Below, one piece after another: positions 1 to 60,908 of a stretch of 60,908 bases of DNA (the first letter of the stretch is position 1; each line of letters starts with the position of its first letter). The stretch is taken from the NCBI GenBank assembly GCA_027062285.1, contig JAMOTL010000007.1:1-60908 (forward strand). The letters are read 5' to 3'. The stretch comes from Nautiliaceae bacterium (lineage in GTDB: Bacteria > Campylobacterota > Campylobacteria > Campylobacterales > Nautiliaceae). A program made the translations under genes and the position numbers. The notes beneath the pieces are model-generated. The model was not told the DNA's origin. It saw only the letters and a list, made by a program, of their open reading frames with translations, and did no database searches.

Positions 1-90
1 CTGTTTTTTCCTCAAAATAAATATTTAATTTATTTTGGGCTTTAATATGATATACGCACTTATTGCGTTTGTAGTGTTTTTATTTATATC

Positions 91-112
91 AAAAAGAGGT
101 TTAAAAAACCTC
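91..112 (-). terminator. Intrinsic terminator of gltX
   Basis: Read on the minus strand, GAGGTTT, a 3-base loop and AAACCTC form a 7-bp stem followed by TTTTT. The gltX stop codon (101-103) lies inside the stem, so the terminator overlaps the gene end. It would end the leftward topA-to-gltX transcription unit. Confidence 0.8.
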
Positions 113-1486
113 AAATTTGGCAAGAAGTGATGAGATTCTTTTTTTGACTTCCTCTTTTCCAAGAACGCTTAAAAGTGCCGCTAAATCAATTCCTTTTGTA
201 TCTCCTACCATTGCAATTCTAAGCGGCGGCATTAGGAATTTCGGCTTAATGCCTTTAATTTTTAAAAACTCGTCCATAACATCGTGCCAATCAGGTGGAA
301 GTTTTGGGTCTTTATCGTTTAAAAAGACCAAAAATTCTCTTAGATTACTTAATACTTCGTCTTTAAGGAATTTTTTAACCGCTTTTTCGTTATATTCACT
401 TGGAGGCGTCAATATTTTTTCAATCTCTATTGCCATTTCTTTAAGGGTTTTTACTCTTTCTTTAAGCTCATCAATTAAAATCTCTTTTCTGTCATGGTCA
501 ATTATATCAACTCCAAAATCATCCCTTAAAAGCTTTTCAAGTCTTTCGTTTGGAGAGTTTTTAATATAATGGGAATTCAGCCAGTCAAGTTTTTCTTTGT
601 TAAAGCGGCTTGGGGCTTTATTGATGTCTTTTGGGTCAAAAAAATTTATCATCTCTTCAATACTGAAAATCTCCTGGTCTTTGTGACTCCAGCCAAGGCG
701 CACTAAAAAGTTTAAAAGAGCTTCAGGCAGATATCCTTCACGCTTATATTCCATAACATCCACCGCCCCGTCACGCTTACTCATTTTAGCGCCTTTTTCG
801 TTGTGAATCATAGGTACGTGATAAAAATTTGGCACATCCCAGCCAAACGCTTTATAAACAAGAAGCTGTTTAAATGTATTTCTGAGGTGGTCGTCTCCTC
901 TTATAATATCCGTCATTCCCATTTCATGGTCGTCAATCACTACGACAAAATTATAAGTAGGAGTCCCGTCACTTCTTGCTATTACGAAATCTTCTATTTC
1001 TTTGGCATCCACGCACTGTTCGCCTTTTACCCCGTCTTCAAAACATATTTTCCCGCTTAAAGGCGCTTTAAATCTGATTACATAAGGCTTATCAAGCTCC
1101 CCTTTAAAATCCCTGTATTTTCTGATATCAATAGGAGGCTCTTCACCTTTCATTTTGGCTTCTCTTATTTTTTCAAGCTCTTCTTTTGTCAGATAACACT
1201 TATAAGCAAGCCCTTTTTCTAAAAGCTCATCAATATATTTTTTATAAACGTCAAATCTCTCACTTTGAAACACAACTTCATCATCCCATTTCATTCCAAC
1301 CCAGTTAAAAGCCTTTAAAATCGCATCCACCGCCTCTTGTTTATTACGGCTAAGGTCTGTATCTTCAATTCTAAGTCTAAATTTTCCGTTGTTTTTCCTA
1401 GCCCAAAGCCAGTTAAAAAGAGCCGTCCTTAACCCGCCTATATGTAAATAACCAGTTGGTGATGGTGCAAAACGAGTAACTACCAT
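101..1486 (-). CDS. gltX: Glutamyl-tRNA synthetase
   Basis: Class I aminoacyl-tRNA synthetase that charges tRNA with glutamate in the cytosol. The signature HIGG is at residues 15-18, inside the usual FAPSPTG N-terminus, and KMSKR is at about 234-238, so the Rossmann catalytic core is complete. The length of 461 aa is normal. Its ATG overlaps the stop of the upstream antiporter gene by one base (TAATG), which indicates translational coupling. Campylobacterota often carry two GltX paralogues, one of which charges tRNA-Gln for amidation. The sequence alone does not show which one this is. Confidence 0.95.
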   Translation of the reverse strand: MVVTRFAPSPTGYLHIGGLRTALFNWLWARKNNGKFRLRIEDTDLSRNKQEAVDAILKAFNWVGMKWDDEVVFQSERFDVYKKYIDELLEKGLAYKCYLTKEELEKIREAKMKGEEPPIDIRKYRDFKGELDKPYVIRFKAPLSGKICFEDGVKGEQCVDAKEIEDFVIARSDGTPTYNFVVVIDDHEMGMTDIIRGDDHLRNTFKQLLVYKAFGWDVPNFYHVPMIHNEKGAKMSKRDGAVDVMEYKREGYLPEALLNFLVRLGWSHKDQEIFSIEEMINFFDPKDINKAPSRFNKEKLDWLNSHYIKNSPNERLEKLLRDDFGVDIIDHDRKEILIDELKERVKTLKEMAIEIEKILTPPSEYNEKAVKKFLKDEVLSNLREFLVFLNDKDPKLPPDWHDVMDEFLKIKGIKPKFLMPPLRIAMVGDTKGIDLAALLSVLGKEEVKKRISSLLAKFEVF

Positions 1487-2643
1487 TAACTATCCTTTTT
1501 TTGAAATTGTAACTTATTTATAAATTTTACGCCAAACATTACAATAATTACCTCTAAAACAGCCGTTATTACTAAGATAATATATTCTCTTTCCTCAATA
1601 TAATGATTTAATTTTGCCAAAGTTGCAGTCGCTATCAGTAAAGTAAGAGGCATAGAAAGTGAAAGGCCAAAAAGAATACTTCTTTTTAGCCCTATATCTT
1701 TTATAAAAACAAAAGCGCTAAGAACTCTTATTCCAATCATTACAAATGTTAATATTAAAATATCTTTTAGCATATCCAAACTAAAACGGCTTAAATCAAT
1801 ACTGCTTCCAACATGAACAAAAAATATCGTAATTAAAAACCCAAAACCAAGAGGAGCCAATTTATGTTCAAGTTTATGATTATGGTCAAAAAAGGTTCTT
1901 AAAAACACCCCAACAACAAACGCCCCTAAAACAACATCAATTTTTAATATCATCATAACCGCAATCATAATAAAAAAAAGACTCATAGCAATTCTTACAT
2001 CCTGATGATACTTATCAATTCCTGGCATTAAAGAGTGTTTAAGGTTTGGATACCACCAAAGAAGAGTTCTGAATAAAACAAAAACAACCCCCATTAACAC
2101 CAAGACCCCAATCAAAATAAAAATATTTATCAAAAGCTCTTTTGACAAAGAATATTCAAGATATTCACTTAAAATAGTTAAAAACAAAATTGATAAAAGC
2201 TCTCCTAAAACCCCAATTTTCAACGCCAAATCCAGCCATATCGTTTTGCCAATTTCCTGTTGAATTGCAAGTAAAAGACCAACAGATATAAGAGAAAAAA
2301 CAATTACATAAATAAAATTAAGAGAACTTAAAAAAACTATTAAAAATGCAAGCTGATATAAAAAAACCAAAAACATTATCCCTTTTTTTATAATTTTCCT
2401 ATCAAGTTTTAAAAGTTCTTTTAAATTAACCTCCATTCCCGCTAAAAGCATTAAAAACAAAAAACCGACTTCTGCTAAAAGCTTAAAATAGTGATTGTGA
2501 TGGTCTATTAAATGAAAAGCCCCAAAAACAATACCAAGTACTATTTCAACCACAGAAATTGGAAATTTCAGTTTATTACTTAAAAAAGGAGAAATTAAAA
2601 GAATAAGAGAAAGAGATATCATAAGTTTAATTTCAGCACTCAT
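1486..2643 (-). CDS. Cation/proton antiporter, CPA2 (KefB/NapA-like) family
   Basis: Inner-membrane protein of 385 aa with roughly ten to twelve hydrophobic segments spread over the whole length. This is the pattern of the Na+/H+ exchanger domain of monovalent cation:proton antiporters. No C-terminal RCK/TrkA-N domain follows, so it is a membrane-domain-only member. It overlaps bioB upstream by 11 bases and gltX downstream by 1 base, which places it within the topA operon. Whether it carries Na+, K+ or another solute cannot be read from the sequence. Confidence 0.8.
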   Translation of the reverse strand: MSAEIKLMISLSLILLISPFLSNKLKFPISVVEIVLGIVFGAFHLIDHHNHYFKLLAEVGFLFLMLLAGMEVNLKELLKLDRKIIKKGIMFLVFLYQLAFLIVFLSSLNFIYVIVFSLISVGLLLAIQQEIGKTIWLDLALKIGVLGELLSILFLTILSEYLEYSLSKELLINIFILIGVLVLMGVVFVLFRTLLWWYPNLKHSLMPGIDKYHQDVRIAMSLFFIMIAVMMILKIDVVLGAFVVGVFLRTFFDHNHKLEHKLAPLGFGFLITIFFVHVGSSIDLSRFSLDMLKDILILTFVMIGIRVLSAFVFIKDIGLKRSILFGLSLSMPLTLLIATATLAKLNHYIEEREYIILVITAVLEVIIVMFGVKFINKLQFQKKDS

Positions 2644-3457
2644 TAGCTACTTTTATCCCCCTTTTTAATAAAATTTCCAAATCTTTATCAGCCCTTTCCC
2701 CTTTAGTTGTCAAATAATCACCTATAACTATAGAGTTAGCTCCGGCTTTAATCCCTTCAAACCATTCACTTGCAAATACAACTTCTCTGCCTCCTGCTAA
2801 CATTATTACAGCATCAGGAAAATTTGTTCTAAAAGTTTTAATAATTTTTAATGCCATATCTTTTGTATGAGTGGCTCTTAAAGGAAGTCTCTCATTTTCT
2901 ATAAAAAAGTTTATCGGTATTCCATCGGGGTTTAACTTTTTAAGAGAATTTAAAAGAGAAATCCTATCTTTTTCACTCTCTCCCATTCCAAAAATACCAC
3001 CGCTGCAAAGTTTAAGACCAACGCTTTTTACATTTTCACAGGTTTCAAACCTTTCATCCCAGCTGTGAGTAGAACAGATTTTAGGATAATATTCGCGACT
3101 TGTTTCAAGATTGTGATTATAAATTTTAACTCCAACTTTTTTTAACTCTTTTAATGATTCCTTACTTGCTGTTCCGTTACACGCAATAATAGAAATATCA
3201 ACTTCTTTTAAAACAGCCTTTGTAGCACGGCAAACATACTCAAGCGTTTTATCATCAAGCCCTTTCCCACTTGTAACCAGACAAAAACCAGAGGCTCTGT
3301 TTTTTTTTGCAAGCTTTGCCTCATTTACAATTGTTTCAATACTTTTTTGCCTAAATCTCTCAATATCCGCCCCCCATTTTACACTTTGGGTACAAAATTT
3401 ACAATCTTCCCTGCAAGCACCTGAACGGATGTTTGAAATAGCACAAAGATATATCAC
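2633..3457 (-). CDS. bioB: Biotin synthase
   Basis: Radical SAM enzyme that inserts sulfur into dethiobiotin as the last step of biotin synthesis. The CX3CX2C motif that holds the 4Fe-4S cluster is seen as CREDCKFC near residues 15-22. It is followed by family motifs such as YNHNLET and the RLPLRATHT-type segment. At 274 aa it is the short form seen in Campylobacterota; E. coli BioB is about 346 aa. The start is a GTG at 3457, preceded by a strong GGAGG, and it overlaps the upstream stop by 4 bases (GTGA). No other bio genes are in the window. Confidence 0.92.
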   Translation of the reverse strand: MIYLCAISNIRSGACREDCKFCTQSVKWGADIERFRQKSIETIVNEAKLAKKNRASGFCLVTSGKGLDDKTLEYVCRATKAVLKEVDISIIACNGTASKESLKELKKVGVKIYNHNLETSREYYPKICSTHSWDERFETCENVKSVGLKLCSGGIFGMGESEKDRISLLNSLKKLNPDGIPINFFIENERLPLRATHTKDMALKIIKTFRTNFPDAVIMLAGGREVVFASEWFEGIKAGANSIVIGDYLTTKGERADKDLEILLKRGIKVANEC

Positions 3458-3984
3458 TCTTTACCTCCGGAAATAAAAAATTCTTTTACCTTGCTTTTCC
3501 ACTCAGTTGTCTTTATTTTCCTATAAAACAAAGTTACTACATATTTGTCTTTTTTAATATCTAAAGTCATACAACTGCTAAAACCTGTATCCCTCGCACA
3601 CACTTCTCCGGGATTTAATATCAAATTTTTACCGTTAAACGTAATATCCACTTCATGTGTGTGACCATAAACAATAATATCTGTATCAAGCGGAAAAATA
3701 TATTTTGGATAGTGCATAAGTTTCCACGTTTTACCAGCAAGTTTAAAATAAAAAGGCTCCGTTACAAGTTCATATTTATCAACAACACTGTAAAGGTGAT
3801 AGTCATTATTTCCAAGGACTGCCACATATCTTAAATTTTTACTCTCAATATATTCAAGTATCTCTTCTTTTACTATATCACCTGCGTGAATTAAAAACTC
3901 AATACCTTTATCTACCAATAAATCTATAGCTTTTTTAGCTCGCCCCACTTTTTTGTGAGTATCGCTGATAATCCCTACTCTCAT
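3454..3984 (-). CDS. YfcE/MJ0936-type metallophosphodiesterase
   Basis: Small calcineurin-like phosphoesterase of 176 aa. The metal-binding motifs appear in order: SDTH near the N-terminus, then HAGD, GNND and finally GHTH. This matches the YfcE/MJ0936 family, whose members act on phosphodiesters in vitro; the physiological substrate is not known. The ATG at 3984 is chosen because AAGAGG lies just upstream and it overlaps the topA stop as ATGA. A start 7 codons further upstream is open but has no clear ribosome site. It is co-transcribed with topA and bioB. Confidence 0.88.
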   Translation of the reverse strand: MRVGIISDTHKKVGRAKKAIDLLVDKGIEFLIHAGDIVKEEILEYIESKNLRYVAVLGNNDYHLYSVVDKYELVTEPFYFKLAGKTWKLMHYPKYIFPLDTDIIVYGHTHEVDITFNGKNLILNPGEVCARDTGFSSCMTLDIKKDKYVVTLFYRKIKTTEWKSKVKEFFISGGKE

Positions 3985-6155
3985 TTTTCCTCTCTTTTCT
4001 TGCATTTAATACATTCATATACTTCTTTACCTCTGTAAGTACGCTCAGCCATTAAATATCCACACTCCGGACATTTTTTATTTACAGGTCTAAATTTTGA
4101 GATGAATTTACACTCAGGATAATTAGCACACCCGTAAAATTCACCCCTTGGACCTTTTCTTTTTATAATATCGCCCCCACATCCAGGACATTTTACATCT
4201 TTAATAACTTCTGGCGGGTTTAGGGGTTTTGTGTTTTTACATTCCGGATAATTACTGCAGGCTAAAAATTCCCCTTTTTTCCCTCTTTTTATCACCATAT
4301 CAGCACCACACTTTTCACATTTAACATCCACTTTTTTTTCTTCTTTTTCAATAGGACGCGTATATTTACATTTTGGAAAATTACTACACGCAATAAACTC
4401 TCCAAATCTTCCCTTTCTAATCACAAGGGGATTTCCGCACTCAGGACAAAGCTCACCTATCGGTTTTGCAATTTTTTGTGAAGGGATTTCTTTTTCCCCT
4501 TTTTGAATAAGTTCCATAAAAGGATGATAAAACTCTTTTAACATCTCCTGCCAGTCTTTATTTCCACTGGCAATTAAATCAAGCATCTCTTCCATATTGG
4601 CAGTAAAATTTGCATCCACAATATCAGGAAAATGCTTCTCAAGCACCCCTATTACATTAAAAGCCGTTTCTGTCGGATAAAGCTTTTTCTCTTTTAACTC
4701 TACATAATCCCTATTTTGCAAAAGTGTAATTGTAGGTGCATATGTCGATGGACGACCGATTCCAAGAGTTTCAAGTTTTTTAATAAGACTTGCTTCAGTG
4801 TATCTCTCAGGCGGTTTTGTAAAATGCTGAATGGCTTTTACATCTTCTGGTTTTAATTTTTCTTTTTCTTTAAATTCAGGCAACAAAGTATCGGCGCTTG
4901 GCTTTCCATATACTTTGTAAAACCCTTCAAATATAAGCTTTTTACCACTTATTTTAAATTCTCCTTTTTCATTTGTAAGGTAGATATTTTGAGTCTCAAA
5001 CTTAGCATCTTTCATCTGAGATGCCAAAAACCTGCTGTAAATTAAAGTATAAAGTTTCAGCTCATCTTTTGTAAGATAGTTTTTTAAATCATCAGGTGTA
5101 AGTCTTACATCCACAGGTCTTATAGCTTCATGGGCTTCCTGGGCGTTTTTTGCTTTTTTATCGTATGTTTTAGGCTCTGCATACTCATCTCCAAACATTT
5201 TTTTAATAAATTCCACAGCAGCTTCTTGTGCCTCTTTTGCAATATTTAGACTGTCTGTTCTCATATATGTAATAATACCGGTCTCTCCAACGGGAGTTTT
5301 TACCCCTTCATAAAGCTTTTGGGCAATCTGCATTGTTTTTCTTGGAGAAAAACCAAGCTCACTGCTTGCAACCTGCTGTAAAGTTGATGTCATAAAAGGA
5401 GCGGGTGATTTGGAAGTGGTGATTTTCTTTTCGATTTTACTCACTTCATATGTAAGAGGCTTTAATTCTTTTACAATTTCTTCCGCCTGTTGTTTATTTG
5501 AAATATCGAATTTATCAAGCTTTTTACCGTGATATTTGATTAAACTGCCCTCGGTCTTTTTAAAAATCCCCTCTATTGTCCAGTATTCTTTTGGTTTAAA
5601 CGCTTTAATTTCTCTTTCTCTATCCACTACAAGCTTAAGCGCCGCACTCTGAACTCTTCCGGCACTAAGTCCTTTTTGAATTTTTTTGTTTAATAAAGGA
5701 GAGAGCTTATATCCTACAATCCTGTCAAGAAGTCTTCTTGCCTGCTGAGCGTTTACGCGGTTTATATCAAGCGTTCTTGGATTTTCAAGAGCGTTTTTGA
5801 TTGCCGTTTTTGTAATTTCATGAAATACTATTCTTGGAAGTTCGTCAGGTTTTTTACCTATTACGTGGGCTATATGAAACCCAATAGCCTCCCCTTCTCT
5901 GTCCTCATCCGTGGCTATATAAACAATATCGGCTTTTTTAGCTTTTTCTTTCAGTTCTTTTGCCGTAGCCTGATGGTCTTTTGTAACTCTGTATTGAGGA
6001 ATAAATTTATCTTCTTCTATTTTAATACCAAAAGAAGTTTTTGGCAAATCCCTTATATGACCTTTACTGGCTATTACATCGTAATCTTTGCCTAAAAAAT
6101 TTTTAATGGTTTTTGCTTTTGCCGGAGATTCGACTATTATTAATTTTTTTCCCAT
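3981..6155 (-). CDS. topA: DNA topoisomerase I
   Basis: Type IA topoisomerase that relaxes negatively supercoiled DNA. It starts with a Toprim domain (DEDREGE at about 83-89). The catalytic tyrosine is Tyr297 in ITYMRTDS, and the GRPSTYAPT motif follows later. The C-terminal 140 residues hold four tetracysteine zinc ribbons of the CPxCG...C type, the last shorter than the others. The 724-aa length is typical. It is the first gene of a tight operon, with a TATAAT box at 6182-6187 on the minus strand. Confidence 0.96.
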   Translation of the reverse strand: MGKKLIIVESPAKAKTIKNFLGKDYDVIASKGHIRDLPKTSFGIKIEEDKFIPQYRVTKDHQATAKELKEKAKKADIVYIATDEDREGEAIGFHIAHVIGKKPDELPRIVFHEITKTAIKNALENPRTLDINRVNAQQARRLLDRIVGYKLSPLLNKKIQKGLSAGRVQSAALKLVVDREREIKAFKPKEYWTIEGIFKKTEGSLIKYHGKKLDKFDISNKQQAEEIVKELKPLTYEVSKIEKKITTSKSPAPFMTSTLQQVASSELGFSPRKTMQIAQKLYEGVKTPVGETGIITYMRTDSLNIAKEAQEAAVEFIKKMFGDEYAEPKTYDKKAKNAQEAHEAIRPVDVRLTPDDLKNYLTKDELKLYTLIYSRFLASQMKDAKFETQNIYLTNEKGEFKISGKKLIFEGFYKVYGKPSADTLLPEFKEKEKLKPEDVKAIQHFTKPPERYTEASLIKKLETLGIGRPSTYAPTITLLQNRDYVELKEKKLYPTETAFNVIGVLEKHFPDIVDANFTANMEEMLDLIASGNKDWQEMLKEFYHPFMELIQKGEKEIPSQKIAKPIGELCPECGNPLVIRKGRFGEFIACSNFPKCKYTRPIEKEEKKVDVKCEKCGADMVIKRGKKGEFLACSNYPECKNTKPLNPPEVIKDVKCPGCGGDIIKRKGPRGEFYGCANYPECKFISKFRPVNKKCPECGYLMAERTYRGKEVYECIKCKKREEK

Positions 6156-6181
6156 AAACTGTAAGCCTTTTTTTTGGCGCT

Positions 6182-6187
6182 ATTATA
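6182..6187 (-). promoter_or_regulatory. topA: -10 box upstream of topA
   Basis: TATAAT on the minus strand within TTTGATATAAT, about 27 bases upstream of the topA ATG. No convincing -35 is seen at the expected distance, which is common for sigma-70 promoters in Campylobacterota. Confidence 0.6.
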
Positions 6188-6244
6188 TCAAAGTTACAAA
6201 AACCAAAAGCTAAAACTTAATAAAATATAAACAATAGAAAAAGA

Positions 6245-7363
6245 CTAGCTTAGCCTGTCTCTGAAATCTTCGAAGTGAAATTCCCTTGTAGTCCAAAGCG
6301 AGCCGTCTTTTCTTTTTATAATGATACTTGGAATTTTAATCCCGTTAAAAGCCGTGTTTTTTACCATCGTATAAATAGCCATATCTTCAAAAATCACTTT
6401 ATCTCCGATTTTTAAGGGCTCATCAAAGCTGTAATCCCCTATAACATCTCCCGCAAGACAAGTAACTCCCCCGAGGCGGTAAGTGTATTTCTTCTCCCCC
6501 GGTTTTCCGGCACCCCTTACATTCGGGCGGTAAGGCATGGCAAGAACGTCTGGCATATGAGCTTCGGCCGAGGTGTCAAGAATCGCTATTTTCATTCCGT
6601 TATCGATAATATCAAGCACCTCAGCCACTAAATATCCGGCATTAAGCCCGACGGCTTCGCCCGGTTCAAGATATACGTCTTTAATATTAGGATATCTGGT
6701 TTTAAACTCTTTTATTATTTTTATAAGGTTATCTACGTTATACCCTTCACGGGTAATATGATGGCCTCCTCCGAAATTCACCCATTCCATGTCTTTAAGA
6801 TATTCCCCAAATCTCTTTTCAAATCCTTCAAGGGTTTTTTCAAGAGCGGTATCAAGCTGTTCGCACAGTGCGTGAAAATGAAGACCGCTGACATTTTTTA
6901 ATCTGTCGGCTTTAAAATTTTCCTTTGTAATTCCAAGGCGGCTATACGGAGCGCACGGGTCGTATAAAGGTACGGGTGAACTTGACACCCCGGGATTTAC
7001 CCTAAGTCCTATTAAAGCTTTATTCTTTACCCTCTCCTCAAATCTCTCAAGCTGATTAAAACTGTTAAAAACAACCGTATGGGAAATATCGGCCACTTCG
7101 TCGATTTCGTCTTCTTTAAAAGCAGGACAGTAAGTATGTACTTCCCACGGTTTCATTTGAGCTAGTTTTGCTTCCCAAAGACCGCTAGCCGTAGCACCTG
7201 CCAAGTATTTTTCAAGTAAATCAAATGTAGCCCATGTAGCATAGCCTTTTAAAGCAACCAAAATTTTACAACCCGCTTCTTTTTGAACCCTCTCAAGGAC
7301 CTTAAGATTTTTCTCCAGCAGTTCTTCTTCGATAACATACGCAGGCGTTTTGATATTTTCCAT
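6245..7363 (-). CDS. nspC: Carboxynorspermidine decarboxylase
   Basis: PLP-dependent decarboxylase that makes norspermidine or spermidine from the carboxy precursor, the alternative polyamine route common in Campylobacterota. It has the alanine-racemase-type fold; the Schiff-base lysine is Lys39 in VALKGYA. The substrate-side motifs LHFHALCEQ, the glycine-rich NFGGGHH and EPGEAVG are all present. The length of 372 aa is normal. It is transcribed away from the LPP20 gene, and its leader carries one arm of a long inverted repeat (7370-7438). The partner carboxynorspermidine dehydrogenase is not in the window. Confidence 0.93.
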   Translation of the reverse strand: MENIKTPAYVIEEELLEKNLKVLERVQKEAGCKILVALKGYATWATFDLLEKYLAGATASGLWEAKLAQMKPWEVHTYCPAFKEDEIDEVADISHTVVFNSFNQLERFEERVKNKALIGLRVNPGVSSSPVPLYDPCAPYSRLGITKENFKADRLKNVSGLHFHALCEQLDTALEKTLEGFEKRFGEYLKDMEWVNFGGGHHITREGYNVDNLIKIIKEFKTRYPNIKDVYLEPGEAVGLNAGYLVAEVLDIIDNGMKIAILDTSAEAHMPDVLAMPYRPNVRGAGKPGEKKYTYRLGGVTCLAGDVIGDYSFDEPLKIGDKVIFEDMAIYTMVKNTAFNGIKIPSIIIKRKDGSLWTTREFHFEDFRDRLS

Positions 7364-7369
7364 ATATAT

Positions 7370-7438
7370 CCTTTTTTAATGAAATTTTATCTAAATTTGT
7401 AGTATAAGAACTTTAATGATAAAATTTCATTAAAAAGG
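7370..7438. repeat. Long inverted repeat in the nspC/LPP20 divergent leader
   Basis: The left arm at 7370-7391 and the right arm at 7418-7438 are reverse complements over about 21 bases, differing by one base in a T/A run, around a 26-base centre. Each arm includes the AAAAAGG ribosome-site region of the gene on its side, so the two divergent messages begin with nearly the same leader. Confidence 0.8.
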
Positions 7439-7445
7439 AGAAACG

Positions 7446-8033
7446 ATGAAAAAAACTTTATTACTATTGGGAAGTGCTGCACTAATTGCTTTTACAGGAT
7501 GTGCTAATAAACAACAAACAAAACCTCAAACACCGTCTTGTCAAATCGATGGAACCAAAGCTCCTAAATGGGTTTGTATGCCAGAAGATGTTGAAGGCGG
7601 AATTGTAGCAGTAGGCTCTGCTCCAAAAAACGCGGCAGGAGACATTCAATTTCAAAGAGAAGAAGCGATGGCAGCTGCAAGAGATGCTTTAGCTAGAAGA
7701 CTAAGCGTCAAAGTTAAAAATATGTTTAAACAATTTAAGGCAACTACTGGAGCTGGTAACAATCAAACATTTGAAAAAGCTACTCAAAGTGTATCAAAAC
7801 AACTATCTTCAAAAATATTAAGAAATTCTAAACAACTAAATATGTGGATATCTCCAAAAGGTACAATGTATGTTCTAGTTGGAATTCCTAATCAAGAAGA
7901 ACTAAAAGAAGAAGTTAAAAATGCTGTTAAAACTTCTTTAAAAAATGACCAAGCTTTATATCAAAAGTTTTTATCTAAAAAAGCTCAAGAAGAATTAGAC
8001 AAAGCAATTGAAAAAGAGTTTGGAGGAAATTAA
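7446..8033 (+). CDS. LPP20-family lipoprotein
   Basis: Predicted lipoprotein of 195 aa. A lysine-rich, hydrophobic signal peptide ends in the lipobox FTGC, with Cys19 as the lipid anchor. The mature part contains the PKWV..., AVGSA... and REEAMAAARDALARR segments typical of LPP20-type outer-membrane lipoproteins. Members form an alpha/beta fold; their cellular role is poorly defined. The strong site AAGGAG lies 7 bases upstream of the ATG. It overlaps the next gene by one base (TAATG), and a lytic transglycosylase follows, which suggests an envelope-related operon. Confidence 0.85.
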   Translation: MKKTLLLLGSAALIAFTGCANKQQTKPQTPSCQIDGTKAPKWVCMPEDVEGGIVAVGSAPKNAAGDIQFQREEAMAAARDALARRLSVKVKNMFKQFKATTGAGNNQTFEKATQSVSKQLSSKILRNSKQLNMWISPKGTMYVLVGIPNQEELKEEVKNAVKTSLKNDQALYQKFLSKKAQEELDKAIEKEFGGN

Positions 8034-8443
8034 TGAAGAAATTTTTTTTTCTTCCTTTTATTATCTTTTTAGGATGTCAAAATCCTATCAAACAAAAAGC
8101 TGATACAAATAATCTTTGTAATCCTGAATTTTTTTACAATTATGCTACGAAACATCCAAATAAAATAATAGGTATTGGAATATCAAAACCTGTATTATAC
8201 GGAGGAGAAAATAAACAAAGGAAAATAGCCATTTCTAAAGCTTTAAATGAAATTGCTTTACAAAAAGAAGTAAAAATTTCATCTATGATTTCATCATCTG
8301 CTTCAAAACAAGGATATCAAATAAATAAAAATTTTAAAACTTACTCGTTACAATCTATTTCTGGGAAAACTATAAAAGCAAAAATTATAAAAGCATGTAA
8401 AGCAAAAGATGGAAAATACTATGTATTAATGGAAACATATTAA
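8033..8443 (+). CDS. Small LPP20-like lipoprotein
   Basis: Predicted lipoprotein of 136 aa. The signal peptide ends in FLGC, so Cys15 would be lipidated. The mature part has an IGIGIS strand followed by a helix with KIAISKALNEIA, which resembles the core of the preceding LPP20 protein in shortened form. It may therefore be a diverged paralogue. The ribosome site GGAGG lies in the end of the upstream gene. Function is unknown; operon context points to the cell envelope. Confidence 0.7.
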   Translation: MKKFFFLPFIIFLGCQNPIKQKADTNNLCNPEFFYNYATKHPNKIIGIGISKPVLYGGENKQRKIAISKALNEIALQKEVKISSMISSSASKQGYQINKNFKTYSLQSISGKTIKAKIIKACKAKDGKYYVLMETY

Positions 8444-8453
8444 AGGTAATATT

Positions 8454-9665
8454 ATGAAAAAAATAATATTTTTAGTAATTTTTATATATTTATCAGCTCA
8501 AGATTTTAATAGTTTTAAAACAAGCCATTATAAAAATTTTAATATTTATACTAATTCTTTAGAAAAAGAGTTTCAAGAATACAAAAAAATTATAGAAGAG
8601 GAATTTCAAAAATACAAAAAAGAAATAAGTAAATATTGGCAAAAACCTCTACTTACAACAAAAAAGGAATTTGTAGAATATTCAAAAGATAAAAAAATTA
8701 GAAAAAGAATAGATTTTGAAAACTCAAAAATAAAAATAGAAGTAATTGCTAAATCTGAACAAGAAGCTGAACAAAAAGCAAAGAAAGCTCTGGCACTACT
8801 TAGTATAGAAACCACAAAAGAAGCGTTTGAAAAAAACCCTGCATTAAAAAAAATAGAAAATAAACTAAAAAAAATAGCCCTCTCTAAGCCTCCAAACAAT
8901 ACCCCTATAATAGCAGACGTAATTTACAAAAAACCTCCTACAATAAAAGAGATAAAATTTTTTACACAAAACAGCATAAAACAAGCAAAAACAGATATAA
9001 AATCTTCAAAATTACCAGATAAAAAAGTCTATTCTTACACAATTTCTCTTCCTAAAAAGATATATCTCATAAAAGCTAAAAACTTAAAACCTATAGTTAG
9101 TGAAAAATCAAAAAAATTTGCCCTCTCTCCTGCTTTAATCTATGCAATAATAGAAACCGAAAGCAGCTACAACCCAATGGCAAGAAGTTATGTTCCAGCT
9201 TTTGGACTTATGCAAATAGTGCCTCAAAGTGCAGGAAAAGACGCTTATAAAATGCTTTTTGGAAAACCAAAACTGTTAAGCCCTGGATATTTATACAACG
9301 AAAACAATAATATCCTAATAGGAAGTGCTTATTTAAAAAAGCTCTATTATATCTACTTTAAAGACATAAAAAACCCCCTAAGCAGGCTATATCTTACAAT
9401 AGCTGCTTATAATACAGGTCCTGGAAACGTAGCTTGTGTATTTAATTCAACTAATAAAGATTATAAAGGAAATACTCTTTGTTATAGATATAGAGGTGAT
9501 TATTCAATAAAAAAAGCAGTTGCCAAAATAAATGCTCTCTCACCTCAAGAAGTATATGAAAAACTAAAAACCGATTTAAGATATGAAGAAGCAAGACACT
9601 ACATACAAAAAGTAAATCAAAAGCTAAGAAAATATTTTATTGCAATAAAAGAGGGGAAAATCTAA
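8454..9665 (+). CDS. mltC: MltC-like membrane-associated lytic murein transglycosylase
   Basis: Peptidoglycan-cleaving enzyme of 403 aa. After an N-terminal signal segment comes a lysine-rich DUF3393-type region (about 20-200), then an SLT domain (about 215-400). Catalytic Glu236 lies in ETESSYNP. It is followed by the typical FGLMQIVPQSAGKDA block and the AAYNTGPGNV motif. The domain order matches MltC rather than Slt70 or MltE. No clear lipobox is visible, so it may be secreted rather than lipid-anchored. It is the last gene of the lipoprotein operon and ends 4 bases into moeA, which converges on it. Confidence 0.85.
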   Translation: MKKIIFLVIFIYLSAQDFNSFKTSHYKNFNIYTNSLEKEFQEYKKIIEEEFQKYKKEISKYWQKPLLTTKKEFVEYSKDKKIRKRIDFENSKIKIEVIAKSEQEAEQKAKKALALLSIETTKEAFEKNPALKKIENKLKKIALSKPPNNTPIIADVIYKKPPTIKEIKFFTQNSIKQAKTDIKSSKLPDKKVYSYTISLPKKIYLIKAKNLKPIVSEKSKKFALSPALIYAIIETESSYNPMARSYVPAFGLMQIVPQSAGKDAYKMLFGKPKLLSPGYLYNENNNILIGSAYLKKLYYIYFKDIKNPLSRLYLTIAAYNTGPGNVACVFNSTNKDYKGNTLCYRYRGDYSIKKAVAKINALSPQEVYEKLKTDLRYEEARHYIQKVNQKLRKYFIAIKEGKI

Positions 9666-10861
9666 ATCACCCTCTCATAAACAAACACATCAACCATTTC
9701 ACCGGCATCAAGGTTATATAAACCTTCAGGAAGGCACATAAGGGCTTTATTATTAATAAGGTTTGTCAAAATTCCGCTGCTTCCCTGTTTTTTTCCAAAA
9801 GTATCCACATAAAATTCACCATCTTTATATTCGATATTCACAGCCACAAACTGATACTTGGCAAATTTTTTCTCAAACGGGTGAGAGAGTCTGGCTTTTA
9901 TTTTTCTTAGAACTTTTTTTCCTTCAAGAGATTCTAAAATAGGCACTACATAAAGTAAAAACGTAACAAAAGAGCTGTAAGGAAACCCCGGAAGAGATAC
10001 GATATATTTATCCCCTGCGCGTGCGAGCATTACCCATTGCCCCGGTTTTATATTCACGCCGTGAAACAAAACTTCAAATTCTCCCACTATCTCTTTTACA
10101 AAATCAAAATCCCCCACACTGACTCCCCCGGTAGTCACTACAACATCGCTGTTTTTAAGGGCTTCAACTATTTTTTCTTTTATTGCTTTTTTATTATCAC
10201 CCGCAATGCCGAGATTGTGAGCTTCAAAACCGAAATTTCTGCCAAGGGCCGTTAAAGTATAATTATTCGAACTTCTGATTTGCCCCATTTTATACTCTTC
10301 ATCCAAATCAACAACCTCTTCTCCTGTGGCAAGCACGGATACTACAGGCTTTTTAACAACACTTACAACCGGTACTCCAAGGGATGCCAGCACTCCGATT
10401 TCACCCGGCTTTAACAAAGTCCCTTTTTTTATTAAAACTTCACCTTTTTTAAAATCTTCCCCTACGGGTCTTACGGAAAAACCTTTTTGGACTTTTTTTA
10501 TTACTTTTAAAATATCTCCGCTTACTTCAACATTTTCAATCGGCACAAGCGTATCGGCCCCTTTTGGCATAAACGAGCCCGTATAAGTTTTAACGGCCTC
10601 TCCTTCTTTTATTTCGTCATATTCAAAAGTACCCGCGGGATTTCGTCCTATAATTTTAATTTCTTTACCGATATCTTCATATTTTACGGCATACCCGTCC
10701 ATTGAGGCTGTTGGCATATAAGGATTGTCGTATTTTGCTACAACATCCTCCGCCAGCACTCTATTTAATGCATTTTCCAAAAATACCCTCTCACTTGATT
10801 TACACTGCGGCAAATTGTTATTTAAAATCTTTATAGACTCTTCAAAACTTATATGCGCCAT
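9662..10861 (-). CDS. moeA: Molybdopterin molybdenumtransferase
   Basis: Inserts molybdate into adenylylated molybdopterin. The protein is 399 aa, the usual size. Family motifs include MPTASMDGYA near the N-terminus, the VRPVGED-type segment, and TTGGVSVGDFDF at about residue 240-252 in the MoCF-binding domain. The C-terminal domain IV is present. moaE and moaD lie upstream on the same strand across a 94-base repeat-bearing gap, so the genes form a molybdenum cofactor cluster. The cofactor would serve nitrate, formate or sulfur oxidoreductases encoded elsewhere. Confidence 0.94.
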   Translation of the reverse strand: MAHISFEESIKILNNNLPQCKSSERVFLENALNRVLAEDVVAKYDNPYMPTASMDGYAVKYEDIGKEIKIIGRNPAGTFEYDEIKEGEAVKTYTGSFMPKGADTLVPIENVEVSGDILKVIKKVQKGFSVRPVGEDFKKGEVLIKKGTLLKPGEIGVLASLGVPVVSVVKKPVVSVLATGEEVVDLDEEYKMGQIRSSNNYTLTALGRNFGFEAHNLGIAGDNKKAIKEKIVEALKNSDVVVTTGGVSVGDFDFVKEIVGEFEVLFHGVNIKPGQWVMLARAGDKYIVSLPGFPYSSFVTFLLYVVPILESLEGKKVLRKIKARLSHPFEKKFAKYQFVAVNIEYKDGEFYVDTFGKKQGSSGILTNLINNKALMCLPEGLYNLDAGEMVDVFVYERVI

Positions 10862-10880
10862 TTTTACTCCTTAAATGTAA

Positions 10881-10943
10881 AATTGAAAATGTAAAATGGA
10901 AAATGAAATATATTTAAATTGCATTAATTTTACATTTTCCATT
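10881..10943. repeat. Imperfect inverted repeat between moaE and moeA
   Basis: Arms at 10881-10897 and 10927-10943 pair over 17 bases with one mismatch. The surrounding bases repeat the words AATGTAAAAT and TGGAAAATG directly and inverted several times, so a hairpin could form in the moaE-moeA transcript. There is no T-tract, so it is not an obvious terminator. Confidence 0.7.
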
Positions 10944-10955
10944 GTCCATTTTCCA

Positions 10956-11384
10956 TTAATTAAGTATTCCCGCACCCGGAAGTTTTTTCGCTCTGTCTTT
11001 TGCAAAAATTCTCTTTCCGTTAATTAAATCATATTTCCAAATAGGCGCGTTTGCTTTAAAATCTTCTACAAATTCTTCTAAATATTTAAAGCCCTCGCGT
11101 CTGTGTTTTGTAAATACGGCACATAAAAAACTCGTCTCCCCTACCATAACATCACCGAAACTGTGAGCCATCATAATTTTCGCTTCTTTTAGATTTTGCC
11201 ATTTTTTAAACCACTCATTTAGCATCGGAAGATACAAATCAAAACTCAGCCCCTCAATTCCGTTATCCGGTCTTACAATTCCGATAAACGGAATCATAGC
11301 CCCATAACCCTCAAGCTTGCACTCCTCATACCATCTCTCAAGCGTTTCTATTACGGGAATTCCGCCTTTAAAAATTTCTACCAT
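10956..11384 (-). CDS. moaE: Molybdopterin synthase catalytic subunit
   Basis: Large subunit of molybdopterin synthase, which transfers sulfur from MoaD thiocarboxylate to precursor Z (cPMP). At 142 aa it is full length. The basic active-site segments KHRREGF and WKYDLINGKR are visible; the conserved lysines bind the pterin substrate. It starts one base after the moaD stop, as expected for the MoaD2-MoaE2 heterotetramer encoded as a pair. Confidence 0.93.
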   Translation of the reverse strand: MVEIFKGGIPVIETLERWYEECKLEGYGAMIPFIGIVRPDNGIEGLSFDLYLPMLNEWFKKWQNLKEAKIMMAHSFGDVMVGETSFLCAVFTKHRREGFKYLEEFVEDFKANAPIWKYDLINGKRIFAKDRAKKLPGAGILN

Positions 11385-11385
11385 C

Positions 11386-11607
11386 TCAGCCTCCGCAAAC
11401 AGGCGGCAGAATTACCACCCTGTCTCCATTTTTAAGCTCAACATCCAAATCCTGGACAATTTTATCATTTACCGCCACCGCACTGTTTTCAAGCCAGGGC
11501 TTTAAAGAATCGTCTTTATTTAAAATTTCTTTTAATTCTTTTAAAGACCCCGCCTCCACTTCCACAGGCTTTTTTCCTATCGGACCTAAAAATTCAACTT
11601 TTACCAT
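11386..11607 (-). CDS. moaD: Molybdopterin synthase sulfur-carrier subunit
   Basis: Ubiquitin-fold sulfur carrier of 73 aa that ends in the required Gly-Gly (PPVCGG), which is adenylated and then converted to a thiocarboxylate. The hydrophobic strand VVILPPV before the tail is typical. It lies directly upstream of moaE. A ThiS identity is less likely, given the MoaE partner and the PPVxGG tail. Confidence 0.92.
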   Translation of the reverse strand: MVKVEFLGPIGKKPVEVEAGSLKELKEILNKDDSLKPWLENSAVAVNDKIVQDLDVELKNGDRVVILPPVCGG

Positions 11608-11646
11608 ATCTTTCCTTTATGTTAAAATTCCAATAAAAAGGCTCAT

Positions 11647-12267
11647 ATGTTAGGACATATTGATTACTTAAACCTTTTGCCATTTTATCAATTTTTGAAA
11701 AAAAAGAATATAAAAATTAAAAAATCCTACCCTTCTAAAATAAACGAATGGTTTGAAAAAGGAAAAATTGACGCAGCTTTTATCTCTTCGATTAAAGGAA
11801 AAAACAAAAAATGTTTTCCCGTTGGAATTGCAGCAAAAAAAGAAGTAAGAAGCGTTCTTTTATGTAAAGGGGAAGGAGAAGATTATGAATCTGCCACTTC
11901 TAACGTTTTGGCAAAAATTTTACAAAAAAAAGGAAAAGTGGTAATAGGCGATAAAGCGTTAAAAGAAAAAAACTGCGAAGATTTGGCAAAACTCTGGTAT
12001 GAAGAATATAAACTACCTTTTGTTTTCGCTCTATTTTGCGTTAATAAAGATTATAAAAAATACGAAAAACTTATTAATGAATTTTTAAAGCATAAACAAA
12101 AAATCCCTTATTCGACTTTAAAAAAATATGCCCAAAGAATAGGAATTACTCCAAAAGAAGCAAGAGAATATCTTGATAAGATAATTTATTACAGACTCGG
12201 ATGGAGAGAAAAAAAAGCGTTAAAACTTTTTTGGAAAAAAGCCCGGGAACTTACCAAAAATTATTGA
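11647..12267 (+). CDS. mqnA: Chorismate dehydratase, futalosine menaquinone pathway
   Basis: First enzyme of futalosine-dependent menaquinone synthesis; it converts chorismate to 3-[(1-carboxyvinyl)oxy]benzoate. At 206 aa it is shorter than most members, which are about 230-280 aa. The N-terminal GHIDYLNLLPF and the DAAFISS segment match the MqnA/MqnD periplasmic-binding fold. The C-terminal GITPKEAREYL helix is also typical of MqnA. It converges on aroC, which makes its substrate chorismate, with a 7-base overlap of the ends. Confidence 0.87.
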   Translation: MLGHIDYLNLLPFYQFLKKKNIKIKKSYPSKINEWFEKGKIDAAFISSIKGKNKKCFPVGIAAKKEVRSVLLCKGEGEDYESATSNVLAKILQKKGKVVIGDKALKEKNCEDLAKLWYEEYKLPFVFALFCVNKDYKKYEKLINEFLKHKQKIPYSTLKKYAQRIGITPKEAREYLDKIIYYRLGWREKKALKLFWKKARELTKNY

Positions 12268-13334
12268 TAAATTTTTTTTATATATTCCATTTTTCTTGTC
12301 ATATTCAAAAGCAGCATATCAGCAACAACGCAAGCGGCCATCGCCTCAGCCACTACGCTGCCTCTAACCGCCACAATCGGGTCATGACGCCCTTTTAGAT
12401 TCACTTCCACTTCATTTCCGTATATATCCACGGATTTTTGAGGTTTAAAAATTGAGGGAGTCGGTTTAAAATATATTTCAAGCACCACCTCTTCACCGTT
12501 GCTTATACCTCCAAGTACGCCTCCAGCGTTATTGCTTAAAAAACCCTCTTTACTTATTTCATCGTTGTTTTCCGCTCCTGTAAGTTTATGAGCTTCGGTA
12601 TTGCCTATATATATCCCTTTTACTGCGTTTATGCTTAGCATCGCACTTGCTAAAATATTATCAAGTTTATAATATATCGGTTCTCCAAGCCCTACGGGGA
12701 GGTTTTTTATTTTCAGTTTTACAACACCTCCTAGGGAATTATGCTCTTCGCGGGCTTTATCTATAATTTTTATCCACTCTTTTTCCGCATTTTTATCAAG
12801 AGCAAAAAGCGGAGAAGTTTTGGCATATTTAAAATCTTCTTTTTTCGCTCTTATTCCCCCGATTTCAACAGTTCCAGCCTCTATTTCTATATTCAGCTCT
12901 TTTAAAATCATTTTAGCAACAGCTCCCGCAGCCACCCTTGCGGCAGTCTCACGAGCAGAACTTCTGCCCCCACCTCTGTAATCTCTTATGCCGTATTTGT
13001 GAAAATATGTAAAATCGGCATGACCCGGGCGGAAAATGTCTTTTATGTTTGAATAATCCCTGCTCTTTTGGTCTTTATTGAAAATCACGATTGAAATTGG
13101 AGTACCGGTTGTTTTACCTTCAAAAACACCGCTTAAAACCTCAGGAGTATCAAGCTCTTTTCTTTGAGTGGCAAATCTGTTTTTACCCGGTCTTCTTCTC
13201 TCAAGTTCATCTCTTAAAAACTCTTCATCAAAATTCACCCCAGCAGGCACACCGTCAACCACAACCCCGATAGCTTTTCCGTGTGATTCACCAAAAGTCG
13301 TAAACCTGAATATTTCTCCAAAACTGTTAAACAT
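12261..13334 (-). CDS. aroC: Chorismate synthase
   Basis: Last step of the shikimate pathway, converting EPSP to chorismate with reduced FMN. The 357-aa protein carries the family signatures in order: GESHGKAIGVVVDGVPAG near the N-terminus, the RPGHADFTY and YGIRDYRGGGRSSARETA block, and FKPTPSI toward the C-terminus. The product feeds aromatic amino acids, folate and the mqnA reaction encoded next door. Confidence 0.96.
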   Translation of the reverse strand: MFNSFGEIFRFTTFGESHGKAIGVVVDGVPAGVNFDEEFLRDELERRRPGKNRFATQRKELDTPEVLSGVFEGKTTGTPISIVIFNKDQKSRDYSNIKDIFRPGHADFTYFHKYGIRDYRGGGRSSARETAARVAAGAVAKMILKELNIEIEAGTVEIGGIRAKKEDFKYAKTSPLFALDKNAEKEWIKIIDKAREEHNSLGGVVKLKIKNLPVGLGEPIYYKLDNILASAMLSINAVKGIYIGNTEAHKLTGAENNDEISKEGFLSNNAGGVLGGISNGEEVVLEIYFKPTPSIFKPQKSVDIYGNEVEVNLKGRHDPIVAVRGSVVAEAMAACVVADMLLLNMTRKMEYIKKIYQ

Positions 13335-13343
13335 ATATTACCT

Positions 13344-14024
13344 TTAAATATTTAGTTCTTTCTTAAGCTTTTCTATCGTTAGCCTCGCACCCTCTTGCTG
13401 GGCTGTTTTTTTACTTTTTCCTTTTGCCCTTGCATACTCTTTATCGTTAATAAACACGCCTATTTCAAACTCTTTTTTATGATCGGGTCCGGTAGCGCTT
13501 ATAAGCCTGTATTCAGGAACTACTCCGAAATGAGCCTGCGTAATTTCCTGAAGTGTTGTTTTATAGTCTTTTAAAAGTTCTTCCGGGGTAATTACCGGAA
13601 ATTCTTCTTTTAGTAATCTTAACGCCACTTCTTTTGCTTTATCAAAACCCGCTTCAAGATATAAAGCCCCTATCAAAGCTTCAAAAGCACTTGAGAGAAT
13701 TGAAGGTTTTTCACGACCTCTATTATTTTCTTCGGCAGGTGATAAAAAAAGATATTTGCCAAGATTCAGCCTTTTGGCAAGCCTCGTAAAAGAATCTTCG
13801 TTTACAAGTGCCGCTCTTAACTTAGAAAGTATCCCTTCTTCCGCATTCGGAAAAAGATGATAAAGATACTCCCCCACTATCAAATCCAAAACGGCGTCAC
13901 CTAAATACTCCAGTCTTTCATTGTTAAAGTCTTTTGTGTAACTTCTATGTGTCAGAGCCTCGGTTAAGAGTTTTTCGTCCTTAAACTCATACCCCAAGCT
14001 CTTTTGTAATTCTTCAGCTACCAT
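13344..14024 (-). CDS. rnc: Ribonuclease III
   Basis: Double-strand-specific endoribonuclease of 226 aa that processes rRNA precursors and structured mRNAs. The catalytic signature NERLEYLGDAVLD is near residues 35-47. A second acidic site is in the FEALIGALYLE helix, and a C-terminal double-stranded RNA-binding domain ends with the KKTAQQEGARL motif. The ATG at 14024 is chosen because AAAGGA lies 6 bases upstream. The upstream ATG at 14039 lacks a ribosome site. It overlaps the HDOD gene by 11 bases. Confidence 0.94.
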   Translation of the reverse strand: MVAEELQKSLGYEFKDEKLLTEALTHRSYTKDFNNERLEYLGDAVLDLIVGEYLYHLFPNAEEGILSKLRAALVNEDSFTRLAKRLNLGKYLFLSPAEENNRGREKPSILSSAFEALIGALYLEAGFDKAKEVALRLLKEEFPVITPEELLKDYKTTLQEITQAHFGVVPEYRLISATGPDHKKEFEIGVFINDKEYARAKGKSKKTAQQEGARLTIEKLKKELNI

Positions 14025-14790
14025 TTGTAATCCTTTCATATGTTTTTGGTATCAAGTTAATACTTTCTGGTTTAAATTCTATTAAAGAATTAATATCTAA
14101 AAATTGCGGTTTACTGCTTAAATAAAAAAATAAAAAATGAACTAACGCAGCTTTAGGATCTTCACATTTATCACATTCCGCTTTTTTTAAAACAGATCCT
14201 TTTTCATCTTCAAGACCCCAAAGTTCGGCAATTGTGGCAGCTATATCAAAAAGGGTAACCCCGGTCATTCTTTTTAAAAGCGTTCCGTACTCTAAAGGGG
14301 CTGAATTCATAATAATTTCAACCTGCTCTTTTTTATCTCCGAGTAAAGAATCGCAAACACAAACAGCTGCTGGAACTATAGCCCCTACTTCCGCATATTT
14401 TTTGTATTCGCTTTCTCCGAATTCATATTTCATATATTTTTCATATTCGCTCATAAAGCTTGCTTGAAAATCATGAAAAGGAATATTAAAAATCTTCCAT
14501 TCCTTCGGCTGTAAAAGAGATACAAGATATGAATACACTAAGCTTTTTGCCATCTCAAGTCCAATCATGGAAAAAAGCTGTACAATATCCTCAACCCTGT
14601 TTGGAAGAGAAAAGTAAGCAGAATTTACCACTGTTTCAATCTGTTTTTTTAGTACCAAATCCTTATCCGCTTCCATTGCCGCTTTTTTTAACTCACCTTG
14701 CTTTAAATATTGAAGGCAGTTTTTTACACTCTCAGGAACAGGAGGTATCTCTTTTAGATATTTTTTTATCTCTTCTTTAGTTATCAGCAC
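14014..14790 (-). CDS. HDOD-domain protein
   Basis: Cytosolic protein of 258 aa built around an HDOD domain, a helical HD-like fold without the phosphohydrolase metal site. The segment [15 protein letters not shown] and the following helices ([26 protein letters not shown]) are typical. HDOD proteins usually act in signalling rather than catalysis. The start is GTG at 14790, supported by AAGGAG 5 bases upstream; an ATG 16 codons further up would lie deep in rnhA. It overlaps rnhA by 14 bases and rnc by 11, but no functional link to these RNases is known. Confidence 0.78.
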
Positions 14791-15208
14791 TCTTTCTCCT
14801 TGAAGCTTCCTCTTTCGCAATTTTATCACAAATTTCATTTTCCCTATGACCGGAATGTCCTTTTACCCAGATAGTATTGATTTTGTGAGGTTGGCTGTAT
14901 CGTAAATATTCTTTCCAAAGATCGGGATTTTTAACGTTTTTAAAATCTTTTTTTATCCAATTACCAAGCCACTCGCTTATTCCCTTTAAAACATAGGTGG
15001 AATCGGCATATAAATCAATCTCACAGGGTTCTTTTAAAGCTTTCAGTGCCTCGATTACGGCTGTTAATTCCATTTTATTGTTTGTAGTATGTTCATCTCC
15101 TCCTTTTAAAATCTTTTCGTGATTCTTATATCTTAATATCGCACACCATCCCCCCGGACCGGGATTTCCAAGAGAACTCCCGTCCGTAAAAATTTCCACT
15201 TTCTTCAA
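14777..15208 (-). CDS. rnhA: Ribonuclease HI
   Basis: Degrades the RNA strand of RNA-DNA hybrids such as R-loops and Okazaki primers. It has 143 aa. The four metal-binding carboxylates are visible as Asp9 (FTDGS), Glu47 (NKMELTA), Asp69 (YADST) and Asp128 (EICDKIA). The conserved His118 is in VKGHSGH. It is the first gene of the rnhA-HDOD-rnc operon. Confidence 0.95.
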
Positions 15209-15273
15209 ATTGTTACCTTTTGATATTTTTTATTAACAAATAAAAGAGTTATTTTATCTTTTTTAAATTTTTT

Positions 15274-15282
15274 TGTTATAAT
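15274..15282 (+). promoter_or_regulatory. Extended -10 promoter of superoxide reductase
   Basis: TGTTATAAT is a perfect extended -10 element in a T-rich stretch, 32 bases upstream of the ATG. A strong AAGGAGG ribosome site follows at 15303-15309. This suggests a well-expressed gene. Confidence 0.65.
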
Positions 15283-15314
15283 ATTTTTACAAATTTTATC
15301 AAAAGGAGGCATAA

Positions 15315-15701
15315 ATGCCAAAAATTAACAGATATCAAGATATTTCTCAAATCGACAGAGAAGCTAAAAAAGATTACATCGATAGACATTCACCGTTTAT
15401 AATTTGTGAAAATACAGCAAAAAAAGGTGAAAAATTTAAAGTAAAAGTAAAAGTTGGTAACGAATATACACATCCTGAAGATTATGATCATCATATCGCC
15501 TATGTTCAACTTTGGGACGGAGAAACTCTTTTAGCTCAAGCAAACTTTTTCCCTGAAACATATGCAAATCAAAAAACGCACGTTGAAGTTGATTTTTACA
15601 TCATTCCTTCAAAAAGTAAACTAAAACTAACTGCTATGGCTTACTGTACTAAACACGGCCTATGGGAAAGCGATCCGAAAGAAGTTACAGTTACAGAATA
15701 A
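15315..15701 (+). CDS. Superoxide reductase (neelaredoxin type)
   Basis: Non-haem iron enzyme of 128 aa that reduces superoxide to peroxide without making oxygen, as expected in anaerobes and microaerophiles. The Fe(His)4(Cys) ligands can be assigned as His25, His53, His59, Cys111 and His114. There is no N-terminal desulforedoxin domain, so it is the one-iron class. In most superoxide reductases the residues before the first ligand are Glu-Lys; here they are Asp-Arg (23-24). It has its own promoter upstream of the cytochrome bd operon. Confidence 0.9.
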   Translation: MPKINRYQDISQIDREAKKDYIDRHSPFIICENTAKKGEKFKVKVKVGNEYTHPEDYDHHIAYVQLWDGETLLAQANFFPETYANQKTHVEVDFYIIPSKSKLKLTAMAYCTKHGLWESDPKEVTVTE

Positions 15702-15832
15702 TCTTTCTTCTCTTTTTTATCCCTTTCCCCTTTTTTTATCTCTTTTTTCCGTAAAATTTAATAATTTTCGATAAATGAATACTCATATGTTAATTAAATT
15801 TTAAACAATTATTAATTTTTCATTAATTTTTC

Positions 15833-15861
15833 TTGACTGGGATTTTATTTTGATATATAAT
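15833..15861 (+). promoter_or_regulatory. Sigma-70 promoter of the cytochrome bd operon
   Basis: TTGACT at 15833-15838 and TATAAT at 15856-15861 are separated by exactly 17 bases, close to the bacterial consensus. The site GGAGGG lies 26 bases downstream of the -10, before the DUF4492 ATG. An unusually well-conserved -35 for this window suggests strong expression. Confidence 0.8.
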
Positions 15862-15886
15862 TTTTGGTAGCCTCGAAGGAGGGCTT

Positions 15887-16117
15887 ATGTTAAAACGAAT
15901 TTTATTCTTTTACATAGACGGGTTTAAAAACCTATCTGATCTGGGGCGCAAGCTTTGGGTGATTATCATTATCAAATTGGTTGTAATTTTTGTAGTACTG
16001 AAAGTTTTCTTTTTCCCTACTATTCAGTCAAAAATTAAAGGAGAAGAAAACTTAAAAGATTTGTATGTAAAGCAACTTACAAAAATTACAACCAGCAAAC
16101 AAAAAAAGGAGGAATAG
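15887..16117 (+). CDS. DUF4492 small membrane protein
   Basis: Protein of 76 aa with one transmembrane helix at about 24-44, after an amphipathic start containing FYIDGFKNL. This matches the DUF4492 family, which is known for lying just upstream of cydA in Bacteroidetes and Campylobacterota. It ends two bases before the cydA ATG. A role in assembly or stability of cytochrome bd is plausible from synteny but is not shown by the sequence. Confidence 0.78.
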   Translation: MLKRILFFYIDGFKNLSDLGRKLWVIIIIKLVVIFVVLKVFFFPTIQSKIKGEENLKDLYVKQLTKITTSKQKKEE

Positions 16118-16118
16118 C

Positions 16119-17714
16119 ATGAATGTTGACTTAACCATGCTTGAGTGGGCAAGAGCCCAATTTGCGATGACTGCTTTATTCCATTTCTTTTTCGTACCAT
16201 TTACACTGGGAATGTCGTTTATCGTAGCATTCTTCGAAACGATTTACGTAAAAACAGGTAAAAAAGAATGGAAAGAAATAACACAGTTTTGGCAATTAAT
16301 TTTCGGTATTAACTTCGCACTCGGTTTATCTACTGGTATTATTCACGAATTTGAGTTCGGGACTAACTGGTCTACATACTCATGGGTTGTAGGTGACTTA
16401 TTCGGAGCACCTTTGGCAGTTGAAGGTATTGTGGCGTTCTTTATGGAAGCTACATTTGCGGCAATTTCATTCTTTGGATGGAAAAGAGTCAGCAAAGGTG
16501 TTCACTTAGCATCTACCTGGCTACTTGCAATAGGTTCAAACCTTTCAGCGCTTTGGATTCTTATCGCTAACGGATTTATGCAACATCCAAGCAACGAGTT
16601 CGGTTTCTTCAACATAGAAACTTCAAGACTTGAAATGAGTGACTTCTGGACACTAATTGTGCAACCGGTGGCTCAGGTTAAATTCTTACACGTTGTAACT
16701 GCGGGATACACACTTGCGTCTATTTTCGTACTGGGTATTTCCGCTTTATACTTATTAAAAGGTAAACATAAAGATTTCGCTAAAAAATCAGCGGCTGTAG
16801 CAGCGGCATTCGGTTTAATTTCATCAATTTTCGTAGCTGTAATAGGTGATGAGCATGCTTACGAAGTAGCTAATACTCAGCCTACAAAAATAGCTTCTGC
16901 GGAAGGACTTTACGTAGGTGAAAAAGGGGCACCAATCGTAGCAATCGGTATTCCTAAAAATCTTAAAGCTACTGAAGTAACAAGCAACGAAGAAGGTTTC
17001 GTATTCAAAATCGAACTTCCTAAAATGTTATCACTTCTTGGTAAAAGAGACCCTAACGCCTACGTACCAGGCCTTAAAGATTTAATTGAAGGAAATGAAG
17101 AATATGGAATTTGGCCTCTAAGCAAACTTGCTCAAATTGGTAAAGAAGCTAGAGAAGATTTATTCAAATATCATGAAGCTAAAAAAGCTGGTGATAAAGC
17201 TGGAATGGAAGCTGCAAAAGCAGATTTCTATAAAGTTGTATGGGAAGACAAAGAAAAAGGTATTTCACTTACAAAAGCTGATCTAATCGGTTATGGATAT
17301 TTTGCTAATTCAAATGTAAGTCCAGATTTAATTTATCCGCCTGTACCACCTGTATTTTATGCATTCCACATTATGGTCGGACTTGGATTCTGGTTCATTT
17401 TACTATTCTTTATGAGCTGGATATCTATAGTAAAAGGTACATTCGAAAACAATACACTTGTTCAAAAACTGGCTGTAATTTCTGTACCTCTTCCATGGAT
17501 TGCTACAAGTTTCGGTTGGATGACAGCGGAAATCGGAAGACAGCCATGGACAGTATTCGGAGTACTTCCAACAGCTGAATCAGTAACACCAATTGCTTTA
17601 CAAAACGTTCAAGCAACATTCTTTTTATTCTTAACAGCTTTCGTAATTCTTGGTATTGCTGAACTTAAAATCCTATTTACGGTCGTTAAATCTGGACCAA
17701 AAGGAGCGCACTAA
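16119..17714 (+). CDS. cydA: Cytochrome bd quinol oxidase subunit I
   Basis: Main subunit of the high-affinity terminal oxidase; it oxidises quinol (menaquinol here) and carries haems b558, b595 and d. It has 531 aa and about nine membrane helices. Family motifs include the LARAQFA-like start, GLSTGIIHEFEFGTNW and GAPLAVEG in the first helices, and GRQPWTV near the C-terminal region. A periplasmic Q-loop of about 120 residues lies before PPVPPVFYAFHIM. The site AGGAGG precedes the ATG. The stop overlaps the cydB start. Confidence 0.96.
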   Translation: MNVDLTMLEWARAQFAMTALFHFFFVPFTLGMSFIVAFFETIYVKTGKKEWKEITQFWQLIFGINFALGLSTGIIHEFEFGTNWSTYSWVVGDLFGAPLAVEGIVAFFMEATFAAISFFGWKRVSKGVHLASTWLLAIGSNLSALWILIANGFMQHPSNEFGFFNIETSRLEMSDFWTLIVQPVAQVKFLHVVTAGYTLASIFVLGISALYLLKGKHKDFAKKSAAVAAAFGLISSIFVAVIGDEHAYEVANTQPTKIASAEGLYVGEKGAPIVAIGIPKNLKATEVTSNEEGFVFKIELPKMLSLLGKRDPNAYVPGLKDLIEGNEEYGIWPLSKLAQIGKEAREDLFKYHEAKKAGDKAGMEAAKADFYKVVWEDKEKGISLTKADLIGYGYFANSNVSPDLIYPPVPPVFYAFHIMVGLGFWFILLFFMSWISIVKGTFENNTLVQKLAVISVPLPWIATSFGWMTAEIGRQPWTVFGVLPTAESVTPIALQNVQATFFLFLTAFVILGIAELKILFTVVKSGPKGAH

Positions 17715-18910
17715 TGACATGGGCACCAATTACAGTGGACGCGACACATTTTTATCTACAAGTTTATTGGTGGATAATAATTGCCGTTCTTGGAGGACTT
17801 TTCTTACTTATGACATTCGTTCAGGGTGGACAAACACTTTTTCATGTAGCTAAAGATGAAATGGAAGAGAGAGCTTTGGTAAACTCTCTTGGTAGAAAAT
17901 GGGAATTAACATTTACGACATTGGTACTTTTTGGTGGTGCTCTTTATGCGGCATTTCCACTATTTTATTCAATTTCATTCGGTGGTGCTTATTGGGTATG
18001 GATGCTAATTCTATTCGCATTCGTACTTCAAGCCGTATCATATGAATATATGAATAAACCAAACAATCTTATAGGTAAAAACGCTTACAAATTTTTCTTA
18101 TATTTTAACGGTGTTATCGGTGTAGTTTTATTCGGTGCGGCAGTTGGTACATTCTTTACAGGAAGTAATTTCTCATATGATCCTGTAACAAGAATCTTAC
18201 AATGGGGAACTGCACCTGACGGATTCAATCTAAGAGGTCTTGAAGCGGCAATCGATTTTAAACATGGAGCTTGGTTCAATCTTGCAATGGGTGTTTTATT
18301 GTTCGCTATGGCAAGAATTCTTGGAGCACTTTGGTTGATCAACGATGTTGATAATAATGAATTTTCTGAATTAATCGAAAGATTAAGAGGAACTGTAAAA
18401 AGATGTTTTATCGTATTGCTTGTAGCTCTTTTAGTAGTTCTATTCGGTCTTTTAACAATGAAAGGCTATGCGTATGATATTCACGATCCTACTGGAAAAG
18501 TTTATCTTGAAGATGGCAAATATCTTCACAATTTATTATCATTCGGAGCACTTCCGTTAATTGTTTTCTTAATCGGACTTGTTTTGTATGTATGGGGAGT
18601 ATTGGCAACTTTAAAAGGTTCAAACAAAGGTATATGGTTTAGCGGACTTGGTACAGTATTAATCGGTATCATCGTTATCTCAATTGCGGGATTTTTCGGA
18701 ACACCTTTTTATCCTAGTTACGCAGATTTACAAAGCAGTTTAACAATTCAAAACAGTTCTGGTTCTAAATATGCTCTTATGGTTATGGCATGGGTATCAG
18801 TAGCCGTACCGTTTGTTCTTGGATACATCATTTGGGTATGGTACCAAATGAAAAAAGGCGGTCCAATTACAAAAGAAGAAATTCAAGATCCAGAATCTCA
18901 TGCATATTAA
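17714..18910 (+). CDS. cydB: Cytochrome bd quinol oxidase subunit II
   Basis: Structural partner of CydA in the inner membrane. It has 398 aa and about eight to nine hydrophobic helices, beginning with the YWWIIIAVLGG helix and the QGGQTLFHV segment that match CydB N-termini. The start overlaps the cydA stop (TAATG), and a small membrane-protein gene follows with 9 bases between. With the adjacent superoxide reductase it forms an oxygen-protection region. Confidence 0.94.
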   Translation: MTWAPITVDATHFYLQVYWWIIIAVLGGLFLLMTFVQGGQTLFHVAKDEMEERALVNSLGRKWELTFTTLVLFGGALYAAFPLFYSISFGGAYWVWMLILFAFVLQAVSYEYMNKPNNLIGKNAYKFFLYFNGVIGVVLFGAAVGTFFTGSNFSYDPVTRILQWGTAPDGFNLRGLEAAIDFKHGAWFNLAMGVLLFAMARILGALWLINDVDNNEFSELIERLRGTVKRCFIVLLVALLVVLFGLLTMKGYAYDIHDPTGKVYLEDGKYLHNLLSFGALPLIVFLIGLVLYVWGVLATLKGSNKGIWFSGLGTVLIGIIVISIAGFFGTPFYPSYADLQSSLTIQNSSGSKYALMVMAWVSVAVPFVLGYIIWVWYQMKKGGPITKEEIQDPESHAY

Positions 18911-18919
18911 GGAGTGAGA

Positions 18920-19132
18920 ATGAAAAAATTAATTACACTTTTAATGGTATTTTTCGGAAGCCTTTTAATGGCTTCTGATAAATTAATGCCAAACGGGATT
19001 GATCCTGAAGTTCATAAAATCGATACGACATGGGGAGTTATTCTATTTTTTATGTGGCCTATTTTAATCATAGTTAGCTATAAATTCGTAGAATTTACTC
19101 TTAAAAAATCAGGTCTTGAAAAAGATCTTTAA
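18920..19132 (+). CDS. Small single-helix membrane protein after cydB (CydX-like position)
   Basis: A 70-aa protein with an N-terminal signal-like segment (about 1-19, ending LLMASD) and one transmembrane helix at about 40-59, then a basic cytosolic tail. The ATG at 18920 is supported by AAGGAG at 18909-18914. Its place after cydB is the same as that of the accessory subunit CydX. However, CydX is about 37 aa and has no signal peptide, so no sequence homology is claimed. It is probably an accessory subunit or assembly factor. Confidence 0.65.
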   Translation: MKKLITLLMVFFGSLLMASDKLMPNGIDPEVHKIDTTWGVILFFMWPILIIVSYKFVEFTLKKSGLEKDL

Positions 19133-19187
19133 TCTCCCTTTTCTTTTTTTCTTTTAATAATCTTTTTCCTCTACTTCTCTCAGATTT

Positions 19188-19196
19188 TGTTATAAT
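19188..19196 (+). promoter_or_regulatory. pckA: Extended -10 promoter of pckA
   Basis: TGTTATAAT, an extended -10 element, lies 37 bases upstream of the pckA ATG. The ribosome site AGGAGA is at about 19222-19227. Confidence 0.6.
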
Positions 19197-19233
19197 TACA
19201 TTCCAGACAACCACATTTAAGTAGGAGAAAATT

Positions 19234-20811
19234 ATGATAAAAGAACTTGATAAGATTGGTATAAAAGCCGATAAAATCATTCACAATCCAAGTTATGATA
19301 AAATAATTGAAGATACTCTAAAAAGAGGTGAAGTCGTAGAAACTGCTAGCGGAGCCACAGCTGTAGATACAGGGGAATTCACAGGAAGAAGCCCAAAAGA
19401 TAAATACTTCGTAAAACAACCTCCAAGCGAAAACTTCATAGCATGGGGAAATATAAACCAACCGATAACTCCGGAAACTTTTAAAAAACTAGAAAATTTT
19501 ACCAAAGAAGAACTTTCAAAACATGAAGAATTATACGTTATAGATGTATTTGTCGGAGCAAGTAAAGAATCAAGACGTGCAATAAGATTCGTAACTCCTA
19601 TTGCCTGGCAAGCTCATTTTGTTATGAATATGTTTATTTTGCCTACTGAAGAAGAACTTAAAAACTTCAAACCTGATTTTACTTTCTTAGTAGCCGGTCC
19701 GGCAAGATATCCGAACTGGAAAGAAGAAAATTTACATAGTGATATATTTGTAGCATTTAACGTTGAAGAAAATAAAGCTGTAATGAGCGGGACCCTTTAT
19801 GGAGGAGAGCTTAAAAAAGGTATTTTTACAATGATGAATTATTGGCTTCCTCTTGAAGGAAAACTATCCATGCACTGCTCTGCAAATGTTGGTGAAGAAG
19901 GCGATGTTGCTTTATTCTTCGGACTGTCAGGAACAGGAAAAACAACATTATCAACCGACCCGAAAAGAAAACTTATAGGTGATGACGAACACGGTTGGGA
20001 TGATAAAGGTGTGTTTAACTTTGAAGGCGGATGTTACGCAAAAGTAATTAATCTTGACAAAGAGAGCGAACCGGAAATTTATAACGCAATCAGAAGAGGC
20101 GCTCTTCTTGAAAACGTAGTTATAAAAGAAAACGGAGAAGTTGATTATACTGATGGAAGTAAAACCGAAAATACAAGAGTTTCATATCCTATAGAACATA
20201 TTGAAAATCACGAATGCACTCTTCAAGGCGGACATCCTAAAAATATTATATTCTTAACAGCAGACGCATTCGGAGTACTTCCACCGGTATCAAAACTCAC
20301 AAAAGAACAGGCAATGTATTATTTCCTAAGCGGATATACGGCAAAAGTAGCCGGAACGGAAAGAGGCATTACTGAACCGGTAGCAACGTTTAGTGCATGT
20401 TTTGGTGAGCCATTCCTTCCACTTCATCCAACAGTTTACGCAAAACTTCTTGGAGAAAAGATAGATAAACACGGAGTAAATGTTTATCTTGTAAATACAG
20501 GATGGACTGGCGGACCTTATGGAGTTGGAAAAAGAATGAGTATTAAAGATACAAGAGCTTGTATCAACGCAATTCTTGACGGAAGCATTAACAATGCGGA
20601 ATTTGAAACTCTTCCGGTATTTAATTTGGCAATTCCAACAGAACTTCCTGGAGTAAATACACAAGTATTAAATCCAAGAAATACATGGGAAGATAAAGAA
20701 GCATACGACAAACAACTAAGAAAACTTGCTGAAATGTTTATTGAAAACTTCAAAAGATACGAAGACGTACCTGAAGGAAAAGAATACGAAAAAGCCGGTC
20801 CTAAACTGTAA
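19234..20811 (+). CDS. pckA: Phosphoenolpyruvate carboxykinase (ATP)
   Basis: Interconverts oxaloacetate and PEP with ATP; in a reductive-TCA autotroph it links the cycle to gluconeogenesis. It has 525 aa, the standard ATP-type length. The kinase loop [11 protein letters not shown] is at about 230-240, followed by the metal-binding GDDEHGW. Upstream are the FTGRSPKDK substrate motif and the HCSANVG segment. A short AGAGA-TTC-TCTCT hairpin with a T-run just after the gene (20818 onward) may be a weak terminator. Confidence 0.95.
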
Positions 20812-20857
20812 ACTATTAGAGATTCTCTCTTTTTTCTTTCTTTTTTTATTTGCAATA

Positions 20858-21955
20858 ATGGACGATTTTATACGGTATTTTTTAATAATTCCAATAATTC
20901 TTTTTCTTTTTTTCATTTATAAAAAATTAAAATTAATTGTTTTAATGTTTTTGTTAATAACAGTAAGTTTAATTGATAAAAGCACTTTAAAAATATATTA
21001 TCCCATTATAGATAAAACTTTTGTTTTAAAAAAAGAATTATGCCTTGAAAAATTAAACAACTATATCGGAACATATCAGCCAATAGACTGTAAAGGTATT
21101 AAACTTCCCAAAAATACTCCGGTTACCGTTAAACGTGTCATTAAAAACAAATTTTTTATATTTCCGTCCTATTTTTTAATTTTAAAAACTCCATATGACG
21201 AGAAAATTAAAGAAAAACTCCAAGTGAAAGAGATAAAAGTATTTGCCAACTCTTTTTTATCTGAAATCGGAAAATTAAAAAACATTAAAATATCTAACTT
21301 TTTTCAAAACAATTCTTTAATTATTTTTTTTTATTTTCTCTACTTAGTTTTAATTGTTTCCTATATAAATATACCTCTACTTTTAAAAACAATTACTTAT
21401 TTTATTGCTTATTATTATATTTTGTTATCAGCTATAAATGACGGATTTAGTTCTTTTTTATTAGGAATACCTTTTTTAATCTTTGTAATATTCGAAATTT
21501 TCAAAAACAAAGGGCTTGTTAAATATTTAAATATATTTATTCTCATTTTATTTTTAATACTGTTAATCAGCGATAAATCTAAAAACAGCTTTATTTATCC
21601 GCTAGTAAATAAAGAAATCACTTTAAAAAAAGATTTAAAATATGAAATTAAAAATGGATATTTAGAATTTTCAACAGACTCGAATAAAACTTTAAAAAAC
21701 AAAACAATTAAATTTATTTCTCAAAAAGTAGCAAACTATGCTGATATTTCAACTAATTACGTTTATGAAATTAAACTCGACAATAAAAAACTTTTGATGA
21801 ATGAAGGAGATGTAATTTTATTTTTAAAATATGAAAACATTCCTTATCCTCATTCAATCACAAACTCCCCACTTTTTTATTTTAGCTTCTATATTTTAAT
21901 TTATCCTTTCGTTTTATTGTTATTTATATTTTTAATAAGATTTTTAAAAGAATAG
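20858..21955 (+). CDS. Membrane protein with an internal duplication, unknown function
   Basis: Unrecognised protein of 365 aa from the ATG at 20858. It has two hydrophobic N-terminal helices, a soluble part of about 120 residues, a second group of hydrophobic segments, another soluble part and a last helix. The two halves look related: DKSTLKIYYPIIDKTFVLKK in the first and DKSKNSFIYPLVNKEITLKK in the second align well, each preceded by a hydrophobic helix. No good ribosome site precedes the chosen ATG, and an in-frame start inside the end of pckA is possible. The gene is very AT-rich. Confidence 0.6.
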   Translation: MDDFIRYFLIIPIILFLFFIYKKLKLIVLMFLLITVSLIDKSTLKIYYPIIDKTFVLKKELCLEKLNNYIGTYQPIDCKGIKLPKNTPVTVKRVIKNKFFIFPSYFLILKTPYDEKIKEKLQVKEIKVFANSFLSEIGKLKNIKISNFFQNNSLIIFFYFLYLVLIVSYINIPLLLKTITYFIAYYYILLSAINDGFSSFLLGIPFLIFVIFEIFKNKGLVKYLNIFILILFLILLISDKSKNSFIYPLVNKEITLKKDLKYEIKNGYLEFSTDSNKTLKNKTIKFISQKVANYADISTNYVYEIKLDNKKLLMNEGDVILFLKYENIPYPHSITNSPLFYFSFYILIYPFVLLLFIFLIRFLKE

Positions 21956-21984
21956 TTGCTTTTTTTAATGAATTTTTATATAAT
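21956..21984 (+). promoter_or_regulatory. Promoter of the tRNA cluster
   Basis: TTGCTT at 21956-21961 and TATAAT at 21979-21984 are spaced by 17 bases. The first tRNA starts 18 bases after the -10. This should drive tRNA-Gly and probably the following three tRNA genes. Confidence 0.75.
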
Positions 21985-22001
21985 TTCAATCCGATAATTA
22001 T

Positions 22002-22078
22002 GCGGGCTTAGCTCAGTTGGCTAGAGCGCCACCTTGCCAAGGTGGAGGTCGCGGGTTCGAGTCCCGTAGCCCGCTCCA
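22002..22078 (+). tRNA. tRNA-Gly (GCC)
   Basis: Complete cloverleaf. The acceptor arms GCGGGCT/AGCCCGC pair fully, the anticodon loop is CTTGCCAAG with anticodon GCC, and the T-loop GGTTCGAGTCC is intact. CCA is encoded. It is the first of four clustered tRNA genes. Confidence 0.96.
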
Positions 22079-22102
22079 GTAAATTCAAAGCTTTGAATTT
22101 AC
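22079..22102. repeat. 24-base perfect palindrome between tRNA-Gly and tRNA-Cys
   Basis: The 12-base half-site GTAAATTCAAAG is followed directly by its exact reverse complement. It begins with the base after the encoded CCA of tRNA-Gly and ends two bases before tRNA-Cys, filling the spacer. In RNA it would form a hairpin that separates the two tRNAs. Confidence 0.85.
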
Positions 22103-22104
22103 AT

Positions 22105-22179
22105 GGCGCCATAGCCAAGTGGCTAAGGCAGGGGCCTGCAAAGCCCTGATCCCCGGTTCGAATCCGGGTGGCGCCTCCA
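22105..22179 (+). tRNA. tRNA-Cys (GCA)
   Basis: The acceptor arms GGCGCCA/TGGCGCC pair perfectly. The anticodon loop CTGCAAA gives anticodon GCA, and the discriminator base is T, as expected for tRNA-Cys. The T-arm GGTTCGAATCC is normal and CCA is encoded. Confidence 0.95.
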
Positions 22180-22222
22180 TTAAGCTTATTTTAAGAAAGT
22201 TATGATAAACTTTCAACCTCAA

Positions 22223-22310
22223 GCCCGGGTGGCGGAACTGGTAGACGCAAGGGACTTAAAATCCCTCGGGCATTTCGCCCGTGCCGGTTCGAGTCCGGCC
22301 CCGGGCACCA
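22223..22310 (+). tRNA. tRNA-Leu (TAA)
   Basis: Class II tRNA of 88 bases. It has acceptor GCCCGGG, anticodon TAA in ACTTAAAAT, a long variable arm (CTCGGGCATTTCGCCCGT), a normal T-arm and an encoded CCA. Confidence 0.95.
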
Positions 22311-22344
22311 CTTACTTATATCTAAGTTCTCAATCTTTTTGTAT

Positions 22345-22434
<90 letters not shown>

Positions 22435-22566
22435 CTGATAGACACTCTCTACTTTTTAACATTTTGTTTTTTCATAACATATAAAAATATACTATTAAAA
22501 TAATAAAACATAACAATTTTTTAATTTTCATTTAATGTTAAATTATCTTTTGTTATAATTCTTCTT

Positions 22567-23628
22567 ATGAACAATAAAAAAAACAACTTAGGTACTTTTA
22601 GATATAATCTTACAATTATAAGTAGTTTTATAGCTATTTTAATAGCTTCTATTTTTTTATTTTTAAGGCTTTTCAATATTCTTCCGCAAGATTACAAAAC
22701 AATAATCGCCATATGTATTTTCCTGACAATTACCGGATCACTTCTTTTTATTATGAAATACTTTACGAAATATTTTTATATTACACAAAAAATTGCCTTT
22801 GTTTTTATAAATTTTGTTCTATTTGCCATTGCTTATATCACGCAGAATGTAATAGTTTTAATTTGGCTTTCTTTTTTAATAATGGTAGTTTCAGTTACTT
22901 CAGATAAATTCTTTTTATTTTTTTTGAGTATTTTGATTTCACTTGAAATGCTATTTGCAGAATTTATATATCCTCCCTTGCACGCACCGTTATTTATAAA
23001 ATTAGTTATTTTTATATCATTTATAGCTTTTAGTATTTTAGGTTTTTTAATTTCTCAGCAATTAGAAAAATTCGCATATGAAAACGAAGCCCAAAAAGCA
23101 CTACTTGAAAAAATGACTCTTATAGATTTTCTCACAGAAACATATAACAGAAGAGCTTTTTTTAAACTTGCAAATACGCTTATAGGAGATGCTTTAAGAA
23201 ATCATCAACAATTAGGAATTATAATGCTTGATATAGACCATTTTAAGAAAATAAACGATACATACGGTCACCACATAGGGGATGTAGTTTTAAGAGATTT
23301 TTCATTAATGATTAAAAACAACATAAGAGAAAATGACCTGTTTGCAAGAATCGGCGGTGAAGAGTTCGTGATATTAACAAAAATAAATAACATCAGTCAT
23401 CTTTATAATATGTGTGACAAGATTTTATATATAACAAACAATTTAATTATAAAAGAAAACGACATTATATTGAAAATAACCATAAGTATTGGATGCTATA
23501 TATTCGATCCATTGGAAGAAAACTTGGAAAGTGCGTTAAATAAGGCTGATATAGCATTATATGAAGCTAAAAAAACCAGAAATACTTTTGTTATATTTCC
23601 GGACCTCAAAAAAAAATTTATTTCCTAA
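22567..23628 (+). CDS. Membrane diguanylate cyclase (GGDEF)
   Basis: A 353-aa protein with about six transmembrane helices (about 12-165) followed by a GGDEF domain (about 185-345). The domain start DFLTETYNRRAFF, the metal/substrate segment DIDHFKKINDTYGHHIGD and the active-site GGEEF are all intact, so it should make cyclic di-GMP. The membrane part resembles a 6TM sensor without a named ligand. TGTTATAAT at 22551-22559 sits only seven bases before the ATG, and no ribosome site is present, so the message may be leaderless. Confidence 0.9.
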   Translation: MNNKKNNLGTFRYNLTIISSFIAILIASIFLFLRLFNILPQDYKTIIAICIFLTITGSLLFIMKYFTKYFYITQKIAFVFINFVLFAIAYITQNVIVLIWLSFLIMVVSVTSDKFFLFFLSILISLEMLFAEFIYPPLHAPLFIKLVIFISFIAFSILGFLISQQLEKFAYENEAQKALLEKMTLIDFLTETYNRRAFFKLANTLIGDALRNHQQLGIIMLDIDHFKKINDTYGHHIGDVVLRDFSLMIKNNIRENDLFARIGGEEFVILTKINNISHLYNMCDKILYITNNLIIKENDIILKITISIGCYIFDPLEENLESALNKADIALYEAKKTRNTFVIFPDLKKKFIS

Positions 23629-24765
23629 AACTTATTTTGCCAAGTTCTTGTGGGTAGTCTCTTTTTTGAGCAAGTTCACATGAAAGTCTTTCAAGTTCAT
23701 TTTCATCAAGTTTTAGTTTTTTGGGGGTTATATTATATTTTTCAAGCTCTTTTTTAATAACTTTTACCATTTCTATAATAGATGAAGCTTTTACTATTTC
23801 ACATTTTGCGTATCTATTTGCTATAAAAACTTCAGTGGCTCTCAGTTCCGAGTCGTTTCCGGGAATTTGCTGAGTACCAAAGAGCGGAGTTTTGGTGATT
23901 TTAGCATTTTTAAAGCCCGGAATAAATCTTGAGATATATTCAATAGCTTTTTTCGTCCTTTCATTTACCAATCTTTCATCCCATCCTTTTTCGATAATAT
24001 CTATAAACTTCTTAGGCATTTTTGGCTGTGACGAGTCGTCACTCTTAACAAGCCCGTCATCAAACAGAGTTGATTTTTCACTCATGTAATGAAGCTGAAA
24101 ATACTCTCCGGATACGGCGTAAACTGCCCAAGCCCTTTATCGGTACCTCTTATTCCAAGAAATATAATTTCAGGCCAAAACTCTTCCTCATTTTTCCATT
24201 TGGTTACATAAGTCGCTTTAAATTCTACAAATCTCTCTTCTTTAAATCCTGCCAAATCATCTATTTTACCGCTCTCAAATCCGGCGGCGTTTATCAGATA
24301 ATCAAATACTTCTTTTTTTATTTCACCGTTTTGTCTGTATTCAATCTCCCATTTCTCTCCTGCCCTTTTTACATCTTAAAAGAATATGAGCGCTTGCGGC
24401 TATTCCAAATACGTTTAACCCGAACTCTTTTACAAGAATCACCGGTTCTTTTATAGCTTTCAAATCAACATTTCTTGCTAAAACACTCATCCAGTCTTCA
24501 TTTGTTTTCGGATATTTTACAAATCTATTTTTAAGTTTTTTTATCTTTTCTTAAGTAAATCGATTGACTATTTTAAAAGCTGTAAACGCTGCTCTAGAGA
24601 TATTTCAGGATAAAGGTTTCCTCCGACGTGTAAATGACACATAGGAGGCCCGGATACCAAAGAATTCTTTTTTTCAAAAACAGTAACGTCATAGCTTTTT
24701 TCTTTTAAATATATACCGGCTCCACATCCCGCTATTCCTGCTCCGATTATCGCTATTTTACCCAT
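23618..24765 (-). pseudogene. Broken FAD-dependent oxidoreductase
   Basis: Remains of one FAD/NAD(P)-binding oxidoreductase gene. The N-terminus (24765 down) has the dinucleotide motif GAGIAGCGAGIYL, then FEKKNSLVSGPPMCHLHVGG. It stops at TAG (24568-24570), where the next residues SIDLLK would continue the protein. The coding then shifts frame near 24550 (NRFVKYPKTNEDWMSV onward), shifts again near 24355 (KWEIEYRQNGEI onward) and again near 24100, after GQFTPYPES. The last piece (23618 to about 24100) is open to its end. A stretch after SIDLLK also appears to be deleted. The substrate is unknown. It overlaps the gph stop by 8 bases. Confidence 0.88.
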
Positions 24766-25411
24766 TTATAGCCTTTAATTGAGATAATTCGTTTATCACA
24801 AAATCGGCTCCTAAGCTTTTTATATCAACTCCCTGAGAATATCCGTGCGTAATTGCTACGCTTTTTATTCCCGCGGCTTTAGCGGCTAAAATATCGTTTT
24901 TGCTATCCCCTACCATTATCGCATTTTCTTTTGAAGTTCCAAGCCTCTCACACGCCACCAATAAAGGCAGAGGAGAAGGCTTTTTTTCACTTAAAGAGTC
25001 TCCTCCCAAAATCAGTTCAAAATACTTTTCAATTCCAAGCTCTTTTAAAATAGGAGATACAAATTCATACGGTTTATTGGTAATAATAGCCTTTTTTTTA
25101 TCTTTAAAATATTTAAGTATCTCTTTTGCTCCCGGATATAGCTTCGTATTCACGCAAAGATTATTTTTATAATGTTCCATAAATATTTTATATGCTTTTT
25201 TATATTCGTCTTCATTTATATCTTTAATCTCCATCCCTCCGCTTAGGGCTCTTTTTACCAATATACTAGCTCCGTTACCCACCCATGTTTTTATTGTTTC
25301 ATGCTCAAATTCTTGTTTTCTTAATTCTTTTAACATATAATTTATTGAAACTGCCAAATCATCGCCGCTGTCTATTAACGTTCCGTCCAAGTCAAATAAA
25401 ATCGCTTCCAC
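24758..25411 (-). CDS. gph: Phosphoglycolate phosphatase-like HAD hydrolase
   Basis: HAD-superfamily phosphatase of 217 aa. Motif I is FDLDGTLIDSG with Asp7 and Asp9, motif II is the AIITNKP segment, and motif III/IV is GGDSLSEKKPSP...MVGDSKNDILAAKAAG. A helical cap lies after motif I. This fits the Gph/PGP subfamily, which removes phosphoglycolate. Substrate choice within the HAD family cannot be proven from the sequence. It overlaps the upstream hydrolase gene by 20 bases. Confidence 0.82.
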   Translation of the reverse strand: MEAILFDLDGTLIDSGDDLAVSINYMLKELRKQEFEHETIKTWVGNGASILVKRALSGGMEIKDINEDEYKKAYKIFMEHYKNNLCVNTKLYPGAKEILKYFKDKKKAIITNKPYEFVSPILKELGIEKYFELILGGDSLSEKKPSPLPLLVACERLGTSKENAIMVGDSKNDILAAKAAGIKSVAITHGYSQGVDIKSLGADFVINELSQLKAING

Positions 25412-26177
25412 TCACTTCCTTTAGTGCTCTATTTAATATTTTAACGATATCGGGATGTTCGTAAATAAATCCGTGACGGATATTATCAAAATAGATTACT
25501 CTTTTGAGATTTTTTATATGTTTAAGTAAATTTTCAAGTGATTTTTGAGGAATAATATCATCATGTTTTAAAGCCACAACCACTACGGGAGCATTAGTTT
25601 TTGAAATAAACTCATATTCCTTAAATTTATGTTTTAACAATAAAGAAACTGGAAAAATAGGATATCTTAACTTCGCTATATTTTCGATACTGTCAAAAGG
25701 AGTAATTAACACCACGCCTTTTACGTCTCTTTTTGAAGCTACAAAACTCGCTACCGCCGTACCAAGACTTCTACCCATAACAATATCGGGTTTATATTTA
25801 TCATATATTTCAAGCGCGTATTTTAAAATACACTCTTCACATGGTTTTCCTTCACTTCCTGCGTATCCAGGATAATTAAAACCTAAAAAATTATAATTTT
25901 TAAGTTTCGGAGCTATATTATCAATAAATTCTATTACATTATTGGCGTTACCGCTAAAATAAAGCACAAGAGGAGCATCTTTTTTATTTTCAAGATAAGC
26001 CCCTTCAAGATTTATCCCGTCAGTAGTGGTAAAAAAGATTTTTTTGGCAGTTTTTGGAGAATACTCTTTTGCGTAGTGTCGTTGAAATACTTTTTTATCT
26101 TGAATTAAATATAAATAAAATGCCCCTATGAAATAAATGAAAAATAAGAAAAAAACGAAATAAAAAAGAACTTTCAT
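25392..26177 (-). CDS. Membrane-anchored alpha/beta hydrolase (BEM46/YfhR-like)
   Basis: A 261-aa protein with one N-terminal membrane helix (about 3-24) and an alpha/beta hydrolase domain. The oxyanion-region sequence LYFSGNANN is followed by FNYPGYAGSEG. The nucleophile elbow GRSLGTA gives the serine. A late Asp (HDDIIP) and His (RHGF) complete a plausible triad. This layout matches the BEM46/YfhR type. The substrate is unknown. It lies between thiG and gph on the same strand. Confidence 0.8.
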   Translation of the reverse strand: MKVLFYFVFFLFFIYFIGAFYLYLIQDKKVFQRHYAKEYSPKTAKKIFFTTTDGINLEGAYLENKKDAPLVLYFSGNANNVIEFIDNIAPKLKNYNFLGFNYPGYAGSEGKPCEECILKYALEIYDKYKPDIVMGRSLGTAVASFVASKRDVKGVVLITPFDSIENIAKLRYPIFPVSLLLKHKFKEYEFISKTNAPVVVVALKHDDIIPQKSLENLLKHIKNLKRVIYFDNIRHGFIYEHPDIVKILNRALKEVSGSDFI

Positions 26178-26200
26178 AATATTCCTTAAAGAAAAAGGGA

Positions 26201-26980
26201 TTAAAACTCTATTAATCCCTCAAGAGGAGAAGAAGCCGTAGCGTAAGGTTTTTTCGGAATTCTTCCCGCTTTATATGCCATTCTTCCGGCAATTACAGCA
26301 TGTTTCATAGCTTCAGCCATTCTTATTGGGTCTTTTGCCTGAGCAATTGCCGTATTAGTTAAAACTCCATCTGCTCCTAGTTCCATAGCTACACTCGCAT
26401 CACTTGCCGTACCTATTCCGGCATCAACAATTACCGGCACGTTTACAGCGTCTTTTACGAATACAACGTTATATCTGTTTTGAATACCAAGACCGCTTCC
26501 AATAGGAGCCGCAAGAGGCATTACAGCTGCAGCACCAGCATCTTCAAGTCTTTTTGCCATAATCGGGTCATCGTTTGTATATGCCATAACAGTGAAATCT
26601 TCTTTTGCCAAAACTTCACAAGCTTTTAAAGTTTCCATTACATCAGGATACAGAGTTTTTTTGGTATCACCGATTACTTCAAGCTTTATAATATCAATAC
26701 CTGTCGCTTCTCTTACTAATCTAAAAAGCGTAATAGCCTCTTCAGCCGTTGTACATCCTGCTGAATTCGGAAGAATCTGAACGTCCGTATCTTTAAAATA
26801 ATCCATAAGGTTTTCTTCATTCGGATCTAAAATATTCACTCTTCTAACAGCCACCGTAATCATTTCAGCACCACTCGCAAGGGTTGCGTCACGCGTAGTT
26901 TTAAAATCAGGATATTTCCCGCTTCCTACAATTAATCTACTTGTAAATTCATATTTACCTATTTTTAAAATATCAGCCAT
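26201..26980 (-). CDS. thiG: Thiazole synthase
   Basis: TIM-barrel enzyme of 259 aa that forms the thiazole phosphate of thiamine from DXP, dehydroglycine and ThiS thiocarboxylate. The N-terminal [10 protein letters not shown] and the active-site lysine region IIKLEVIGD are seen. The later blocks [13 protein letters not shown] and [14 protein letters not shown] bind the phosphate. ThiS, ThiH/ThiO and ThiF are not adjacent. The gene overlaps livM by 8 bases, an unusual neighbour for a thiamine gene. Confidence 0.94.
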
Positions 26981-28025
26981 TATTTCTCCTTATTTTTATA
27001 TAATCCCAAATTTCCTTATCTCCAAAAAGTCCGCGTCTAGCAAATAACATCAACAATAATAATAATAAACTAAATACTACCATTCTAAGTCCTGGAATAC
27101 CGTGAATAGGTCCTAAATGCCATGCCGTTTCATCTAGAGGTCTTAATACTTCCATACCTCCGATAAATAAAAATGTTCCTAAAATAGCACCGCTCATACT
27201 TCCAAGACCGCCCAATACTATAATAATTAAAAGCTGGAATGTCAACATAAATGTAAACTGATCAGGTGAAATAGATCCAATACTACTTGCCATAAGCCCT
27301 CCGCCAATTCCTTCAAAAAACGCACTGGTCATAAAAGCGGATGTTTTAGTCCAAAAAGTATTTACACCCATAGCAAGAGCGGCGTCTTCGTCGTCTCTTA
27401 CAGATTTCATCGCTCTTCCGAATTTTGAATATACGATATTATAAATAAGAATTACGGTAATTAAAGTCGCAACTCCAATCCAAAAATAACTTGCAAAAGG
27501 AGGAATGGAATCAAGTCCCATCGAACCGTTTGAAATTTGAGGATTGTTAATTAAAAAGATTCTAATAATAAACCCGAATCCAAGGGTTACGATAGCTAAA
27601 TAATCCCCTCTTACCCTAAACACAGGAAAAGCCAAAGTAAGAGCCACAAGAGCTGCAACTATGCCGCTTATTAAAAGCGCGAAAAACGGATTTGGCAAAA
27701 ATACGTCTCTAATGAGCGGAAGAGGCTCCGCTAACATATACATCTCTTCTTTAAGTTCGGGAGAAAGCATCAAAATAGCAGTAACATACGCACCGATTGC
27801 CACAAACCCGTTAGGCTCCAATGAAAACTGACCGGTTACACCGTTTATGAGGTTATAACTGACTGCCAAAATAATAAAAATATAAATATTCCCAAGTACC
27901 GTAATAGTATAATCGCTGAAAATTTTAGGAGATACGTATAAAAATGCTAAAAATACAGCGGTTACTATTCCAATCAGGGCAAAATACTGCCCAGGCGTCA
28001 TTGTCTTCACGTTCCACTTTTTCAT
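26973..28025 (-). CDS. livM: Branched-chain amino acid-type ABC transporter permease
   Basis: LivM-type inner-membrane permease of 350 aa with about nine or ten helices. The family core motifs include the [13 protein letters not shown] segment, [15 protein letters not shown] and the [12 protein letters not shown] segment that contacts the ATPase. The ATG at 28025 is chosen because GGGAGA lies 8 bases upstream; the ATG at 28040 lacks one. livH is just upstream and thiG overlaps downstream. LivG and LivF ATPases are not in this cluster. Confidence 0.88.
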
Positions 28026-28043
28026 TTTCGATTCTCCCATAGC

Positions 28044-28985
28044 TTAAAATCTTTGTCTTTCGAAATCTATACCCATTATTCCGGTAGGTTTAAATAAAAG
28101 AACGAAAATCAGCAAAATAAACGCAAACGCATCTTTCCAACCTCCAAGTTCCGGCAAAAATCCGGGAATAGCTACTTCTACGAATCCTAAAATAAATCCT
28201 CCTATAACAGCTCCCGTAACACTTCCGATACCACCGACAACAGCTGCGGCGAATGCTTTTAATCCTACAAGAACCCCCATATACGGGTCAATACTAGGAT
28301 ATGCCATAGCATAGGCCACACCACCTATCGCCGCCAACGCAGAACCCAAGGCAAAAACAAACGCGATAATTTTATTTGAATCCGCACCCATAAGTTTTAC
28401 CGTCTGAATATCAAAAGCCAAAGCCCTAATAGCAATTCCGACTTTTATTTTAAATAAAATAAACAGCACTAAACCTAATAAAAGCAAAGTGATAATAGGT
28501 ACTAAAATAGTGAGAATAGGCACAGTCACATCACCAAAGTGAAGTACTTGAGAAAACCATTTAGGAAAATAAAAAGACTGATAATTTCCTCCGAAATATT
28601 GATTAGCTATAACGTTAAATAAAGATTCCAAGAAAAACGAAATACCGATAGCGGTAATCAAAAGAGAAATTTTAGGAGCGTTTTTATCTAAAAGAGGCTT
28701 ATATGCCGTTACATAAGTCAAAACTCCTATAAATGCCGTTAGAATAATTGAAAATCCCACAGCAGTTAAAAAAACGGGCATTGTTACGTTTTCAAATTTC
28801 CAGCCCGTCAAAAGCCCGACAAAAATAAATGCCAAAAACGCTCCTACCATCATAATGTCACCGTGAGCGAAGTTAATAAGTCTAAGAACTCCATATACAA
28901 GCGTATATCCTATAGCAATCAGAGCATACATACTGCCAAGAGAAAATCCGTTTACCACCTGTTGGATTATAAAACTAAAATCCAT
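28044..28985 (-). CDS. livH: Branched-chain amino acid-type ABC transporter permease
   Basis: LivH-type permease of 313 aa. The N-terminus (QQVVNGFSLGSMYALIAIGYTLVYG split over two lines of helices) and the LRLINFAHGDIMMVGAF segment are hallmarks, as is AAAVVGGIGSVTGAVIGG near the C-terminus. It pairs with LivM as the channel of an HAAT-family importer. The family takes up branched-chain amino acids, urea or related compounds, so the substrate stays open. It starts 2 bases after the stop of the ODP-GGDEF gene. Confidence 0.9.
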   Translation of the reverse strand: MDFSFIIQQVVNGFSLGSMYALIAIGYTLVYGVLRLINFAHGDIMMVGAFLAFIFVGLLTGWKFENVTMPVFLTAVGFSIILTAFIGVLTYVTAYKPLLDKNAPKISLLITAIGISFFLESLFNVIANQYFGGNYQSFYFPKWFSQVLHFGDVTVPILTILVPIITLLLLGLVLFILFKIKVGIAIRALAFDIQTVKLMGADSNKIIAFVFALGSALAAIGGVAYAMAYPSIDPYMGVLVGLKAFAAAVVGGIGSVTGAVIGGFILGFVEVAIPGFLPELGGWKDAFAFILLIFVLLFKPTGIMGIDFERQRF

Positions 28986-28987
28986 CG

Positions 28988-30493
28988 TTATACCTTTATA
29001 TCTTGCTTATCTAAAAAACTGAATTTCAAATTTTCTTCCGCATTTTGAGATTTGTCAAATTCCTTAACACCGTACCTCGCATCCGTTTTCATCTCTTTAC
29101 TTCCGCAATAAGGATGATTTTTGAGTTCATTGGTAACTTCAGAAAGTTTTTTCTGTGCGTTATCAGCTTCTGTGAACGGCATTACAATAAAAAATGTATT
29201 TTTATCTCTTATGATAATATCCGAACTTCTAAAACGGTTTTGTAAAAGTTTCGCAGCTTCTCTTAAAATACATTCCTGATAAAGCTTTCCTATCTTTTTA
29301 TCATCCAGCATAATTTCTATTTTTCCTATAGAAACAGGAAATTTATGTCTCATAGCCTGTTTAAAAATTTTAGACTCGAGTATAGGCAGATATTCTTTTG
29401 TAAATACCCCTGTGAGGGAATCTATAATTGGATTTTGAGAACCTATTTGAACGTTTCCTATCATTCCTCTTTCTATAGCGATTGAAAGAAGATTATAAAG
29501 CCTGTTTATCAATGAATTTAAAAATTCTTTTTCTTCTTCTTTAAGTTCCGAATTAGAACCTATAGAAATTACTATTTCGGCATTATTGTTTTTAAATCCT
29601 TTAAATACATATTTTTTTGCTTTTTTTTGTCCCATTTCATATTCAATATCATCATTTATCGATACTTTCAGACTAGCAATTGTCGGCATTACTCCTTTAA
29701 GACTCTCAAAAAGATTTTGTAAAGCCTCTTCAAGAGGTAAATAGATAAGATCCTTATAAAGGGTAGACATAACTTCTTCCATAGCTTCTTCGAAACTTTT
29801 TGATTTTTTAATAGAAAGAAGTTCATCTTTTGCTTTTTCTATAAATTCACCTTCAAGAACGCTTCCGTATTTAGGAACAACAAGCTCTAAATCTTCAGGA
29901 AGATTTTTTATGGCTCTTTTCATATATTCTACCGGCAAATAAAGCTGATGGAATGTTTTTAACGCATAAAGATAAAGAGGTTCTTTATCTACAAACAGTT
30001 GAAATTTATTTTTAACGGCACTGAAAAGTTCGCTACTAAAAAGCGTTTTGTTTTCTTTATCATATGTACAAAAACTTCCCGCAAAATAATTAAACGGCGT
30101 AAAAATAAACTCAAGTTCTCTGTTTTTAAGCTTCAATTTCCAATCATTTTCATCAATGATATAAACAGGCATATCCAAATCGAATTTATTTAAAAATACC
30201 GAAATCTTCCAATGCGTTACTAACGTAACATCAGGTATCAATTTTTTAATAGAGTCTAATATTTTAACCGTATCAGGCTCATAATTTTGCACTACAACGT
30301 ATTTAATATTCGATAAATCCATAATTTTAGACACTTTATCCACCAAACACTCGGCTTGAGTCCAGGCAGGGTCTATTAAAACTCCCACATCTTCGTCTCT
30401 ATACAAATAGACGTTTTGATTCAATAATTTTACGGAATCACACCCTACCCAATAAACATTTTCGTTTAATTTTACAGGTACTTCAAATCCCAT
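28988..30493 (-). CDS. Degenerate ODP (di-iron beta-lactamase fold) and GGDEF fusion
   Basis: A 501-aa cytosolic protein. Residues 1-250 have the flavodiiron/ODP metallo-beta-lactamase fold, which binds two irons and oxygen in active members. The ligand positions are recognisable but changed: the HxExDH motif reads NYEPDT (70-75), the next His is Tyr136, the Asp is Glu155 and the last His is Tyr209. Residues of about 350-470 form a GGDEF domain (it begins DSLTGVFTKEYL) in which the GGDEF signature is replaced by DKNTF. Both halves are therefore probably inactive and sensory or regulatory. It lies between livJ and livH. Confidence 0.82.
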   Translation of the reverse strand: MGFEVPVKLNENVYWVGCDSVKLLNQNVYLYRDEDVGVLIDPAWTQAECLVDKVSKIMDLSNIKYVVVQNYEPDTVKILDSIKKLIPDVTLVTHWKISVFLNKFDLDMPVYIIDENDWKLKLKNRELEFIFTPFNYFAGSFCTYDKENKTLFSSELFSAVKNKFQLFVDKEPLYLYALKTFHQLYLPVEYMKRAIKNLPEDLELVVPKYGSVLEGEFIEKAKDELLSIKKSKSFEEAMEEVMSTLYKDLIYLPLEEALQNLFESLKGVMPTIASLKVSINDDIEYEMGQKKAKKYVFKGFKNNNAEIVISIGSNSELKEEEKEFLNSLINRLYNLLSIAIERGMIGNVQIGSQNPIIDSLTGVFTKEYLPILESKIFKQAMRHKFPVSIGKIEIMLDDKKIGKLYQECILREAAKLLQNRFRSSDIIIRDKNTFFIVMPFTEADNAQKKLSEVTNELKNHPYCGSKEMKTDARYGVKEFDKSQNAEENLKFSFLDKQDIKV

Positions 30494-30535
30494 GACTTCC
30501 TCTTTTTAATTTTTTTTTATACTACCATAAATTAC

Positions 30536-30567
30536 TTATGAATACAAACGATAATTTGTATTCATAA
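30536..30567. repeat. Strong hairpin between livJ and the ODP-GGDEF gene
   Basis: Two 13-base arms (TTATGAATACAAA and its exact reverse complement) enclose a 6-base loop. There is no T-tract on the minus strand, so it is more likely an RNA stability or processing element than a terminator. Its position after a binding-protein gene is typical of sites that set differential expression. Confidence 0.75.
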
Positions 30568-30569
30568 AT

Positions 30570-30586
30570 ACCCCGGAAAAAGGGGT
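30570..30586. repeat. Small GC hairpin just after livJ
   Basis: ACCCC and GGGGT form a 5-bp stem around a 7-base loop, six bases after the livJ stop on the minus strand and directly before the larger hairpin at 30536-30567. It has no T-run of its own. Confidence 0.5.
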
Positions 30587-30591
30587 GAAGA

Positions 30592-31734
30592 TTAAGGCTT
30601 AACCAATTCTACGAATTCTGTTCTTCCGTCTACGATTTTTTCGATAACCGCAGGTTTATTTACAGGGTTACCGGTTTTAGGATCGATTGTTAGATATCCA
30701 GTAACAGCTTCAAGGTTTTTAGTATGTCTGATTGCGTTGTTTACGCATTTTTTGAATTGAGCAGTATTTTCAGAGTTAGCTTTTGTGTTACATTGTTTTA
30801 CAGCGTTATAGATCAGTAAGTATCCATCAGCACCAGTTGCCGCGAAAGCACTTGGAAGTCTTCCATATTTAGCTTTGAAATCTTTAATAAACTGAGCTGA
30901 TAATGGGGTTGGAGCTTTTGCCGCGTCAAAATGGTCGGTATACATAACTCCGTTTGCCGCTTTTCCAGCTAGTTTTTTAAGCAGTCCCGGGTCTGCGATA
31001 CCGTCACCACCCATTACAGGAGCTTTCACTCCGGCAGCTCTAAGTTGTCTTAAGAACAAACCTTCTTCTGGTGCGTAAATAGGCGTATAGATGAATTTAG
31101 GGTTAAGTTTTTTAATTTGCGCCACTTGCGCGTTAAAATCTTTGTCACCTGTGTTGATGTAAAGAGTTTTAAGGATTTTTCCTCCGCCTTTTCTATATGA
31201 ATTCATAAACGCTTTAGCAAGTCCTACAGAGTAATCCTGTTTCATATCAAATACCACTACAGCATTGTCAAGTCCGTGTTTTAAAGCGTATTTAGCCGCT
31301 ACAGTTCCTTGGAAATCATCGGTAAAACATGCTCTTGTGATGTATTTTGAGTTTTTAGTAACTCTTGGGTTTGTCGCGATTTGAGTTACTGTTGGAGTTT
31401 GAGTTTGATCAGCAAATCTTTTTACGGCAAGTGCCATAGAAGATGCCAACGGTCCCTCAACCGCTACAACGTTTTCACCGCTTACAAGTCTTTTATATCC
31501 GTTAACAGTTTGAATTTTGTCAAATTGATTATCTACGATTACAAGTTTGATAGTATCACCATTTGGAAGTTTATTGTATTTTTCGTGAGCCAGTTTAATA
31601 CCGTCAAGTGTTTTTTGTCCGAATGCCGCAATCGGACCTGTTAGAGGTTGTAAAATACCTACTTTAATCTCTTTTGCCATAAGTGTCGAAGCAACTAATG
31701 CGCTTAAGCCTAATGCTAAAAGTTTCTTTTTCAT
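30592..31734 (-). CDS. livJ: Periplasmic substrate-binding protein of the Liv-type transporter
   Basis: A 380-aa binding protein with a clear signal peptide (MKKKLLALGL...LMA, cut before KEI). The mature start IKVGILQPLTGPIAAFGQ is typical of the type I fold used for branched-chain amino acids and amides. Internal motifs such as GVMYTDHFDA and AATGADGYLLI also fit. It is the first gene of the livJ-(ODP-GGDEF)-livH-livM-thiG unit and is followed by two hairpins. A TTTGATATAAT box lies 36 bases upstream. Confidence 0.9.
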   Translation of the reverse strand: MKKKLLALGLSALVASTLMAKEIKVGILQPLTGPIAAFGQKTLDGIKLAHEKYNKLPNGDTIKLVIVDNQFDKIQTVNGYKRLVSGENVVAVEGPLASSMALAVKRFADQTQTPTVTQIATNPRVTKNSKYITRACFTDDFQGTVAAKYALKHGLDNAVVVFDMKQDYSVGLAKAFMNSYRKGGGKILKTLYINTGDKDFNAQVAQIKKLNPKFIYTPIYAPEEGLFLRQLRAAGVKAPVMGGDGIADPGLLKKLAGKAANGVMYTDHFDAAKAPTPLSAQFIKDFKAKYGRLPSAFAATGADGYLLIYNAVKQCNTKANSENTAQFKKCVNNAIRHTKNLEAVTGYLTIDPKTGNPVNKPAVIEKIVDGRTEFVELVKP

Positions 31735-31769
31735 TCACTCTCCTTTTATGTTAAAATTATCCAATTAAT

Positions 31770-31775
31770 ATTATA
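31770..31775 (-). promoter_or_regulatory. livJ: -10 box of livJ
   Basis: TATAAT on the minus strand within TTTGATATAAT, in the 67-base gap between divergent livJ and serS. This is the same 11-base word seen before topA and elsewhere in the window. Confidence 0.55.
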
Positions 31776-31783
31776 TCAAATAA

Positions 31784-33052
<1,269 letters not shown>

Positions 33053-33060
33053 GGAAATAA

Positions 33061-35232
33061 GTGGCGGAAGAAAACGTAGTAATCATTGAACCGGATGAAG
33101 AAAAAAAGAAGAAGTTTCCTTTAATTATCATTATCCTTCTTCTTTTGATTTTGATTCTTCTTTTGGTTTTATTAGCCGTTGTAGTTGTTAAGAAGAAAGA
33201 AAAAAAGAAAACTAACGATATTAACATCGAAAAAATCGTAAAAAAACTTGAGAAAAAAAACATTCCAAAAGACGAATTAAATATTTTGGTAAAAAAAGCC
33301 ACTATTCTTTACAAAACCGGACAAAAAGAAAAAGCTCTCAAAATTCTAGAAAAAATCGCCGAGTTTTCAAAAGCCCTCTCCTATTATAATCTCGGAGTTA
33401 TTAAAATTGAAGAAAAAGATTATAAAACGGCCCTTGAATATTTTAAAAAAGCAATCTCAAATAAGCAAAACAGAACAATAAGCGCCATAAATGCGGCTTT
33501 TTGCGCCCTAAAACTTAAAAACTACGAACTTTTTGATTATTACAGGAATTTGGCTTATACTTTTTTGCCCGAAATAGCCACAAATAAAAACTACCCTTAT
33601 TACTACGCTCTTGTAATGTATTATCTGGGATATGAATACGAAACTATTCCTGCTCTTAAGAAAAAAACGGACTTCGAGGAAGAGTCAAAAGAGCTTTTGG
33701 GAACAGTGTTTGACTACTACAACGACCCGTATCAGGCAAAAAATTTAATAAAAGACCCTCTTTACAAAGGATTCAACTACGCAAAAGCAGGAGAATATTA
33801 CCTCGCAAAAGAATATCTATCCCGCACAAACAACAAAAAAGGCGAATTCGCTCTTGGACTTGTCGATTTGAAAATAGGAGACTTTAAAGAAGCGGCTAAA
33901 ATATTTAAAAAATATAAAAACGAAAACATCTATCCTATAATCGTTTTTTTAAAACCTTCCCTTTTTGATATAAAACAGGCTCAAAAAGAATTTCAAGAAA
34001 GTTTTCTTAAAAATAGAGAAGACTTTTATGATCTGTTTTTCTATTTCGCTCCTTATAAAGTTTATAACATAAATCAAACTATAAACTATTTGAAAAAAGG
34101 AATAGCCGGCATTCCTATAGGAAGTATCGAAGAAGCTAAAACATATCTAACAAAAAGCGCCAACTATTCTTCCATGAATCTTAAAATTTCAAAAGCCATA
34201 AAACTTGCCCTAAACGGCCATATATTTTTAGCCAATCAGGAGTTTAGAAAACTTCTTAAAAACAATAACACATATATTTTGCATTATAACACGGCTTTAA
34301 CTTACGCTCAGCTTGGAGATTATCTAAACGCATACAGACATTTTCTAAAAGCTTATCATCTAAATCCGTATGATTTAAAAACAGGAATCCTCGCTTTGTA
34401 CGCTGCCGCAAAAACCCATATCAAAAACCCTCATCTCATAGCACTTATAAAAGAAGACTTAAACGACAACACTCCTCTGGAAGATGCGATGCTTAGCCTC
34501 TATCTCAATGACAGAATAAAAATGGTGGCTTTTTTACAAAAAAATCAAAAAAACAAACCTTTTTGGCTTTTGACAAAACTGAGTATTAAGGCACTTTACA
34601 ACAAAGACTACTCTTATGAAGCTCTACAACTTAAAAGTATATTCGATAAAGACATAATAGCAAATCTTTTATATTTTTACGCAAACAATAAAAATCTTCC
34701 TATTCAAAAACTGGCACAAAACTATCAGAGTTTCTTTTTACATATCAAAAATCACGTCAATCTAAACGACTTTTATTATGGTGCCAAAATAGCAAGGGAC
34801 TGGTATTTTGATTTCGCCAAAATATCAGGACTTATGTATAGAGTGAGATTACAACTTCTAAAAAAGGCAAAAACCGAAACATTTGACATTATTCCGGTAT
34901 TAAAAAGACTCGCATATGCTGATTTTTATACAAAACATTTCGAAGAAGCTTATACTATCTACAACGACCTCATAAACAATAAAAACGTAACTGATCCAGA
35001 AACTCTCTATCTCGCGGCAGTCACGGCAATAGCTGCCAATCATCACGCAAACGCCGTGGCTTTAATGGAACTTGCCAAACTTAAAAATCCAAACTTTTTA
35101 GAAGCAAGATACGGACTTGGCCTTTTATGGCAAGAGAGCGGAAATCTTAACGCTGCCAGCATCCAATATTCAAAAATAGATAACGGATTTAAAAGTAAAT
35201 TTTTTGATTTTAATTTAAAACCGATAAATTAA
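33061..35232 (+). CDS. Membrane-anchored TPR-repeat protein
   Basis: A 723-aa protein with one membrane helix near residues 19-42 flanked by lysines. The rest is a long, mostly helical region with tetratricopeptide-like repeats. The clearest are near 90-150 (FSKALSYYNLGVIKIEE..ALEYFKKAI) and near 410-450. The start is GTG, with AAGGAA 5 bases upstream, 8 bases after serS. Such proteins usually act as scaffolds in envelope or motility systems, but no specific partner can be named. Confidence 0.78.
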   Translation: MAEENVVIIEPDEEKKKKFPLIIIILLLLILILLLVLLAVVVVKKKEKKKTNDINIEKIVKKLEKKNIPKDELNILVKKATILYKTGQKEKALKILEKIAEFSKALSYYNLGVIKIEEKDYKTALEYFKKAISNKQNRTISAINAAFCALKLKNYELFDYYRNLAYTFLPEIATNKNYPYYYALVMYYLGYEYETIPALKKKTDFEEESKELLGTVFDYYNDPYQAKNLIKDPLYKGFNYAKAGEYYLAKEYLSRTNNKKGEFALGLVDLKIGDFKEAAKIFKKYKNENIYPIIVFLKPSLFDIKQAQKEFQESFLKNREDFYDLFFYFAPYKVYNINQTINYLKKGIAGIPIGSIEEAKTYLTKSANYSSMNLKISKAIKLALNGHIFLANQEFRKLLKNNNTYILHYNTALTYAQLGDYLNAYRHFLKAYHLNPYDLKTGILALYAAAKTHIKNPHLIALIKEDLNDNTPLEDAMLSLYLNDRIKMVAFLQKNQKNKPFWLLTKLSIKALYNKDYSYEALQLKSIFDKDIIANLLYFYANNKNLPIQKLAQNYQSFFLHIKNHVNLNDFYYGAKIARDWYFDFAKISGLMYRVRLQLLKKAKTETFDIIPVLKRLAYADFYTKHFEEAYTIYNDLINNKNVTDPETLYLAAVTAIAANHHANAVALMELAKLKNPNFLEARYGLGLLWQESGNLNAASIQYSKIDNGFKSKFFDFNLKPIN

Positions 35233-35280
35233 TACCCGTTTAATCTTATTTAAGGATAATAAAATAAAAAAAGGGTCATA

Positions 35281-36015
35281 ATGGGATTTTCTTCAAAAGA
35301 TTTTAAAACTTCGACAAATAATGCATATTATCATCAAAGCACACACACTCAAGAACACGCGATAACCGATATAAATGCTTTTGTAAAAAGAACATATCAA
35401 CTACTTGCCGGAAGTCTCATCGCAGGTGCGGTAGGAGCATACGTTGGGCTCGGCTTTGTAAACAGTATGATTAATCCCTCAACAGGCGGATTAACTTTTA
35501 CTTATTGGGGAGCTGTTATTTTAGAATTCATACTGCTTTTCGGGCTTTTTGCAGCAAAAAACAAAACTCCTCTTAATTTAGTACTACTTTTTGCTTTTAC
35601 GTTTTTAACCGGATTTACTTTAGCGCCTACTTTAGCTTTATTTATCAGTAGAAATATGGGATATGTGATTGGAGAAGCGTTTGGGCTTACAGCAGTGGCA
35701 TTTGGAGCTCTTACTATTTTTGCCATGAATACCAAAAGAGATTTTACTACCATGGGCAAAATGCTGTTTATTACATTAATTGTCCTTGTAGTTGCGGCAA
35801 TAGTCAACATTTTCTTACAACTTCCTATGCTTCAGTTAATCATAGCATCAGTCGGAGCCGTACTTTTTAGTATGTTTATTCTTTATGACACTCAAAATAT
35901 CATTAGAGGAAACGTTTCAAGCGAAATAGAAGCTGCCGTAAGTTTATATCTTGATTTTCTAAATCTATTTGTTTCTTTATTACAGATTTTAGGATTTTTA
36001 AATAGTGAAGAGTAA
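35281..36015 (+). CDS. Bax inhibitor-1/YccA family membrane protein
   Basis: A 244-aa protein with seven hydrophobic helices after a short hydrophilic N-terminus (about 1-40). The motifs FVKRTYQLLAGSL, FTFLTGFTLAP and the late YDTQNIIRG with SLYLDFLNLFVSLL are hallmarks of the BI-1/YccA (UPF0005) family. Members act as calcium leak channels or modulate FtsH proteolysis. The next gene starts 11 bases before its end. Confidence 0.9.
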   Translation: MGFSSKDFKTSTNNAYYHQSTHTQEHAITDINAFVKRTYQLLAGSLIAGAVGAYVGLGFVNSMINPSTGGLTFTYWGAVILEFILLFGLFAAKNKTPLNLVLLFAFTFLTGFTLAPTLALFISRNMGYVIGEAFGLTAVAFGALTIFAMNTKRDFTTMGKMLFITLIVLVVAAIVNIFLQLPMLQLIIASVGAVLFSMFILYDTQNIIRGNVSSEIEAAVSLYLDFLNLFVSLLQILGFLNSEE

Positions 36016-36400
36016 TCTTTTTCGCACCTGCGATGCTAATTTAAATAGATTTAAAGAAGGTATTCGTGTCGTAGAAGATATCCTGCGATACGAATTCAAT
36101 TCCCCACTTGCTAAAGAATTAAAAGAACTTCGTCATATTAAAGTTCCGAATTACGAAGAAATAATAAAATACAGAGACTCTCTAAATGATATACTAAAAT
36201 CTTCTACAAAATCGGAGCTTAAAAGAAACTCCTTGAAAGATATAATTATTTCAAATTTAAAAAGAGCACAAGAAAGCTCCAGAGTATTGGAAGAGATTTA
36301 TAAATTAATAGATATAAATACATCAGAAGAATTTAAAACGGCAAGATATAAACTCTATAACCTCGAAAAAGAGATTTTGGAATTAATACAAGACATATAA
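36005..36400 (+). CDS. Stand-alone ThiE-associated N-terminal domain
   Basis: A 131-aa helical protein. The opening RTCDANLNRFKEGIRVVEDILRYEF matches the domain that precedes the thiamine-phosphate synthase barrel in some bacteria (for example Aquificae). A complete barrel is absent here, so it is either a stand-alone partner subunit or a shortened gene. Databases often label such proteins thiamine-phosphate pyrophosphorylase, which the length cannot support. The start is GTG, with AGGA upstream inside the preceding gene. It converges on the next gene with an 18-base overlap. Confidence 0.7.
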   Translation: MKSNLFRTCDANLNRFKEGIRVVEDILRYEFNSPLAKELKELRHIKVPNYEEIIKYRDSLNDILKSSTKSELKRNSLKDIIISNLKRAQESSRVLEEIYKLIDINTSEEFKTARYKLYNLEKEILELIQDI

Positions 36401-36838
36401 TTTCGTTTCTTCGAACTCTATCCTCTCTTTCAAAGCCTTACCTAATTTTTTATAATCATGAAAAAACTCGTTTTTTTTATTTTTTATTGTCTCTTTTGTT
36501 GAATAAATTAATAAAAATTTTTCAAGCATTTTAGTTATTTTATTCATTTTTTCTTTTGTTTCATTTATAAAATTCAATATACTTTCGTATCCGTCATATT
36601 TTTTAATTAACTTGTCATAAAGATAATTGTCCTCAAATAATACATGTTTTTTATATTTATAAAAAAATTTATTTAAAAGCTTTATTACATCTTCAATATT
36701 TCTTTTATTAAATTTTGTTTCGATTTGTTGATATAGTTTTACTAATTCTTTATGTTCTTTTTCCAGATCTTTAATAAGACTCACTTGTGAGTTTTTTCTA
36801 AAAAACAATATAATTTTCCTAAAAAGATAAAAATTCAT
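36383..36838 (-). CDS. Hemerythrin-like (HHE) domain protein
   Basis: A 151-aa helical protein that looks like a four-helix HHE domain. The metal-type residues are present: His in EKEHKELVKLY, His and Glu in YKKHVLFEDNYLYDKL, and Glu in EFEETKLYVL. A di-iron site for oxygen or nitric oxide sensing is plausible, but ligand assignment is incomplete, and an Rsd/AlgQ-like fold is an alternative. The leader AAAAGGGGGTAGAAG before the ATG is shared with the gene at 44190. Confidence 0.62.
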   Translation of the reverse strand: MNFYLFRKIILFFRKNSQVSLIKDLEKEHKELVKLYQQIETKFNKRNIEDVIKLLNKFFYKYKKHVLFEDNYLYDKLIKKYDGYESILNFINETKEKMNKITKMLEKFLLIYSTKETIKNKKNEFFHDYKKLGKALKERIEFEETKLYVLY

Positions 36839-36881
36839 CTTCTACCCCCTTTTTCATCTTTTATTTCTCCAAAAAATATTA

Positions 36882-36887
36882 TATAAT
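36882..36887 (+). promoter_or_regulatory. -10 box of tRNA-Ala
   Basis: TATAAT, preceded by AATAT and followed by a T-run, lies 20 bases upstream of the tRNA-Ala 5' end, which is a normal promoter distance. Confidence 0.6.
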
Positions 36888-36907
36888 TTTTTTTGTAAAA
36901 ATTAAAA

Positions 36908-36983
36908 GGGGACATAGCTCAGCTGGTAGAGCACCACGCTGGCAGCGTGGGGGTCACGGGTTCGAGTCCCGTTGTCTCCACCA
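36908..36983 (+). tRNA. tRNA-Ala (GGC)
   Basis: The cloverleaf of 76 bases has acceptor GGGGACA pairing with TGTCTCC (one G-T pair), D-arm GCTCAGCTGGTAGAGC, anticodon GGC in CTGGCAG, T-arm GGGTTCGAGTCCC and an encoded CCA. The cassette at 36988-39210 begins four bases after it. tRNA 3' ends are common integration sites. Confidence 0.96.
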
Positions 36984-36987
36984 CTAC

Positions 36988-38004
36988 TTAAATTACCTCA
37001 TAAATATAACTATTTTTACCCTCATCAAAAACCATTAAATAATTATTTATTTTGTCAGTTACTTCAATATCAGCGTTTTTACCCAAAACAAGCAAATAAA
37101 ACTTGTCATTTTCAATTTTTTTATTTTCAAGTAATGTTTTATTAGTAATCATTTTATTATTTAATTTTAAATAAAAACTAAATCCAAAAGGGTCGGTTTT
37201 ACTCAACTCTTCCATATATTCAAAAGCTTTTTTTATAACCTCATCATCCTTGGCATAAAAACATAAGTTTTGAATTTTATACTCTTTAAATATTTCGTAA
37301 CCTTTCGAATAAGGACTATTCATAAAATTTTTAAGCCCTTTTTCGAATTCATCCTTTTTATTACTTTTAACAAAAACAAAATAGACCCTTGGAGAAATCG
37401 GCTTAAATTTTATTGCGTACAGATAATAATCCCCTTTGATTTTTTCTCTTATCTCATTCAATCTGTTTTTTATAAACAGGTCCTGTTTTATCCTTGGAAA
37501 GTGCTGATAAACAACCAAAATTTCACTATTTTCAAAAAATTTTTCTATTTCATCAAAAAATATGTATTTACCTCCCTTTTTATTACTTTTTTTAACGCTT
37601 TTAACTTCTATTCCGTTATCCGGGTCAACAAAAACCACACTACAGTTTTTTATACTATCAACGGCTCTTTTTATCCATTTTTCTCTTTTTTCAGTTTTTT
37701 TTTTAAAGCCATCTTCAATAAAATCACCAAAATACTTTATCTTCTGATTTTCAAAATATTCTTTTAATTTAGTTTCTAAATTTTTAATATCTCTTTTGGT
37801 ATTTGCTACATTTTCAAGCACACTTATAAGCTCTAAATCATTAAGTTTGGAATATTTATGATAGTCTTTATGTTTGCCGTCATTATTGTGTGTTTCATCG
37901 GGATAGAGATACCATACAACTCCTACACTCTTATTACCGAATAATCTTTTAATTAAAATAAATTTACTATAATCCTCAATATCCCCCGAATACCTGTTTT
38001 GCAT
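36988..38004 (-). CDS. Uncharacterised DPDNG-motif protein
   Basis: Function not known. From the ATG at 38004 (AAAGGAG 8 bases upstream) the protein has 338 aa. It begins QNRYSGDIEDYSKF, then VGVVWYLYPDE with a His/Asp-rich NNDGKHKDYH. A buried strand VVFVDPDNGIE is at about 124-134, and VVYQHFPR at about 164-171. These blocks resemble a widespread uncharacterised family that I recall only as hypothetical. The DPDNG and VVYQH strands suggest a Rossmann- or nuclease-like alpha/beta core. The C-terminal 100 residues seem extra. It overlaps the upstream gene by 29 bases. Confidence 0.7.
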   Translation of the reverse strand: MQNRYSGDIEDYSKFILIKRLFGNKSVGVVWYLYPDETHNNDGKHKDYHKYSKLNDLELISVLENVANTKRDIKNLETKLKEYFENQKIKYFGDFIEDGFKKKTEKREKWIKRAVDSIKNCSVVFVDPDNGIEVKSVKKSNKKGGKYIFFDEIEKFFENSEILVVYQHFPRIKQDLFIKNRLNEIREKIKGDYYLYAIKFKPISPRVYFVFVKSNKKDEFEKGLKNFMNSPYSKGYEIFKEYKIQNLCFYAKDDEVIKKAFEYMEELSKTDPFGFSFYLKLNNKMITNKTLLENKKIENDKFYLLVLGKNADIEVTDKINNYLMVFDEGKNSYIYEVI

Positions 38005-38686
38005 TTTTTTCTCCTTTAAAAGTTTCAAAATCTTTTTTTATTTTTTCATCAAAAGGTAATAAAAAATATCCGCTTTCATCTCCTAAAATCATAGTTTTAT
38101 AGGGCGTATTTAAAAACATCTCCCCAAGCTTCCATGAAATATATGCATCAAGTTCATCATCAATATTTATTTTCATATCTTTAATTATTTTAAGCTCTTT
38201 TAATTCATCTACTATTTCTTTTAAAATTTCCTTTTTATTTTCCCCTTTTTTATATTGAAAGTTTTCTCTTTTACCTTTTAACCATATCCATATTGCTAAA
38301 GCAGGATGAACTTCTATTAGTTTTATTTTTTGGATATTTAAATCTTCTCTTTTTAATACAAGAGAGATATCTTCTCTTTTACAATATAATGAAGGATAAC
38401 CTATCACATACTCGGACATCAGCCAATGAGAACATCCGGCTATCGGCAATACAGAAACACCTGGTGGTAACTTTTTTTTATATCTAAAAAAATATTCAAC
38501 CGGCCTATAATAAAAATTAAAAGTTTTCATATCAAAACTTAAAGGCGCATCCCAGCAAATTAACGTATCTTTATCTAAAGACTCAATAAAACTTTTTAAT
38601 CTCTCCACATTGTATTTTTGGAAACTTTTCCCATCAAATACGACATTATCTTTTCTTGGTGCAGGGTCTATTCCATATATTTTCAT
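37976..38686 (-). CDS. DUF429-type RNase H-fold protein
   Basis: A 236-aa protein with the layout of DUF429 (COG2410-like) predicted nucleases. The first strand is YGIDPAPR with Asp7, the next is ICWDAPLS with Asp46, then IEVHPA (Glu125, His127) and a late helix DDELDAYISWKLGEMF with Asp177/Asp180. These acidic positions form the usual RNase H-like metal site. The enzyme activity of the family is predicted, not established. The start overlaps the upstream stop as ATGA, so it is coupled to the 175-aa gene. Confidence 0.7.
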   Translation of the reverse strand: MKIYGIDPAPRKDNVVFDGKSFQKYNVERLKSFIESLDKDTLICWDAPLSFDMKTFNFYYRPVEYFFRYKKKLPPGVSVLPIAGCSHWLMSEYVIGYPSLYCKREDISLVLKREDLNIQKIKLIEVHPALAIWIWLKGKRENFQYKKGENKKEILKEIVDELKELKIIKDMKINIDDELDAYISWKLGEMFLNTPYKTMILGDESGYFLLPFDEKIKKDFETFKGEKNAKQVFGGY

Positions 38687-39210
38687 ATGTCTCCTTTTTT
38701 TAAAATATTACCATCCTTATCTAGCACAATATAATTATCAAACCAGTCACTTTTATAAATATAATTTTCTATTTTGCCCCACAGTTTTAATTTTCCTTTA
38801 TTTTCTAAATAGTGCCTTTTTACATAAAATTTTATATATTCAAGCTCTTGGTCTTTATTTTCAAAACTTCTTCTATCAATCAAAATATTTCTAACTCCTT
38901 CCATTGCGACTAGTGAAAATATCGGCTGAGACTTTTTTTGAAAATTAGTATTAACAAATAAACGTCCAGGTTTTTTACTTAGTTTTTCTCTAATCTTTTC
39001 AAAAAGCTTTAAATTTTTTTCATCCCCGCATAACTCTAATACTTTTTTTAAAAAGACTTCACTTCCTAAATGAAAATCGTATGAAAATTGATATCTTAAA
39101 AACTCCTCAATACCGTTTTGTTCTAGATATTCTATCTTTTTTAAACAAGGTCTTACATCAATATATCCAAGCTTTTTACATAAGCTGATTCTATCTTTTA
39201 TCTTTATCAC
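38683..39210 (-). CDS. Unknown 175-residue protein, first gene of the cassette
   Basis: Not recognised. The soluble protein is rich in Lys/Glu, with a probable helical N-terminal half (about 1-85), then a beta-rich part with RLFVNTNFQKKSQPIF and a C-terminal segment ending VLDKDGNILKKGD. No signal peptide or membrane helix is seen. The start is GTG at 39210 with AAGGAG 6 bases upstream. It is divergent from the WYL regulator over an 82-base gap and coupled to the DUF429-type gene. Confidence 0.65.
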   Translation of the reverse strand: MIKIKDRISLCKKLGYIDVRPCLKKIEYLEQNGIEEFLRYQFSYDFHLGSEVFLKKVLELCGDEKNLKLFEKIREKLSKKPGRLFVNTNFQKKSQPIFSLVAMEGVRNILIDRRSFENKDQELEYIKFYVKRHYLENKGKLKLWGKIENYIYKSDWFDNYIVLDKDGNILKKGDI

Positions 39211-39232
39211 TCAATCTCCTTTTTATTAGAAT

Positions 39233-39251
39233 AATACTTGTAAAAAGTGTT
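39233..39251. promoter_or_regulatory. Possible WYL operator in the divergent promoter
   Basis: AATACTT, a 5-base spacer and AAGTGTT form an inverted repeat with one mismatch in seven. It sits midway between the divergent WYL gene and the three-gene cassette, overlapping likely -10 regions for both. This is the expected place for an autoregulating dimeric regulator, but binding is only inferred. Confidence 0.4.
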
Positions 39252-39292
39252 ATATTATGTCGTTTTTGATAAAATAAGCAAAAAGGCTTCTT

Positions 39293-40201
39293 ATGAAAGC
39301 TAAAGAATATACTAAAACACTCTCAATTTTACTGGATTTAATTAATAGGTTTTATTTAGGAGAGCATTTAAGTACCTCGGACATAGAAAATTTATATAAA
39401 GTTTCAAAAAGAACCGCTCAAAGATATATAAATTATTTAAAAACTGCCGGATTTGATATTAAAAAAAAGAATAAAAAATACTATCTTAATACTTTAATTG
39501 ATTTGGAAAAAGAGACAATTTTTGAAGCTATTTTATCTATCGCCAAAAACGCGGGAATAGATGAAAACATATTGCCTCTACTTAATAAATTAAAACTAAT
39601 TCGCGAAGAAAACGTTTTTTATTCAAAACTTGATATTGAAAAAATAAAACCTTTAACGTTTAGAAAAATAGAAGAAGCCATCAAAAACAAAAAAATAATC
39701 AAAATGAAATATAAAATGAATAATAAACTCATAGATATGGATATAAAACCTCTTAAGATTTCCAATTTTGACGGATATTGGTATGTAAACGCTTTAAATC
39801 ATAAAAATGAATATAGAACTTATCATATAAAAAGTATAAAACATCTTGAAATCACGAATAAAACTTTTAATGTAAAAGAAAACATATTAAAAAATTTAGA
39901 TAAAGCGGTAAACAGCTGGTATAACCCTAATATCAAACCTTTTTTAGTAGAACTGTTTGCCGATGAAAACGCTACAAAATATCTTCAAAGAATTCCCCTC
40001 TCAAAAACCCAAAAAATCGTTAAAAATTCTAACGGTACTTCCACAATATATCTTGAAATAACTAATAAAAACGAAATAATTAGAAAACTTCTTATGTGGA
40101 TACCAAATTTGATAGTATTAGAGCCTAAATGGCTAAAAGAAGAAGTCGACAACCGTATAAAAGAATATATCAAATTAAACAAAAAGGATTTTTGTGTATA
40201 G
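39293..40201 (+). CDS. WYL-domain transcriptional regulator
   Basis: A 302-aa regulator. It has an N-terminal winged helix-turn-helix at about 20-65 (STSDIENLYKVSKRTAQRYI), a WYL domain at about 120-205 with GYWYVNALNH and YRTYHIKSIKHLEI, and a C-terminal WCX-like extension ending EVDNRIKEYI. This order matches PafBC/BrxR/CapW-type proteins, many of which repress phage-defence or stress operons and sense a nucleic-acid ligand. Its stop overlaps the GTG of the ABC exporter, and it is divergent from the 37-39 kb cassette. Confidence 0.85.
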   Translation: MKAKEYTKTLSILLDLINRFYLGEHLSTSDIENLYKVSKRTAQRYINYLKTAGFDIKKKNKKYYLNTLIDLEKETIFEAILSIAKNAGIDENILPLLNKLKLIREENVFYSKLDIEKIKPLTFRKIEEAIKNKKIIKMKYKMNNKLIDMDIKPLKISNFDGYWYVNALNHKNEYRTYHIKSIKHLEITNKTFNVKENILKNLDKAVNSWYNPNIKPFLVELFADENATKYLQRIPLSKTQKIVKNSNGTSTIYLEITNKNEIIRKLLMWIPNLIVLEPKWLKEEVDNRIKEYIKLNKKDFCV

Positions 40202-41888
40202 TTTTAAAAAACTTCTAAAAGAGATAAAAAAATACAAACGAGAATTTATTTTAGCACAGATTATCGCTCTGATTGCTACGATTATTTCCATTCCCATACC
40301 TATGCTTATGCCTCTTTTAATAGATGAAGTTTTACTGAAAAAGCCCGGGTTTTGGACTGAGAGTATAAGTCATTTTTTCGGTGAGTGTTCGGCGTTTTGT
40401 TATGTAATGGTCACTCTTTTTGTGGTAGTCTTTTTAAGAGCGGCGTTTGTGGGACTTAATATTTTACAGACCTATTTTTTTGAAAAAATTACAAAAGACA
40501 TTACTTATAAAATCAGGATAAGAGTCCTAAATCACCTAAAACACCTCTCGATAAACGAATACGAAAACCTAAAAACAGGAGATATAGCAAGCCGCCTTAT
40601 CAGTGACGTAAACACGATTGAAGAATTTTTAATAAAATCCGTATCCAAATTCGTTATCTCTTTTTTGACTCTTATAGGAGTGGCGGCGGTGCTTTTATTG
40701 ATAAACTGGAAACTAGGACTTTTTATACTGTTTCTTAATCCTTTTGTAGTGGTATTATCCGGGAAAATTGCCAGAAAAGTAAAAAAATACAAACGCGAAC
40801 AAAACAAAACAATAAGCATTTTTCAAGAAGCTTTAATAGAAACGCTTGAGCTGTTTGAACAGATAAAAGCTTTCAATAAAGAAAACTACTTTTTCAAAAG
40901 ACTCTTTGAACTTGCGCGTGGGCTTAAAGAAAAATCATTTAATTTCAACTACAAAAGCGAAGCTTTCAGTAAACTAAGCTTTCTTATTTTTTTAATAGGA
41001 TTTGAAATATTCAGAGCCGCGGGAATCTTAGCCGTAGCGTATGACAGCTTATCAATAGGACTTATGCTTGCGGTTTACGGATATCTTTGGTTTATGATGA
41101 CTCCGATTCAGGAAATCATATCGATTCAATACGCGTATTTCGGAGCAAAAGCGGCTCTTGAGAGAATAAACGAAACCCTCTCACTCCCAAAAGAGCCTAT
41201 ATTTCCTCACAAAAAAGACCCGTTTAAAGATTTGGTAAACGTTGAGGTAAAAGACGTTTCATTCAAATATAAAGAGAGTGAGTGGATTTTAAAAAACGCT
41301 TCTGCTGTTTTTGAGCCTAAAAAAATTACGGCTCTTATCGGTGCAAGCGGCGGAGGAAAAACGACTCTTGCCAAAATCATCGCCGGATTTTTTACCCCGA
41401 ATGAAGGAGATGTTTTATATAACAATATAACTTATAAAGAAATAGGACTTGATAAAATCAGAGAGAACGTAAACCTGATACTCCAGGAGACAAGACTCTT
41501 TAACGACACCCTGCGTTTTAACCTAACCCTTGGTAAAGATTTTGATGAAAAAGAGATTTGGAAGGCTTTAAAGTTAGCCGAACTTGAAGAAGTTGTAAAA
41601 AAATGGCCAAAAGGGCTTGATACGTATGTGGGTAAAAACGGAGTGAAATTAAGCGGCGGACAAAAACAGCGCGTTGCAATCGCCAGAGCTCTTTTACACA
41701 AACCAAAAATTGTTATACTTGACGAATCAACTTCCGCTCTTGATATCGATACGGAAGAGAAAGTATTTAAAAACATAGAGCCGTTTTTAAAAAGCAGAAC
41801 ATCGATTATCATAGCCCACAGGGCTGAAACAATTGCAAAAGCCGACGAAATTTATATGATAAAAAATCGCTCGTTAATCAAGCTCTAA
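40194..41888 (+). CDS. ABC exporter, fused membrane and ATPase domains
   Basis: A 564-aa half-transporter of the MsbA/ABCB type. About six membrane helices occupy residues 1-310, followed by an ATPase with Walker A GASGGGKTT, signature LSGGQKQR, Walker B IVILDES and H-loop IIAHRAET. It would work as a homodimer exporting lipid, peptide or drug; the substrate is not clear. The start is GTG at 40194, supported by AAAAAGGA, and overlaps the WYL gene by 8 bases, so the two are translationally coupled. Confidence 0.88.
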   Translation: MYSFKKLLKEIKKYKREFILAQIIALIATIISIPIPMLMPLLIDEVLLKKPGFWTESISHFFGECSAFCYVMVTLFVVVFLRAAFVGLNILQTYFFEKITKDITYKIRIRVLNHLKHLSINEYENLKTGDIASRLISDVNTIEEFLIKSVSKFVISFLTLIGVAAVLLLINWKLGLFILFLNPFVVVLSGKIARKVKKYKREQNKTISIFQEALIETLELFEQIKAFNKENYFFKRLFELARGLKEKSFNFNYKSEAFSKLSFLIFLIGFEIFRAAGILAVAYDSLSIGLMLAVYGYLWFMMTPIQEIISIQYAYFGAKAALERINETLSLPKEPIFPHKKDPFKDLVNVEVKDVSFKYKESEWILKNASAVFEPKKITALIGASGGGKTTLAKIIAGFFTPNEGDVLYNNITYKEIGLDKIRENVNLILQETRLFNDTLRFNLTLGKDFDEKEIWKALKLAELEEVVKKWPKGLDTYVGKNGVKLSGGQKQRVAIARALLHKPKIVILDESTSALDIDTEEKVFKNIEPFLKSRTSIIIAHRAETIAKADEIYMIKNRSLIKL

Positions 41889-42959
41889 AAATTTTTTAGC
41901 TCCTTTAAGCCTTGCGGTGTGCTTTTTTATCCAACCGTCAAACTCTTCCATTCCTTTGTTTTTACACATCGCAAAAAGCTCGTAATAAGAATGATTTGCA
42001 TATCTTTTTTTAAATTCTTTTTTAGGAAGTTTTATAGCTTTTTTGGCTTCTTTTTTTAAATCGTTGTATTTTTTTAAAAACTTCTTCTCAATTTCTATAA
42101 AATACTCATATTTTTCACTTTTTTTATTCAAGATATCCTTATACTCATGTTCTCTTTTTTCCAAAACGGCCGCAACTATTTCATGAGGTTGAATCTTACC
42201 AAGCAGTTTATGTCGTCTTAAATACTCTTTGGTTTTAACTTTAACAAATTGTAAATCTTCGAAAATTAAAACCCATCCTTCAATCCCTTTTTTAGTTTCA
42301 GCAAGTTTTATAAATTCTTCAAGACTTTTAACCTCAAATTCTTTTGCATATTTTATACCTCTTTTTTCAGCCTCTTTTTCAAATTCCAAATCATATTCTC
42401 CGGTATTCAAATCCCTTACCTGAATAAGTATCAAATCCTCTTTCCCATAATCCATAACTACTTGAGATTTAGGAGAAATATATTCGAATATCGGAATTTT
42501 GTTTTCTTTAAATTTATCTAAAATATACTGCTTTATATGAGGATTTTCAAGCATCATTTCATTTGCTCTTTTTGCCTGATACGCTTCAAAAGAAAGCTTC
42601 GTTTTAAAATAAATTTTCCCGTCAATCAAAACGGGCTGTAAAAGGCTTCCGTCAATTTTTTCTACTGCTTTAATTATTTTTTTATTTTTTAAATCTTCTT
42701 CCATCCATCCCGGTGCCTGATTAAGTTCAAAAAATTTATGAAGCGCTATAAACCTTCTCCACTCTTTATCTTTAACAAAAGTAAGCCCTCTTAATTCATA
42801 AGAACCTTTATCTTTAAATTTCTCAAACTCTTCAAATTTAGCCTGTTTATAGTGATAAATAGCTACTTGTTTATCTAAAAAAGCATCCTCTTTTCTAAAA
42901 AACTGCTTTGAATTTTCTACGATATAATCACACTCCTCTTTTGTAGGCAAATAAAACAT
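41874..42959 (-). CDS. T4 Rnl1-like RNA ligase
   Basis: A 361-aa nucleotidyltransferase-fold protein. The adenylation motif is EKIDGSLLQPV with Lys101, close to the KEDGS at Lys99 of T4 RNA ligase 1. An upstream YELRGLTF has the expected ATP-contact Arg57. Motif IV appears as GIEGWVLIFED and motif V as FVKVKTKEYL. The C-terminal 110 residues are helical. The T4 enzyme repairs tRNA cut by anticodon nucleases. A similar repair role is an inference. It converges on the ABC exporter with a 15-base overlap. Confidence 0.82.
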   Translation of the reverse strand: MFYLPTKEECDYIVENSKQFFRKEDAFLDKQVAIYHYKQAKFEEFEKFKDKGSYELRGLTFVKDKEWRRFIALHKFFELNQAPGWMEEDLKNKKIIKAVEKIDGSLLQPVLIDGKIYFKTKLSFEAYQAKRANEMMLENPHIKQYILDKFKENKIPIFEYISPKSQVVMDYGKEDLILIQVRDLNTGEYDLEFEKEAEKRGIKYAKEFEVKSLEEFIKLAETKKGIEGWVLIFEDLQFVKVKTKEYLRRHKLLGKIQPHEIVAAVLEKREHEYKDILNKKSEKYEYFIEIEKKFLKKYNDLKKEAKKAIKLPKKEFKKRYANHSYYELFAMCKNKGMEEFDGWIKKHTARLKGAKKFLELD

Positions 42960-42989
42960 AAAACAAAACCTTTAATATTTTTTAGTGTA

Positions 42990-42995
42990 ATTATA
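42990..42995 (-). promoter_or_regulatory. -10 box of the RNA ligase gene
   Basis: Minus-strand TATAAT within TTTGATATAAT, about 31 bases upstream of the RNA ligase ATG and just after the preceding gene. The ligase therefore probably has its own promoter. Confidence 0.5.
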
Positions 42996-43000
42996 TCAAA

Positions 43001-43390
43001 TCACATGAGCTTTTTTATTTCTTTTTCTATTAAATATTTAGTAAGTTTTTCAAGAGCAAAATAAGATTCTCCAATATCAAAAAGCACCAATTCACTATTT
43101 TCAATAGCAATTATCGGATAATCTTTTCCGAAAAATTTTTTATAAAATCCAAAAACTTCTCCCGGCTTTATAATTTTTAAAATTTTTTCCTTATCTACTA
43201 CCGCCAATTTACCTTTTTTTAAATAAATAAAATCATAACTTTCCAATAAGTTTTTCTTTTTGAGAATTACTTTTTTAAAATATTTAACATTAAAAAGCTC
43301 CAAATCATCATTTAGTTTTATTCCCTTTTTATCTACCAAATTCAATAAAAACGCCGTCTCTTCAGGAGTATAAACAGTAAACAAATTCAT
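43001..43390 (-). CDS. Small cyclic-nucleotide-binding-like protein
   Basis: A 129-aa protein with a beta-roll pattern like a CRP/cNMP-binding domain: FIYLKKGKLAVVDKEK and IIKPGEVFGFYKK, followed by IENSELVLFDI and a terminal helix. The usual Arg of the phosphate-binding cassette is not obvious, so nucleotide binding is uncertain. There is no DNA-binding domain. The ATG at 43390 overlaps the upstream stop as ATGA, with AAAGG upstream. It is coupled to the coiled-coil gene. Confidence 0.6.
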   Translation of the reverse strand: MNLFTVYTPEETAFLLNLVDKKGIKLNDDLELFNVKYFKKVILKKKNLLESYDFIYLKKGKLAVVDKEKILKIIKPGEVFGFYKKFFGKDYPIIAIENSELVLFDIGESYFALEKLTKYLIEKEIKKLM

Positions 43391-44190
43391 TCTACAACCT
43401 TTAACATTTTTTGAAGATATATATACCATTCACTATTTTGAGCTTTGGAAACATCAATATTTTTTAAAAAATATTTAATAAAAGTTTTTGTAGAAAAGTC
43501 ACCATCAATATGAGAAGTCTCAAAAAACTTAACTACCGCCGAAGAATTTGAAGCTTTATGCCATAAAAGCTTGTCAAAGTAATAAAGTTTGACGTTTATT
43601 ATCTTTTCTAACTTTTTTAAATGAAGGTCTTTTAGTTTATTAAACTGTGGAAAAAATTTTAGCTCTTCTTCCTTTTCTAAACTTTCAAGCAAATCTTTTA
43701 ACTCATAAAATCTATCTTTGTTCTTGGAAAGCTCATATATCATATCTACATAGTTCTTTTTTACTTTTTTATATTCGCTAGAACCTTTTTCTAATGTTTT
43801 CAATTGCTCTTCAAGCTTTGAAATAGCCGAATTATACTCTTCCATTCGGATCTTAAGTTTTTCATACTCATCTTTTAAAGTCTTATATTCATTCTTTTTT
43901 TCCAAGTATTCCTGGTAAAATATAAGCTCAACATATTTCGTTTTGTTTTTTATACCTTTATAAAATGTATAAAGTGAATTCAAATCCTGATAAACTTTTC
44001 CCATCAAGTCATCGAGTATATGTTCATCAATCTCCATCAAAAAATTCGTTGCTGTATCTATAAATTTTTTTAATTCTATATAGTTTGCTTTCGGAAACTT
44101 AAACTTATTGGTAACTAAATATTCGAAATGAAAATCATTCACTTCTTTGATTTGCTGGAAGTATTTTTTTAAAAAATCCTCTAACACCAT
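43387..44190 (-). CDS. Coiled-coil protein of unknown function
   Basis: An unrecognised 267-aa soluble protein. The middle part (about 95-190) is a long charged helix, with EYKTLKDEYEKLKIRMEEY and KLEEQLKTLEKGS predicting a coiled coil. The flanking regions look globular and helical. No catalytic motif is seen. It is the first gene of a pair with the cNMP-binding-like protein. The leader AAAAGGGGGTAGAAA before its ATG is nearly identical to that of the hemerythrin-like gene at 36838. Confidence 0.6.
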   Translation of the reverse strand: MVLEDFLKKYFQQIKEVNDFHFEYLVTNKFKFPKANYIELKKFIDTATNFLMEIDEHILDDLMGKVYQDLNSLYTFYKGIKNKTKYVELIFYQEYLEKKNEYKTLKDEYEKLKIRMEEYNSAISKLEEQLKTLEKGSSEYKKVKKNYVDMIYELSKNKDRFYELKDLLESLEKEEELKFFPQFNKLKDLHLKKLEKIINVKLYYFDKLLWHKASNSSAVVKFFETSHIDGDFSTKTFIKYFLKNIDVSKAQNSEWYIYLQKMLKVVE

Positions 44191-44273
44191 TTTCTACCCC
44201 CTTTTGTTTCTAATCGACATTTTGTAATCTTTTTTAAGTAATTGTGATAAAATAGCAATAAAAAAGGATGTCG

Positions 44274-45962
44274 ATGAGAAGTGACGAAATAAAAAAAGGA
44301 TGGCACAGAGCCCCTCACAGAAGTCTGCTTAGAGCATGCGGACTTAAAGACGAGGATTTTGACAAACCTTTTATCGGTGTGGCAAACAGCTTTATTGAAA
44401 TAATCCCGGGACACTTTTTCTTAAATAAATATGCGGAAATTGTAAAAGACGAAATCAGAAAAAACGGATGTGTTCCTTTTGAATTCAACACAATCGGTGT
44501 AGATGACGGAATTGCTATGGGTCATGACGGAATGCTTTACAGCCTTCCAAGTCGTGAAATTATCGCAAACTCTATTGAAACGGTTATGAACGCTCATAAA
44601 CTTGACGCACTTATTTGTATTCCAAACTGCGACAAAATTACTCCGGGTATGGTGATGGGAGCCCTTAGAGTAAACGTACCTACTATCTTCGTAACGGGTG
44701 GTCCTATGAGAGCAGGTCATCTGCCTGATGGTACTCCGATTGATTTGGCAACGGTATTTGAAGGGGTAGGAAAGTTTGAAAAAGGCGAACTGGATGAAGA
44801 AAAATTATATCAGCTTGAATGTCTGGCATGTCCTGGCGGCGGAAGCTGTTCTGGTATGTTTACGGCAAACTCTATGAATACCCTAATTGAAGCTATGGGA
44901 ATAGCTCTTAAAGGAAACGGAACTATCTTAGCACTTACGCCTGAGAGAGAAGAATTACTAAGAAAAGCTGCAAGAAGAATTTGTGAAATAGCAAAAGATG
45001 AAAAGCTTAGCGAACAATATAAAATTAGAAATATAATAAACGAAAAAGCAGTCCATAACGCGTTTGTAGTTGATATGGCAATGGGTGGAAGCAGTAATAC
45101 TGTACTTCACATGATGGCAATCGCAAAAGAAGCTGGAGTTGATTTTGACCTCCACAAACTAAATGAAATAGCAAAACACACTTCCCACATAGCAAAAATT
45201 TCCCCGTCTCTTCAGACGATACATATGGAAGATATCCATAGAGCCGGTGGAATGAGCGCGGTTATGAAAGAAATCAGCAAAAGAAGCGATACGATTCTTT
45301 ACCTTGACAACCCAGTAATCGAAGGCGGTACGGTAGCGGACAGAATCAAAGACGCCGAGGTTAAAGACTACACGGTTATTCATCCGGTAGATAACCCTTA
45401 CAGTGAAGTTGGAGGTTTAGCAATACTGTTTGGTAACCTCGCTGAAGAAGGATGTGTAATTAAAACAGCGGGAATTACAGGTGAGAGAAAATTTACGGGT
45501 AAAGCGGTTTGTTTTGATTCTCAACAAGAAGCAATAGAAGGAATTACCTCAGGAAAAGTAAAAGAAGGCGACGTGGTTGTCATCAGATACGAAGGTCCAA
45601 AAGGAGGACCAGGAATGCAGGAAATGCTGGCACCTACAAGTCTTATTATGGGAATGGGACTGGGCGATAAAGTAGCTCTAATTACTGACGGTAGATTTTC
45701 AGGTGCGACAAGAGGTCTTAGCATCGGTCACGTAAGCCCTGAAGCGGCTGAAGGTGGAATGATTGGTCTTCTTAAAGACGGAGACATTATAGAAATTGAC
45801 GTGGATAATTTCTCTATAAACGTTAAACTAAGCGATGAAGAAATCGAAAAAAGAAAAAAAGAATTCACTCCACTTAAAAAAGAAGTACCTGGACGCTGGC
45901 TGAAACAATACAGAGCCCTTGTTACAAATGCAAGCAACGGAGCTATCTTAAAAGCCGACTGA
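44274..45962 (+). CDS. ilvD: Dihydroxy-acid dehydratase
   Basis: Iron-sulfur enzyme of valine, isoleucine and pantothenate synthesis, 562 aa. The cluster cysteines lie in [11 protein letters not shown] and [19 protein letters not shown]. Other blocks include [23 protein letters not shown] and [20 protein letters not shown]. The ATG at 44274 is preferred because AAGGA lies 5 bases upstream; the ATG six bases earlier overlaps that site. Confidence 0.96.
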
Positions 45963-46011
45963 CCCTCTTTTCTTTTTTTTTTGATATACTTTCCCCAAAA
46001 ACGGAACTTAT

Positions 46012-46851
46012 ATGAAAAACCTTATAAATCAGGCACTAAAAACAGCTCTTTTAATAATAAAGCTCGTAATACCTTTTTATTTTTTAGCGGATATTTTAAT
46101 TTATTTTGGAATTCTTCAAAAGATATCTTTTATTTTTGAGCCCATTACTTCCATTATGGGATTAAATCCCGAAGTTTCGCTGTCAATTGCCGCAGGAGTG
46201 CTTTTTAATCTTTACGCAGCAATAGCTTTCGCCGCACCTCTTGGGCTGACTCCATATGAATGGACAATTCTTGGGCTTTTTTTGGGAATTGCTCACGCAT
46301 TGCCTGTGGAAAACGCTATTATGAAAAAGCTTGGAATGCCTCACTGGTATTCCACTCTTCTTAGAATCGGTGTAGGGATAATAGCTGTTATTATTTTTAG
46401 AGCTCTTCCTATTCACATAGAAGGTAAAACACTCCAAAAAGAGATAACACTTCCTGTTTATGATTCTTTTTGGCAAATGCTTGGGAACTCTTTATACAAT
46501 GCTTCCGTTTTGGCTATAAAAATCATCATTTTAATAACAATCATCATCTTCTTTATGCATTTTATCAAAGAAAAACTATTTAAAAACAAAAACCTTAGCG
46601 CCCCCTTTTCGATTATCACCGGAATAATTTTAGGGATTACTTATGGAGCGGGCATTTTAATTGCTGAGAAAAATCGTCTAAGTAAAAAAGAGCTGTTGTT
46701 TATAGGAACTTTTCTTATGATAGCCCATTCACTGATAGAAGACCCTCTTTTATTTGTGATTTTAGGAGCAAATTTTTGGGCACTGGTTATTATAAGAGTA
46801 ATTTTAGCTATTATTGTTTCTTATCTTGCCGTAAAATTTTATAAACGCTAG
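46012..46851 (+). CDS. Nucleoside-recognition/Gate-domain membrane protein
   Basis: A 279-aa polytopic membrane protein with two repeated groups of helices. Segments such as GLNPEVSLSIAAGVLFNLYAA and GIAHALPVENAIM match the nucleoside-recognition (Gate) domain also found in FeoB and CNT transporters. The second half repeats the pattern with GITYGAGILIAEK and AHSLIEDPLLF. It may be a transporter or regulator of ion flux. It converges on the next gene with a 4-base overlap. Confidence 0.72.
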   Translation: MKNLINQALKTALLIIKLVIPFYFLADILIYFGILQKISFIFEPITSIMGLNPEVSLSIAAGVLFNLYAAIAFAAPLGLTPYEWTILGLFLGIAHALPVENAIMKKLGMPHWYSTLLRIGVGIIAVIIFRALPIHIEGKTLQKEITLPVYDSFWQMLGNSLYNASVLAIKIIILITIIIFFMHFIKEKLFKNKNLSAPFSIITGIILGITYGAGILIAEKNRLSKKELLFIGTFLMIAHSLIEDPLLFVILGANFWALVIIRVILAIIVSYLAVKFYKR

Positions 46852-47345
46852 ACATATATTTCAAATTTTTGATTAAATAAATTATCAAAAAGCTCTTTTG
46901 CTTTTTTAAGCTCTTCTATACCTGCTTTTATACTTTTTAATACCTCATCAAAAGTATTTACTCCTTCTTGTTTTAACGCATTTAGATGGTTTTGATTTTT
47001 TATAGGCGGAAGATATGATTTTAATCTATTTGCGGCATTCTTTATTACTTTTTCATTTATATCTTTTTGTTTTAAAAATTCTTTAAGCATAGGTTTTATC
47101 TTTTTGAAAGCCTCTTTTATCTCTTTTATATCGTTTTCATCAAGCCCGTTACCCTCATAATGAAATTCATAACCGAACTGATGAGTAAGTGTTAGTTCTT
47201 GAGAAACAGAAGTTCTTGTTTTAGTAAAATGATTTTCAGCTTCAATAGAATCAAACATTTTTAAATCTATTTTATCTCCGCTGCTGGTAGTAAAAGAAAA
47301 ATTAAAATTAGCAGAATTTGAAGCATATTTGCAGATATTTAGCAT
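46848..47345 (-). CDS. Conserved hypothetical protein, 165 aa
   Basis: Not recognised. The first 60 residues look beta-rich and include FNFSFTTSSGDKIDL and SQELTLTHQFGYEFHYEG. The rest is helical (EIKEAFKKIKPMLKEFL and AGIEELKKAKELFDNLF). No signal peptide or membrane helix is seen, and nothing points to a pathway. It lies between the Gate-domain gene and the AMMECR1 gene. Confidence 0.6.
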   Translation of the reverse strand: MLNICKYASNSANFNFSFTTSSGDKIDLKMFDSIEAENHFTKTRTSVSQELTLTHQFGYEFHYEGNGLDENDIKEIKEAFKKIKPMLKEFLKQKDINEKVIKNAANRLKSYLPPIKNQNHLNALKQEGVNTFDEVLKSIKAGIEELKKAKELFDNLFNQKFEIYV

Positions 47346-47386
47346 AACAAGCCTTTTTATTTAAAATCGGCAAGGAAGAGAAAGAA

Positions 47387-47971
47387 TTAATCTTCTTCCT
47401 CTACTTCTATTGCCTGATATCTGTAAATTGTCGGATGGAATTTCAGACAATCTCCAGGAAGCCCTGCTTTTAAACATAAATGAGCAAAGAACAAATCAAA
47501 CATAGGAAGTTCTTCCCATACAGCCGGTAAAAAAGTCGCCTGATGATTACCGAGTTGCAGTATCACTCCATCAACACCCGGTCTTATTTTTCTTCTCAAA
47601 TCTTCGACATCTTCATATTCCACTTTTTCAGGAATAGTAAGAACGCTTACTTCAATTTTTACCCTATCAAACTCTTCAGGAGTTAGCGGTGGAAATCTCG
47701 GATCATCAAAAGCGGCCGCTTTTGCGTTTGCCACCACATCGTCAATCAACGGACGATATGGAAGAATCGAACCTATACATCCCCTTAAGTTACTTCCTCT
47801 TGGTTTATCTTTTAATTTTAATGTAACAAACGTAGCTCTTTTTTCCTCAAGCCACGGATATGTTTCCACCCATTCATCTCTATTTATTAATTTTTGCCCT
47901 TGAAACTCTTCTAAAATTGAAAGTCTTGCTAATTTTGGCAAGATTTTATATTTTTCTTTTAAATTTTCCAT
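47387..47971 (-). CDS. AMMECR1-domain protein (AmmeMemoRadiSam protein A)
   Basis: A 194-aa protein with the AMMECR1 signature NLRGCIGS and the PLIDDVVANAKAAAFDDPRFPPLT block. This domain occurs with a Memo-type dioxygenase fold and a radical SAM enzyme in the AmmeMemoRadiSam group; those partners are not in this window. The biochemical role is not established. A GATATAAT box lies just upstream near 48000. Confidence 0.85.
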   Translation of the reverse strand: MENLKEKYKILPKLARLSILEEFQGQKLINRDEWVETYPWLEEKRATFVTLKLKDKPRGSNLRGCIGSILPYRPLIDDVVANAKAAAFDDPRFPPLTPEEFDRVKIEVSVLTIPEKVEYEDVEDLRRKIRPGVDGVILQLGNHQATFLPAVWEELPMFDLFFAHLCLKAGLPGDCLKFHPTIYRYQAIEVEEED

Positions 47972-48013
47972 ATTCCCCTCCTCAAAAACTTTTATATATT
48001 ATATCACAAAATT

Positions 48014-50653
48014 TTAGCCAATACCACTAAACTCATTTATAAATTTCTTCATTTCATCAAGAGGCATAGGTTTAGCTATCAAATACCCTTGAATCACATC
48101 ACATCCGAGATTTTGCAATATTTCCATCTGCTCTTTTGTCTCAACACCTTCCGCCACCGTTTTTAGTCCGAGCTCTTTAGCAAGAGTAATTATAGTTTTC
48201 ACAAGAGCATAATCTTTTTTTGATTTTGTAATGTTTTTTATAAAACTCATATCGATTTTTAAAATATCAAAATCAAGTTCTCTTATATAAGTAAAAGTGG
48301 AATATCCTGTTCCGAAATCATCAATAGCAATCCTGAAATTTTTATTTTTTAAGATATCAAAAATTTCTCTTGTATATTCAATATCACTTGCTATCTCTCT
48401 TTCGGTCATTTCAATAGTAAGAGGAAATGAGGTAGTCTCGAAAAATTTATAAATATGGTCTTTATCTTTAAAAGAATGGGCTGAAAAATTAAAAGAGAGA
48501 GGAATTTTAAGTTCTTTTAAATAATAAGGGACTTTTTCATACATTTTTTCTTCTATATATTTTATAAGTCCGCTTTTCTCAGCATAATCAATAAAAAAAT
48601 AAGGAGAAATGATCTCATTTTCTTTAACAATTCTTATTAATGCTTCAGCCCCTATTATATTTTTAGTAGCTAAATCATAATACGGTTGAAAAAAATATTC
48701 AAATTCATCATTTTCCAATGCATGTATGATTATATTTTTAGCATTCATTAAATGTTCAACTTCTTCTTTTATAGCTGTATTATAAAGTTCATAACTGTTT
48801 TCCCCGTTTTTTTTAGCATATTCGAGTGCTATTGAAGCCTTTTCAATCAGCTCATGAATATCTTTAGCATCTTTTGGATAAACTGCTATTCCCATATTTA
48901 CACTTATATTCCCAAGTGTTTTTATCTTAGATATCAGTTTTTGAACCACATTCGCCAAATTAGAAATTTCATCCAGCTTCACTAAAAGTGCGAATTCATC
49001 GCTTCCTATTCTTGCTATTACATCCTCTTCATAGGAAAATGCTTCTAAAAATTCTGCAAATTTTTTTAAAAGCAAATCCCCGTAAATACTTCCTTTTATT
49101 TGATTTAAAGCTTTAAAGTTTCTGATATCAATTAAAATCAAAGCATATGTATTTTCTTTATTTAGATATTTGTTGGCATTAACAATAAATCCTTTTCTGT
49201 TAAGTAGTCCCGTCAATTCATCTTTTACCAATGAATCCTGAAGTTTTTTCTTTTCCGTAACATCAATACCAAGTGCCACAAAATATAATTCATCATCAAC
49301 CTCTACAGGAACGATTTTAAGCTGTAAGTAAAAATATTTTCCTTGTTTATTTTTTTCTATAAATAAATCTTCAAAAATTTCTTTATCTTCGAGTTTTTTC
49401 CATAATTTTTTATAAAACTCATCATCTTGATAACCTGATTTAAAAATTTTTGGAGTTTCACCTATTATTTCTTTTTTTGAATACCCGCTCAGATTTTCTA
49501 CAATATCATTTGCATATAAAATAGTTCCGTTTTTATCGGTAATCAATACCCATTGATAACTTTTTTCTATCGCTTCTTTTAACACATTTAAAAGCATCGT
49601 CTGAACGATATGATTATTGGCATATTCCACCATATGCTGAAGCTTTTTATATTCATCAAGCAGTTTGTCACTGAATTCATTTTTATATTTACTGAAAATA
49701 ACCATCTCCCCGTTATCTAAAGGAATATAAAGATAAGAACCTTTTACAAGGATTTCTCTACTGCTCCCTTTTAAATCAACCTCATCATCTCCATATAAAT
49801 AATTTTTATATTTCAAATATACTTTATATCCGCTTTTTTCTATTGCTTTTACAACACTGTTAAAAAAATCTTTTTTAGTGGAATGTTTTATTACATGTTC
49901 ACTTATTTCATCTATTATCTTTGAAAAAATTTCCCTTTTAACCGAATTGCTTACATCTACTAAAAGCGTCATTCCGGCATACTTACCATCGAAAATTATC
50001 GTATTCGTATAAGTATTAAAAAAGAAGCGCTTTTGATTATATACAAACTCTATATTTTCTCTCGAATGAAAAAATTCATTTCCTTTTTTTCTCTCTTTTA
50101 CATATTTAATTAACTCTTTTTCAGATACATTTTTTATCAAATCCGCTAAAGAAAGCTCATGTATTTTTTCACATGAAACACCCAGCACTTTACAAAAATA
50201 ATCATTAGCATATAAAATATTATCTCTAAAAATCAAAAATCCTACGTTTAAAGATTTTTTCAGACTTGTAATTAATATTTCATACTCTTTTTCTTTGCTT
50301 ACGTTTTCGTTAACACCTATACAATAAATTTTATTTTCATCTTTTTTTACTAATGTTATCCGTGTTTTTATAAAAAAGATTCTGCCGTCTTTTCCGTAAA
50401 ACCTATGTATGGTTTCAATATATTTTTTTTCGCCTCTTGCCAATTTCATTAATTCTGTATGATGATTTTTATAATCATTTTCAAACATATGTTTTTTAAT
50501 AAATTCAGGAGTAAAATCCTCTTGTGACCATTTAGTATATCCATCAAACTGCAAAAATTCAAATTTTTCAAGTGTTCCGGTTTTAAAGTTATACTCCATA
50601 TAATATATATTTGAAGCTATATTTTTCAAAATTTCTTCACATCTAAAATCCAC
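48014..50653 (-). CDS. PAS-GGDEF-EAL cyclic di-GMP protein
   Basis: A cytosolic 879-aa protein. PAS-like domains occupy about 1-130, 140-235 and 350-470, the last with ITDKNGTILYANDIVENLSGYS. A GGDEF domain follows at about 475-635, with signature SDEF in place of GGDEF. An EAL domain (about 645-875) has EALIRI, FNFSAHSF, DDFGTGYST and AEGVETKEQ intact. It is probably a phosphodiesterase for cyclic di-GMP; the cyclase half may be only regulatory, although SDEF forms can be active. The FlhB-like gene is directly upstream. Confidence 0.9.
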   Translation of the reverse strand: MDFRCEEILKNIASNIYYMEYNFKTGTLEKFEFLQFDGYTKWSQEDFTPEFIKKHMFENDYKNHHTELMKLARGEKKYIETIHRFYGKDGRIFFIKTRITLVKKDENKIYCIGVNENVSKEKEYEILITSLKKSLNVGFLIFRDNILYANDYFCKVLGVSCEKIHELSLADLIKNVSEKELIKYVKERKKGNEFFHSRENIEFVYNQKRFFFNTYTNTIIFDGKYAGMTLLVDVSNSVKREIFSKIIDEISEHVIKHSTKKDFFNSVVKAIEKSGYKVYLKYKNYLYGDDEVDLKGSSREILVKGSYLYIPLDNGEMVIFSKYKNEFSDKLLDEYKKLQHMVEYANNHIVQTMLLNVLKEAIEKSYQWVLITDKNGTILYANDIVENLSGYSKKEIIGETPKIFKSGYQDDEFYKKLWKKLEDKEIFEDLFIEKNKQGKYFYLQLKIVPVEVDDELYFVALGIDVTEKKKLQDSLVKDELTGLLNRKGFIVNANKYLNKENTYALILIDIRNFKALNQIKGSIYGDLLLKKFAEFLEAFSYEEDVIARIGSDEFALLVKLDEISNLANVVQKLISKIKTLGNISVNMGIAVYPKDAKDIHELIEKASIALEYAKKNGENSYELYNTAIKEEVEHLMNAKNIIIHALENDEFEYFFQPYYDLATKNIIGAEALIRIVKENEIISPYFFIDYAEKSGLIKYIEEKMYEKVPYYLKELKIPLSFNFSAHSFKDKDHIYKFFETTSFPLTIEMTEREIASDIEYTREIFDILKNKNFRIAIDDFGTGYSTFTYIRELDFDILKIDMSFIKNITKSKKDYALVKTIITLAKELGLKTVAEGVETKEQMEILQNLGCDVIQGYLIAKPMPLDEMKKFINEFSGIG

Positions 50654-50655
50654 AA

Positions 50656-50934
50656 CTAACTCCCACTTAGCTTTGCTTTTTGTTCCAAATTATAAAGCCA
50701 TACGAATACTTCGGCTACGGCTTGATAAAGCTCCGGCGGAATTTCATCATTATTTACTTTCAAAAGAGAATCTACAAGAAGTTCATTTTGAAAAAGAGGT
50801 ATATTAAATTCTTTTGCTTTTTGAATGATTTTTTTTGCTATTTCTCCTTTTCCTTTCGCTACTATCTTAGGAGCTAAATTTTCATAAGCTTTATATTTAA
50901 GTGCCGCCGCTTTTATATTTGTAAATTTTTTCAT
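50656..50934 (-). CDS. FlhB C-terminal homologue (FlhX-type export switch domain)
   Basis: A 92-aa protein matching only the cytoplasmic end of FlhB/YscU export-switch proteins: AAALKY, PKIVAKGKGEIAKKI and NIPLFQNELLVDSLLKV...IPPELYQAVAEVFVWLY. The NPTH autocleavage site is absent, as the part begins downstream of it. In Campylobacterota, stand-alone forms (FlhX) can substitute for the cleaved C-terminal part in flagellar export. It overlaps thpR by 38 bases. Confidence 0.85.
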   Translation of the reverse strand: MKKFTNIKAAALKYKAYENLAPKIVAKGKGEIAKKIIQKAKEFNIPLFQNELLVDSLLKVNNDEIPPELYQAVAEVFVWLYNLEQKAKLSGS

Positions 50935-51385
50935 ATTTCGGCCCCTTTTTTGTCAAAGTAGATTTATATAAATAAACATCAAACGGAACTTCAAACGTTT
51001 TATCATCCCATTTTTTAAGCTCTTCAAAAAATTTTTTATCTTTAATATTTTTAATTCTACATAAAGTTATATGAGGCTTAAAAGGCTTATCATCCTTTAT
51101 GTCAAAATAATTATTAATCTGTTTATTAACCTTATCGATATTCATACTATCGGCTTTTAAATATAAAACTTTATTCCCAAACATTCCTATTCCGTTAATT
51201 TTTATCTTCTCATCAGGAATTTCTAATGGGATCTGATATTTTTCAGGTTCATCTTCACCTATAAATTTGTGCGTTAAATGTAAATTCCAACCCTCTACCC
51301 ATTTTCCTTCCACAAATCTTCCTAAATCCTGTTTAATAACTCCATAAATGGGAAGAGTAACGGGAGTAGCTATAAAAAGTCTCAT
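50897..51385 (-). CDS. thpR: RNA 2',3'-cyclic phosphodiesterase (2H family)
   Basis: A 162-aa 2H phosphoesterase. The two HxT motifs are HLTHKF (about 36-41) and HITLCRIK (about 125-132). These form the symmetric active site that opens 2',3'-cyclic phosphate ends to 2'-phosphate. The enzyme was first named 2'-5' RNA ligase. It could act on the same kind of RNA ends as the RNA ligase at 41.9-43.0 kb, although the two genes are 8 kb apart. The start overlaps DUF2905 by 4 bases. Confidence 0.88.
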   Translation of the reverse strand: MRLFIATPVTLPIYGVIKQDLGRFVEGKWVEGWNLHLTHKFIGEDEPEKYQIPLEIPDEKIKINGIGMFGNKVLYLKADSMNIDKVNKQINNYFDIKDDKPFKPHITLCRIKNIKDKKFFEELKKWDDKTFEVPFDVYLYKSTLTKKGPKYEKIYKYKSGGT

Positions 51386-51591
51386 TGAAATATCCTTGAA
51401 ATTATGTAAAAAATAGCACTTAACACAATACTGATAATAATCGAAGAAGTAATAGGAAAGTAAAATACGAAATTATCTTTTTTTATTACTATGTCACCCG
51501 GAAGATGAAAAAGCGGAAAATCCTTAAATAAGTACATTAAAAGCCCGATGATTATAAAAATAACCCCGATAAAAATAAAAATCTTAGCCAT
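51382..51591 (-). CDS. DUF2905 small membrane protein
   Basis: A 69-aa protein with two membrane helices (about 5-22 and 45-66) joined by the conserved LPGDIVIKKDNFVFYFPI, the mark of DUF2905. Its role is unknown. The ATG at 51591 is chosen over a GTG two codons upstream, because AAGGC sits too close to the GTG. It heads the operon with thpR, the FlhB-like gene and the PAS-GGDEF-EAL gene. Confidence 0.82.
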   Translation of the reverse strand: MAKIFIFIGVIFIIIGLLMYLFKDFPLFHLPGDIVIKKDNFVFYFPITSSIIISIVLSAIFYIISRIFQ

Positions 51592-51609
51592 TTTCACGCC
51601 TTTTTTCTT

Positions 51610-51631
51610 ATTATATCAAATTAGCTATAAT
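51610..51631. promoter_or_regulatory. Divergent -10 boxes of DUF2905 and leuC
   Basis: Minus-strand TATAAT at 51610-51615 (in TTTGATATAAT) faces leftward to DUF2905. Plus-strand TATAAT at 51626-51631 faces rightward to leuC. The two boxes are only 10 bases apart, so the promoters must overlap and may compete. Confidence 0.6.
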
Positions 51632-51651
51632 TTCATTAAAAAAGGAATGTT

Positions 51652-52929
51652 ATGCCTATGACGATAACTGAAAAAATCTTCGCCGAGCATATAGGACGCG
51701 AAGTAAAGCCGGGTGAAATTATTATGTGTGATGTTGATATGACTATCGGTAATGATATTACCACTCCTATTTCAATAAGAGCTTTTGAAGAAAGCGGAGC
51801 CGAAAAATTAGCAAAACCGGACAATTTCGCAATAGTTTTAGACCATTTTATTCCTCCAAAAGATATAGCCAGCGCAAATCAGGCAAAAATTAATAGAGAA
51901 TTTGCTTACAAACACAATCTAAAAAACTTCTTTGATGAAAAAGATATGGGAATTGAACATAGATTATTGCCTGAAAAAGGTCTGGTAATTCCTGGAGACG
52001 TAATAATTGGAGCGGATTCTCACACATGTACGCACGGAGCTTTAGGGGCATTTTCAACAGGCATGGGTTCTACTGATATTGCTTTTTGTATGATTACGGG
52101 CAAAAGCTGGTTTAAAATTCCTGAGAGTATCAAAGTGGTATTTACAGGAAAAAGAGGCGAACACGTATATGGAAAAGATTTAATTTTAGAACTTATTAGA
52201 AGAATAGGAGTGGACGGGGCACTTTACAAAGCCCTTGAATTCACCGGAGACACTATTGAGAACCTTCCTATGGATGATAGAATGTCTCTTTGTAACATGG
52301 CGATAGAAGCCGGAGCGAAAAACGGAATTATCGCTTATGATAAAATCACCGAAGAATTTTTAAACGAAGTCAAAAAGTATAATCCTCTAAGAGCTGAGCC
52401 AAAAATACACTATTCAGACCCAGATGCCAAATATGCTCAAGTTATCGAAATTAACGTTGAAGAACTTGAACCTATGGTGGCATATCCGTATCTTCCAAGT
52501 AACGGAAAACCAATCTCTCAAGCCGTAAAAGACGATATCGAAATTCATCAGGTATATATCGGAAGTTGTACAAACGGAACTCTTAGTGACCTAAGAACGG
52601 CAGCTGAAATTTTAAAAGGCAAAAAAGTTCATAAAAAAGTAAGACTGATAGTAACGCCGGCTACTCAAAGAATTTATAAACAAGCCGAACACGAAGGCAT
52701 TATAGATACATTAATCGACGCCGGAGCGGTTGTGGCAAATCCAACATGTGGTGCATGTCTTGGTGGATATATGGGTATTTTAGGTGATGGTGAGAGATGC
52801 GTGGCTACTACAAACAGAAACTTTAGAGGTAGAATGGGAAGTAGAGAATCCGAAGTTTATCTAAGTAACGCCGCTGTTGCCGCAGCAAGCGCAATTGCCG
52901 GAAAAATAGCAGACCCTAGGGATTTATAA
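51652..52929 (+). CDS. leuC: 3-isopropylmalate dehydratase large subunit
   Basis: Iron-sulfur aconitase-family enzyme of leucine synthesis, 425 aa, the archaeal/short bacterial type. The substrate and cluster motifs are DHFIPP, GADSHTCTHGALGAFSTGMGS, YIGSCTNGTLSDL and NPTCGACLGGYMGIL; the 4Fe-4S cysteines lie in the last two. Homoaconitase-type substrates are possible for this subfamily. leuD and leuB are not in the window. A terminator overlaps the stop codon. Confidence 0.93.
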   Translation: MPMTITEKIFAEHIGREVKPGEIIMCDVDMTIGNDITTPISIRAFEESGAEKLAKPDNFAIVLDHFIPPKDIASANQAKINREFAYKHNLKNFFDEKDMGIEHRLLPEKGLVIPGDVIIGADSHTCTHGALGAFSTGMGSTDIAFCMITGKSWFKIPESIKVVFTGKRGEHVYGKDLILELIRRIGVDGALYKALEFTGDTIENLPMDDRMSLCNMAIEAGAKNGIIAYDKITEEFLNEVKKYNPLRAEPKIHYSDPDAKYAQVIEINVEELEPMVAYPYLPSNGKPISQAVKDDIEIHQVYIGSCTNGTLSDLRTAAEILKGKKVHKKVRLIVTPATQRIYKQAEHEGIIDTLIDAGAVVANPTCGACLGGYMGILGDGERCVATTNRNFRGRMGSRESEVYLSNAAVAAASAIAGKIADPRDL

Positions 52930-52939
52930 TCCCTTTTTT
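52919..52939 (+). terminator. Intrinsic terminator of leuC
   Basis: GGGATT, a 3-base loop and AATCCC form a 6-bp stem followed by six T. The leuC stop codon (52927-52929) lies partly in the stem. Confidence 0.8.
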
Positions 52940-53012
52940 ATTATTTTAAATTAACTGCTTAATTAATTTTATCTATTATCCTTTATTTAGTTACAGACGC
53001 TTTTGATTGGAC

Positions 53013-53039
53013 GAAAAAAAGCCCGTTATTTAACGAGCT
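53013..53039 (-). terminator. Intrinsic terminator of the rhodanese gene
   Basis: On the minus strand AGCTCGTTA pairs with TAACGGGCT (nine pairs including one G-U) around a 2-base gap, followed by TTTTTTT. The stem contains the last two codons and the stop of the rhodanese gene. Confidence 0.82.
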
Positions 53040-53499
53040 GAACTTTTACCGGTCCTAAATTAAGAGCGTTTTCAATAATTCCTCCGTCTTGAATCCATGC
53101 TTTAATTCCGCCTTTTAATACATATACGTTTTTAAATTTGTACCATTTCATAAGAGTAGCTGCTGCTAAAAGCGCTCTATGACCTGTTCTACAAACTACC
53201 ACATATTTCTTGTTAGGTTTTATTTTTCCTTTTTTTACCGCTCCATAAAGCACACCTCTTGGAACATGTATTGTTTCAATATAATCAATGTGTCCAGCTA
53301 AAAATTCCGCCGGCTCTCTTACATCTAAAATCTCGAATTTTTTATTCCCAGCCATCCATTTTTTAACTGTTTTTACATCTACAAAATGATTTCCGACTAT
53401 TTTAAGTGCCGCCTGCTTTTGCGCTTTTACACCCTCAAGAGGATTATAAGCAAATAAAAGTCCTACGCTCAAAAGTCCTGCTAATAGTAATTTTTTCAT
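53026..53499 (-). CDS. Periplasmic rhodanese-domain protein
   Basis: A 157-aa exported protein with a signal peptide (about 1-18, MKKLLLAGLLSVGLLFAYN). One rhodanese domain follows, with EILDVREPAEF and the active-site loop VVCRTGHRA containing the catalytic Cys. The loop length fits sulfurtransferases. Periplasmic rhodaneses are common in sulfur-reducing Campylobacterota and may carry polysulfide sulfur, but this role is inferred. A terminator overlaps its end. Confidence 0.85.
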   Translation of the reverse strand: MKKLLLAGLLSVGLLFAYNPLEGVKAQKQAALKIVGNHFVDVKTVKKWMAGNKKFEILDVREPAEFLAGHIDYIETIHVPRGVLYGAVKKGKIKPNKKYVVVCRTGHRALLAAATLMKWYKFKNVYVLKGGIKAWIQDGGIIENALNLGPVKVQLVK

Positions 53500-53570
53500 T
53501 CTCTCTCCTTTTTTTTATTATAATAGCATATTATTTAATTAACATTGATTTAAGTCAATAAAGGCGGTTT

Positions 53571-54539
53571 ATGAATTATCTTATACCTGAGTGGGAAAAA
53601 CAGAGTTTCGTCCAGCTTGTATTTCCACACAAAAATACGGACTGGGCATGCTGTTTAGAAGAAGCGATAAATACATTTAGTGAAATAGCCTACGCAATCG
53701 CCCAATATGAAAAAGTTTTAATTTGCTATGAAGATAAAAATACTATATCTCACCTAAAACACAAAAATTTTATCTTTCGTAAAATCAAAAATAATGATAC
53801 ATGGGCAAGAGATTTTGGGGCTATCAGCATAAAAAAAGATAATCAAGTAAAATTGCTTGATTTTAAATTCAACGGCTGGGGACTTAAATTTCCGGCAAAC
53901 TACGACAACCTCATTTCAAGAAAACTTTTTAATATCCATAAAAGTTACAATTTCGTACTGGAAGGCGGAAGCATTGATACAAACGGAAAAACTCTTCTTA
54001 CAACATCACAATGCTTGCTTGAGCCCAACAGAAACTATCCTATGACAAAAGAAGAGATTGATAAATTTTTAAAGCAAGAACTTTTTGTGGATAATATAAT
54101 ATGGCTAAATCACGGTTTTTTAGAAGGAGATGACACCGACTCTCATATTGATACATTAGCCAGATTTATAAATGAAAATACCATAGTCTACTGTTCTTGC
54201 AAAGATAAGAGTGATATTCATTATAAAGAACTTAAAAAAATGGAAGAAGAGCTTAAAAAGACCTCTTTTAATATTATTCCGATTCCGATTCCCAGCCCAA
54301 AATACTGGAACAATCACCGTCTTCCTGCCACTTACGCCAATTTCTTAATAATAAACCAAGCCGTACTTTTGCCAATCTATGAAGACAAAAAAGATAAATA
54401 CGTTTATGATCTATTTTGTGAAATATTCCCTGATAGGGAAATTGTCCCTATCAACGCAAATACTCTAATAAAACAGCACGGCTCGATACACTGTATAACA
54501 AAGGAGTATTTTAATGAAGATTTTATTAGCGCCCAGTGA
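53571..54539 (+). CDS. aguA: Agmatine deiminase
   Basis: A 322-aa enzyme of the peptidylarginine-deiminase fold that converts agmatine to N-carbamoylputrescine. Active-site segments are NDTWARDFG, LEGGSIDTNG, DDTDSHIDTLARF and the terminal HGSIHCIT, which holds the nucleophile Cys. It supplies putrescine and so connects to NspC-dependent polyamine synthesis. It overlaps yaaA by 26 bases. Confidence 0.9.
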   Translation: MNYLIPEWEKQSFVQLVFPHKNTDWACCLEEAINTFSEIAYAIAQYEKVLICYEDKNTISHLKHKNFIFRKIKNNDTWARDFGAISIKKDNQVKLLDFKFNGWGLKFPANYDNLISRKLFNIHKSYNFVLEGGSIDTNGKTLLTTSQCLLEPNRNYPMTKEEIDKFLKQELFVDNIIWLNHGFLEGDDTDSHIDTLARFINENTIVYCSCKDKSDIHYKELKKMEEELKKTSFNIIPIPIPSPKYWNNHRLPATYANFLIINQAVLLPIYEDKKDKYVYDLFCEIFPDREIVPINANTLIKQHGSIHCITKEYFNEDFISAQ

Positions 54540-55203
54540 GAGAAAATCTCTTGGAGGCGATAAAAAGTTTAATATTAAATCATTTCCAAAGTTAAATCCT
54601 TTTAGAGATGAAGCGATAAAAAAATATGAAGAATTTTTACAAAAAACGGATGATGTAAAAAACTTCGGAGATGATAAAACACCCGTAAAAACCCGCCCCT
54701 CAAAAGAAGCTATTTTAAGATACACGGGAGTTGCTTTTGAGTATCTTGATTATCCTTCCTTGTCAGACAAAGCAAAAGAATACTTAAATGAAAACCTGAT
54801 AATTTTTTCAAATCTTTTCGGAATTATAAAACCGCTTGATTTAATACCTCATTATACGTTAAAACAGGGAGCAAAACCCGGATTTGATATTTATAAATTT
54901 TACAAAGATAAAATAACGGAAATTTTAGATAAATACGATGAAGAGTACCTTGATTTAAGAGCAAAATTTTATGAAAAAATATATAAACCAAAAAAAGCCG
55001 TAACTTTTAAATTTATAAAAAATAATAAAGTTGTAAGCCACTTCGCAAAAGCATACAGAGGTACTTTAACACGACACATAGCCCTAAATAGACCAAAAAA
55101 TCTTGATGAAGTCTTAAAAATAGAATTCCCTGGTATTGAAATTAAAGAAATTCAAGAGAAAAAAGGAATAAAAGAGATTGTTTGTGAAATTATCGAAAAT
55201 TAA
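54514..55203 (+). CDS. yaaA: Peroxide-stress protein YaaA family
   Basis: A 229-aa DUF328/UPF0246 protein. The N-terminal ILLAPSERK segment and the C-terminal VVSHFAKAYRGTLTR block match YaaA, which limits iron-dependent oxidative damage in E. coli and has a DNA-binding fold. The ribosome site AAAGGAG lies in the end of aguA. It converges on cheB with a 14-base overlap. A role in oxidative stress would fit this microaerophile. Confidence 0.88.
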   Translation: MKILLAPSERKSLGGDKKFNIKSFPKLNPFRDEAIKKYEEFLQKTDDVKNFGDDKTPVKTRPSKEAILRYTGVAFEYLDYPSLSDKAKEYLNENLIIFSNLFGIIKPLDLIPHYTLKQGAKPGFDIYKFYKDKITEILDKYDEEYLDLRAKFYEKIYKPKKAVTFKFIKNNKVVSHFAKAYRGTLTRHIALNRPKNLDEVLKIEFPGIEIKEIQEKKGIKEIVCEIIEN

Positions 55204-56059
55204 TTATTTCTTTTAAAATCTCTTCAAAAGGAAGAATTTTCACAGCCGCTCCAAGCTCCTTTGCCGCTTTTGGCATTCCATAAACAGCAGCACTTTCCTC
55301 GCTCTCAGCCAGGGTATAAGCCCCGGCCTCTTTTAAAGCTTTCATCCCCTCCGCCCCATCATCTCCTATACCGGTTAATAATACGGCCATTATTTTTTTA
55401 GGGTTCATAACTTCAAGAGCTGAAAAAAACATCTCATCCACACTCGGTACAAAAAATCTATTTTTAGCATTCGGCACTAATTTACAATAAACTTCTTCTT
55501 TTTTTCTAAAATGCAAATGCCATCCACCTTTTGCTATAATAAAAAATCCAGGTATCACCGGTTGTGAATTATCTGCCTCAACTACCCTTAATTTACTCAC
55601 ACTATCTAACCGAGCGGCAAATTTAGCCGTAAAATTAGCAGGCATATGCTGAACTACGCATACTGGATTTGGATAATCCTGAGGAAGAGACCTTGCTATT
55701 TTTTCTATAAGCCCGGGACCTCCGGTAGAAGAACCTATAAGAACATATTTATAATCCTCAATAGTAAAATCAAGCTTAACTTTTTTAACACTTTTTATTC
55801 CAAATCTTTCATTGATAATTTCCAAAAGTCTGTTTTTAAATTCATCTGATATAAAATCAGGTTTTGGCAAATCTTTGCCTATTTTTATAACATTCCCTTT
55901 TACATCAAATCCTTCATCTACAATAATTAAATCATATTTTTTTTTGTCAAAATCGCTATTTTTAAAAGTTTCCGGTTTAAATTTTTCGCTAAGAAATTTT
56001 TTTAGAGTAAGCCTTGTAACAGCCGAATCACTTACTATTGCTATTTTTTTTATAAACAA
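55190..56059 (-). CDS. cheB: Chemoreceptor methylesterase CheB with a reduced receiver domain
   Basis: A 289-aa protein. The C-terminal methylesterase is intact: the catalytic serine in GSSTGGPG, the His in VQHMPANF and the Asp in GIGDDGAEGM. The N-terminal receiver is only about 85 residues and keeps a possible phosphoacceptor in LIIVDEG. It lacks the usual double acidic start (SDS instead of DD) and the late conserved Lys, so control by CheA is doubtful. The likely start is TTG at 56059 behind GGAGAGAG; a further TTG lies at 56071. It overlaps cheR by about 32 bases. Confidence 0.9.
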   Translation of the reverse strand: MFIKKIAIVSDSAVTRLTLKKFLSEKFKPETFKNSDFDKKKYDLIIVDEGFDVKGNVIKIGKDLPKPDFISDEFKNRLLEIINERFGIKSVKKVKLDFTIEDYKYVLIGSSTGGPGLIEKIARSLPQDYPNPVCVVQHMPANFTAKFAARLDSVSKLRVVEADNSQPVIPGFFIIAKGGWHLHFRKKEEVYCKLVPNAKNRFFVPSVDEMFFSALEVMNPKKIMAVLLTGIGDDGAEGMKALKEAGAYTLAESEESAAVYGMPKAAKELGAAVKILPFEEILKEIINFR

Positions 56060-56864
56060 AACTCTCTCCAATCTTTAGACTCTCAAAAAGTTTTACATCA
56101 CTCGGAATTCTTTCAGCATGTCCCAAAAACAAATATCCTTCATCTTTTAAAATAGAATAAAAAATAGCTAAAGTTTCCCTTTTAGATTTTTCATCAAAAT
56201 AAATAAGCATATTTCTGCTAAATATCACATCAAATACTCCAAGCTTTTTCATAGCATATTTATCTAAAATATTTATCACTTTAAAATTAACAACTTTTTT
56301 TAAAAAATCTTTAATTCTATAATTTCCCTTTTCTTCTACAAAATATTTTTTTATAAGCTCAGGAGGTAGTTTATGTACGCTCCTTGCAGAATAGATACCT
56401 TCTTTAGCTTTTTTTATCACATTAGAATCTATATCTATTCCAAGAAGTAAAAAGTCTCTTTTTTTAATTAGATTTCCTTCTTCAATCAGTAAAATAGCTA
56501 TGGAATAAAGCTCTTCTCCCGTAGAAACAGGAGCACATAAAATAGAAATTACTTCATTTCTGGGTCTTATTTTGTCAAGCGTTGGTAAAACATATTTTAT
56601 TAAAGTATCGAACTGATGTTTTTCTCTAAAAAAATATGTTTCATTTACTGTAAAAACATTTATAAATTCTTGTTTCAAGATAGAATTTTTTTTAAGTATT
56701 AAATCTTTAAAAAATTTATTAAAATCATTATAATCGAATCTTTCTAAAAGTTTTATTATTTTTCTTTCATAAATATTCCTAAGTTTATTATCTTCAACAT
56801 AAATTCCTATTTCATCATTAAGATAATTTCTGAGTTTTTTTAATTTAAACGCATCAATTTCCAC
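56028..56864 (-). CDS. cheR: Chemoreceptor methyltransferase CheR
   Basis: A SAM-dependent methyltransferase of 278 aa that modifies glutamates on chemoreceptors. It has an N-terminal helical domain, the NETYFFREKHQFD segment, SAM-binding ILCAPVSTGEELYSIAILL, and DVIFSRNMLIYFDEKSK. It forms an adaptation pair with the downstream cheB. The C-terminal pentapeptide-binding insertion typical of E. coli CheR is not obvious. Confidence 0.93.
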   Translation of the reverse strand: MEIDAFKLKKLRNYLNDEIGIYVEDNKLRNIYERKIIKLLERFDYNDFNKFFKDLILKKNSILKQEFINVFTVNETYFFREKHQFDTLIKYVLPTLDKIRPRNEVISILCAPVSTGEELYSIAILLIEEGNLIKKRDFLLLGIDIDSNVIKKAKEGIYSARSVHKLPPELIKKYFVEEKGNYRIKDFLKKVVNFKVINILDKYAMKKLGVFDVIFSRNMLIYFDEKSKRETLAIFYSILKDEGYLFLGHAERIPSDVKLFESLKIGESFVYKKNSNSK

Positions 56865-56865
56865 T

Positions 56866-57360
56866 TTATACCTCTTTTTTTAATTTTTTAGCATATTCTT
56901 CATCAAAAATTTCAAAAAATTCCATCGCCTTTTTTTTAATACCAATATCTTCGTTTTTAATTTTCTCTTTTAACCACTCACTGATATCCGGAATATATTT
57001 AAAAATATCTATCGCATCTTCTTTAAAACCGCTTTCATAAATTTTTTTGGCAAATTCCATATTTTTACAAGATTTAATATAGTTTTTTACTACGGAATAT
57101 CTAGAAAGAAGATGAATTAAAACATCTAAATCCTCTTCTCTTTTCAAACAAGGCAAATTAAAAAAAACATATTCTACTATTCTTTCATCGGGCAATTGTT
57201 TTAAAATATTTTTTAATAAAAAATAATACTCCTTATGATTTATCATATAATCAATAGCCTCAAACGTATCTTTTGAATAAGAGAAATCTTCAATAAACTT
57301 CCTTGCCTCATCAAATTCTTTAAAACGGTAAAAATTTTTTTCTTCAAATTTTTTAAACAT
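56866..57360 (-). CDS. Helical-repeat protein of the chemosensory operon
   Basis: An unrecognised 164-aa all-helical protein with a HEAT-like pattern (EEDLDVLIHLLSRYSVVKNYI, EDAIDIFKYIPDISEWL). It has no membrane helix or signal peptide. It fits between the triple-CheW gene and cheR with gaps of 0-1 base, so it is made together with them. A scaffold role in the array is the simplest guess. Confidence 0.65.
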   Translation of the reverse strand: MFKKFEEKNFYRFKEFDEARKFIEDFSYSKDTFEAIDYMINHKEYYFLLKNILKQLPDERIVEYVFFNLPCLKREEDLDVLIHLLSRYSVVKNYIKSCKNMEFAKKIYESGFKEDAIDIFKYIPDISEWLKEKIKNEDIGIKKKAMEFFEIFDEEYAKKLKKEV

Positions 57361-58575
57361 TTACAAACCTTTTGGCCAATGTAAATTAAAAAGAGGAATC
57401 ATTTCCTCATTATAAATAACCACTCCGCCAATATAAGTATCGTTTTGAGAATAAATGATTTTTTCTTTTTCTACATAAATTAGATCTTTTATTCCACTTA
57501 TTAATAAAGCTTTTAATACTCCGTCTTTAAGAACTATAATTTTTGTGTCTTCCGAAATTTCTATTTTTTTTCCAAGAACTTTTTCTAAAGACAAGATAAA
57601 AGTAGCTCCTTCTTTTGTTGTCAAAATTCCTTTTACGTGAGGATTTTCGTTAGTAAAATTAAAATAAGTTTCATCAAAGTCCACAATCTCTAGAATATTA
57701 CTCATTTTTACCGCAAATTTTTCACCTGCTATATCAAGAACTAAAATTTCTACAACATCAGAAAATATCTTTTTTTGTTTTTTTGGTATAACAACCCCAT
57801 ATTTTTCTAATTTCATTTCCAAATATTCATTGTTAAAAACTTTAACTTCTTTATTATTGTAAATAAAATATCTATCAAGCATACCTGAGCCGCTTACTAT
57901 TTCGTTTTCTTCAATAAGAGCTATATCTATAATTTCATCCACTATAATTCCAAGAATTTTATCTTTTTCTATAATTAAAATATTTTTTAAAGAACATTCT
58001 TTATAAATTTTACTAAAAGGCAAAAGAGTAATTACAGCATCATTTAATAAAAAAACATCTTGACCTGTATATTCTTCTACTTTTCTTAAAATTTTAGTAT
58101 CTATTCCCAAAACTTCATCTTTACATTTAAATAACAAAAAACTTTCTTTTTTTTCAAGAATTTTATTTTTTTCTCTATTAAAAATATTTTTAAAAGTAGG
58201 AATTTCTATATTATTTAAAAACTCTAAATTTAAATTCCCTATAATTTCTCCGTTTTCTTCAAAAACTTCAATCAAAAAATTTTCTTTTTTCTCAAGATCA
58301 TCAATTTTAATTATTTCATCAATCAAAATAGCATAATCGTTATCTTCATAAACCATCGCAACAGCAGTGCTTGAATCTTCTTCCTCTATACCCCAAGCCT
58401 TTTTTAAAGAAATCAATGGATATACATAATTATTATATCTTACTATCCCCACTACAAACGGTGGTAAAGAAGGCAAGCGTAAGACATCTTCCACATCAAA
58501 AAAATGTTTAATTTTATCCATTTCAACGGCAAAATATTTATTAGCGACTCTAAATTTCAGAGCAGGTATTTTCAT
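57361..58575 (-). CDS. Triple CheW-domain coupling protein
   Basis: A 404-aa protein with three consecutive CheW-like domains at about 1-135, 140-265 and 270-404. Each has the beta-barrel pattern: LKFRVANKYFAVEMDKI with VVGIVRYNNYVYPLISL in the first, the diverged FLLFKCKDEVLGIDT in the second, and VLDIAGEKFAVKMSNI with GILTTKEGATFILSL in the third. CheW links receptors to the kinase CheA. A protein with three domains could bridge several receptor tips. It overlaps the receptor gene by 4 bases. Confidence 0.85.
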   Translation of the reverse strand: MKIPALKFRVANKYFAVEMDKIKHFFDVEDVLRLPSLPPFVVGIVRYNNYVYPLISLKKAWGIEEEDSSTAVAMVYEDNDYAILIDEIIKIDDLEKKENFLIEVFEENGEIIGNLNLEFLNNIEIPTFKNIFNREKNKILEKKESFLLFKCKDEVLGIDTKILRKVEEYTGQDVFLLNDAVITLLPFSKIYKECSLKNILIIEKDKILGIIVDEIIDIALIEENEIVSGSGMLDRYFIYNNKEVKVFNNEYLEMKLEKYGVVIPKKQKKIFSDVVEILVLDIAGEKFAVKMSNILEIVDFDETYFNFTNENPHVKGILTTKEGATFILSLEKVLGKKIEISEDTKIIVLKDGVLKALLISGIKDLIYVEKEKIIYSQNDTYIGGVVIYNEEMIPLFNLHWPKGL

Positions 58576-60458
58576 TGGTCATTCTTTACTAAATTTAATG
58601 ATATATTTCTTAATTGATTGGCATAAGCTTTCATTTCTTTAGAAATATTGAGAATAATACGAGCGGCTTCTTTCGATTCGCTGGCATTTTTTTTTGAAAT
58701 TTCTGCCGCTTCTTTTGTTTGCTTAGAAGCAAGTTCTATCTGCTCAAGTGCTACTTTCATTTCTTCTATGGATTTTTTTAACATTTCAACTTTTGAAATT
58801 ACACCTTTTAACGTTTTTAAATTAATATTAAATTCATTATTCATTTCTTTAATTTTATTTCTCTCATTTTCAAGCGTAAGAATAATATTATTAACTTCTA
58901 CTAAAATTTTATCATTCTCTTCATTAACCTTATCAATTATATCAATTACTTTGTCAAGATTTTCTTCCGAAGAATCAGCTAAATTCCTAATATCATGACT
59001 AACTTCGCTAAAACCTCTACCTTCTTCTCCTATTCTTACAGCTTCTACCGCACCGTTTATTGAAAGAGCTCCTATTTGCACTATAGCTAATTCTATTTTT
59101 CGGATGGCATTGTTTAATTTTTTTATTTTAGACTTAACGGTTGTTATATTTTCCTTTTCTTTTTTAGAAGATTCAATATTCGCCTCTGTTTCTTTTTCCA
59201 TATTTGTCAAATATTTAGATATTTCTTCGAACTTTTTATTTATATTAAAAAAATTATCGAAAATTTTTACTATATTATCAGTAGAGTTTTTAATAAATTC
59301 AACTGAATTATTTACTATAGAATATGATTTTTGAGCATCATTTTTTGATATCTCAGCAGCTTCTTCTATTTGGGAAAGAGCTTCAACCACTTCATTCATA
59401 GATTCTTCAAGTTGATTGATAGAATATCCCACCTCCTCGCTTGCCGTGGCAAGTTCCGTTTCATAATTTTCTTTTTTAGAATAGATAATCTGATTTAAAA
59501 TCTCAGCTGCTTTGTTAACTTCATTAAAAGCATTTACCTGAGCAGCTATTGTATTTGTAACTTCACTAACAGCACTAGCACTTTCTTCCGCCGCAGCCGC
59601 TATCGTTTCACTTGCTTGATGAAGATCTTCAATTTCTTCTACTACTTTTTTAATATCAGCTATTACAAGTTCTGAAAGATAAACTATTTCATCAATAGTT
59701 TTACCTATTTCTTTCATATCAGTAGCAAGTTTTAATGCTTCATCAGCTAATTGTTCAATATTTTCTTTTACTACTTTAATATTCTGATTAGAATGCTTTA
59801 TATTTTCTTGAATATCGTTTACAATTGATTTAATTTTATCAGCATAAGCACTTGATTTTTTAGCCATAGTTCTTATTTCACTAGCCATTACGGTAAAACC
59901 TCTTCCTCCATTTCCTGCTCTTGCAGCCTCTATAGCAGCATTTAAAGCTAATAATCCTGTCTTCTTACCAAGTTTAGTAATAAGTTCAATAGCATCGTTA
60001 ATCTGTTCACTGGATTTTAATAAATTCTCAGATTTATTAGCTATATCTTGAGCATTTAAAGAAGTATGTTTTAAACTTTCACTCGCTTCAATAAAAGAAT
60101 CAATAGCATTTAAAAGAGTGGATTTAAAAGATAAAATAATTTCTACTGTAGTATTTACTTCTGCTTCTAAAAATTTAGAATTTTGTTTAATTTCCGTTAC
60201 CGCGCTTAACGTCTCTTCACTAGCACCGGCACTCTCTTCTGCTGCTGCGGCTATTTGTTCCATAGTTCCCTTAAGTTCCTCAATAGCACTTAAACCCTCA
60301 CTGGATTTAGAAAAAAGAATTTCAGATAATTCTTCTACAGAATTTATTATATCTATATCAACACCATCATTTTTATCTTCATTTTTATAATTTATATTAT
60401 TATTTTCGTTTTCATTTATATTTATGTTATTATTTTCTTCAAATGCCACAAAACCCAT
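58572..60458 (-). CDS. Soluble methyl-accepting chemotaxis protein with two signalling tips
   Basis: A 628-aa receptor without membrane helices or a recognisable ligand domain. After an asparagine-rich N-terminus (about 1-35) comes a signalling hairpin whose tip is NAAIEAARAGNGGRGFTVMASEIR (about 172-196). AAAAEESASAVSEV follows, and then a second, diverged hairpin with tip GAVEAVRIGEEGRGFSEVSHDIR (about 469-491). The ATG at 60458 has AAGGA 6 bases upstream. It would sense a cytosolic signal with the triple-CheW, CheR and CheB proteins. Confidence 0.87.
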   Translation of the reverse strand: MGFVAFEENNNININENENNNINYKNEDKNDGVDIDIINSVEELSEILFSKSSEGLSAIEELKGTMEQIAAAAEESAGASEETLSAVTEIKQNSKFLEAEVNTTVEIILSFKSTLLNAIDSFIEASESLKHTSLNAQDIANKSENLLKSSEQINDAIELITKLGKKTGLLALNAAIEAARAGNGGRGFTVMASEIRTMAKKSSAYADKIKSIVNDIQENIKHSNQNIKVVKENIEQLADEALKLATDMKEIGKTIDEIVYLSELVIADIKKVVEEIEDLHQASETIAAAAEESASAVSEVTNTIAAQVNAFNEVNKAAEILNQIIYSKKENYETELATASEEVGYSINQLEESMNEVVEALSQIEEAAEISKNDAQKSYSIVNNSVEFIKNSTDNIVKIFDNFFNINKKFEEISKYLTNMEKETEANIESSKKEKENITTVKSKIKKLNNAIRKIELAIVQIGALSINGAVEAVRIGEEGRGFSEVSHDIRNLADSSEENLDKVIDIIDKVNEENDKILVEVNNIILTLENERNKIKEMNNEFNINLKTLKGVISKVEMLKKSIEEMKVALEQIELASKQTKEAAEISKKNASESKEAARIILNISKEMKAYANQLRNISLNLVKNDQ

Positions 60459-60908
60459 TATCATTCCTTATATTAGTTTTAGTATATAAAAAATCGTAAA
60501 ATTTTAAATTTAATTAAGTCTATTTCTTCTTTATAAGGAAATTTTATTATTCTTATAACACAAAGTTATAATTTGATAACTCAACTATTAAATACTTTAT
60601 CTAACCAAAAATAAATATTATAATAAAATCAGAAAATTTATCACTAAATAAAAATAAGAAGCAACAATAAAATTAATATCAGGAAAATTATCAAAGAAAA
60701 CAAACATTTAAAATATAAGTAAAATAATTAAACTAAGTGAAATAAAAAAGTTTATAAAAAATAAATTTAGAATAAAAAGTGCCTCCAATAATGAACGCGA
60801 ATAAACGGAATATATAAGAGAAGATAAAAACATACAATAAGCCGGGAATAAAAAGACAATATAAGAACGAATAAGATTTAAGATAAAAAGAATTATTTTA
60901 GATATAGA
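60459..60908. other. AT-rich non-coding region upstream of the receptor gene
   Basis: About 450 bases hold no open frame of credible size on either strand. The plus strand is strongly purine-biased, and short words such as GAATAAAAAG (60770-60779 and 60846-60855) recur. The promoter of the chemosensory operon must lie here. No tRNA, CRISPR, rRNA or IS feature is visible. Confidence 0.6.

Follow-up and report, generated by a model that had tools for sequence, protein, structure and literature searches.

RlmJ, the 23S rRNA m6A2030 methyltransferase (PF04378; PDB 4blw, 6qe5, 2oo3), has a conserved motif-X N-terminus, a motif IV that reads D164-P-P-Y, and an extra C-terminal helix and strand; its essential residues are Y4, H6, K18 and D164, with K18 positioned by D15 (PMC3814359). 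PurZ carries Ser in place of the essential Asp13 of PurA; it has been reported from phages and also from a small number of archaea, and a dUTPase-like DutZ is present in every PurZ0 phage genome studied (PMC12884076). WYL regulators are described in two reports as accompanying phage-defence islands (PMC9122601, PMC9122588), and DUF429 proteins have an RNase H-like fold and are predicted nucleases (PMC3985635). Here we compare with these systems a gene and its relatives from a 60,908-nucleotide stretch of a Nautiliaceae bacterium contig (hereafter, the window).

An undescribed family with a conserved core

The gene starts at an ATG (38004-38002) on the minus strand, ends at a stop codon (36990-36988) and encodes 338 residues; a program-made list of open reading frames opens the same frame at a TTG eight codons upstream of this ATG. 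The four sequence blocks singled out in an earlier note on this DNA all lie within this one open minus-strand frame, at the coordinates it gave, and its numbering of Asp127, Asp129 and Asn130 is right for the ATG at 38004. As homologues with about 24-43% identity over the core occur across Campylobacterota and many other phyla, the frame is a real gene and not a product of chance.

The window protein had no match to any Pfam, NCBIfam, PADLOC, PHROGs or PDB sequence profile. When two N-terminal peptide patterns were run against a set holding one genome for each species, 316 stretches came back, and 252 of them encode relatives, from both bacteria and archaea. The best 80 of these 252 scanned relatives, plus four viral contigs, were kept for an alignment of 86 rows that spans about 15 bacterial phyla and two archaea and has a common core of about 245 residues. 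None of the 86 members convincingly matched any Pfam, NCBIfam or PADLOC model, the PADLOC models of anti-phage systems included, so that the profile search did not place the protein in a characterised family; such a placement is what the earlier note had named as refuting it. A search of 50,697 phage records yielded no relative, and a literature search for the letters DPDNG returned no description of the family. The DPDNG family is real, and none of the libraries searched describes it. In Campylobacterota it is present in 13 of 397 genomes, a patchy, accessory pattern, and plasmid copies occur in Sulfuricurvum, Lacticaseibacillus and Ensifer.

Conservation was assessed over the 86 rows (65 effective sequences at 62% identity). 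Fifteen columns, mostly charged or polar, are invariant: M1, Q2, Y5, D8, D11, K14, W31, G43, R107, W110, D129, N130, K146, H168 and R206. The invariant charged residues point to an enzyme, and the earlier note's proposal of a conserved alpha/beta core belonging to an enzyme-like family not described before is supported. DPDNG is present in all rows save for single changes at positions 127, 128 and 131; in Sulfurovum-type proteins, Ala or Glu takes the place of D127. As purifying selection acts on related APDNG proteins (L008-L010; omega 0.06 and 0.11 in the two computable pairs), Asp at position 127 is not strictly needed. The motif itself is central, and its fixed points are Asp129 and Asn130; of the three residues that had been put forward for conservation mapping, it is Asp127 that does not hold.

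A divergent branch from the window's own taxonomic family (genomes G040 and G428; 27% identity, E=1e-15) keeps Y5, G7, D8, D11, K14, W31, D42, G43, R107, W110, DPDNG, K146, E152, Y166 and H168, and is without Q2, R4, R171 and R206. As the scan used N-terminal patterns, the invariance of M1-Q2-R4-Y5 is inflated, whereas columns beyond residue ~20 are unaffected. The conservation table holds no Gly-rich SAM motif I; instead, WYLxPDExHNxDG follows strand 1, so that residues 27-44 occupy the place of the Gly-rich SAM loop of methyltransferases. Similarly, no conserved acid of motif II was found at the end of strand 89-92.

Table 1. Features of the family gene and its surroundings (positions in the window)
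Feature	Position	Strand	Remarks
DPDNG-family protein, 338 aa	36988..38004	-	predicted RlmJ-like core, residues 1 to ~240, and fused C-terminal domain
Motif-X-like N-terminus, residues 1-16 (MQNRYSGDIEDYSKFI)	37957..38004	-	Y5, D8, D11, K14 invariant in 86 members and divergent branch
First core strand and loop, residues 27-44 (VGVVWYLYPDETHNNDGK)	37873..37926	-	W31, D42, G43 conserved
R107, W110 (REKWI, residues 107-111)	37672..37686	-	invariant helix residues, divergent branch included
DPDNG, residues 127-131, motif IV position	37612..37626	-	D129, N130 invariant; D127 in 97% of rows
YQHFPR, residues 166-171, end of next strand	37492..37509	-	H168 invariant; R171 lost in divergent branch
C-terminal domain, residues ~242-338	36991..37281	-	separate 111-aa gene in same-genus G040 (L163:6763-7098)
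tRNA-Ala(ggc)	36908..36983	+	3' end 4 bases from end of family gene
DUF429-like partner, 236 aa (predicted nuclease)	37976..38686	-	overlaps family gene by 29 bases
First operon gene, 175 aa, no known family	38683..39210	-	adjoins family gene in G040, G428
Operator-like element TTTTATCAAAAACGACATAAT	39254..39274	-	between divergent WYL gene and operon
WYL-domain transcription factor	39293..40201	+	divergent from operon; adjoins unit in G040, G428

A predicted RlmJ-like fold with a remodelled active site

AlphaFold modelled the core of the window protein with a pLDDT of about 95, and a distant, independent member from a Lachnospiraceae genome with a pLDDT of 94.6 and a pTM of 0.92. In Foldseek searches against the PDB, RlmJ came first for both models (4blw; E=5.1e-4 and 2.1e-4, probability 1.00), at TM-scores that are modest (0.36-0.50, with an rmsd of 7-8 A). 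Every match under E=0.001 was RlmJ or its Legionella orthologue, and the matches thereafter were mostly SAM-dependent enzymes. The resemblance of the N-terminus and of DPDNG to RlmJ had been recorded ahead of the fold search. Of the two kinds of fold that the earlier note had proposed to compare, the search thus favoured SAM methyltransferases and not nucleases. Its reading of the four blocks as strands held for VGVVWYLYPDE, VVFVDPDNGIE and VVYQHFPR, which correspond to core strands 27-31, 123-127 and 162-168 of the model, whereas QNRYSGDIEDYSKF is predicted to form the N-terminal loop and first helix.

The likeness to RlmJ extends to individual positions. D11, K14 and D127 align with D15, K18 and D164 of RlmJ, and the first helix reads G7-D8-x-x-D11-x-x-K14 in the family and G11-N12-x-x-D15-x-x-K18 in RlmJ (family pattern G-[DN]-x-x-D-x-x-K). 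Asp-Pro at motif IV is common to both (D164-P165 in RlmJ), and both family models show the extra C-terminal helix and strand in the same secondary structure order. In contrast, DPDNG lacks the second proline and the aromatic residue of the RlmJ DPP(Y/F) motif, the HAGxG SAM loop is absent, RlmJ H6 and H19 have no equivalents (a Tyr lies nearby), and W195 is missing, with Y-x-H in its stead. At the level of profiles, hhalign gave no significant score against an RlmJ alignment (probability 1.3%, P 0.04), the best local match being motif IV and the following strand, or against an RsmD alignment. PF04378 did not match the window protein at E up to 1 and was absent among the 25 families listed for the 86 members. 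As these hhalign scores are not significant, we do not claim sequence-level homology to RlmJ; the comparison rests on fold and motif order. On the two models, the protein very probably adopts the class I methyltransferase fold in its RlmJ-type form. The protein is nevertheless not an RlmJ, because it has DPDNG, has no Gly-rich loop, and can replace D127 but not D129, N130, K146 or H168. We therefore file the family, by its predicted structure, as an RlmJ-like scaffold, and neither as RlmJ nor as a proven methyltransferase.

Other methyltransferases resemble the family less closely. Dam was among the weaker fold matches, and both Dam and M.TaqI combine, as the family does, an Asp/Asn-Pro at motif IV, which is catalytic in these two enzymes, with a residue of an N-terminal segment; however, their motif IV consensus [DN]-P-P-[FYW] is absent from the family. 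TcmP (TIGR04474) likewise has, by eye, a Lys early in the first helix, but it has a glycine-rich loop and lacks the N-terminal D-x-x-K pair, the reverse of the family, and a comparison with three TcmP sequences revealed no profile similarity (hhalign P 0.11, no sensible alignment). A reading of D-P-D as a HAD phosphatase signature was dropped, because the fold is not of that kind and the first Asp can be replaced.

A fused C-terminal domain

The earlier note had also taken the C-terminal ~100 residues for an addition, and comparison with relatives bears this out: ~97 residues have no counterpart in them and correspond to a separate gene in the sister genome G040. AlphaFold folds this region with low confidence (pLDDT 31-70). 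It aligns with the 111-aa product of the G040 gene, which sits directly downstream of the divergent relative, at 29% over 112 columns (E=1e-9); a search of 298 Campylobacterota genomes returned this gene and only two weak, broken matches. The C-terminal ~97 residues are an accessory protein that is rare in itself and here has become fused to the enzyme. Other family members have different in-frame C-terminal additions. In two Sphingopyxis genomes (L052:5989-7485 and L082:6001-7470), the family gene stands, by eye, in one frame with a TrmD-like (tRNA m1G37 methyltransferase) region, which could be a true fusion.

The operon and its surroundings

In the window, the family gene is the last of three genes in a tightly packed operon, preceded by the genes for the 175-aa protein and the DUF429-like protein (Table 1). 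The latter matched PF04250 at 6.9e-5 with 23.1 bits, against a cut-off of 23. Homologues of the 175-aa protein occur in 37 of 298 Campylobacterota genomes, and in a same-genus genome homologues of both upstream proteins adjoin a protein that matches the PADLOC Orf5 and HEC-06 models. Members of this 175-210 aa family (window 38683-39210; L149-L160) were also seen several times in defence-like islands, and beside a WYL regulator in Nautiliales-type genomes.

The element TTTTATCAAAAACGACATAAT is kept at the same position in four genomes, the window and three relatives, including one (G028) whose downstream gene differs, and the exact pattern occurs once in the whole window genome. The WYL gene, the 175-aa homologue and the family gene are found together in both genomes of the divergent branch. 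In G040, this unit lies near a tRNA Gly-Cys-Leu-Ser array; as the window has such an array (22002-22434) without the unit, the unit moves. No second copy of the tRNA-Ala 3' end was found near the island, the sole other match being tRNA-Gly at 22002-22078, so that tRNA-mediated insertion is not shown. Further along, an ABC transporter follows the WYL gene and is adjoined by a minus-strand gene (41874-42959) with a KIDGS motif, by eye a look-alike of T4 Rnl1-type RNA ligases.

Neighbourhoods of relatives

Pfam and PADLOC tallies of neighbouring genes revealed no one partner that all family members share. Many relatives are solitary genes beside unrelated housekeeping genes, so that a defence role is not demanded, and some copies adjoin tRNA- or ribosome-related genes. 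Three settings, however, are recurrent or conspicuous, the third being the PurZ-like cassettes described below. Macro-domain and McrBC genes lie beside the family gene in Bacillota and viral contigs, and on a conjugative Ensifer plasmid (L167:4014-6319) it stands between two GIY-YIG nuclease genes, the first of which PADLOC scores as UzuA (E=9e-83). Among 26 genomes tested, 11 have a separate RlmJ. Named by eye, a Three-Cys-motif (DUF5131-like) protein and TcmP lie near the family gene in Bradyrhizobium (L055:9982-12211, L065:10000-12248), as does a DUF5131-like protein in Clostridiales (L043:4292-5053).

In Alphaproteobacteria, the family gene was found beside a chromosomal cassette of a PurZ-like synthetase (GSEGKGK), an RNase_H_2 (YprB-like) exonuclease that is usually fused to a kinase-like part, and a dCTP-deaminase-like protein. 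PurZ-like cassettes were noted beside the family in eleven loci (L036, L037, L042, L055, L056, L057, L058, L065, L070, L081, L094) and in fused form in L075, from Chloroflexota, which has a kinase-PurZ fusion and in which no dCTP-deaminase-like gene was identified. These cassettes share with the phage PurZ/PurZ0 2-aminoadenine cassettes the Ser for the essential Asp and, in most cases, a protein of dUTPase/dCTP-deaminase fold; they differ in being bacterial and in having the YprB-like exonuclease and the kinase. As all the synthetases scored below the curated cut-off of the PurZ model, we call them PurZ-like and not PurZ. On the family tree, the association requires at least three separate changes. 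A single gain with two later losses would in principle also make three, but the branches concerned are distant from one another. PurZ is absent from the window's own locus, and the window genome has only one protein of PurA length (416 aa), which is below the PurZ cut-off. A search with a profile of the window DUF429-like protein missed the RNase_H_2 fusion proteins that the PurZ-like cassettes encode, and the two are linked only by weak Pfam DUF429 scores.

Discussion

The best explanation of these data, which we give about an even chance, is an RlmJ-like base-modifying accessory enzyme with SAM-type transfer, encoded in a defence-type operon. Such an enzyme would be built on the RlmJ-type variant of the class I (Rossmann-like) SAM methyltransferase fold, with its motif-X-like N-terminal segment (Y5, D8, D11, K14) closing over a pocket that may be formed by DPDNG (residues 127-131), H168 and K146. 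A nucleobase would be modified there, and the likeliest reaction is the transfer of a methyl group, or one related to it, from SAM to an exocyclic amine, either in a nucleic acid or in a nucleotide; as the active site is remodelled, the exact group or substrate presumably differs from that of RlmJ. Taken by itself, SAM-dependent transfer to a base could go either way. The divergent WYL regulator probably controls the three-gene operon, which lies on variable cargo beside a tRNA and would most likely act in defence against phages or plasmids. A defence or modified-nucleotide context is suggested by the WYL gene with its operator-like element, the McrBC and macro neighbours, UzuA beside the plasmid copy, and the PurZ-like cassettes, and we regard such a role, too, as evenly poised.

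The same conservation pattern could mean that the methyltransferase fold has been repurposed, so that a nucleotide or nucleic acid would be hydrolysed or rearranged via D129, N130, K146 and H168, while basic residues hold phosphates. It is these four residues, together with R107 and W110, that are invariant, and not the methyltransferase-type D127; the family has no Gly-rich loop, and enzymes of nucleotide metabolism (PurZ-like, dCTP-deaminase-like, kinase, exonuclease) are among its neighbours. Nonetheless, the nearest solved folds are nearly all SAM-binding enzymes and the D..K pair of the RlmJ motif X is kept, and we consider repurposing a possibility to be taken seriously, although rather unlikely. 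The loss of the SAM motifs, and of D127 in one clade, might instead indicate a degenerate methyltransferase, an inactive structural or regulatory operon member that only binds nucleic acid or a partner. Purifying selection and fifteen invariant, mostly charged or polar columns over 86 rows (65 effective sequences) argue against this, and make it improbable.

A nearest fold of RlmJ is also what would be expected if the protein were simply an RlmJ-type RNA methyltransferase that acts on rRNA or tRNA in a housekeeping role and is patchily distributed by chance. Copies by tRNA- and ribosome-related genes, and the shared frame with TrmD in the two Sphingopyxis, fit this reading; in contrast, the presence in so few Campylobacterota genomes (13/397), the plasmid copies and defence-gene neighbours, and the separate RlmJ in 11 of the 26 genomes tested do not, and it seems quite unlikely. 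RlmJ is a core gene, whereas the family occurs in variable islands. Alternatively, the family might be a base-modifying or base-sensing enzyme of bacterial chromosomal cassettes for an unusual purine nucleotide, in which a PurZ-like synthetase with Ser at the essential Asp position is accompanied by a protein of dUTPase/dCTP-deaminase fold, a YprB-like exonuclease and a nucleotide kinase, and which would be used against, or taken from, 2-aminoadenine phages; DPDNG would then perform a reaction unseen in RlmJ. We think this unlikely, if somewhat less so than a housekeeping substrate.

The reading as an RlmJ-like accessory enzyme concerns hundreds of members from about 15 bacterial phyla and archaea, which have invariant, catalytic-looking residues and are nameless in the protein-family libraries searched. 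The fold of the family can now be stated, as a prediction, and tested. Overall, given its repeated ties to WYL-flanked islands, McrBC/macro loci and PurZ-like cassettes, the DPDNG family is a concrete candidate for modifying nucleic acids or nucleotides in a new way as part of defence.
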